Shown in pieces: positions 1 to 27,775 of a stretch of DNA of 27,775 bases. Source of the DNA: a virus; IMG/VR virus record IMGVR_UViG_3300025120_013088, positions 1 to 27,775 of that record; one strand, given 5' to 3'. The translations under genes and the position numbers were made by a program. The notes under the pieces are model-generated. The model did not search any database. It saw nothing but the letters and a program-made list of their open reading frames with translations, and was not told the origin of the DNA. Positions within the stretch are counted from its first letter, which is position 1, and every line of letters begins with the position of its first letter.

Positions 1-4
1 TGAA

Positions 5-631
5 ATGGCTTTAACACGTTCAAAGCGTGGTGGAGTTACACATCAATTAAAAGAATGGTGGCGGGGTAATGGAGCTAGTACTTGTTATGGTGAGTTCACG
101 GTTTTCAATGTGACAACAGAAGCAGGTACCGTCAAGCTTGCATTAGGTTCATCAAGGGGGACTAATATTCGTGTAGATCATGACGGTTCTTTTAACTTTG
201 TATTTTATGGGATCACCAATATTCGTAGAGCTGCATTATTTACTGTTGATTTTCAGTTAATTGAGCATTATGTTTTTCCAGCTATTAGTGGTGGTAAGAC
301 TATGGTTGTGACTCCGGCAAATGCTGCTAGTCGTCCAGTCCTTGTTTCCCCCACAACTACAATTGGTAAGGCAACAATTGCTGGAGCTGAGTCTCCAAAC
401 AAGGGTGATACCGAATCCTACTCTGTGTCGATCAGTGGTGATGCTGGTAATTTAAGTTATGTTTGGTCAGTTAATAAAGCTGGTTCTATTATTGGGGATA
501 ATACAGGACGCTCTGTTGAAATTGACTGGATCAAGAATACTACCAGCACCATCATGTGTGTAATTACTTCAAAAGATAAAGAGGTTACTGATGGACGCAT
601 TACATCCACGTTAAAGGTTTCTCCTATCTAG
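5..631 (+). CDS. Putative virion structural protein with Ig/PKD-like C-terminal domain
   Basis: I do not recognise the family. The 208-residue product has two parts. Residues 1-100 are rich in beta-forming residues. After a short linker, residues 120-208 read like one immunoglobulin or PKD-type domain: a SYSVSISGDAGNLSYVWSV stretch followed by alternating hydrophobic strands and a terminal TSTLKV strand. Such add-on domains are common on tail, fibre and capsid surface proteins of phages, so a virion role is inferred. ATG at 5 follows a TGA at 1-3 that could be the stop of an upstream gene, so this is probably the true start. Its stop interlocks with the stop of the minus-strand gene at 628 through the shared bases CTAG, so the two transcripts converge with no spacer. 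Confidence 0.55.
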   Translation: MALTRSKRGGVTHQLKEWWRGNGASTCYGEFTVFNVTTEAGTVKLALGSSRGTNIRVDHDGSFNFVFYGITNIRRAALFTVDFQLIEHYVFPAISGGKTMVVTPANAASRPVLVSPTTTIGKATIAGAESPNKGDTESYSVSISGDAGNLSYVWSVNKAGSIIGDNTGRSVEIDWIKNTTSTIMCVITSKDKEVTDGRITSTLKVSPI

Positions 632-1311
632 ATATTTTCATATCTCATTGTTTCCTCGTTTAATCCTGAGACATACTCATTTCCGACAACGCATTGCACG
701 TTATAGGGTAACCGTCTTGTATTCCGAGCATGAAAACCTATATAAAAATAGTCTGTCGTTCTGACAAACATTTTGTCGTATGGATGCTCTTTTCTGTTTT
801 TGTTGTAGAGACGTACATCAAACCAATCATCAATAAATTTATTATTGGTTTTTAAGTTAGATAAATCTACGCTAATAAAAGCATTTGATATAATTACCAG
901 GCTATTCTGAATCAAGGTTGCTGGCTCATATGTATTAACTGTATTTAAGTCAGCTGAAGTATCAATCGTTGATGGTGCATAGCTGTTGACAGTAGTTGGA
1001 TCCGCATCACTAATAATAGAACATGCCCAATCAGGTTCTTCAAAACAAAGATTTGCATTATCACGATCAATATTTACAGTGACTTTAACGAAATGGTTTT
1101 CCGAACCAAACAAACCAACGGTATCATTATAGTTTAAGGTAAAGGGGATGATTGATACTTTATCCTGTTCCGGCTTACTTATTGATCCACCACCATGATA
1201 ATTTAACGACTTATTGGCCGATGCATATCTAGGGTTTGTGTTATCACTCCCACCATAGATTATGTGCCTATCAAGGATTCGTTGAGATACATCCTTAGCA
1301 CTCTCATTCAT
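628..1311 (-). CDS. Hypothetical protein, probable virion component
   Basis: This 227-residue protein was not recognised. It is polar, with many Asn, Asp and Thr, and has a mostly beta-type pattern. A middle repeat-like stretch reads TVNSYAPSTIDTSADLNTVN and then TVNTYEP, suggesting a small internal duplication of a TVN(S/T)Y(A/E)P unit near residues 107-130. The C-terminal half has aromatic strands (TTDYFYIGFHARN). There is no signal peptide or membrane segment. It is the last gene of the minus-strand block, downstream of the sigma factor. A TACAAT element lies 25 nt before its ATG, so it may have its own promoter. A fibre, spike or other surface structural role is possible, but this is only inference from position and composition. 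Confidence 0.5.
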   Translation of the reverse strand: MNESAKDVSQRILDRHIIYGGSDNTNPRYASANKSLNYHGGGSISKPEQDKVSIIPFTLNYNDTVGLFGSENHFVKVTVNIDRDNANLCFEEPDWACSIISDADPTTVNSYAPSTIDTSADLNTVNTYEPATLIQNSLVIISNAFISVDLSNLKTNNKFIDDWFDVRLYNKNRKEHPYDKMFVRTTDYFYIGFHARNTRRLPYNVQCVVGNEYVSGLNEETMRYENI

Positions 1312-1336
1312 GTTATTGGTAACAAGTTATATAACT

Positions 1337-1342
1337 ATTGTA
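1337..1342 (-). promoter_or_regulatory. Candidate -10 element TACAAT (followed by AG)
   Basis: On the minus strand the bases read TTTACAATAGTTATATAAC, 25 nt before the ATG at 1311. The same TA(C/T)AATA element recurs at a similar distance before about ten genes. No clear -35 box is visible. Confidence 0.45.
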
Positions 1343-1344
1343 AA

Positions 1345-2286
1345 TTACAAATATTCGTTTATTGAACTTGATTGAGTACGAAGCGATCTAAGAGCCTTGT
1401 TCTCTAATGTTCTAACGCGGTCTCTACTCATATTTAACACTTGTCCAATAGCTGTCATAGACATTGGTTCAAGCATTTCTTCACCAATTCCATATCTCAT
1501 ACTGACTACTGCTGCCTGCATTTCAGGCAGATCACTAATTAATTCCCTTATGTCTTCTTTGATGAATTGTTGTTCAAGCAGGCGTTCTGGTAATTGGTCC
1601 TCATCCTCAAGCAAATCAATTAGTGCGGTATCTCTGTTCTCACCAATTTTAATTTCTAACGATGTTGGCTGACGAGCTTTACACATTAAGTCTTTGATTT
1701 CATCAATAGTAAACGAAAGATGCTCTGCCAATTGAAATACATTGGGGATCTCACCATTCATTTGACTTAGTTCACGCTGGGCTTTCTTAAGTTTGTTGAG
1801 GTTCTCAGTAACATGGATTGGTAAACGAATCGCCCTCGATTTTTCAGCGATAGCGCGAGTGATCCCTTGACGGATCCACCAGTAGGCGTAAGTAGAAAAC
1901 TTGTAACCACGACCAGGATCAAACTTCTCGACGCCACGGACGAGGCCAATGGTGCCCTCTTGGATGATATCCAGTAGTTCCATGTTCCGTTTGGTATATT
2001 TTTTGGCAACTGATACGACAAGCCGAAGGTTGGCAGTAACCATTTGATCTTTTGCTTTCTCACCTTCTCTAAGCTCACGTTTAAGTTCCTTTGGTGAGAT
2101 ATCCAGTGATTGAGCTAACTCTTCGCTTGATGGATTTTGAAGTAATGATTTCACTGCTTTAATTTCCATTAGGCGCTGAACTTTGCGACCTAATAGGATT
2201 TCTTCATCATGACCAAGAAGAGGGATTCTTCCAATGTCACGCAAGTAGGACCTTACAGAATCACCCGAGATTTTAGTTTTTTGCAT
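1345..2286 (-). CDS. RpoD-like group 2 sigma factor (cyanobacterial type)
   Basis: This is a 313-residue sigma-70 family protein that would direct RNA polymerase core to promoters. Region 1.2 lies at about 9-40 (SVRSYLRDIGRIPLL). Regions 2.1-2.4 lie at about 80-150 with the near-invariant core DIIQEGTIGLVRGVEKFD, then FSTYAYWWIRQGITRAI, which binds and melts the -10 element. Region 3 is at about 155-235, and region 4 at about 240-305 has a helix-turn-helix (SMTAIGQVLNMSRDRVRTLE). The length matches cyanobacterial group 2 sigma factors, which lack the long N-terminal 1.1 region. All domains are present and no key motif looks broken. It lies within the virion gene block, so a role in late transcription is plausible. 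It differs from the short T4 gp55-type sigma of cyanomyoviruses. The family call is firm; its targets are inferred. Confidence 0.93.
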   Translation of the reverse strand: MQKTKISGDSVRSYLRDIGRIPLLGHDEEILLGRKVQRLMEIKAVKSLLQNPSSEELAQSLDISPKELKRELREGEKAKDQMVTANLRLVVSVAKKYTKRNMELLDIIQEGTIGLVRGVEKFDPGRGYKFSTYAYWWIRQGITRAIAEKSRAIRLPIHVTENLNKLKKAQRELSQMNGEIPNVFQLAEHLSFTIDEIKDLMCKARQPTSLEIKIGENRDTALIDLLEDEDQLPERLLEQQFIKEDIRELISDLPEMQAAVVSMRYGIGEEMLEPMSMTAIGQVLNMSRDRVRTLENKALRSLRTQSSSINEYL

Positions 2287-2364
2287 ATTAATTGCAACTC
2301 TTATGACTTAATACTAGAGGGTTGAATGATCTTTTGTCAACTTATTTGCTCGTCTAACTATTCC

Positions 2365-2667
2365 TTACATGAATACTCTTGCGTACCTTGTTGATTGCTC
2401 AGGTGGTTCTTCTCGGCCCTCTAATGCTTCGACTGCCATAGCTTGGGCAGCGTGTTCATTAAATCCTTTTGATTTATATAGCTCTTCATATTGCTGATAC
2501 TTTTCTACACTACTTTCAAAGTCGTCACCATTAGTAATCATTTCAGCTGCCATTTGATTCGCAGCTTGATCAGGGATACCATCGGAACGAAGATGCTTCC
2601 AAATAGCTTGATATACTTCAGGATTTTCATCTTGGCTGCATGCACATCCAGCCTTACGTAATGCCAC
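2365..2667 (-). CDS. Small hypothetical protein with two similar helical motifs
   Basis: The product has 100 residues and is not recognised. It is predicted to be helical and carries what looks like an internal duplication: DGIPDQAANQMAAEMI at about 29-44 and KGFNEHAAQAMAVEAL at about 67-82. These share the pattern G-(I/F)-x-(D/E)-x-A-A-x-x-M-A-x-E, which resembles short UBA-type three-helix motifs. Two cysteines occur close together near the N-terminus. The start is a GTG. It lies between the sigma factor and another small gene. The function is unknown; a small virion or regulatory protein is possible. Confidence 0.55.
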   Translation of the reverse strand: MALRKAGCACSQDENPEVYQAIWKHLRSDGIPDQAANQMAAEMITNGDDFESSVEKYQQYEELYKSKGFNEHAAQAMAVEALEGREEPPEQSTRYARVFM

Positions 2668-2699
2668 TTTAGATTATCAAGTTACTTGACTCAATTCTA

Positions 2700-3173
2700 T
2701 CAAGCAGCAAAATTGTTTGATGTATATGGAACCTGAGGATTGATTCCGTAAGCCATTAGTTTTTGTTCAGCTACATGCTGCTTGACTTGTTGTGCAACTT
2801 CAGGAATGCCAAGCTTAAATGTTGCATTGCCAGCATCATTAGCATACATCATTAGTGAAATCTTTTGAAATAAATCATTTTGTGCTTGAAATTCAGCTTG
2901 TGCTATTGAAGATTCAGCAGTTTTTAATTCTCCAAGAGCCTGTGCTTGAGATCCAGGAATAGCTGTACTTATGTTTTGACTAATATTCTGTGACCGTTTA
3001 ACATCATTTGAATACCCCTGAGCATTAACTACGGGTTGAGCTAATGGTCCACCCATCGCCAGATTAGGACCAACTGCTGCTGATGTACGTGACATTCCAG
3101 CGGTACCTTGACCCATTGCAGCTAGGTGAAGAGCTTCCTCTGCATATGGATTTTTTCCTAAATTAAGTTTCAT
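2700..3173 (-). CDS. Hypothetical protein downstream of scaffold
   Basis: This 157-residue protein of unknown function has an N-terminal half rich in Gly, Ala, Met and Gln (MGQGTAGMSRTSAAVGPN) and a C-terminal half that looks helical (residues about 80-145). No enzymatic motif or membrane span was seen. It directly follows the scaffold-like gene, the position often held by the major capsid gene, but it is far too short and too low in complexity to be a capsid protein. A promoter-like TACAAT lies 24 nt before its ATG. There is no Shine-Dalgarno sequence. Confidence 0.55.
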   Translation of the reverse strand: MKLNLGKNPYAEEALHLAAMGQGTAGMSRTSAAVGPNLAMGGPLAQPVVNAQGYSNDVKRSQNISQNISTAIPGSQAQALGELKTAESSIAQAEFQAQNDLFQKISLMMYANDAGNATFKLGIPEVAQQVKQHVAEQKLMAYGINPQVPYTSNNFAA

Positions 3174-3197
3174 TTTTAATACTCAAGCAATATTTAT

Positions 3198-3203
3198 ATT
3201 GTA
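3198..3203 (-). promoter_or_regulatory. Candidate -10 element TACAAT, running into TATAAATA
   Basis: The minus strand reads CCCCTACAATATAAATATTG, 24 nt before the ATG at 3173. The element abuts a hairpin at 3204-3224 that occupies the spacer after the scaffold gene. Confidence 0.45.
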
Positions 3204-3224
3204 GGGGATTCGTTAATGAACCCC
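3204..3224 (-). other. Hairpin between scaffold gene and the next promoter
   Basis: Read on the minus strand the bases form GGGG-TTC, a loop ATTAAC, then GAA-T-CCCC: seven pairs with one bulge. It lies after the scaffold stop codon. It has no U-tract and leads straight into TACAAT, so it could be a weak terminator or RNA 3' end, or a structural element next to the promoter. Confidence 0.4.
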
Positions 3225-3238
3225 CCTCACATTATCTA

Positions 3239-4225
3239 TTAGATGTCTTGCACCAAAGCTTTAGCCTGCAGTGCACCTTGAGGAGCTTGGGAGAGATACT
3301 TCCAAGCGTTTTCAGGAGATGAGTCCATCATTTCGCTAAAACTACCCCAGAAGTCATTTGCTGCATTTGCCTGACGACCAGGAGTGGGCATTGCCATCTG
3401 TGGACGTTGGAATTGCTGAGGCACACGACCTTGCTCTTGAGCTTGAATTTCAGCTTCGAATTGAGCACGGGCTTCATGTTGCTGACGGACTTGTGTCTCA
3501 TTAGCGGTCTCAGTTGGGTATGGACCTTTAGGACCAAAGAACTCATTGACATAATCAGCAAGAACATCAGGGTTTGTCAGCATGATGTTCATCGCACCAC
3601 GCTCTTCTGATGCTGCTTCAAGCATGTGGGTCATAGAGTTACCACGCTGCACCTGCTCGATGAGCGCATCTTCTACCGCGCAAGCGTATGTATTGAGAAG
3701 GGCAGGAGCTTCAGCACCAAAGTGCTCAAGAACTTCAAGACTTGCGTCGCTTACTCCGTTTAGGTACCCGTCGCTCGCCTGTTGCTGTCCGTGTGCTGCT
3801 GCCTGCTGAACCAGCTGGCTCACTTCCGATTCCGAGTAACCCTGGGTTGAAACTTGGGGACTGTAAGTCGGGGCTACCGAAGGTGCCATTGAAGCCCAAT
3901 TGGGCTGCGTTTGGGCCTGCGGTGTTGGAGTTGTCTGGTATGCGGAGGGTGAAACCTGGGCTAGGGAGGGGCTGCTTGTATTCAAACTTGCGCTGAGTGC
4001 CTGGAACGCCTGCTGCCATGGATTCCCCGCCGGAGCCGAAGCCTGCGCTGCCTGGGCCGGTGCCTGGTAAGACGGCATTTGTGGAATCACCGGCTGTGCC
4101 ATTGATGCCTGGGATGCTGAGCTCTGGTTCGTCGCGTACTGGGGTGCCCCTTGCGGCGCGTAACTGATCGGCGGCGCTGAGCTCTGTTGGGCTTGGACCG
4201 GCGCTGTTTGGTTTGTAACTTCCAC
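3239..4225 (-). CDS. Probable capsid scaffold (assembly) protein
   Basis: The product has 328 residues. The N-terminal 170 residues are low-complexity, rich in Gln, Ala, Ser and Pro. The rest is helical and acidic, with a compact motif around residue 220 (DVLADYVNEFFGPKGPYPTE), then a Gln-rich linker and a C-terminal helix (SPENAWKYLSQAPQGALQAK). A disordered, Q/A-rich protein with a helical C-terminus directly after the portal is typical of podovirus scaffolds, so the call rests on composition and position. The start is GTG at 4225, supported by AAGGAG at 4236-4241. Unusually, the first 163 or so codons overlap the 3' end of the portal gene in another frame. The overlap is visibly GC-rich, with G/C in most third codon positions, unlike the neighbouring genes. 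Confidence 0.7.
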   Translation of the reverse strand: MEVTNQTAPVQAQQSSAPPISYAPQGAPQYATNQSSASQASMAQPVIPQMPSYQAPAQAAQASAPAGNPWQQAFQALSASLNTSSPSLAQVSPSAYQTTPTPQAQTQPNWASMAPSVAPTYSPQVSTQGYSESEVSQLVQQAAAHGQQQASDGYLNGVSDASLEVLEHFGAEAPALLNTYACAVEDALIEQVQRGNSMTHMLEAASEERGAMNIMLTNPDVLADYVNEFFGPKGPYPTETANETQVRQQHEARAQFEAEIQAQEQGRVPQQFQRPQMAMPTPGRQANAANDFWGSFSEMMDSSPENAWKYLSQAPQGALQAKALVQDI

Positions 4226-5993
4226 TGTAACTTAACTCCTTACGTAAGAATTCTAAAGATCGATAAAGGAACCCTGTTAGATCAAGATTCGGGTCAGCTG
4301 CCAATGGTTTGTCTGGCATCTGTGGATGAGGCAATTGATATAAATTGCCAAGTAATCCGATAAAACTGTTAATACTTTGTTGAGTCTGTTGAACCATTCT
4401 GAAAGGATAACCACTTAACATGGCAGCCCTTTCTTCATCGGTTTTTGCTGGGAATAAGTACTTAAGTGCTTCAATTGAATCAACACCTAATTCTTGTAGA
4501 TTTCGGACGACAATACTGTTATTAAGAATATCGTCTGTACTTTCTTCAAATACTTCGCCCATCCAACGCCAGTCAACACTTGTACTGCCATCGGGGATTA
4601 ATCCTGTGACTCCAGCAGGGATTTCTCCTGAGTCTAGTTTAACACGCATCAATTCGTCTCTTGTTTTTGAAAATATAGCGAGGGCTTCACGATAATCTTG
4701 ACTTGCAATTTCAAATTCGTCTGGATCTTCAAAGTCTTCTGGTAATGGAATATCAGGTTCATTTAATCCCTCAACAGCTGCAAATGATTTTTTAAATAAC
4801 TCTTCTTCTGTATAAATCATCATTGAAAATAAACGACATAAGCCATAGGTAAACAAAGCCCTTGCTTTCTTTTCGGCAGTAGCTGCTACACGACCATAAA
4901 GAGTTTTAATTTCATATGCAGTCTGTGCTGTTGTAATATCAATATCATCTACCCCTCCAAGGGCAAGGCGAATTTCAGATCGATACTGTTTAACATATAA
5001 GTTTTGGTCACCTGATACTGAGTCAGGTGTCATGTACTGAACACGATCAGTAGGCTCTAAATTAGCAATAACCCTAGGTACTTTAATTTGTCCATCAATA
5101 CCACTACTTCCAAATGGTTGACTTACTCTGGTGCTACCACCTAATCCTCCAATAGGAGCAAATCCTGCTTGAGAACTAATTGTAGGACGGAAAGTGTTTT
5201 CATCCCCACTTTCTACAATGTCATGCTTAGGACGACTAGATACTAAAGTTGGGTTACCAAAGAACTTCAAGTTCTTGCGAATATTTCTTACAAGTTCATC
5301 ATGATAAAGAATTTGATTTGCCAACCAGTCAAATTCTCCATTACCTGTTGATTCACCTGTGCAATCCATATGATTGAATACTTCAACCGCTGGGATATAT
5401 CCAAGAGTATTGAGTAGTGTTTCGGTAGCTCCTGGCATTTTGAATGGCATCAAACCACCATTCATACTATTTTCAAATTCAATTTTTTCATCTGATATTG
5501 TTTGTTCAATTTTGTCTTTAAAGACTTTTAGTTGTATCCATTTTTTGGTACCACCTCTTCCATTCTGTGATGGATATGTATTAAGAACATTTGAACGTTG
5601 AATATTAAATGAATAGATCAATACAACAGATTCTAGTGAACCATCCTGCCCTCTATATGCACGGTAACTATCTTTTGGGAAAAATAGTAATTGGTAATTA
5701 TCTCCTGTTGGTCTGAAATAAAATAATCCTTGTCCATCACATAAGAAGTAATCAACAATGCTTTCTAGTTTCATTTCCAGCATGTTGTCTTCTACAACCT
5801 TGCTGATAAATTCTTTACGAGTACCAAAAGAGTCCTGTCCCGCAAAAAATTCAATTCCACGACGCAATATGAATGTCCTCATCTGTGAAAGATGAGATGA
5901 AACAATCATCGAATCTACTGATAAATCACCACGACGTTGTTTAGCAGCTGTAAGTATCTGTGAAAATTGCCCTTGAATACTACTAGTGTCCAT
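3735..5993 (-). CDS. Portal protein (head-tail connector) with long C-terminal extension
   Basis: The portal forms the dodecameric ring through which DNA enters and leaves the head. The product has 752 residues. The N-terminal 550 residues have portal-like alpha/beta character (for example RGIEFFAGQDSFGTRKEFIS and VVEDNMLEMKLESIVDYFL), a middle region with DPDEFEIASQDYREALAIF, and a glutamine-bearing helix QQTQQSINSFIGLLGNL. T7-type portals are about 540 residues, so this one is long. From about residue 585 the sequence is Pro/Gly/Ser-rich and ends in a basic KRSKRRKS tail, and most of this tail is encoded in the region shared with the scaffold gene. An AAGGAGG sequence lies upstream of the ATG at unusually long spacing (about 14 nt). 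The identification rests on sequence character and on its place before the scaffold-like gene. Confidence 0.75.
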   Translation of the reverse strand: MDTSSIQGQFSQILTAAKQRRGDLSVDSMIVSSHLSQMRTFILRRGIEFFAGQDSFGTRKEFISKVVEDNMLEMKLESIVDYFLCDGQGLFYFRPTGDNYQLLFFPKDSYRAYRGQDGSLESVVLIYSFNIQRSNVLNTYPSQNGRGGTKKWIQLKVFKDKIEQTISDEKIEFENSMNGGLMPFKMPGATETLLNTLGYIPAVEVFNHMDCTGESTGNGEFDWLANQILYHDELVRNIRKNLKFFGNPTLVSSRPKHDIVESGDENTFRPTISSQAGFAPIGGLGGSTRVSQPFGSSGIDGQIKVPRVIANLEPTDRVQYMTPDSVSGDQNLYVKQYRSEIRLALGGVDDIDITTAQTAYEIKTLYGRVAATAEKKARALFTYGLCRLFSMMIYTEEELFKKSFAAVEGLNEPDIPLPEDFEDPDEFEIASQDYREALAIFSKTRDELMRVKLDSGEIPAGVTGLIPDGSTSVDWRWMGEVFEESTDDILNNSIVVRNLQELGVDSIEALKYLFPAKTDEERAAMLSGYPFRMVQQTQQSINSFIGLLGNLYQLPHPQMPDKPLAADPNLDLTGFLYRSLEFLRKELSYSGSYKPNSAGPSPTELSAADQLRAARGTPVRDEPELSIPGINGTAGDSTNAVLPGTGPGSAGFGSGGESMAAGVPGTQRKFEYKQPLPSPGFTLRIPDNSNTAGPNAAQLGFNGTFGSPDLQSPSFNPGLLGIGSEPAGSAGSSTRTATGERRVPKRSKRRKS

Positions 5994-6051
5994 TATGCTT
6001 TAGCGTTCCTCCTTATAGTTTAGTATGTGAATTATTTTCATAGGTTAAAAT

Positions 6052-6987
6052 TTAGTCATCATCATCTTTGTCATCATCAAAGGGATCCTCAATTGGTTTT
6101 GGATCTGCGCCAAAATCATATTTTGGAAGGTTACCTCTGTATTCCTCTTGATCACCAAATACATTAGTTGATTTAATTAATACATCATCCTTAGATTTTT
6201 GCATTGACTCCTTCGACTTTTGTTCATAATCAGCATATGTATTATCATCATAATCTAAGAAGAAATTATTAACATCCATAGCCTCCCCAGCAAATCGTTT
6301 TTGATTATCATTATCTAAATCATTATATAAACTCGTAAACTTAGCTTGAGCAGCAGGGCTGTCGTCTACATCATAGTAGCCAGACATAACTGCTGTTGAC
6401 ATTGGTGAATCATATAAACTGTCAGATCCGTTGTAGACAAAGCTTTTACTACTTCCACCATAGTTACGAACTGAATTATCCTGCCGCTGATAGGATCTAT
6501 TATTGTTGCCTACGATTTCACTCGCTTGAGGATTTTGATTGCTTATATCTTGAGTATTTGTGTTAGTTGCTCTCCCAGAAACATCATCATTGTTGGAATT
6601 TAATGCATTGTTTGAATCAGTTGTTGTATTATTAGTAGTAATATTAAATGAGTCTCGTTCCCTCCTTGCGGCCTCAGCATTTTTTTCAGCGTCAGCCTGC
6701 GTCTGTAGATACGCAGTGTTATTACTGGCACCTGAACTGGGAGTTCCTCCCGATCTATGGTTCTTATTAAAATATTGTTGACCTTGTTCAGAACTAAAGA
6801 AGTCATTCATCTCGCCAGCAGATAGACCGGAGTCACGCTGCATAGCCTTTAGTTCATTAGGGCCAATATAGCTATCGTTTCCTTTTTTCTCAGCACCACC
6901 CCAGCCTTCGGATTTCGAGGAACTTTGATAGGTTTTATATCTATCAGCTGCTTCTTTTGCCCTGGTAAAACTATCACTCATAGTCAT
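6052..6987 (-). CDS. Virion protein of a three-member paralogous set, acidic C-terminus
   Basis: This 311-residue, very polar, Asn- and Asp-rich protein is not a recognised family. Near residues 30-55 it has a helix-loop-helix motif (NDSYIGPNELKAMQRDSG). At about 155-180 it has the motif EIVGNNNRSYQRQDNSVRNY, which recurs in the two genes upstream (7045 and 7828). The C-terminus is strongly acidic (DPFDDDKDDDD). A central stretch of Asn/Thr repeats (NITTNNTTTDSNNALNSNND) looks disordered. It lies between its paralogues and the portal. A TACAAT element is 20 nt before the ATG. A structural role in the virion is inferred from neighbours. Confidence 0.6.
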   Translation of the reverse strand: MTMSDSFTRAKEAADRYKTYQSSSKSEGWGGAEKKGNDSYIGPNELKAMQRDSGLSAGEMNDFFSSEQGQQYFNKNHRSGGTPSSGASNNTAYLQTQADAEKNAEAARRERDSFNITTNNTTTDSNNALNSNNDDVSGRATNTNTQDISNQNPQASEIVGNNNRSYQRQDNSVRNYGGSSKSFVYNGSDSLYDSPMSTAVMSGYYDVDDSPAAQAKFTSLYNDLDNDNQKRFAGEAMDVNNFFLDYDDNTYADYEQKSKESMQKSKDDVLIKSTNVFGDQEEYRGNLPKYDFGADPKPIEDPFDDDKDDDD

Positions 6988-7007
6988 AATGTAACTAGAC
7001 TATTTAT

Positions 7008-7013
7008 ATTGTA
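7008..7013 (-). promoter_or_regulatory. Candidate -10 element TACAAT, running into TATAAATA
   Basis: The minus strand reads GATTACAATATAAATAGTC, 20 nt before the ATG at 6987. It is nearly the same as the site before 2700-3173. Confidence 0.45.
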
Positions 7014-7044
7014 ATCAATTCCTAAATTACTCTTCTATGTACAA

Positions 7045-7815
7045 TCAGGTATAAGCATAGTTGTAAATATTTCCGCCTTTATTGGTAAGTGAATTGTCCA
7101 TAAATTGGAAGTTATGACTTCCGTTGCCGATCATTACATTCTCCTGGGGACTTGTCGATTTTACTTTTTGCTTTTGTGTATTGTCAATAATACTTTCTAC
7201 ATATAAGTTTTTTAATGCTTCTGCACCGTCAGGCCCACTACCAGCCATTGAAAAGACATCACCTCCTTCTTGTTCAACTGCATTGTCCGCATACTGCTCA
7301 TTTCGCAAATTATCACCCACCATATAATTTGTTTGGGGGTTATTTAATTCAATATCTTGACTTAAATTATTTGATGTTGACGAATTAATAATTTCACTTT
7401 TTGGAGCTGTTGGAACTACTGGTTTTGGAGCTGTTGGAACTACTGGATCAGAGGGGGATGGGGGAGCTTGTACTTGAGGCTTCCTTGCTGTTGCTTCCCA
7501 TCTAGAAAATATATTTTGAGCATTATTACCAATCTCATTACCACTGGCAATTGCAGCAGCCATAATATCTTTGTTTGAAAACCCTTGTTCCTTCAAGTGT
7601 TTTACTTCTCCTCTGCTTATATGGCCTTTACCAAATTGATCGAAGTTAAAGCCAGCAGCATTTTTATTATCTGTTTGATATAGTCCTCTACGTGCAGCTA
7701 CACGATCCCTTTGCTTACCTTTATACTCTTTGGATAACATCCGATCAAGATCAGTATTGTGGTCTTGTCTGTGTTGTTTTCTACGTTTTTTGAGTTCTGC
7801 TGAAATATTTGACAT
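7045..7815 (-). CDS. Virion protein of a three-member paralogous set, two NxxQxxDN motifs
   Basis: The product has 256 residues. The N-terminus is basic (KKRRKQHRQDHN). At about 55-85 there is a motif FDQFGKGHISRGEVKHLKEQ followed by a helix; the loop has the spacing of an EF-hand (D1, G6, I8, E12) but lacks ligands at positions 3 and 5. A Pro-rich linker holds a tandem repeat of VVPTAPKP. Two copies of the paralogue motif follow: YMVGDNLRNEQYADNAV and VMIGNGSHNFQFMDNSL, each followed by a Gly-Gly pair. It sits 12 nt downstream of its paralogue at 7828 and before the one at 6052. Function is unknown. Confidence 0.6.
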   Translation of the reverse strand: MSNISAELKKRRKQHRQDHNTDLDRMLSKEYKGKQRDRVAARRGLYQTDNKNAAGFNFDQFGKGHISRGEVKHLKEQGFSNKDIMAAAIASGNEIGNNAQNIFSRWEATARKPQVQAPPSPSDPVVPTAPKPVVPTAPKSEIINSSTSNNLSQDIELNNPQTNYMVGDNLRNEQYADNAVEQEGGDVFSMAGSGPDGAEALKNLYVESIIDNTQKQKVKSTSPQENVMIGNGSHNFQFMDNSLTNKGGNIYNYAYT

Positions 7816-7827
7816 AATTTAAAGTAA

Positions 7828-8457
7828 TTAAGTGAACATTCGGTTCATAAAAGCATTCTTAAAAGTCATGCCAGGATTAAACCGATAATTATCATCATCA
7901 TTATCAATTATAGAGTTATCCTGATATTGATTTGATATATTATTACTCCCTATCTGGGTATTAATTTGATCGTTATCCATAACATATGAGTTTCCCCCGC
8001 TTGATCTAGTTGGGTATGGTGTCTCTACCGGAGCGGGCATAGTCACAGGACCAGATCCAGTATCAATGTTAATAGGACCAGTCGTGATAGGACCATTTAT
8101 AGGTACTACTGGATCAGGTGTACTGATTTCTTCAGGGGGCTTTGTATCGAGCTTTGGCTTTGGCTCGACCTGTGAAAAATCAACACCTTGAGAGATTAAA
8201 TAAGCTTTAGCGTTGTTGTTAAACTTTAATCCATTGTCTACGTAGTTTTGATATTTGGAGACCATACTATTGTCTCCTTCATTTACACTTACACCTTTTG
8301 GTCGTTCGCGAAACTCAGCTCTTGCTTCAGCACCAGAAATCCTACCACCTTTGCGTTCATCTTGCTGACCTGGTCTAGCAAGTTCTTCGTATCTTTCAGT
8401 ACCAAGCCTTTCCTCTAGTTTATTCCTGAAATCAGGAGAATCTGCCATTCTGGCCAT
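7828..8457 (-). CDS. Virion protein of a three-member paralogous set
   Basis: The product has 209 residues. At about 30-50 it has DERKGGRISGAEARAEF, which fits the EF-hand loop spacing (D1, G6, I8, E12) without the usual ligands between. A Pro-rich linker (PVVPINGPITTGPINIDTGS) follows, and then the shared motif TQIGSNNISNQYQDNSIID at about 165-185. The C-terminus is short and aromatic. It lies directly after the large terminase gene with a spacing of 8 nt. A TACAATAG element inside the end of the terminase gene lies 29 nt upstream and a perfect TATAAATA even nearer. Function is unknown; a structural role is inferred. Confidence 0.6.
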   Translation of the reverse strand: MARMADSPDFRNKLEERLGTERYEELARPGQQDERKGGRISGAEARAEFRERPKGVSVNEGDNSMVSKYQNYVDNGLKFNNNAKAYLISQGVDFSQVEPKPKLDTKPPEEISTPDPVVPINGPITTGPINIDTGSGPVTMPAPVETPYPTRSSGGNSYVMDNDQINTQIGSNNISNQYQDNSIIDNDDDNYRFNPGMTFKNAFMNRMFT

Positions 8458-8465
8458 AACACTAT

Positions 8466-10004
8466 TTATAAATCAAAGCTGTTACTATTGTAGTCAATTT
8501 GTAAACGCCCTCTTTTTAATAATCCACCCATTGTTAATACCATGCTGTCAACAGCATCATCATGTGTTGAATGACCGAAATTTAAAAGCTCATCTTCTAG
8601 CACATTCCATTTTCGCCATTTATTCCATATAACCTTTTTGTGCTCATACAAACCAAGCACACCACGTAGTCTTGCTAACTTATCTCCTTTGAATCCTTTG
8701 ACTGGTGAAACAGTAAGGTTATGCAACGCTCGATTCTCATGCATTACTCTTTTGAAGTCACCTTCAAATGAGTTCTGATAAGCAACAGCTTCTGGCCATA
8801 TAATACATGGTGACATTGTTGGAAAATATTGACCTTCGTCATTTTCAAGCAGGATGTTCCAATCGGCCAACATCTCACATAGTGCATCCATTTTTTCAAG
8901 GTTGCCTAATGTACGAGCTCTTTTCTGGTCAATCAAATAGATCTTACCTTCTTTAATACCACCGAGTGTCATTACGGTCCAATCATTCTTCTCCCGTAAT
9001 CCAGCACTTAAATCAATTCCTACACCAAGGCAATCATAATCTTCTGGTATCTCGCCTTTAATAATTAACTCTGGTGATATTCCAACATCCGTTGACTGTA
9101 CAGCTGTATTTAAGTATTGATATGCAAAGGCAACTCGATCTTCTAGTTTACGCTCATTCAAGTATTTCATTGACCAAAACTCAGGCCAATATGAACGTTG
9201 TCTACCTTCAGCGTCTGTGATTACAGCCTTTTGAACTATCTGTTTCCAATTATTTTTGGGCAGAAATAAGGTGGCGTGTATATCGTTGAAGTGGAAGCGG
9301 GTTCCCAAACAGATAGCCCGTGCACCTTGGAACATCGTTGGTGCGATAACGTTAGACCACGTCTGCTCCATCTCACGGCGAATATCTGGGTTGTTGATCG
9401 AAGCGGCAGATTTGATAGGGTCATCAATAAGCACCAACTGTGATCGTTTAGAGGTGATTGCGCCTTTGAGACCACCACACGCAATTGTGAAAGCTTCTTC
9501 GCCTGCTGTATCAATCCCTGCAAATTCATAATCAATTGACCAATATTCATCTGAACGTTTAACTTTGGAGAGCCTTACCATTGGGAAAATCTCTCTGTAT
9601 ATCTTACTAGTTAATATTCCTTTAATTGTTGCTGATTTGGCTCGACTAATATCAACCATATAGGCAATATATAGTATACGTAACATCTGCTTGGCAGCTG
9701 CATGTCGCCCAATCATCCATGCTGCAAATAAACCAAGGACAGTACTCTTTGCAGAACCACGAGGGGCCAATATTGATGTGTTTTGCCCAGCTACTCCTAA
9801 TAGACACTCAGAATCTTCACCTGTACAAAGCTCTGTATGCCACTCCAGCATATGCTTTGCAGGGCATTTCCCCATTGCTTTGCAGAAGTCTTGGAAATTA
9901 TCTCTAGCTTTGAGAACGCTCTCACTTGGTGGTTTGACAGTAACCTTTGTTGCTGTCATTAATGCTGATCGTTTATAAGCTAGTGCAATACTTGATACTG
10001 CCAT
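8466..10004 (-). CDS. terL: Terminase large subunit (DNA packaging ATPase-nuclease)
   Basis: This 512-residue enzyme translocates DNA into the prohead and cuts the concatemer. The ATPase domain has a Walker A-like motif APRGSAKST at about 80-88, a Walker B LVLIDDP at about 190-196, and a coupling motif CLGTRFHFND at about 232-241. The RNase H-like nuclease domain has its first acidic residue in GVGIDLSAG (about D331), a WPEAVAYQ segment with E405, and a final HDDAVDS at about 481-487. Length and motif order fit large terminases of T7-like phages. It follows a probable small terminase and an unknown 112-residue protein. The start ATG has only a weak AAAGAG upstream. Confidence 0.95.
   Translation of the reverse strand: MAVSSIALAYKRSALMTATKVTVKPPSESVLKARDNFQDFCKAMGKCPAKHMLEWHTELCTGEDSECLLGVAGQNTSILAPRGSAKSTVLGLFAAWMIGRHAAAKQMLRILYIAYMVDISRAKSATIKGILTSKIYREIFPMVRLSKVKRSDEYWSIDYEFAGIDTAGEEAFTIACGGLKGAITSKRSQLVLIDDPIKSAASINNPDIRREMEQTWSNVIAPTMFQGARAICLGTRFHFNDIHATLFLPKNNWKQIVQKAVITDAEGRQRSYWPEFWSMKYLNERKLEDRVAFAYQYLNTAVQSTDVGISPELIIKGEIPEDYDCLGVGIDLSAGLREKNDWTVMTLGGIKEGKIYLIDQKRARTLGNLEKMDALCEMLADWNILLENDEGQYFPTMSPCIIWPEAVAYQNSFEGDFKRVMHENRALHNLTVSPVKGFKGDKLARLRGVLGLYEHKKVIWNKWRKWNVLEDELLNFGHSTHDDAVDSMVLTMGGLLKRGRLQIDYNSNSFDL
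8487..8492 (-). promoter_or_regulatory. Candidate -10 element TACAAT (followed by AG) inside terminase 3' end
   Basis: The minus strand reads GACTACAATAGTAACAGC, 29 nt before the ATG at 8457. It lies in coding sequence (Asp-Tyr-Asn-Ser), so a chance match is possible. Confidence 0.3.
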
Positions 10005-10027
10005 ACATTAGTCTCTTTAAGTACAGT

Positions 10028-10366
10028 CTACAATGCACCATGATATTTAGCAGCTCTATCTAACATACGATCCTTTGCTCGTGCTATTGCTTTACTTCTA
10101 GCTAGATATGCTTTTGTTATATCAAATGCAGCACCCATCTCTCGAGCATATTGTTCTACTTCCTGAGCTTTGGCATTGGTCATGGTGCCAGCTTCTTTCA
10201 TTCCTGGACGAGCTTTAGCTAAAGTACCTTGAAGACGTATTCCAGAAACACTTGAATCTTCTATTCCAGGTAATTCAGTTAAAGCAGGGTCTGGGGGCGC
10301 GTTAGGGCTTCGGTATTCCTCGTAAGGAATCATCATTGGTCCTGTTACTGGATATCCGTATGCCAT
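10028..10366 (-). CDS. Hypothetical protein between terminase genes
   Basis: This 112-residue protein was not recognised. The N-terminal half is Pro-rich and extended (TGPMMIPYEEYRSPNAPPDP). The C-terminal half is a long basic helix (DITKAYLARSKAIARAKDRM). Its start overlaps the stop of the preceding gene as TAATG, which suggests translational coupling, and it precedes the large terminase. A packaging-accessory role is possible from position only. Confidence 0.55.
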   Translation of the reverse strand: MAYGYPVTGPMMIPYEEYRSPNAPPDPALTELPGIEDSSVSGIRLQGTLAKARPGMKEAGTMTNAKAQEVEQYAREMGAAFDITKAYLARSKAIARAKDRMLDRAAKYHGAL

Positions 10367-10902
10367 TAGTTTGAAGTTAACTCACTATAAATTTTTGCCC
10401 AAACTGCATTCATTGCATTATCAATTGGTTCTGAAAACTGTGGATCATCCTTAAAGATTGCTGTTATCTCTCGCATGACACGATCAGCTCCAGCCATGAT
10501 TAATCCTCGTTTATCTGTTGTTCGATTCATTCTTTCAGAAGTTTCAATATGAGATCTAAGTTCTTTTTCAAGTGCTGCCAAACGTGCAGCGCCATCGGAC
10601 CCTTTGATTTCACCGGAGGTCACTGCCATTCGCAGCTCCTGTATATCGGAGTGTAGAGCAGCAATTTCACTATTCAGAATTTCACGACGATTCAGTTTCT
10701 TAAATTTCATCTTGATCCAACGGCTTAAATCGTTGAAAGATCCTGTATAGCCAATGATTCCTGCATATACCCAAATTTCAATTACAGAAGGAGTTACTTC
10801 AGCAAATTCTCTGAAGTCTTCTGCCTCTGATGCAGGGAGCTTATCTAGCCATTGATCTACAACTGTTAGATAAACTTTTCCAGTTTTAATTTGAGTATTC
10901 AT
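10366..10902 (-). CDS. Probable terminase small subunit
   Basis: The product has 178 residues. An N-terminal helical segment (about 30-70, with VTPSVIEIWVYAGIIGYTGS) could be a helix-turn-helix DNA-binding domain. A long coiled coil follows (about 70-125, SEIAALHSDIQELRMAV and LAALEKELRSHIETSERM), then a C-terminal helical domain. DNA-binding domain plus coiled-coil oligomerisation is the usual plan of small terminases, and the gene lies one small gene upstream of the large terminase. Starts and stops at both ends overlap neighbours as TAATG. The call is inference from architecture and place. Confidence 0.5.
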   Translation of the reverse strand: MNTQIKTGKVYLTVVDQWLDKLPASEAEDFREFAEVTPSVIEIWVYAGIIGYTGSFNDLSRWIKMKFKKLNRREILNSEIAALHSDIQELRMAVTSGEIKGSDGAARLAALEKELRSHIETSERMNRTTDKRGLIMAGADRVMREITAIFKDDPQFSEPIDNAMNAVWAKIYSELTSN

Positions 10903-12311
10903 TAGGCTGCTCTTGCAAGACTACGAGCACGGGCAGATTGACGATTTGATTTAGTAGCAGTGATTAGATCCTCTTCTCTCATTGTCTTACGAGTATCATC
11001 TCCCTGTGCACCAATAGTCGTCCGATCTTCCCCTGCTTGTTTACCAATGGTGTCTCTAGTTTCTGTTCCTTGTTTGCCAATTGTAGAACGATCCTCCCCT
11101 CCTTGAGTTCCAATAGTTCTTCTTTCTTCTGTACCTTGTTGAATTAACTTGTTAATGTCTACAGTACCTTGTGATTCGATATTTTGTTTTTCTCTATCTG
11201 CTTGTAAGGATTCTTGTGCCTTAATAGCATCTGTGGTGTTTGTACCTTGTAGAGCAAGATTAGCGAGCTCACGTGCTGCTTGATACCTTTCCTGTTCTGC
11301 AATATTTTGTCTTTCTTGATATCCTGCAGCATCAATGTTTGCTTTTTCACGAGCAGCTTGTTGTGTTTCTTGTTCTTGAATTTTAGATACATCAACATCC
11401 CCCTGTGCACCAATTTTTTCTACATCAACATCACCTTGATCACCAATTAATCCACTATCAATATCACCCTGACCTACTATCCTGCGAAGATCCTCTGTTG
11501 CTTGCTGCGTCATACTCTTACGAGTATCATCTCCCTGTGTACCAATAGTCTTCCTATCTTCAGCTGCTTGATCAGCTAATGTTTTTCTAGTCTCTGTTCC
11601 TTGTGTGCCAATAGTTGTCCTATCTTCACCTGCTTGATCACGTAATGTTAATCTAGTCTGTGTTCCTTGTGTACCAATTGTATCTCTTTCCTCTGAACCT
11701 TGTTTGCCTATTTTGCTAATATCTACAGCACCTTGGGTATTAATAGCTGCTCTATCTTGGGTTCCTTGTAATCCAATCTTACTTAGATCTACATTACCTT
11801 GAGCCCCAATATTTGCCCTATCTTGCGTTCCTTGTGCTCCAAGATTTAACCTAGTTTGCTGTCCTTGAGCTCCAATATTTTGTCTTGTTTGTTCACCCTG
11901 TACAATATTGGCCTTTGCAGTTTCATTCCCTTGAGATACTATATTCATCCTATCTTGTTGACCAGTCGCGGCTAACATTCCTAAGTCACGTGCATTTTGT
12001 TGCCCGGCAGCAATGTTTTGCAGTTGCTGCTGCTGCACCATCATCAAGCCACTTTTAACAAATTGATCTGCTCTTGCTTGGCTTGCTCCTTGGCGCTCCA
12101 ACCTTGCCTGTTCTTGCATCATCTCCTTACTTAGTAAGGCCTGCTCTGCACCCATTTTGCTAGCGAGCTCAGAGTCATACCCAGAGCTAACCATATCAGC
12201 AGCTACGCCTAATTTATATGATCTGCCTTCACTATCAGTCTCAGTAGGCGACAGCTGCATGAACTCCCGCATGATGTCATTAAAATTAAAATTTCCAGGA
12301 TCTACAGCCAT
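10902..12311 (-). CDS. 11-residue-repeat structural protein
   Basis: This 469-residue protein is dominated, from about residue 120 to 445, by roughly 29 units of an 11-residue repeat with consensus G-x-Q-G-(T/D)-x-(T/D)-R-x-x-I. Examples are GAQGTQDRANI, GTQGTETRKTL and GDQGDVDVEKI. Three units near the middle are 15 residues long (for example QEQETQQAAREKANI and KAQESLQADREKQNI). Periods of 11 and 15 fit right-handed or nearly straight coiled coils, although the glycine in each unit also allows a solenoid. The N-terminal 120 residues are Gln/Met/Ala-rich and the C-terminus is basic. A long rod in the virion, fibre or injected complex is likely. It is the first minus-strand gene after the inverted lysozyme gene. 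Confidence 0.7.
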   Translation of the reverse strand: MAVDPGNFNFNDIMREFMQLSPTETDSEGRSYKLGVAADMVSSGYDSELASKMGAEQALLSKEMMQEQARLERQGASQARADQFVKSGLMMVQQQQLQNIAAGQQNARDLGMLAATGQQDRMNIVSQGNETAKANIVQGEQTRQNIGAQGQQTRLNLGAQGTQDRANIGAQGNVDLSKIGLQGTQDRAAINTQGAVDISKIGKQGSEERDTIGTQGTQTRLTLRDQAGEDRTTIGTQGTETRKTLADQAAEDRKTIGTQGDDTRKSMTQQATEDLRRIVGQGDIDSGLIGDQGDVDVEKIGAQGDVDVSKIQEQETQQAAREKANIDAAGYQERQNIAEQERYQAARELANLALQGTNTTDAIKAQESLQADREKQNIESQGTVDINKLIQQGTEERRTIGTQGGEDRSTIGKQGTETRDTIGKQAGEDRTTIGAQGDDTRKTMREEDLITATKSNRQSARARSLARAA

Positions 12312-12338
12312 TTTTAAATTTTATTCCCTATCAAAACT

Positions 12339-12344
12339 ATTCTA
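12339..12344 (-). promoter_or_regulatory. Candidate -10 element TAGAAT (followed by AG)
   Basis: The minus strand reads GATAGAATAGTTTTGATAG, 27 nt before the ATG at 12311. It lies back to back with the plus-strand site at 12353 in the divergent gap. Confidence 0.35.
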
Positions 12345-12352
12345 TCGAACTA

Positions 12353-12358
12353 TACAAT
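12353..12358 (+). promoter_or_regulatory. Candidate -10 element TACAAT (followed by AG) for the lysozyme gene
   Basis: The plus strand reads GAACTATACAATAGAG, 25 nt before the ATG at 12384. The lysozyme gene runs against its block and so needs its own promoter, which makes this the most convincing of the recurring sites. Confidence 0.55.
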
Positions 12359-12383
12359 AGAGAATATAAAAGTAATCATAACA

Positions 12384-13298
12384 ATGGCATTTCCTATTGG
12401 AGACTATTCAACATCTGCCCGAGCAGTTGTTAATAATATGAATGCTGCTTTAAAAGCTTCACGTGATAACTCTTTTAACACAACTGCTGTATCAAATGCA
12501 GCAATACAATCTAGAGCAAAACAACGTAATGCAGTTATTAATGCAAAGGCTTTAAGAGAAAAGACTAAGGATTCTGTTGAAACGTCTTTAGCTCTTACTG
12601 AGAGGGCAGCAAAAACAAAGGGGCAAGTACGCGATATTCTTAAGCCTGCTCAGCGTATGGCTGGTGTCGTTGGAGCACTCGGAGCAGGAGCAAGTATGTA
12701 TGTAATGAATAAGAATTTTCAAGAAGAAAAAGCTGCTGCCGCTGCACGTGATGCAAAAGCTGATGAACGTTTAGCTAAATACCAGGAAATAATTACTCAG
12801 CAGAATAATAGAGGGCCATTTGTCCCTGGGACTCGACCCAATATTCCAAGCCCAACAATCCTACCGATTCCTGAACCTACTCCTTTTACACCTAGTAGTT
12901 CTAGTTCCGGTTCTAGTTCCTCTACTGAGTTGCAGTCTATTTCCTCTTATCCTCGTCAAAGCTTTTCACAACCTCAAATGAAGCAATTACTACTTGACCA
13001 AGGTATGGATGATGCAAATGCCACGATTGGAGCTGCTGTTGGGATGGGTGAATCTAGTGGTCAGTCTTGGAGACTTAATCCCAATACTGATAAAGAGTAT
13101 TCGTTAGGACTGTGGCAACACAATCGTGATACAGGTGAAGATCGTCGGTCTATGTATGGTATTAAAGATTGGTCTGAACTTGCAGATCCTGTTACAAACG
13201 CAAGAGCTACCTACCGATTGTGGAAACGTGCCGGTGGTAGCTGGGATGATTGGGGTGCTTATACAAATGGAAGTTATTTAAAATTTCTTAATCAATAA
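12384..13298 (+). CDS. Virion-associated lysozyme / lytic transglycosylase
   Basis: The product has 304 residues and would cut peptidoglycan, most likely during DNA entry. The C-terminal domain (about 195-304) has the lysozyme-like pattern: GAAVGMGESSGQSW with candidate catalytic Glu223, then SLGLWQHN, then DPVTNARATYRLWKRAG and WGAYTNGSYL. The N-terminal 110 residues are a basic coiled coil followed by a Gly/Ala-rich hydrophobic segment (AGVVGALGAGASMYVM). This region resembles the N-terminus of the S74 protein at 14902. A Pro/Ser linker (about 145-185) joins the parts. It is the only plus-strand gene inside the minus-strand block. Its stop TAA directly abuts the stop of 13299-14222. Confidence 0.85.
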   Translation: MAFPIGDYSTSARAVVNNMNAALKASRDNSFNTTAVSNAAIQSRAKQRNAVINAKALREKTKDSVETSLALTERAAKTKGQVRDILKPAQRMAGVVGALGAGASMYVMNKNFQEEKAAAAARDAKADERLAKYQEIITQQNNRGPFVPGTRPNIPSPTILPIPEPTPFTPSSSSSGSSSSTELQSISSYPRQSFSQPQMKQLLLDQGMDDANATIGAAVGMGESSGQSWRLNPNTDKEYSLGLWQHNRDTGEDRRSMYGIKDWSELADPVTNARATYRLWKRAGGSWDDWGAYTNGSYLKFLNQ

Positions 13299-14222
13299 CT
13301 ATTCGAAAATTCTTCCAATTCCTTGTAGTCCTTTCACAAGTTGCATCATCATAAGTTGACGATCCTGACGTGAATCCCTCATTCTGCTGTACTCACGATC
13401 ATCACTTCGCTCTCCTGATGCCATCTGAGCTAATTGAAGCTGTAGTGCTCTATTTGCATTGGAATTATCGGAATCGTACTGGGCGCGCCTTGTTGCTTCT
13501 GTCTGTTCAAAATCTCTAGCGGCAGCTGCGTCCCTAATTTTCCATTCATTCATTGCTTGAGTATTTTGAGCAATGATAGAGTTCAAATTTAAAGTGTCTC
13601 TGTTAAGAGTGCGAGTAGATAGGTCAGTAGCTAGGCCACTTTGTAATTTCTGAAGTTGTAGTTTTTTTAGTGGTTCAGCTGAAACTGCGTCTAACGTTGC
13701 TTTGGCACCTAGTAATTGACTAACTGTAGGAGTATCTCCTAAAGTCAAGAGAGCAGCATTTCCTCCAGGGGTTGAACTCAGTATATCTCTAGCTTCAATG
13801 ATTTTATCTAGTCCTTTTGCAGTTGCGATAATCTTGGCCCGACCTATCTGATTTGCGGGTTTATTATCTGGAATCTCAAGAATTGGCCTATCGTTTTCTT
13901 GTAGTTCTGCATTCAGCAAAGACAGGTCTGATGCCATTTTCCCACGCCGAAATTTCTCATAGGCAAGCTGCAGTTCAGGCTGACTTCTATGGTGATACCC
14001 GTCCTCTGCTTGAACAAGTACTTGACCTGTTGCTTTATCAATTTTGTTATCTCTAAAACGTGCTTCCCAATCAATGGCATTGGGATTTGTATTAATATCT
14101 CTAGGACCATCAATCCAATCAAGAAAGTTTCGGTGACCTCCCTTTTTGATCCCTTCTTCTAGTGACCAAATACTTTCTTTGCCACCTGGATAATTAATAG
14201 GTGGATTTAATGGGTCAGCCAT
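13299..14222 (-). CDS. Hypothetical virion protein, coiled-coil C-terminus
   Basis: The product has 307 residues. The N-terminus is Pro/Gly-rich with aromatic residues (ADPLNPPINYPGGKESIW). The middle is helical. The C-terminal third is a strongly charged coiled coil (NEWKIRDAAAARDFEQTEAT, then SGERSDDREYSRMRDSRQD). No enzymatic motif or transmembrane segment was seen. Its start overlaps the upstream stop as TAATG, so it is coupled to 14222-14902. Injected-protein or internal virion roles are possible from position. Confidence 0.55.
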   Translation of the reverse strand: MADPLNPPINYPGGKESIWSLEEGIKKGGHRNFLDWIDGPRDINTNPNAIDWEARFRDNKIDKATGQVLVQAEDGYHHRSQPELQLAYEKFRRGKMASDLSLLNAELQENDRPILEIPDNKPANQIGRAKIIATAKGLDKIIEARDILSSTPGGNAALLTLGDTPTVSQLLGAKATLDAVSAEPLKKLQLQKLQSGLATDLSTRTLNRDTLNLNSIIAQNTQAMNEWKIRDAAAARDFEQTEATRRAQYDSDNSNANRALQLQLAQMASGERSDDREYSRMRDSRQDRQLMMMQLVKGLQGIGRIFE

Positions 14223-14902
14223 TATCCTATTCTCCCTTGTTGTAATGCTCTTAATGCTTCTTCCATTCTACGCTCTTCTGGAGACTTCCTATCACCAAAC
14301 AAATATTGAATGCCATCACTAATTAATTTACCTCCACCAACACCTATAGCGGTACCTACTACCGGTACTACAGAGCCAAGTGTTCCACCTGCTGCCATTA
14401 ATGCAGCATCCATACTCTTGTTTGCAAGACTTTCATCTCCTAAAATTAAATCTCCTACAGAGAGTGCAGTACCTGCAACTGGTAAATACCTCATGCTTAC
14501 TTTCATTGCAGGATTTTTCAAAGCTTGCATCGCCATTCGTCCGGCACTTGCAGCAACTTTCGGCTTGGCTCCTAGAGCTTTTGCAACACTACGAGCACCC
14601 TTTCCTGCACTATATGTAGTATCACGAATAAGAGGATCTACAGCATTTAAATACTTACCGTGAGCTGTTCCACCTAATTCTGCTGCGGTGAGTGCTACGT
14701 CTCCTAGAATATTTCCCCGAGGATTATTTCGATAATTTACTGGGTTAGCTCTAAATGCAATGCTTGGCTTTTGTGAAGATAAAGGAATTTGACCAACTTT
14801 AACCTGCTTAACCATTGATGGTCTTTGACGTAAATTTTCCAAATGCAGGCTTAGGAGTATCTGATCCAAATCCAGATCTTTTCCAAAACTTGTGTCAAGC
14901 AT
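14222..14902 (-). CDS. Hypothetical virion protein with glycine-rich membrane-like segments
   Basis: The product has 226 residues when started at the ATG at 14902, which overlaps the S74 gene's TGA as TGATG; a GTG one codon earlier is also possible. The C-terminal half has two hydrophobic, small-residue segments: LPVAGTALSVGDLILG at about 145-160 and AALMAAGGTLGSVVPVVGTA at about 168-190, with VGGGKLI after. Spaced glycines suggest helix packing in a membrane or in a proteinaceous channel. A charged tail ends in EERRMEEALRALQQ. It is one of several such proteins in this block. Confidence 0.55.
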   Translation of the reverse strand: MLDTSFGKDLDLDQILLSLHLENLRQRPSMVKQVKVGQIPLSSQKPSIAFRANPVNYRNNPRGNILGDVALTAAELGGTAHGKYLNAVDPLIRDTTYSAGKGARSVAKALGAKPKVAASAGRMAMQALKNPAMKVSMRYLPVAGTALSVGDLILGDESLANKSMDAALMAAGGTLGSVVPVVGTAIGVGGGKLISDGIQYLFGDRKSPEERRMEEALRALQQGRIG

Positions 14903-15606
14903 CACTTAACTCCTGCTAATGCATGTTTTACTTCGAGGCTTGTGACCTTAACCTCAAGTTGTTGAATCGCACGTACTAGCAGTCCGATTAATTCACTAGT
15001 GTCAATACAGTATTTTCCACTACTCTCATCATAATAGGTTGCATCAGGCATTACTTTCATGTAGTCCTGAGCAATGAATCCGTGGTGGAGTAGTTCGGGA
15101 TTAGTTGACCACTCTTCCTTGTAATTAAAGGTGACTGGTTTTAATGCACGTAATTTTGTGAGTGCATCATCAATAGTTTGAATGTTATCTTTAATTGATT
15201 CGTCTGATGCCATTAAAGCTACTGCGCCGAGAGTACCAACGGCTTTAAATGCAGAGCCCCACATCGATCCTCGTGCTTGTGATCTTGCAGCTGATTTTTG
15301 TGCGCTTGCTTGTATCCTTGCTGCCTTGATTCTACCTTCGTTAATAGTTCTCGCTGAATTAACACTAGCTTTAGCAGAGATAGCAGTTGCACGTTGTGAT
15401 GCACGTGCAGCAATTGCATTTGCACTAATACTTGAGAATTTTGTCTTGCTACCTCTAAGTGCTCCGTATGTTGATCCGAGATTCACAATACCAGCAGCGT
15501 TTCCGGCTTTTGATGGCGAAGCATTAAATTGGGGCATAGTGAAGCGCCCAACTAAGCCACTCTTGGGACTAAATCCTGATCCGTAACTTGAGAAACTTCT
15601 AGCCAT
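14902..15606 (-). CDS. Virion protein with C-terminal peptidase S74 intramolecular chaperone
   Basis: The product has 234 residues. The C-terminal 100 residues are a peptidase S74 domain: ASDESIKDNIQTIDDALTKL at about 133-152 holds the catalytic Ser134 and Lys139, HGFIAQDYMKVMPDA is the second conserved motif, and the domain ends in a coiled coil (about 205-228). These domains trimerise fibre or spike proteins and then cut themselves off just before the serine. Here the part left after cleavage would be only about 133 residues. It is made of a short Gly/Ser-rich N-terminus, a basic Ala-rich coil (about 60-112) and a hydrophobic segment (FKAVGTLGAVALMA), and resembles the lysozyme protein's N-terminus rather than a beta-helical fibre. 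A TAAAATAG element lies 22 nt upstream. Confidence 0.88.
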   Translation of the reverse strand: MARSFSSYGSGFSPKSGLVGRFTMPQFNASPSKAGNAAGIVNLGSTYGALRGSKTKFSSISANAIAARASQRATAISAKASVNSARTINEGRIKAARIQASAQKSAARSQARGSMWGSAFKAVGTLGAVALMASDESIKDNIQTIDDALTKLRALKPVTFNYKEEWSTNPELLHHGFIAQDYMKVMPDATYYDESSGKYCIDTSELIGLLVRAIQQLEVKVTSLEVKHALAGVK

Positions 15607-15635
15607 AATTTATACTTCTCTTTTTTCTATTTTAG

Positions 15636-16058
15636 CTAAGTTGAAATACTTGAAAATGGGCTACTGGTTGTCCAGCGATCTAGATCAACTGCTGGGTCTA
15701 ATCCAGCTTGCCCCTCACCAACATTAAATCCATCACCCAAACCAATTGTCTCTGTACCACCACCACCAAACAATCCATCAAAGTGCCCACCTTTATAAGC
15801 ACCAAACGCTAAACTACCTATACCGTCCATTGCTCCACCAAACGCTGAGGCCATACCCATTTGTGACCCAGCATATCTAGTTGCGTCACCCGCAAATCCT
15901 GCAGTTTTTTCAAGCATCTCAGCCGCATCAATAGCCTCTAATAACTTCCCTTGACCAAGAACGCCTGCATTCCAAACTAGGCCATCACCTTGAGCGGAAG
16001 CTCCAGACACTTTGTCGAAGTTTCTATTTTGTAAATAATCTGTCATTGAAAAATTCAT
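15636..16058 (-). CDS. Hypothetical glycine-rich virion protein
   Basis: The product has 140 residues, with Gly- and Ala-rich stretches (RYAGSQMGMASAFGGAMDGI at about 62-81, SLAFGAYKGGHFDGLFGGGG). The glycine spacing resembles a glycine zipper. Its ATG overlaps the upstream stop as ATGA, so it is coupled to 16055-17308. No family was recognised; a short injected or membrane-inserting virion protein is possible. Confidence 0.5.
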   Translation of the reverse strand: MNFSMTDYLQNRNFDKVSGASAQGDGLVWNAGVLGQGKLLEAIDAAEMLEKTAGFAGDATRYAGSQMGMASAFGGAMDGIGSLAFGAYKGGHFDGLFGGGGTETIGLGDGFNVGEGQAGLDPAVDLDRWTTSSPFSSIST

Positions 16059-17308
16059 AACGTTCCCTGCTGAAGATTTTCGTTAATGTTGCGACGACGC
16101 CGTTCAGCTTCAATCACATGACCTGTTACTTGACCTGCGGCTAAACCTGTCATACCTCCTATTAAACCATATCCAGCAGCCTTATTGTTTTTCACTCCAC
16201 GTCGTGCTCCAATAACACCTCCAGCTAATGCTGATGTATATGGAACAATTCCGGTTGTTACTGGAAGACTTCGACCTAAGAACTGTATTTCTGGTCCATG
16301 AATACCTTCATCAGTTGCTTTAAGTGCTCCACCACCAATTGTTACGTCACCATCAGCAGGGTTATAATCTTCTCGTTTGTCATACTTAAATGCCTGATAC
16401 CTTTCATATTCATCACGACTTACATCTGGTCTTACTTTGACAAACTCGTTATAAGGTAACAGTTGTCCTGTTCTTCCCAGTATGTACTTCATCCCAACTT
16501 CACCAATTACATTAGAGGTTTTGGTTGGATCATCTTCTGATGGTAAAGCAGCTTTATATCCTTCTGCTCCTCCAAAGGGTGTCAATAATCCCAATCCTGA
16601 GTTAATTGCAATTCCAGTTGGTATAGCTAAGGATTGAACCATCCCTGGTGAATAGTTTTGTCGCTGTAATTCGTTTTGATTATTTGTACTATAGCCACGA
16701 GCAGGGACAACTTTGTCATCAACCTGCTTAGCCATCCCTTTTCGAATCATCAACTCTCGATGAGCAGCATTCTTGAATGACATAGGCATCGCTTCTTTTA
16801 CACCTGCATCATTCTTCCTCTGAAGGGTGGGATGATTAACTGTGCTTCGTTGATATAAGCTTGGTGCGAACTTAGCAAGGGTTGCTTCATTAATAACTTC
16901 ACCGGTTGCTTGTAGTGCATTTAATAACCAGTAAATACTTCGGCTTCTATCCTGTGTCAGATCATTTAAACCTGTGCCTACCATTTGTCCTGCTCTATGT
17001 GCCAGTGACCCACGTAAGGCCATGTCACTTTCATTCAACGCTTGTAGCGCAGGGCCAGACATCATTCCAGCGGCTTCTTTTGCCCTGATCAATCCAGTAT
17101 GAGTATTCAGCATATTTGCTGCTCTAGTGGATTCTGGTGTTGATCCTTCTAGGTCTCTTTGTCTGTAATACATCTTGGTAGAATCTTCCCTACCAATTGA
17201 ATAGTCATCCTTTAATCCTTTGACAAATTCTTCCCGTACTTGAGAATCAAATGGATTAATTCCTGCAAGTATATTCCCAATTTGATTACGCCTATTCTCC
17301 GGAATCAT
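16055..17308 (-). CDS. Hypothetical virion protein, glycine-zipper C-terminus
   Basis: The product has 417 residues. The N-terminal 280 residues are mixed alpha/beta and polar (EEFVKGLKDDYSIGREDSTK near the start). Two hydrophobic regions follow: SLAIPTGIAINSGLGLLTPFG at about 226-246, and a C-terminal glycine-zipper segment at about 350-400 that includes TSALAGGVIGARRG and GYGLIGGMTGLAAGQVTG. It ends in a basic ERRRRN stretch. It is coupled to both neighbours (TAATG upstream, ATGA downstream). Size and membrane-like segments fit an ejection-type internal virion protein, but no family was recognised. Confidence 0.55.
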   Translation of the reverse strand: MIPENRRNQIGNILAGINPFDSQVREEFVKGLKDDYSIGREDSTKMYYRQRDLEGSTPESTRAANMLNTHTGLIRAKEAAGMMSGPALQALNESDMALRGSLAHRAGQMVGTGLNDLTQDRSRSIYWLLNALQATGEVINEATLAKFAPSLYQRSTVNHPTLQRKNDAGVKEAMPMSFKNAAHRELMIRKGMAKQVDDKVVPARGYSTNNQNELQRQNYSPGMVQSLAIPTGIAINSGLGLLTPFGGAEGYKAALPSEDDPTKTSNVIGEVGMKYILGRTGQLLPYNEFVKVRPDVSRDEYERYQAFKYDKREDYNPADGDVTIGGGALKATDEGIHGPEIQFLGRSLPVTTGIVPYTSALAGGVIGARRGVKNNKAAGYGLIGGMTGLAAGQVTGHVIEAERRRRNINENLQQGTL

Positions 17309-17814
17309 TATGCAAGTCCTCTTTCATCCATTTGAGGGTTAAGATACATATCCCTAGTACCAGGTAGGTATCCATATGCATTCAACACTTGCTGTGTGAT
17401 CTGTTGTTCTAGTAATTTCTGTTGTTCATAACTCATCTTCTCATAACCTGTTTGTCCTAATCCACCTGTTGCTTTATCTTTCATTCGAATGAGTGCATCA
17501 CCAACTGGATATGCTGCCATTCCTCCACCCATACTTGCAGTTATATCCAACCCATCTCTTAAAAATCTATTCCTACCACCCAATCGACCTGCGAGTAATC
17601 CAGATCCAGCACCTAAAACAATATCAGCTGCACCAGCAAGTCCTTTATCAACTACATCACCTTGAGTTGTTGCTACATTCATTCCAGCAGCAATTGTATC
17701 CGGCATTAACCTAAATGCAATCTCACCAGCTTTCATTAATTCATCAGGTTTCCCTTTAATCATATTTGGCCGACTAAAGAGCCATCGTAATGCCTGACCT
17801 GCTGGCTTGATCAT
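17308..17814 (-). CDS. Hypothetical virion protein with glycine-rich hydrophobic segments
   Basis: The product has 168 residues. Residues about 60-105 hold closely spaced small residues (AADIVLGAGSGLLAGRLGG, then ITASMGGGMAAYPVGDALI). The rest is polar. The start at 17814 is an ATG preceded by AGGAG at long spacing (about 14 nt). Its stop overlaps the ATG of 16055-17308 as TAATG. No family was recognised; see the glycine-zipper group. Confidence 0.5.
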   Translation of the reverse strand: MIKPAGQALRWLFSRPNMIKGKPDELMKAGEIAFRLMPDTIAAGMNVATTQGDVVDKGLAGAADIVLGAGSGLLAGRLGGRNRFLRDGLDITASMGGGMAAYPVGDALIRMKDKATGGLGQTGYEKMSYEQQKLLEQQITQQVLNAYGYLPGTRDMYLNPQMDERGLA

Positions 17815-17836
17815 AATCTTTTAATTACTCCTGTCC

Positions 17837-18118
17837 TTATGCTAGTTTAGCTTGATTAAATATTCTTCCCGGATTGGATTTTTCAAACAGGGCTAACCAA
17901 GTATCCATACCGTTTGGATTTTTAATATATTCGGTCAAAACTGGATATTTATCTCCCGCCATTCTTTTAGGTCTATCTAACCGTCCTCCTGAAGAAACTT
18001 GGTCAGCGCTATTTAGCTTTCCAAATTTTGTTGGAGTAATGGAGCCGGTTCTCTGTTCCTTCCTGCCCTGACGTACAAGAGAATCAGCAATATTACTATT
18101 GGAATGTGTATGCTTCAT
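17837..18118 (-). CDS. Small hypothetical virion-block protein
   Basis: The product has 93 residues and is basic and polar, with no hydrophobic segment (SGGRLDRPKRMAGDKYPVLT in the middle). Its ATG overlaps the TAA of the large gene 18118-20496 as TAATG. That coupling is the main reason to accept it as real. Function is unknown. Confidence 0.5.
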   Translation of the reverse strand: MKHTHSNSNIADSLVRQGRKEQRTGSITPTKFGKLNSADQVSSGGRLDRPKRMAGDKYPVLTEYIKNPNGMDTWLALFEKSNPGRIFNQAKLA

Positions 18119-20496
18119 TAGATGTAAATCTCCTCTTGATTACGCTTGCTAATTTCGTTGCCTATAAGAGCACCCGCTCCAAGACCTAATGCAGAGTACC
18201 CTCCAATTCTACGACGTTTGTTCTGTGTATTAATTGCCTCAATAACGTTCTGACGTCGTCGATCTTCTGTAGAGCCTCTATAACTAGGACTTTGCTCTGG
18301 ACCATCTAAAGAGAACAATAGGCGCCTCTCAGCCTCAGGCATTGATCCACCAGTGACATCTACTGGGTATTGATAAGCATCGTAAGCACGCTGCTGTGTA
18401 GGTGACATTGGTGCATCTGCTTGAGTCATGACACGTTTAATTGACTGATCCTCTTCTGTACGTTTTTGATCAGCTCTCAGTCCAGCATTCTCTCTCTTGT
18501 ATCGTTCAAGTTTGACCATATCAATTGGTTTGTTATTTTCAGCTGCTTGCTCTCGCAACACGGCTTCTACTTGCTCAGGCGTCCGTCCTCTCATTACCTG
18601 ACGAGAAGGGGTATCCTTAACCCCACGTTCTAGGCCGATAAATGGTTCCTGTGCATCAGGATCTGATAGTTCTCCAAATTGTGATTTCCTTGTACTACTC
18701 CCTACCTTCCCAAACTGTAATGCGGACTCTTCAGGCATTTCACCATAATTAATTAGAACTCCTTGAGATACGGGAGTAGTCCGAGGACCACCTTCAGTAA
18801 AGAACAACGATTTATTTGTTCCTACAGATCCAGCTTGCTGTGGACCAACTCCAACTCCTGATTGTTGTGCCATCTGTAATTGATATAAGGCATTGGCAAG
18901 CACCTGTTTCTCTGGTTCTGAATACCTCATCTTCTGAAGCACTTCTTCTGCTCCAGGCTCAGCTATAAATATATTTTTACGTGTATTGGGATCTTTTAGA
19001 TAGAAGTTTTTCGCCTTACCTCCTTTTTCTCGTATTGCACCAATTGCAGATTGAACAGCAGCATTAAATTGTTGAATATTTCGAACAGGAGTATCAGCTA
19101 ACTGTGGTGACAGCTTTCCCAGTTGTTCTTGGAACGATCCTGTCGTTCCTATGAGATCTACTTGTCTGTATTGACCTTTATTGTCCGTTTCAAATACACG
19201 ATCTGCTACAAACTGACCACCAGTACCAATTTGTGGTGCATTTAGCTGTTGCGCTATATCTGGTGTGTTAACCCCAGTGTCACGAGCACGAGTTAAACCA
19301 GGTATGGGCTGACCTGATGCCATATCAACATATGCACTGACATCATCACCTAACGCTTGAGCAATTAAAGCAGCTTCTTCATTTAACTGAACTGCTTGTG
19401 GCCGTGCCATGAACTGTCTAAGGCTTTCAACACCTGTTTCACCTTGACGTGGGATAGCACTCACTTCATCTGGGAATACACGGCGTACTAACTCGGATCT
19501 CCGACGAGCATCCCGAGCACCACGCTCATTTTCAATAATTACATCTACATTCTTTGGTAAAGCCCGATCACTCCTTGCTAATATCTCAGACTCTTCTTTC
19601 ATATTGCGGATGGTTGATCCTGGATCAAGCTCATCCTCTAGTTTGCCAATTAAATTAGCAACACTTACGTTTGATCCTGGAATTAGTGTCTCAAGTGTTA
19701 GTTCCCCCGTATTTAACTTTTCATAAATTCTATTAAGTGAATTTTGAGCAACACTTGTTTGTTGTCTTCCTGTTTCACTAAGAATTGGTGCTGCATCATA
19801 CGTATTACGGAACATCGGTGTCCCATCTTTCGCATATACTTGCTCACCTCTTTTATCTAGTACTTCTTCTTGCCCGGTTTTAAACTTTCGTAAACCATAT
19901 GACTTTAATATCGCTTCATCAGCGACAGACTTAGGAGTTTTCTGTCCTTCTGGTACGTAGATCGTTTCTGCTACAGAAGATCCATCGCGACGCTTCTTAA
20001 ATACTGTGAATTCGTTTGGATCTGTGTAGGTTTTACCACGAGCACCTGCTCTTTCAGCTTGAGCAATTTCTGCACTCTTAGTTCTTCCCGTTACTGGGTC
20101 TACACCGCCGAAGTTCTGCAGCATATCTTGCGCGATTTCACCCTTATCCCCTAATACAGCAGCTTCAGCATTAGATATTACCCTGGCATCATCTAACTCT
20201 TCCTTAGATTCTTGGTTAAATATAGTTTTTTTGCTTTGGTTCCATTCTGCCAAGCGCCTTTTCTCTTCTTCAGCTCTTGTTTTACGTTCATTCCGCCGCA
20301 TATTCTTTCGATTGATCGCTGTCATCGTTTCTTCTACTGTTAAGTCCAGCTCATCCATTGCAGAAGCAGCTGCTGCTCCCCGGATTAACATCTCATTTGT
20401 GTCATGCCGCATCTGACGTGGGTCAGTGCTAGCTGATACATTGGCAGCATTACTATCAAATGCATTATTGTTAGCTTGAATTCTTTCAAGTGCCAC
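18118..20496 (-). CDS. Large hypothetical virion protein
   Basis: At 792 residues this is the largest unrecognised product in the window. It is highly charged, rich in Gln, Arg and Glu, and looks largely helical or disordered. A basic coiled-coil region lies at about 55-100 (NRKNMRRNERKTRAEEEKRR). At the very C-terminus (about 765-785) there is a GGYSALGLGAGALIG segment, a short glycine zipper flanked by basic residues. The start is a GTG at 20496, 26 nt after a TACAATAG element. Size and position suggest a large internal, ejected or tail protein. No enzyme motif was found. Confidence 0.6.
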   Translation of the reverse strand: MALERIQANNNAFDSNAANVSASTDPRQMRHDTNEMLIRGAAAASAMDELDLTVEETMTAINRKNMRRNERKTRAEEEKRRLAEWNQSKKTIFNQESKEELDDARVISNAEAAVLGDKGEIAQDMLQNFGGVDPVTGRTKSAEIAQAERAGARGKTYTDPNEFTVFKKRRDGSSVAETIYVPEGQKTPKSVADEAILKSYGLRKFKTGQEEVLDKRGEQVYAKDGTPMFRNTYDAAPILSETGRQQTSVAQNSLNRIYEKLNTGELTLETLIPGSNVSVANLIGKLEDELDPGSTIRNMKEESEILARSDRALPKNVDVIIENERGARDARRRSELVRRVFPDEVSAIPRQGETGVESLRQFMARPQAVQLNEEAALIAQALGDDVSAYVDMASGQPIPGLTRARDTGVNTPDIAQQLNAPQIGTGGQFVADRVFETDNKGQYRQVDLIGTTGSFQEQLGKLSPQLADTPVRNIQQFNAAVQSAIGAIREKGGKAKNFYLKDPNTRKNIFIAEPGAEEVLQKMRYSEPEKQVLANALYQLQMAQQSGVGVGPQQAGSVGTNKSLFFTEGGPRTTPVSQGVLINYGEMPEESALQFGKVGSSTRKSQFGELSDPDAQEPFIGLERGVKDTPSRQVMRGRTPEQVEAVLREQAAENNKPIDMVKLERYKRENAGLRADQKRTEEDQSIKRVMTQADAPMSPTQQRAYDAYQYPVDVTGGSMPEAERRLLFSLDGPEQSPSYRGSTEDRRRQNVIEAINTQNKRRRIGGYSALGLGAGALIGNEISKRNQEEIYI

Positions 20497-20522
20497 TATT
20501 TCTACAGCGTAAACCTACAACT

Positions 20523-20528
20523 ATTGTA
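20523..20528 (-). promoter_or_regulatory. Candidate -10 element TACAAT (followed by AG)
   Basis: The minus strand reads GTATCTACAATAGTTG, 26 nt before the GTG at 20496, in a 50-nt intergenic gap. Confidence 0.5.
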
Positions 20529-20546
20529 GATACTTTCTGTTTAAAC

Positions 20547-21296
20547 TTATTTCATTAAATACGGACGATCTACGGTTGAAAATGATCCGTATAGAGATGG
20601 AGCAACATCAGGTTGGGGGAATGATCCTATTAAGTCGTAACTATATGGAGCAACACCAGTCAAGGGTAGACTTGTTGAATCAAAGCCTGTACCGAATGTT
20701 TTCATGTCGGACTTGTCTAGAAAAAGACTATCTTGAATATCCATATCTTTATAATCGCTAAGTGACATATTGGAAATATCATCATACTGTAATCTAGCTA
20801 TAACATTCTTGATTTTTTCGTCTGCAAATGGTTGTGCATCATACTTTAAAGTACCTCCCAAGGCAGTAGCTTGATCAACAGGATTTTGAAGATCTGCTTC
20901 TGCGATATCGCTTGGTTTAAATGTATCCATAGTGTCATAACCATAGAGTTCACCTCCTGGTTTTAATGCCTGTGTTTCAGCTTTTGCAAACTCCTTTTGT
21001 GCAAGAGCAGGGTTAGCTTCAGCCCATAGTTGAAGAGCTGTTTTGCCAGTATCCTTATATTTGGTTCCACCATGGTACATATCTTGGATCTGATCCATGT
21101 TTGCCTGACCAGCTTTAAAGTTTGCTGCATACTGTTCAGTAGCATTCGGATCTAGTTTTGCGACTGGATCTAGGCTTGTTGTAATTGCGCCAGTTGTTAA
21201 ATTTAAACCTTTAGGCAAAGGAAAGTCAAACCTGGAAGGTCCAGCGAAATCATACTCATCAAGAAACTTAGTTTTTGAGTAATCCGGGAAGGCCAT
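20547..21296 (-). CDS. Hypothetical virion-block protein
   Basis: The product has 249 residues. It is polar, with many Asp, Lys, Tyr and Phe, and has no membrane segment (YDFAGPSRFDFPLPKGLNL near the N-terminus, DLIGSFPQPDVAPSLYG near the C-terminus). The family is not recognised. It is the second gene of the block as transcribed. A TATAAT lies 25 nt before its ATG. Confidence 0.55.
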   Translation of the reverse strand: MAFPDYSKTKFLDEYDFAGPSRFDFPLPKGLNLTTGAITTSLDPVAKLDPNATEQYAANFKAGQANMDQIQDMYHGGTKYKDTGKTALQLWAEANPALAQKEFAKAETQALKPGGELYGYDTMDTFKPSDIAEADLQNPVDQATALGGTLKYDAQPFADEKIKNVIARLQYDDISNMSLSDYKDMDIQDSLFLDKSDMKTFGTGFDSTSLPLTGVAPYSYDLIGSFPQPDVAPSLYGSFSTVDRPYLMK

Positions 21297-21321
21297 TTTT
21301 ATCTACTTAGCTTATCCAACC

Positions 21322-21327
21322 ATTATA
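21322..21327 (-). promoter_or_regulatory. Candidate -10 element TATAAT
   Basis: The minus strand reads GTAGATATAATGGTTGG, 25 nt before the ATG at 21296. It overlaps the end of the preceding gene. Confidence 0.4.
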
Positions 21328-21328
21328 T

Positions 21329-21613
21329 CTACGTAATTTTCAAGCTCTTGCCCATTTTTGTACCTGTTTGAATAACTCCATTTGCGTTCATTCTAATATT
21401 TCCTCGACCACCAGATTTTCCCTTAGCATTTTTCACTGTTGGATCATCAACAGGCACGGGTTCAGGATCTGGTTCGATCGTTGGAGTATCAACGGGATCT
21501 TCTGTTTCTTCAATAGGCCCATATGCTCCGATGCAGCGTTTCAATGTATCGTTCCATCGATATCCAGGACGACACATCCTTTCATCCATTAGCTGCTGTG
21601 CACTTTTCTTCAT
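21329..21613 (-). CDS. Small hypothetical protein, first gene of the minus-strand block
   Basis: This 94-residue protein starts at the ATG at 21613. A longer reading from 21754 is open, but I prefer 21613 because a TATAAT element (21648-21653) lies just upstream of it and the extra N-terminus is not convincing. The protein starts MKKSAQQLMDERMCRPGYRW, has a pair of cysteines 13 residues apart flanking RPGYRWNDTLKR, then an acidic Pro-rich linker (IEETEDPVDTPTIEPDPEPV) and a basic tail. The family is not recognised. Confidence 0.5.
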   Translation of the reverse strand: MKKSAQQLMDERMCRPGYRWNDTLKRCIGAYGPIEETEDPVDTPTIEPDPEPVPVDDPTVKNAKGKSGGRGNIRMNANGVIQTGTKMGKSLKIT

Positions 21614-21647
21614 AACTACTGAAACTACACTAACTACGCTACCGCCT

Positions 21648-21653
21648 ATTATA
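21648..21653 (-). promoter_or_regulatory. Candidate promoter for the whole structural block (TATAAT, followed by AG)
   Basis: The minus strand reads AACATATAATAGGCGG, 34 nt before the ATG at 21613. It matches the -10 consensus perfectly and lies at the upstream edge of the block, next to the non-coding region. Confidence 0.5.
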
Positions 21654-21752
21654 TGTTTATTTAAAAAGGTATAGGGGATAGCGTATCTACTGTATTTAAA
21701 GCAGGCAATATAGGAAGCTGCTGTAGTTTGCGTAGTTATGTAGTTTTCTGCC

Positions 21753-21770
21753 ATGATTCCTTCGGATCAT
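21753..21770. other. Small hairpin with UUC-type loop
   Basis: ATGAT-T-CC, loop TTC, then GG-ATCAT: seven pairs with one bulged T. It lies upstream of the structural block, at the edge of the non-coding region. Role unknown. Confidence 0.3.
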
Positions 21771-21885
21771 AGGAAACAAGCAGCGTGATCTTGCGCATAT
21801 ATCAGTTAACACAGCCTGTAGAGATATGGAGCTTACTATTATGTGGAAATTAACAAATATGTATGGCGTTGAGTCGCACTAAAAA

Positions 21886-21976
21886 CGCTATATGTGGCGT
21901 AATTTCTGAAATAATTTTATATATGATTTATCACGTCTAAACCATGGCAATTTGGGGTATATAAAACCGCTATATG
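21886..21976. repeat. Two copies of CGCTATATG
   Basis: Perfect 9-bp copies at 21886-21894 and 21968-21976, 82 bp apart, in an AT-rich stretch. They could be binding sites for a phage protein. Confidence 0.4.
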
Positions 21977-22000
21977 ACCGGAAAAATGCTGCATCGCGAT

Positions 22001-22012
22001 TTAGACGTCTAA
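22001..22012. repeat. Perfect 12-bp palindrome TTAGACGTCTAA
   Basis: A fully self-complementary 12-mer. The half-site ACGTCTAA also occurs at 21933-21940. A dimeric regulator or initiator site is plausible. Confidence 0.45.
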
Positions 22013-22067
22013 TCCCCTCTGTACCCGAACTTGTGGTGGAACAAAAAAAATAGACTGCAATAGCTAA

Positions 22068-22085
22068 CGCTCGCTTCGCTCGCTT
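22068..22085. repeat. Tandem 9-bp repeat CGCTCGCTT x2
   Basis: Two perfect head-to-tail copies at the start of the TGCTTCG-repeat stretch. Confidence 0.5.
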
Positions 22086-22099
22086 GTACTGAAGTTACC

Positions 22100-22171
22100 T
22101 GCTTCGTTGCAACGTAAGAGAGCAACAGTTGCCTGCTTCGATTGAATGTAACTTAAGTTGCTTCGATTGAA
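22100..22171. repeat. Iteron-like TGCTTCG repeats
   Basis: TGCTTCG occurs at 22100, 22134 and 22159. The last two copies extend to a shared 13-mer, TGCTTCGATTGAA. Spacings are 34 and 25 bp. Confidence 0.45.
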
Positions 22172-22262
22172 AGCAATTGCTGTATTGAAACGTTAGTTGT
22201 TTCAAATGTTTTTAACTTAAGTTCTGGTTTCAGGGATTCTTTTACGCAAGTTAACTTAAGTA
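22150..22262. repeat. AACTTAAGTT palindromes
   Basis: The 10-bp palindrome AACTTAAGTT occurs at 22150-22159 and 22214-22223, and a one-mismatch copy (AACTTAAGTA) at 22253-22262. Related partial copies (TTAAGTTACTT) follow near 22283. Protein-binding sites or origin elements are possible. Confidence 0.5.
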
Positions 22263-22310
22263 ATCTTTATGTCTCTTTACATTTAAGTTACTTATGTTTA
22301 TTACTTGCGT

Positions 22311-22332
22311 ATCACTTCAGATATCACTTCAG
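22311..22332. repeat. Near-tandem direct repeat ATCACTTCAG x2
   Basis: Perfect 10-bp copies at 22311-22320 and 22323-22332, separated by 2 bp. Confidence 0.45.
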
Positions 22333-22389
22333 CTTCTCCAATTACTTCCCTTGGTTGAAGCGTTCGTGATTATCTTATGTGTATTCTTT

Positions 22390-22441
22390 GGTTACACCTG
22401 TCTCATCTATTGTTCATACCCGATGTGCCTTGGTTGTAACC
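22390..22441. repeat. 7-bp inverted repeat GGTTACA / TGTAACC
   Basis: Arms at 22390-22396 and 22435-22441 enclose 38 nt, just before the first terminator hairpin of the small-gene block. Confidence 0.35.
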
Positions 22442-22448
22442 ACTAATC

Positions 22449-22471
22449 CCACACTGTTGTGTGGTCTTTTT
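22449..22471 (+). terminator. Terminator hairpin 1 of the small-gene block
   Basis: CCACAC, loop TGTT, GTGTGG, then TCTTTTTA. It precedes the first small gene and suggests transcription arrives from upstream. Confidence 0.65.
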
Positions 22472-22494
22472 ATTTACGTTCTTATATATTCACT

Positions 22495-22644
22495 ATGAAC
22501 TTCCTTGCGAAGATTGCAATCGTTTGCATCATCGGCGGTCTCACTCCGTTCATCCTTGCTCCCTTCGGAGTTCCCCCCATCATCATCTTTGGTGGGATCT
22601 TCTGTCTCTCCTTTACCTTCGGTTACTTCGATCGTATTAGCTGA
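22495..22644 (+). CDS. Small two-helix membrane protein
   Basis: The product has 49 residues. Almost all of it is hydrophobic: FLAKIAIVCIIGGLTPFIL, then a VPP turn, then IIIFGGIFCLSFTFGYF, so two transmembrane helices are likely. I chose the ATG at 22495 because it follows the hairpin-plus-leader arrangement seen before the other genes here (CGTTCTTATATATTCACT then ATG); an earlier in-frame ATG at 22459 lies inside the terminator. Function is unknown. Confidence 0.6.
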   Translation: MNFLAKIAIVCIIGGLTPFILAPFGVPPIIIFGGIFCLSFTFGYFDRIS

Positions 22645-22652
22645 TGTTTATT

Positions 22653-22672
22653 CCCCGCTGTCGCGGGGTTTA
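22653..22672 (+). terminator. Terminator hairpin 2
   Basis: CCCCGC, loop TGTC, GCGGGG, then TTTA. Confidence 0.7.
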
Positions 22673-22689
22673 TTTCACTGTGTTCTTTA

Positions 22690-22702
22690 CATCATCATGA
22701 TG
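22690..22702 (+). promoter_or_regulatory. Start-codon inverted repeat CATCAT-C-ATGATG
   Basis: The two potential start codons (ATGATG) are complementary to the preceding CATCAT. This lies at the end of the conserved leader CACTGTGTTCTTTA. An identical copy is at 22961-22973. Confidence 0.45.
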
Positions 22703-22912
22703 TTCACTGTTGAACTAACTGACGCGATCTGTGTCTACGTTCCTGAGAACAGCCTTGCTGATACTCAGTACGTGCATTTCTATCTCCATGAAATGGACGA
22801 CGCGACTACATGTGCCGGACGACTGCAGGATCTTTATCCTGAAGTATTAGTAAAGATCTTCGAGCGTGCAACTTCAGTTGAACGTATTGAAGACGAACGT
22901 TCTCTTCGTTGA
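22697..22912 (+). CDS. Small hypothetical protein, MFTV family
   Basis: The product has 71 residues, starts MMFTVELTDAICVYVP and is acidic. The start follows the conserved hairpin and leader, and upstream extensions run through the terminator and were dropped. The N-terminal MFTV-x-(L/F) strand recurs in the products at 22968 and 24171, and more weakly at 24358. No Shine-Dalgarno sequence is present. Function is unknown; small host-takeover proteins are common in such phage regions. Confidence 0.6.
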   Translation: MMFTVELTDAICVYVPENSLADTQYVHFYLHEMDDATTCAGRLQDLYPEVLVKIFERATSVERIEDERSLR

Positions 22913-22923
22913 ACCAACACTAG

Positions 22924-22944
22924 CCCGTCTATCGACGGGTTTAT
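22924..22944 (+). terminator. Terminator hairpin 3
   Basis: CCCGTC, loop TATC, GACGGG, then TTTATTTC. The stem differs from its neighbours at paired positions. Confidence 0.7.
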
Positions 22945-22947
22945 TTC

Positions 22948-22981
22948 ACTGTGTTCTTTACATCATCATGATGTTCACAGT
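22948..22981 (+). promoter_or_regulatory. Leader and start-codon hairpin
   Basis: ACTGTG (22948-22953) pairs with CACAGT (22976-22981), and inside it CATCAT pairs with ATGATG (22961-22973). The start codons thus lie within nested inverted repeats. The leader is identical over about 33 nt to the one before 22697. Confidence 0.5.
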
Positions 22982-23144
22982 TACTTACTTCGAAGGTATT
23001 GCTGATGACTGTAGTCTCAACACTACAACTCTGACATGCAGATCCTATCAAGACGCAAAGGATTTACTCAAGTCCTTTGAACCTTGGGAAGAAGTTCGCC
23101 TCGACTACGTAGGCACTCCATCAGAGGACATGCTGCCCTTCTGA
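22968..23144 (+). CDS. Small hypothetical protein, MFTV family
   Basis: The product has 58 residues. It starts MMFTVTYFEGIADDC and has a probable helix (SYQDAKDLLKSFE) followed by a strand (EVRLDYVG), so a beta-alpha-beta plan is likely. The leader and first codons match those of 22697, which suggests the two genes arose by duplication of the cassette. Function is unknown. Confidence 0.6.
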   Translation: MMFTVTYFEGIADDCSLNTTTLTCRSYQDAKDLLKSFEPWEEVRLDYVGTPSEDMLPF

Positions 23145-23158
23145 TTACTTACGTATTA

Positions 23159-23178
23159 CCGCGCTGTCGCGCGGTTTT
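23159..23178 (+). terminator. Terminator hairpin 4
   Basis: CCGCGC, loop TGTC, GCGCGG, then TTTTAC. Confidence 0.7.
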
Positions 23179-23210
23179 ACTTTCTGTGTTCAATTTCACT
23201 TTGTTTCATT

Positions 23211-23534
23211 ATGTCTATCAAATCGCTGACCACTTCTACCGAGTCTGCCCAGAATGTTTCTGGTGCTGTCGGTTCTGAGCTGTTCAACAAGAACACCATG
23301 ACCACTGCCGGTGTATGCATCGGACTTGGTACTGGTGTTGCTTCACTTGCTCTCGTTTCAGCTGCTCTGCCTATGCAAATGGCTACCTTCACTGGCCTTT
23401 CCGCTGGTCTCCTATACATGGGTGACCGTCAGGATAAGGGCATTGGTCTTAACCCATTTGCTGGCAAAGATGCTCCCTCTACTGACTCTGCCAAGACTGC
23501 TAAGTCTGCAGACGTAGTAGTAGTAGCTGCTTGA
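23211..23534 (+). CDS. Small protein with two glycine-rich membrane segments
   Basis: The product has 107 residues. Residues about 31-50 (TAGVCIGLGTGVASLALVSA) and 56-70 (MATFTGLSAGLLYMG) look like two membrane helices. The flanks are polar, and the C-terminus is Lys/Asp/Ala-rich. The leader is a divergent version of the conserved type (CTGTGTTCAATTTCAC). Codon use looks richer in C-ending codons than in the structural block, suggesting high expression. Function is unknown. Confidence 0.6.
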   Translation: MSIKSLTTSTESAQNVSGAVGSELFNKNTMTTAGVCIGLGTGVASLALVSAALPMQMATFTGLSAGLLYMGDRQDKGIGLNPFAGKDAPSTDSAKTAKSADVVVVAA

Positions 23535-23541
23535 TCACTCT

Positions 23542-23565
23542 CCCCCCTTTTCAGGGGGGTTTTTT
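23542..23565 (+). terminator. Terminator hairpin 5
   Basis: CCCCCC, loop TTTTCA, GGGGGG, then TTTTTTC: a textbook intrinsic terminator. Confidence 0.8.
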
Positions 23566-23595
23566 CATTGTGCCTTTAACTTCAGTTACACAATG
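23566..23595 (+). promoter_or_regulatory. Start-codon hairpin CATTGTG...CACAATG
   Basis: Perfect 7-bp arms (23566-23572 and 23589-23595) around a 16-nt loop. The right arm ends in the start codon of the next gene. The left arm begins directly after the terminator U-tract. Confidence 0.6.
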
Positions 23596-23877
23596 ACAAA
23601 TCTCGCAATCGTTAGTAAGTCCACCAAGCACGGCATTAGCGTGTGGCGCTTCATTCAAACCGAGGACGGCAAGTTCTTTGCCTTCGGTGGATGTACGCCT
23701 GCTTGTAAGGAGTTCACCTCCTTGGACGAGCTACGTACTTGCTATAAGAACTGGATTTCTTACGGCTATCAACCAGGACTAGTTCCTGCGAAAGCTAAGA
23801 AGTCCACTCCCCTATCTGATCCTTGGGCATCTCAGTTACCTGTATCTATGCAGAAAGAACTGGAGTGCCTCAAGTGA
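23593..23877 (+). CDS. Small hypothetical protein
   Basis: The product has 94 residues and starts MTNLAIVSKSTKHGISVWRF. The segment FFAFGGCTPACKEFTSLDEL has two cysteines, and a helix (about 40-54) follows. It is a mixed alpha/beta small protein with no recognised family. The start codon lies in the perfect inverted repeat at 23566-23595. There is no Shine-Dalgarno sequence. Confidence 0.6.
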   Translation: MTNLAIVSKSTKHGISVWRFIQTEDGKFFAFGGCTPACKEFTSLDELRTCYKNWISYGYQPGLVPAKAKKSTPLSDPWASQLPVSMQKELECLK

Positions 23878-23885
23878 TCTCCCTA

Positions 23886-23908
23886 CCCCGTTTTCACGGG
23901 GTTTTTTT
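23886..23908 (+). terminator. Terminator hairpin 6
   Basis: CCCCGT, loop TTTC, ACGGGG, then TTTTTTTC. Confidence 0.8.
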
Positions 23909-23936
23909 CATTGTGTTCTTTATTAAATTCACAATG
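23909..23936 (+). promoter_or_regulatory. Start-codon hairpin CATTGTG...CACAATG
   Basis: The same 7-bp arms as at 23566-23595 (here 23909-23915 and 23930-23936), with a 14-nt loop holding TTCTTT. The right arm ends in the start codon at 23934. Confidence 0.6.
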
Positions 23937-24116
23937 ACTATTAATCCCTACATCTCACAGATCTGCGAGCAGACTGGTGCTTCCGAACGTGAGGTTATCA
24001 CTTCGATGATGCCCTCGTTATGTGTTCGGACCTACCCATGCGTTATCCATGGTCGTCGGTTCGAAACTCACGATGACTATATGAATGAGATACATGAGTA
24101 CCTTTCAGGACTCTAA
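23934..24116 (+). CDS. Small hypothetical protein
   Basis: The product has 60 residues. The first half looks like a small helical bundle (YISQICEQTGASEREVITSM), the second half is short strands and a helix (THDDYMNEIHEYL). The first half could be a helix-turn-helix-like unit, but this is weak. The start is fixed by the leader hairpin at 23909; longer readings run through the terminator. Confidence 0.55.
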   Translation: MTINPYISQICEQTGASEREVITSMMPSLCVRTYPCVIHGRRFETHDDYMNEIHEYLSGL

Positions 24117-24122
24117 CTTCCT

Positions 24123-24142
24123 CCCCGCTGTCGCGGGGTTTA
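24123..24142 (+). terminator. Terminator hairpin 7
   Basis: CCCCGC, loop TGTC, GCGGGG, then TTTACC. Confidence 0.65.
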
Positions 24143-24170
24143 CCTCACTGTGTTCTCATACATTCACACT

Positions 24171-24299
24171 ATGTTCACCATTGAATTCGTTAAGCCTTAT
24201 ACCCAAGGTGTTACTCAGCAATCCTTCCGTTCACGCAGTGAAGCGGAGAACATGATTGCTTTCTACGCCACATGTGGTGTACGTGCTCACTTTGTATAA
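24171..24299 (+). CDS. Very small MFTI-family protein
   Basis: The product has 42 residues: a first strand MFTIEFVKPY, a helix around SRSEAENMIAFYATCG, and a final strand RAHFV. It shares the MFT(V/I)-x-(L/F) start and the strand-helix-strand plan with 22968. It follows terminator 7 and the leader CACTGTGTTCTCATACATTCACACT. The regular spacing is the main support for such a short gene. Confidence 0.55.
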   Translation: MFTIEFVKPYTQGVTQQSFRSRSEAENMIAFYATCGVRAHFV

Positions 24300-24307
24300 C
24301 TGCTTAT

Positions 24308-24328
24308 CCCCGCTGTCGCGGGGTTTTC
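24308..24328 (+). terminator. Terminator hairpin 8
   Basis: CCCCGC, loop TGTC, GCGGGG, then TTTTC. Confidence 0.7.
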
Positions 24329-24329
24329 T

Positions 24330-24370
24330 CATACATGTCCTTCGCTTTCTTAAGCACATGTTCATGTATG
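24330..24370 (+). promoter_or_regulatory. Start-region inverted repeat CATACATG...CATGTATG
   Basis: Perfect 8-bp arms at 24330-24337 and 24363-24370. The right arm covers the in-frame ATG at 24364. The arms differ in sequence from the CATTGTG type but have the same placement. Confidence 0.5.
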
Positions 24371-24540
24371 AACTCGTTGAAGAGAACCCCCAGTGGGGCC
24401 TTGGGTCACTTATTGGTGTCTCCGAGTATTCAAATCGTGAATCTAATCAACTCGATTGTTCCTATTACCAGGAGTATCTTTTAAAGAACTCCGGGGTACC
24501 CGATAGGATCCAAACGGTTGATGTCTATCGCGCTGTCTGA
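24358..24540 (+). CDS. Small hypothetical protein
   Basis: The product has 60 residues from the ATG at 24358 (MFMYELVEENPQWGLGSLIG), or 58 from the ATG at 24364. It is acidic with no membrane segment. The start resembles the MFTV group. The longer upstream reading runs through the terminator. Function is unknown. Confidence 0.55.
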   Translation: MFMYELVEENPQWGLGSLIGVSEYSNRESNQLDCSYYQEYLLKNSGVPDRIQTVDVYRAV

Positions 24541-24549
24541 GATCCCCTA

Positions 24550-24573
24550 CCCTCGCTATCGCGGGGGTTTTTT
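24550..24573 (+). terminator. Terminator hairpin 9
   Basis: CCCTCGC, loop TATC, GCGGGGG (with one G-U pair), then TTTTTTA. Confidence 0.75.
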
Positions 24574-24581
24574 ATTGTTTC

Positions 24582-24587
24582 TACAAT
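24582..24587 (+). promoter_or_regulatory. Candidate -10 element TACAAT (followed by AG) for the metalloprotease
   Basis: TTTCTACAATAGGAATAC, directly after terminator 9 and 25 nt before the GTG at 24613. It is the only site of this type in the small-gene block and links this gene to the regulation of the structural genes. Confidence 0.5.
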
Positions 24588-24612
24588 AGGAATACTATAT
24601 ACATTGTTGACT

Positions 24613-25320
24613 GTGAAAATATCACCCCGCGTAGCTAAAGTACTTGAGTACGCAACAATGTTAGACCCTGTACGTGCATACGCAGGTGTCGAACTTGGTG
24701 GTACTACTCCTAACAAACGTAGTGCCAAGCGTGCTCTTACTCGCCTTGACAAAGGCATGGACAAACAGGTTGACGCTATGAAAGCTGGCGCATCTGTACC
24801 TGTTAATTATGTACAACATGTACCACCTGGTGATACTCGTTTGCAAACCTCTGTAGCGGCTGCTGCAGATCCTTTGACATACATGAGTAGCTCACCTGCT
24901 GGTGCTGATCCCACTATTCACTTCAACCCCCACTCTGACCGTGCCTACCTTGCCCACGAAATGGGGCATCTGGCCTCTCAACAGTCTGACGTCGGTCAAC
25001 TTATTGCTGCTCTTAGGGCTAATCCAAAGCTTGCTACGGCCCTCGGTGCTGCAATGTTTGCCGCCCCTGCTGTTGCTTCTGCGGTAGAGGTTGGTGACGA
25101 TGACCTCGACACCTCCATCGCCCTCGCCGCCCTGGCCTCTGCCCCCACGCTTGCTGACGAAGCTCTCGCCACCCGTCAGGGCTTAGCCATCATGGATAAG
25201 GCAGGTATGCGGGCTACTCTCGGCCAACGTGGCAAATTGGCTGGTGGCCTTATGTCTTACTTAGCTGCCCCCATCCTTGCTGCATCCCTTGGTAATGCTG
25301 TCGGCAACCAATTGGACTAA
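24613..25320 (+). CDS. HExxH zinc metalloprotease-like protein with hydrophobic segments
   Basis: This 235-residue protein carries the zinc-binding motif HEMGH in AYLAHEMGHLASQQ at about 112-125, with the two histidines as ligands and the glutamate as catalytic base. A possible third ligand is the Glu of LADEALATRQGLAIM near residue 183, placed as in M48-like gluzincins. Hydrophobic stretches lie at about 141-159 (TALGAAMFAAPAVASA) and near the C-terminus (GGLMSYLAAPILAASLGNAV). The start is not clear: a TTG at 24604 is in frame, but GTG 24613 fits the promoter spacing. The carrier of a TACAAT-type promoter among small genes, it may act late, for example in virion maturation or on host membrane proteins. 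Exact family not certain. Confidence 0.7.
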   Translation: MKISPRVAKVLEYATMLDPVRAYAGVELGGTTPNKRSAKRALTRLDKGMDKQVDAMKAGASVPVNYVQHVPPGDTRLQTSVAAAADPLTYMSSSPAGADPTIHFNPHSDRAYLAHEMGHLASQQSDVGQLIAALRANPKLATALGAAMFAAPAVASAVEVGDDDLDTSIALAALASAPTLADEALATRQGLAIMDKAGMRATLGQRGKLAGGLMSYLAAPILAASLGNAVGNQLD

Positions 25321-25353
25321 TGTTGGCACATTAAGCAATAATTAAGACCTCTT

Positions 25354-25369
25354 GCCGTCTGTCAACGGC
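25354..25369 (+). terminator. Hairpin 10 (weak terminator)
   Basis: GCCGT, loop CTGTCA, ACGGC, then a poor T-tract (TTCCATCTT). It keeps the conserved TGTC loop core. Confidence 0.5.
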
Positions 25370-25399
25370 TTCCATCTTCCGTGTCCTTAACACTGAAGA

Positions 25400-25519
25400 A
25401 TGATCCTTCTAATCTTCACGTTCCTCACTGTAGCTTTCAACTTTGAAGCTCCTCAGGGTGGAATCGTATTGCTCCCCTTCCTAGCTGATAAGCGGGAGTT
25501 ATCCATACTTGTTTTATAA
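25400..25519 (+). CDS. Very small hydrophobic protein
   Basis: The product has 39 residues (MILLIFTFLTVAFNFEAPQG, then a second hydrophobic part). The N-terminus could be a membrane helix or signal anchor. It is preceded by hairpin 10 and a leader GTGTCCTTAACACTGAAGA, which matches the conserved type. It is too short for a family assignment. Confidence 0.45.
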   Translation: MILLIFTFLTVAFNFEAPQGGIVLLPFLADKRELSILVL

Positions 25520-25524
25520 CTCCC

Positions 25525-25656
25525 ATGAAGCTATCTAAATTGCCTAAACTTTTGACTAAAGCTCAGAACTGTAGCTCTCGTAAAGAAGCTCAAAAGATTC
25601 TCAAGAAGGCATCCAAACTTACCTCTAAAAAGACCACTACTCTATTAACTAAATGA
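25525..25656 (+). CDS. Small basic protein
   Basis: The product has 43 residues and is very Lys- and Ser/Thr-rich (KLPKLLTKAQNCSSRKEAQK). It could bind nucleic acid. Its stop overlaps the next start as ATGA. It has no hairpin or leader of its own; it follows 25400-25519 by 5 nt, so these genes seem to form a mini-operon. Confidence 0.45.
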   Translation: MKLSKLPKLLTKAQNCSSRKEAQKILKKASKLTSKKTTTLLTK

Positions 25657-25778
25657 TTACTTGGACCAACTCTTCCATCATCCTCGCTGTCGTAGGAATG
25701 ATTGGACTATTCAGCACTCTGACCGTCCTCACGTATTCCTTTAAACGGAATCGTAACTACAACGGTAGGTATCAATAA
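25653..25778 (+). CDS. Small single-span membrane protein
   Basis: The product has 41 residues with one transmembrane helix (SIILAVVGMIGLFSTLTVLT at about 8-27) and a basic, Asn-rich cytoplasmic tail (FKRNRNYNGRYQ). The ATGA overlap with 25525-25656 supports it as a coupled gene. The topology resembles small holin-like or host-membrane modifying proteins, but nothing specific can be said. Confidence 0.5.
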   Translation: MITWTNSSIILAVVGMIGLFSTLTVLTYSFKRNRNYNGRYQ

Positions 25779-25798
25779 TCCTCACACTGTGGGTAACC

Positions 25799-25888
25799 AT
25801 GAATACATTCGATAAGTTCACTGTGTCAGTAATCGTACTCCTCCTAGGCGTACTGTGTGTAACCGTCAAAATGACTACGCCGATTTAA
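25799..25888 (+). CDS. Very small single-span membrane protein
   Basis: The product has 29 residues, with a hydrophobic core VSVIVLLLGVLCVTV. It is the last of four tiny genes in a row. Support is limited to the open frame, hydrophobic pattern and spacing. Confidence 0.35.
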   Translation: MNTFDKFTVSVIVLLLGVLCVTVKMTTPI

Positions 25889-25909
25889 TATCCTTACTCT
25901 GTACGGACA

Positions 25910-25929
25910 TACTGTCAATTATTGCAGTA
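25910..25929. promoter_or_regulatory. Dyad TACTG-t-CAAT-t-ATTG-CAGTA
   Basis: Nine paired positions around a central T, with one unpaired T. It lies upstream of 26002-26250, in the largest gap of the small-gene block. It looks like an operator or a hairpin; a second small hairpin (CCGAC, loop TAC, GTCGG) follows at 25934-25946. Confidence 0.4.
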
Positions 25930-25981
25930 TTATCCGACTACGTCGGGCACCCTATTTTTCATAAAGTAGGGGGGTCGGTTA

Positions 25982-25989
25982 TATAAATA
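25982..25989 (+). promoter_or_regulatory. TATAAATA element with nearby AGGAGG
   Basis: TATAAATA at 25982-25989 lies 12 nt before the ATG at 26002; AGGAGG at 25993-25998 has only 3 nt spacing to the ATG. This gene alone in the block has a good Shine-Dalgarno sequence. Confidence 0.35.
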
Positions 25990-26001
25990 AGCAGGAGGCA
26001 T

Positions 26002-26250
26002 ATGTACTCATTATTCGACACATTTGATCTAATCTCACGGCCCTCTGTATATGTCATTAGTGACTCACAGTTGGCCGCCTATAAACAATCGCAGACTAAG
26101 GCTGAGATTGCTGAATTGAATAAGCTCATTGACGGTCATAACCAAGCAATTGAGCGTCTTACAGAAACCCGTGATCTGTTACAAGCAGATCTACAGAAAC
26201 TAGAACCTTCATCTACCACTACTACTACTAAGAACAATGTCAAAGACTAA
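26002..26250 (+). CDS. Small coiled-coil protein
   Basis: The product has 82 residues. The N-terminus is hydrophobic and aromatic (MYSLFDTFDLISRPSVYVIS); residues about 28-68 form a coiled coil (KAEIAELNKLIDGHNQAIER, LTETRDLLQADLQKLE); the tail is Ser/Thr/Asn-rich. The start is well supported by AGGAGG. It overlaps the next gene by 14 nt. The family is not recognised. Confidence 0.6.
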   Translation: MYSLFDTFDLISRPSVYVISDSQLAAYKQSQTKAEIAELNKLIDGHNQAIERLTETRDLLQADLQKLEPSSTTTTTKNNVKD

Positions 26251-26365
26251 ATCTACTAACTCTCTACTCTCAACTACCTCTGGCCGTAAAACTACTAAAC
26301 AAGGCCAAGGTAAGAACAGCCGTCCTAAAGGCAATCGTAAAATGATGCGAGGACAGGGTAAGTAA
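26237..26365 (+). CDS. Small basic protein
   Basis: The product has 42 residues, rich in Lys, Arg, Gly and Gln (TSGRKTTKQGQGKNSRPKGN). It starts inside the end of 26002-26250, in another frame, and ends just before terminator 11. A nucleic-acid-binding role is possible from charge alone. No Shine-Dalgarno sequence is obvious. Confidence 0.45.
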   Translation: MSKTKSTNSLLSTTSGRKTTKQGQGKNSRPKGNRKMMRGQGK

Positions 26366-26372
26366 ACCTAAT

Positions 26373-26394
26373 ACCGGGCTGTCACCCGGTTTTA
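26373..26394 (+). terminator. Terminator hairpin 11
   Basis: ACCGGG, loop CTGTCA, CCCGGT, then TTTA. Confidence 0.65.
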
Positions 26395-26420
26395 TAACTA
26401 ATGTCCTTTGACTTACATAA

Positions 26421-26531
26421 ATGACACCAGTTGAAATCCGCGCAGCTCATCGTATGCAAGCAGCAATACTGCGGCAGAAACGTGAGCAGCACCGTGATCA
26501 AACACAGAATCTGTATAAAGCAGAAGCATGA
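26421..26531 (+). CDS. Very small helical protein
   Basis: The product has 36 residues, probably one amphipathic helix (EIRAAHRMQAAILRQKREQH). It sits between terminators 11 and 12, after the leader AATGTCCTTTGACTTACATAA. The cassette arrangement supports it as a gene. Confidence 0.5.
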   Translation: MTPVEIRAAHRMQAAILRQKREQHRDQTQNLYKAEA

Positions 26532-26537
26532 TCAATC

Positions 26538-26560
26538 GCCACCTGTCGGTGGCTTTTTTT
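26538..26560 (+). terminator. Terminator hairpin 12
   Basis: GCCACC, loop TGTC, GGTGGC, then TTTTTTTA. Confidence 0.8.
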
Positions 26561-26572
26561 ATCAATGTCCTT

Positions 26573-26587
26573 TGGAATAATTCCATG
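26573..26587 (+). promoter_or_regulatory. Start-codon inverted repeat TGGAA-TAA-TTCCA
   Basis: A 5-bp hairpin whose right arm shares its last base with the ATG at 26585. It follows the leader AATGTCCTTT. Confidence 0.4.
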
Positions 26588-26824
26588 ACTATCATCAGCA
26601 CTAAGCCTCAACAGAATATTGATACTGTTGATGGCTCTTTTGTACCAGCTGATGTACAACTCAAGTCATTCCCTCCCCTTGATGACACAATCGTGTTCAT
26701 CAAAGAGATTGATTGGGCTGAGGTTGGCCAACGATGCCGTGGTGGCATCAATAATGTTGGCCTTGTCGTAGCCGTATGTGGCGAGAAGCTATACACCTTT
26801 GGTGAGTTTCTAGCCAAGGTTTGA
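26585..26824 (+). CDS. Small hypothetical protein
   Basis: The product has 79 residues. A C-terminal part (DDTIVFIKEIDWAEVGQRCR, then VGLVVAVCGEKLYTFGEFL) looks like a small alpha/beta domain. The start was chosen after the leader; the longer reading (from 26528) includes the terminator. Function is unknown. Confidence 0.6.
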   Translation: MTIISTKPQQNIDTVDGSFVPADVQLKSFPPLDDTIVFIKEIDWAEVGQRCRGGINNVGLVVAVCGEKLYTFGEFLAKV

Positions 26825-26831
26825 ACACAAT

Positions 26832-26856
26832 CCCCGCTTGTCTGCGGGGTTTTTTT
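26832..26856 (+). terminator. Terminator hairpin 13
   Basis: CCCCGC, loop TTGTCT, GCGGGG, then TTTTTTTC. Confidence 0.8.
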
Positions 26857-26880
26857 CTCGTGTTCTTCAACATCTCGTCT

Positions 26881-27090
26881 ATGAGCATCACTTACGACTT
26901 CACCATTGTTGCCGATGCAATCCCTGGTATCTCGTTAGTGTTAGCTCAGAATGAAGATGCCTTCAGCTACCTCTACGAGGAAATGGATATGACTATTCTT
27001 CAGAATGGTTGTTCTCCACTTGATACAGATAAAGTCGGTGACTTTATTAACGACGCTGAGTGGGCACATATGGCCTGCAGCTACGTCTGA
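26881..27090 (+). CDS. Small acidic hypothetical protein
   Basis: The product has 69 residues and is acidic. The start reads MSITYDFTIVADAIPGISLV, then a helix-rich region (NEDAFSYLYEEMDMTI) and DKVGDFINDAEWAHM. The start was set by the leader TCGTGTTCTTCAACATCTCGTCT; longer readings cross the terminator. Function is unknown. Confidence 0.6.
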   Translation: MSITYDFTIVADAIPGISLVLAQNEDAFSYLYEEMDMTILQNGCSPLDTDKVGDFINDAEWAHMACSYV

Positions 27091-27113
27091 GTTAACTCTA
27101 TATCTCACATCAC

Positions 27114-27138
27114 AAGCCGCTTGATCGCGGCTTTCTTT
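27114..27138 (+). terminator. Terminator hairpin 14
   Basis: AAGCCGC, loop TTGATC, GCGGCTT, then TCTTTTT. Confidence 0.75.
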
Positions 27139-27161
27139 TTATGTACTCTTTGAATGATTAC

Positions 27162-27680
27162 ATGAACGCTATTGCTTCAACTCACTACGTAGGAATACAC
27201 CGTAAGTCTCCATCTAAACAACGCATCGTACATGCGTTTGATTTAGACGACACTATTACTATCAAGCCACCTAAATTTAACAACGTAGGCATGACCAAAG
27301 ACGAGTTCTTTGATGCCTCAAGGTCATTTAAACCAGATGACCGTGTTGTTGATCTTTTACGGATGATGCATCAGTGGGGTGATTCCATCGCTATATGCAC
27401 TGCCCGTCCATCGGACAGGCTCACTGAATCCTATAACTGGCTTCGCAAGTGGTCCATTCCATTCGATTGCATACTTGTGTCCACTGGTGTGGACAACAGC
27501 GGTAATACCAAGCAGCACATGCTTCAGTATTTACGCAAGCAATATCGTATGGTTGGTACCCTTATTGATGACAGTCCTTACAACATTGAAGGTGCACGCC
27601 TTCAAAGGATCAAGCGGATCCATGTTCTCAAGAATTGTGCCTACTGGGACTCTCATCCCGAAGTTGTAACCAAGATCTAA
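27162..27680 (+). CDS. HAD-superfamily phosphatase / nucleotidase-like protein
   Basis: The product has 172 residues from the ATG at 27162; an in-frame ATG at 27141 adds seven. I prefer 27162 because 27141 falls in the stretch that aligns with the conserved leader (ATGTACTCTTTGAATGATTAC). HAD motif I is FDLDDTIT near residue 26-33 (nucleophile Asp and acid/base Asp two residues on), motif II is CTARPSDRL near 87-95, and the late acidic motif is LIDDSPYNI near 145. The fold is that of polynucleotide 3'-phosphatases and 5'(3')-nucleotidases. The substrate cannot be told from sequence; nucleotide or DNA end metabolism is likely. Confidence 0.8.
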   Translation: MNAIASTHYVGIHRKSPSKQRIVHAFDLDDTITIKPPKFNNVGMTKDEFFDASRSFKPDDRVVDLLRMMHQWGDSIAICTARPSDRLTESYNWLRKWSIPFDCILVSTGVDNSGNTKQHMLQYLRKQYRMVGTLIDDSPYNIEGARLQRIKRIHVLKNCAYWDSHPEVVTKI

Positions 27681-27688
27681 TCTCTATC

Positions 27689-27775
27689 ATGCTTAAACTA
27701 CTTATTCAACAGCATTCTGCTCCACGAACTCGTTTCACTGTCAAGTTTAACGGTAAACATCTTGCCTTCAATACG
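27689..27775 (+). CDS. Partial gene, runs off the window
   Basis: An ATG at 27689 opens a frame that stays open for 29 codons to the end of the window (MLKLLIQQHSAPRTRFTVKF and on). It follows the phosphatase gene by 8 nt with no terminator between, so the two are probably co-transcribed. No family can be given. Confidence 0.45.
   Translation, partial: MLKLLIQQHSAPRTRFTVKFNGKHLAFNT

Follow-up and report, generated by a model that had tools for sequence, protein, structure and literature searches.

Plastic regions of small genes of unknown function are the sites at which phages gain and lose genes, and how the newcomers come to be expressed immediately is mostly unclear. An array of small genes in the window (27,775 nucleotides of DNA) is analyzed here. 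The window is a fragment from an uncultivated lineage of phages of marine Prochlorococcus/Synechococcus, and the terminase of the window phage showed 55% identity to that of S-EIV1. No nucleotide match was found for the window region among deposited phages, and no Rfam family or tRNA was found in it. A first-pass annotation had described fourteen hairpins in the array, each after a short gene and about twelve followed by a fixed leader and a small ORF. This repeated arrangement was real: all 14 hairpins were located on the + strand, the stem sequences named were correct, and 13 of the 14 hairpins carried the leader or a variant of it. The exception was the hairpin at 24549, where a late-type TACAATAG promoter stood instead, and the first hairpin was preceded not by a short gene but by about 700 nt without a conserved gene. 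The TGTC loops that had been noted were present in 8 of the 14 hairpins of the window but were peculiar to this phage, since its relatives had TATC or TAAC. The features of the array are as follows.

21755-22448, no strand: divergent region, largely non-coding, between the late operon (- strand) and the early-type array (+ strand), with unit 1 at its end
22449-22495, +: unit 1; hairpin 22449-22464, leader ACGTTCTTA 22476-22484, start codon 22495
22653-22697, +: unit 2 (covariance score R1 51 bits); hairpin 22653-22668, leader GTGTTCTTT 22680-22688, start codon 22697
22924-22968, +: unit 3; hairpin 22924-22939, leader GTGTTCTTT 22951-22959, start codon 22968
23159-23211, +: unit 4; hairpin 23159-23174, variant leader GTGTTCAAT 23186-23194, start codon 23211
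23542-23593, +: unit 5; hairpin 23542-23559, leader GTGCCTTTA 23570-23578, start codon 23593
23886-23934, +: unit 6; hairpin 23886-23901, leader GTGTTCTTT 23913-23921, start codon 23934
24123-24171, +: unit 7; hairpin 24123-24138, leader GTGTTCTCA 24150-24158, start codon 24171
24308-24358, +: unit 8; hairpin 24308-24323, leader ATGTCCTTC 24335-24343, start codon 24358
24549-24606, +: unit 9 (exception); hairpin 24549-24568, leader absent, late-type -10 TACAATAG from 24582, then a 238-aa ORF with listed start TTG 24604
25354-25400, +: unit 10; hairpin 25354-25369, leader GTGTCCTTA 25381-25389, start codon 25400
26374-26421, +: unit 11; hairpin 26374-26389, leader ATGTCCTTT 26401-26409, start codon 26421
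26538-26585, +: unit 12; hairpin 26538-26553, leader ATGTCCTTT 26565-26573, start codon 26585
26832-26881, +: unit 13; hairpin 26832-26849, leader GTGTTCTTC 26860-26868, start codon 26881
27116-27162, +: unit 14; hairpin 27116-27131, leader GTACTCTTT 27143-27151, start codon 27162

The leaders of the window began 8-11 nt past the stem and ranged in form from ACGTTCTTA to GTGTTCTTT, ATGTCCTTT and GTACTCTTT, the last of which was retained by most orthologues of the HAD/polynucleotide-kinase-like gene behind unit 14. Terminator-like sites were concentrated between 21.7 and 27.8 kb (16, against 4.7 with sd 2.1 in dinucleotide shuffles), whereas TGTTCTTT alone was not enriched in the window (50 matches with at most one mismatch against 44 expected), so the signal resided in the combined unit. 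A covariance search of related phages had been named beforehand as a possible refutation, and its outcome was strongly positive. The model, trained on 13 units, found the unit in every relative contig extending into the array region, with 163 matches in 15 contigs, always on a single strand within a contig, and none in 8 shuffled sequences. The model gave no matches in S-EIV1. Of six host genomes, four had no match and the other two had a single weak match each. An exact-pattern scan of viral contigs returned 12 contigs; five with one match each were discarded as chance matches in which the hairpin was missing, and the remaining contigs were members of the lineage. In several relatives, equivalents of the divergent region with similar repeats preceded the first unit.

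An analysis of 144 distinct units from the window phage and its relatives revealed a strict geometry: a stop codon, 5-11 nt, a 6-bp stem with a 4-nt loop, 11 T-rich nucleotides, R-TGTTCTTT, and a start codon. The gap between hairpin and leader was 11 nt in 136 of the 144 units, the loop was 4 nt long in 128, and R was a purine in 138. The distance from stop codon to hairpin was 5-11 nt in 86 of 128 units and that from R to the start codon 20-23 nt in 82 of 134, so that the conserved core RTGTTCTTT usually lay 20-23 nt before the start. The stems covaried strongly, with 97.9% pairing, 127 double-changed cells against 35.5 in shuffles and a score of 0.94 against 0.22. When the leader was located first, 62 of 94 occurrences had at least five of six stem pairs in the exact register, and other registers gave 0-4. 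Between genes, about 75 of 77 leaders were accompanied by the hairpin; the linkage was obligate, and the intergenic leader was essentially confined to this context. The hairpin had the form of an intrinsic terminator, GC-rich (mean -9.9 kcal/mol) and with a T tract on one side only (5.6 T in the 8 nt after the stem, no A tract before it), although in the unit consensus the tract was often broken at positions 4-5, which implied that termination may be weak.

The absence of Shine-Dalgarno sequences and of an ordinary promoter from the gap, both claimed in the first-pass annotation, held across the relatives. A Shine-Dalgarno sequence preceded 1 of 91 unit genes, compared with 141 of 614 genes on the other strand, and TATAAT-like -10 hexamers were depleted in the units (2.99 against 3.68, sd 0.09, in shuffles). 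Together these results counted against a promoter, and a sigma-70 promoter in the unit was rejected on the depletion; a MotA-like box was also rejected, as the -10 was missing at the expected distance in the unit consensus. Pairing of the leader with 16S rRNA was dismissed because AAAGAACA and AAAGGACA were absent from host 16S and AAGAACA alone occurred in one place.

In many units a second, weaker hairpin surrounded the start codon, a feature absent from the earlier annotation. The start region folded more stably than shuffles (MFE -3.67 against -2.17, sd 0.12), and leader and start paired at -5.18 against -4.47 (sd 0.20) when permuted; the start-codon stem was confined to part of the units. 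In the window, the start codon of unit 3 lay in a second stem (ACTGTG/CACAGT and ACATCA/TGATGT; fold z -4.7), those of units 5 and 6 lay in a CATTGTG/CACAATG stem (z -4.9 and -6.5), unit 8 had a second inverted repeat of TCATACATG/CATGTATGA, and a small GGAAT/ATTCC stem adjoined the start codon of unit 12. The unpaired fraction of the leader was 0.46 against 0.56 in shuffles; it was thus not unusually single-stranded, which counted against a simple S1 landing pad. Pairing of an upstream AACACA with the leader was 2.3 sd above permutation and is not claimed.

The units were also the places at which the genomes differed. Leader, spacer and start followed the downstream gene family across relatives, and gene order was permuted among them. 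Comparison of the relatives G008 and G005 revealed that a single gene had been inserted in G008, the 235-bp insertion being flanked by a perfect 51-bp repeat of the unit, and an insertion/deletion of FAM12 between G002 and G021 ended inside a unit. The proposal that the units were mobile or duplicating cassettes was borne out to this extent. Genes were inserted and reordered precisely at the units, a pattern suggestive of a kit that exchanges small genes with their on and off signals kept.

We favor, at roughly even chances, the reading that the unit is a gene junction acting at the transcript level, at which the hairpin closes one gene and the leader opens the next, making the gene a portable cassette. 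The GC-rich hairpin with its T-rich tail after the stop codon would form or protect the 3' end of the preceding gene, probably as a partial intrinsic terminator. For the next gene, which has no Shine-Dalgarno sequence, the leader R-TGTTCTTT would act as a sequence-specific 5'-untranslated element and start signal, and the small stem enclosing the start codon in many genes may make initiation conditional. Recombination between copies of the shared unit would insert, delete and permute genes, which are self-contained cassettes because each brings spacer and start at one end and the hairpin at the other. A counterpoint to this reading is that about 20 strong terminators in series would silence the distal genes. 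A bolder reading, which we consider rather doubtful, makes the unit a new class of gene-start signal, in which a hairpin is coupled at exactly 11 nt to a boxA-like leader that restarts or re-licenses RNA polymerase once each gene has ended, as a terminate-and-continue relay along the array, pairing of leader and start codon serves as a second gate, and the same module is the point of cassette exchange.

It is possible, though doubtful, that the unit is instead a composite of terminator and promoter resembling the stem-loops of T4-type phages, the T tract and leader being an early promoter for an RNA polymerase modified by the phage or carrying a phage sigma factor, and R the transcription start of a 20-23-nt 5' UTR. 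The purine at R would suit a start site, and for late genes with TACAATA promoters on the other strand the inferred +1 was an A and the 5' UTR measured about 17-23 nt, resembling the distance from R to the start codon. TACAATA replaced the leader in window unit 9 and before the HAD gene orthologue of G025, where G022 has the unit, as might be expected if the unit too served as a promoter. A sigma factor gene was present in nearly all lineage members having that region and was not found in S-EIV1. The depleted -10 hexamers speak against this explanation, and a double-stranded promoter would not predict covariation of the stems. The scanned genes of G002 yielded no single-subunit RNA polymerase family (for PHROGs, among the 25 families listed), on which ground an N4-type hairpin promoter was rejected as well. 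Antitermination is an unlikely alternative in which the leader, as a boxA-like RNA site, recruits NusB/S10, the polymerase passes the hairpin that follows, and its modification is renewed at every unit. The host ITS element GAACCTTGACAAC, which we take to be the host boxA, did not match the leader, no clear boxA was found in host rRNA leaders, and a boxA would leave the fixed spacing relative to hairpin and start codon unaccounted for. Nevertheless, the leader core GTTCTTTA of these phages of picocyanobacteria fits the gamma-proteobacterial boxA consensus GYTCTTTAANA (PMC5725501), and position 31 of the unit consensus was T or C only. A boxA-like site close before a start codon can control translation (suhB), and a long series of terminators requires some read-through.

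That the units are kept mainly for recombination, as homology arms or folded single-strand sites of attC or REP type with a minor role in expression, seems quite improbable. The perfect repeat flanking the insertion in G008, the FAM12 boundary and the permuted gene order would fit such sites, but neighboring units within one genome differed in their stems and would be poor homology arms, the T tail and the spacing to stop and start codons point to expression, and the unit also preceded conserved genes of stable order. The Pfam matches of 89 G002 proteins, which cover most of the genes with 90 aa or more, included no integrase or transposase family, and an attC- or REP-type mobile element was rejected accordingly. 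Least probable by far is a short upstream frame in which RTG initiates a small peptide and the stop codon of this frame overlaps the following ATG. RTG was present in most units, and ATGA overlaps occurred in window units 2, 3, 5, 11 and 12; in 152 units, however, the frames were distributed 64/44/44, 31 had overlapping stops and 74 had A after ATG, and this candidate was rejected for its inconsistent frames.

On the favored reading of a transcript-level junction, the junctions would answer the question of how newcomers are expressed, as the signals for ending and starting a gene travel with that gene in a strict format, at which insertions occur. If the leader is indeed a start signal of neither Shine-Dalgarno nor sigma-70 type, it would be a new route of gene expression in picocyanobacteria and a useful engineering part. 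The unit also allows very small genes of uncultivated phages to be called reliably.

Integron gene cassettes are small genes in the same orientation separated by attC palindromes of variable sequence and conserved structure. The units share all of these properties and differ in having a T tail and leader and in lacking the GTTRRRY core; no integron integrase or other tyrosine recombinase was among the Pfam matches of the 89 G002 proteins. Promoter early stem-loops (PeSLs) of T4-type phages have reportedly been described by Arbiol in 2010 and Comeau in 2014. As far as the citing papers describe them (PMC4503421, PMC3950731), PeSLs are likewise repeated composite stem-loop junctions, dense in a plastic region of small genes and tied to modular shuffling. 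The units shared the intergenic stem-loop and the association with gene shuffling, but PeSLs hold a sigma-70-type early promoter in place of which the units, depleted of -10 boxes, have a leader at fixed distances. The S-PM2 paper, in its remarks on the subject, gives few PeSL-like loops for that cyanophage and doubts their role there. In rRNA antitermination leaders, boxB, boxA and boxC elements are combined, and the leader core fits GYTCTTTA of the gamma-proteobacterial boxA (PMC5725501, PMC4807359); the units differ in their strict spacing to hairpin and start codon, in having one site per gene and in not matching the element read as host boxA. In the haloarchaeal virus HGTV-1, a motif with an inverted repeat similarly precedes most ORFs of one genome arm and shuffling has been proposed, but that motif contains an archaeal TATA-like promoter, and the host belongs to another domain (PMC3950731). 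The analogy with the SAS/ESAS of cluster K mycobacteriophages, drawn in the first-pass annotation, was supported, with the T4-type PeSLs at least as near. Both SAS/ESAS and the units place a conserved sequence at a fixed position before the starts of many unrelated non-structural genes, in one orientation and virtually absent from the host, and the SAS is accompanied by an upstream inverted repeat in about half of cases (PMC3203893). The SAS, however, is the 13-bp GGGATAGGAGCCC with a Shine-Dalgarno core AGGAG 3-7 nt before the start, which the units lack, and the ESAS repeats do not covary as RNA (PMC3203893), whereas the stems of the units covary strongly, as RNA or as single strand.

All fourteen hairpins that the first-pass annotation had claimed for the array were found in the window. 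Its estimate that about twelve were followed by a leader was slightly low, since 13 of the 14 carried the leader or a variant, and the hairpin at 24549 had TACAATAG in its place. Since the octamer TGTTCTTT by itself was not enriched, the tests addressed hairpin and leader in combination. When 13 window units were built into a covariance model (R1), it recovered about 10-22 units in most relatives reaching the array region, and 0 in Synechococcus phage S-EIV1. A second, independent detector found 163 units in 15 contigs, on one strand per contig without exception, and none in shuffled sequences or in S-EIV1. The unit-less contigs do not reach the array, because their terminase sits less than ~12.5 kb from the contig end; one contig (G007) held a single unit at its extreme end. 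The evidence is drawn entirely from sequence comparison. Gene calls were mechanical, with start codons inferred, and many units came from closely related contigs, so the statistics were redone on distinct or reduced sets.

S-EIV1 was the only near deposited phage. The large terminase subunit showed 88-98% identity to the best 80 of 229 IMG/VR loci. Structural genes occupied the - strand, and the array lay on the + strand beyond a largely non-coding divergent region. The main features of the window were as follows:
1345-2286, - strand: complete cyanobacterial-type sigma factor, ~60% to Prochlorococcus/Synechococcus, its nearest cellular relatives
8466-10004, - strand: large terminase subunit, 55% identical to that of S-EIV1
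10902-12311, - strand: structural-type protein that contains long G-Q-G-T/D repeats (IGTQG-type)
21800-22448: non-coding and rich in repeated dyads (AACTTAAGTT, CTTCGATTGAA); a possible origin or early promoter region
The equivalent of this last region in the relatives contained a conserved GGTGGAACAAAAAAAATA. The sigma factor was matched in all lineage contigs but one and had no match in S-EIV1. Its gene also occurred, at 98% and 77% identity, on PACT01000002.1 (L194) and NZVR01000054.1 (L195), binned as Crocinitomicaceae and Blastopirellula, respectively; both are probably phage contigs misbinned in these MAGs. One 106-kb record (G020, IMGVR_UViG_3300050343_000255) held the array twice, at 14-21 kb and 95-102 kb, ~80.8 kb apart, probably an assembly exceeding one genome or two variants merged.

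The anatomy was analyzed on 144 distinct units. The hairpin, found 5-11 nt after the stop codon in 86/128, had a 6-bp stem, a 4-nt loop in 128 of the 144 and a mean energy of -9.9 kcal/mol. It was followed by a T-rich gap of exactly 11 nt (136 of 144) and then by the leader, with purine-T-G at positions 28-30 and YYCTTT next; the distance from the purine (R) to the start codon was 20-23 nt in 82/134. In the stem, 97.9% of cells were paired, double changes numbered 127 vs 35.5 in shuffles, and the covariation score was 0.94 vs 0.22 in shuffles and 0.10-0.16 when slid. Because this set had been chosen for pairing, the test was reversed to start from the leader. Among 94 distinct RTGTYCTTT occurrences anywhere in the contigs, 62 had at least 5/6 Watson-Crick pairs in the exact register, compared with 0-4 in any other register. 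Only 2 intergenic leaders lacked a hairpin, vs ~75 in units. The stem covariation shows selection for pairing, not for sequence. The leader was not especially single-stranded. The segment spanning leader and early codons folded better than shuffles did (-3.67 vs -2.17, sd 0.12), and the leader paired with the start region of its own gene better than with permuted partners (-5.18 vs -4.47, sd 0.20). This second structure was present in only part of the units; in window units 3, 5 and 6 a clear second hairpin enclosed the start codon.

The reported lack of a Shine-Dalgarno sequence held, with a similar sequence before only 1/91 unit genes, vs 49/547 other genes on the array strand and 141/614 on the other strand. 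The gap had also been judged too small for an ordinary promoter, and -10 hexamers were indeed depleted in units. Late genes, on the opposite strand, carried TACAATAG 29-35 nt before the start codon, and in 95% an A stood 12 nt from the first base of the motif; this near-invariant A (inferred +1) lay 17-23 nt before the start codon. The pair is a good candidate for the -10 box and start site of the late genes, and the window sigma factor is probably what recognizes this promoter. Late-type promoters TACAATAG in the window included:
upstream of 1311, 3173, 6987, 8457 and 20496, - strand: examples
24582, + strand: follows hairpin 24549 (window unit 9)
In 12 contigs, 100 TACAATA copies lay on the late strand vs 50 on the array strand. 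The phage thus has one recognisable late promoter class, and its array genes rely on something else. A terminator hairpin directly before a TACAATA late promoter was seen at 12.3 kb in G002, 65.5 kb in G003 and 24.55 kb in the window, and is a second composite junction type of these phages.

The suggestion of mobile or duplicating cassettes was strengthened by comparing relatives. G008 differed from G005 by one extra 235-bp piece (unit plus gene) with flanks 96.9% and 98.8% identical. The ends of this piece carry a perfect direct repeat of 51 bp, which starts immediately ahead of the stop codon and stops where the leader does. G002 and G021 showed a second single-cassette difference, ending in a unit. 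The early array was permuted (families 3, 9 and 0 in differing orders), while the later order (5, 7, 4, 6, 2, 1, 8) was stable. Each gene family kept its own leader variant and spacer, such as GTACTCTTT or GTACTCTTA in 7/8 leaders of the HAD gene and mostly ATGTCCTTTGG..CCATGAC in family 5. Spacer similarity was 0.38 with a shared downstream gene, 0.22 with a shared upstream gene and 0.25 with neither, indicating that the spacer goes with the downstream gene; hairpin similarity tracked neither strongly (0.62 and 0.59).

Most economically, each unit can be read as a junction of two parts that acts at the RNA level: the hairpin would make or guard the 3' end of the preceding gene, the leader would be a 5' signal for the following gene, and the fixed format would allow any gene to be dropped in. 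The constant distance to the start codon, the stem around that codon and the lack of both a Shine-Dalgarno sequence and a -10 box are consistent with a leader that works in translation or as a 5'-UTR element. A role in transcription start fits as well, given the purine at R, an implied 5'-UTR as long as that of late genes, and one gene, flanked by families 2 and 1 in both contigs, whose unit in G022 is swapped for a TACAATA promoter in G025. The boxA-like core GYTCTTTA would also fit an antitermination site, although the host element that we take to be its boxA reads GAACCTTGACAAC. No polymerase, integrase or transposase appeared in the scanned genes of G002, for which the PHROGs tables covered the first 25 families.

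No description of the unit was found in the mainly open-access literature searched. The proposed analogy with the start-associated sequences (SAS/ESAS) of cluster K mycobacteriophages (PMC3203893) was apt in that these are among the nearest kinds, together with the T4 promoter early stem-loops (PeSLs), but their defining Shine-Dalgarno core is missing from the unit. Likewise missing is the sigma-70 promoter, the defining feature of PeSLs, for which PMC4503421 and PMC3950731 give descriptions. The two-part unit thus works like both systems and is a member of neither.
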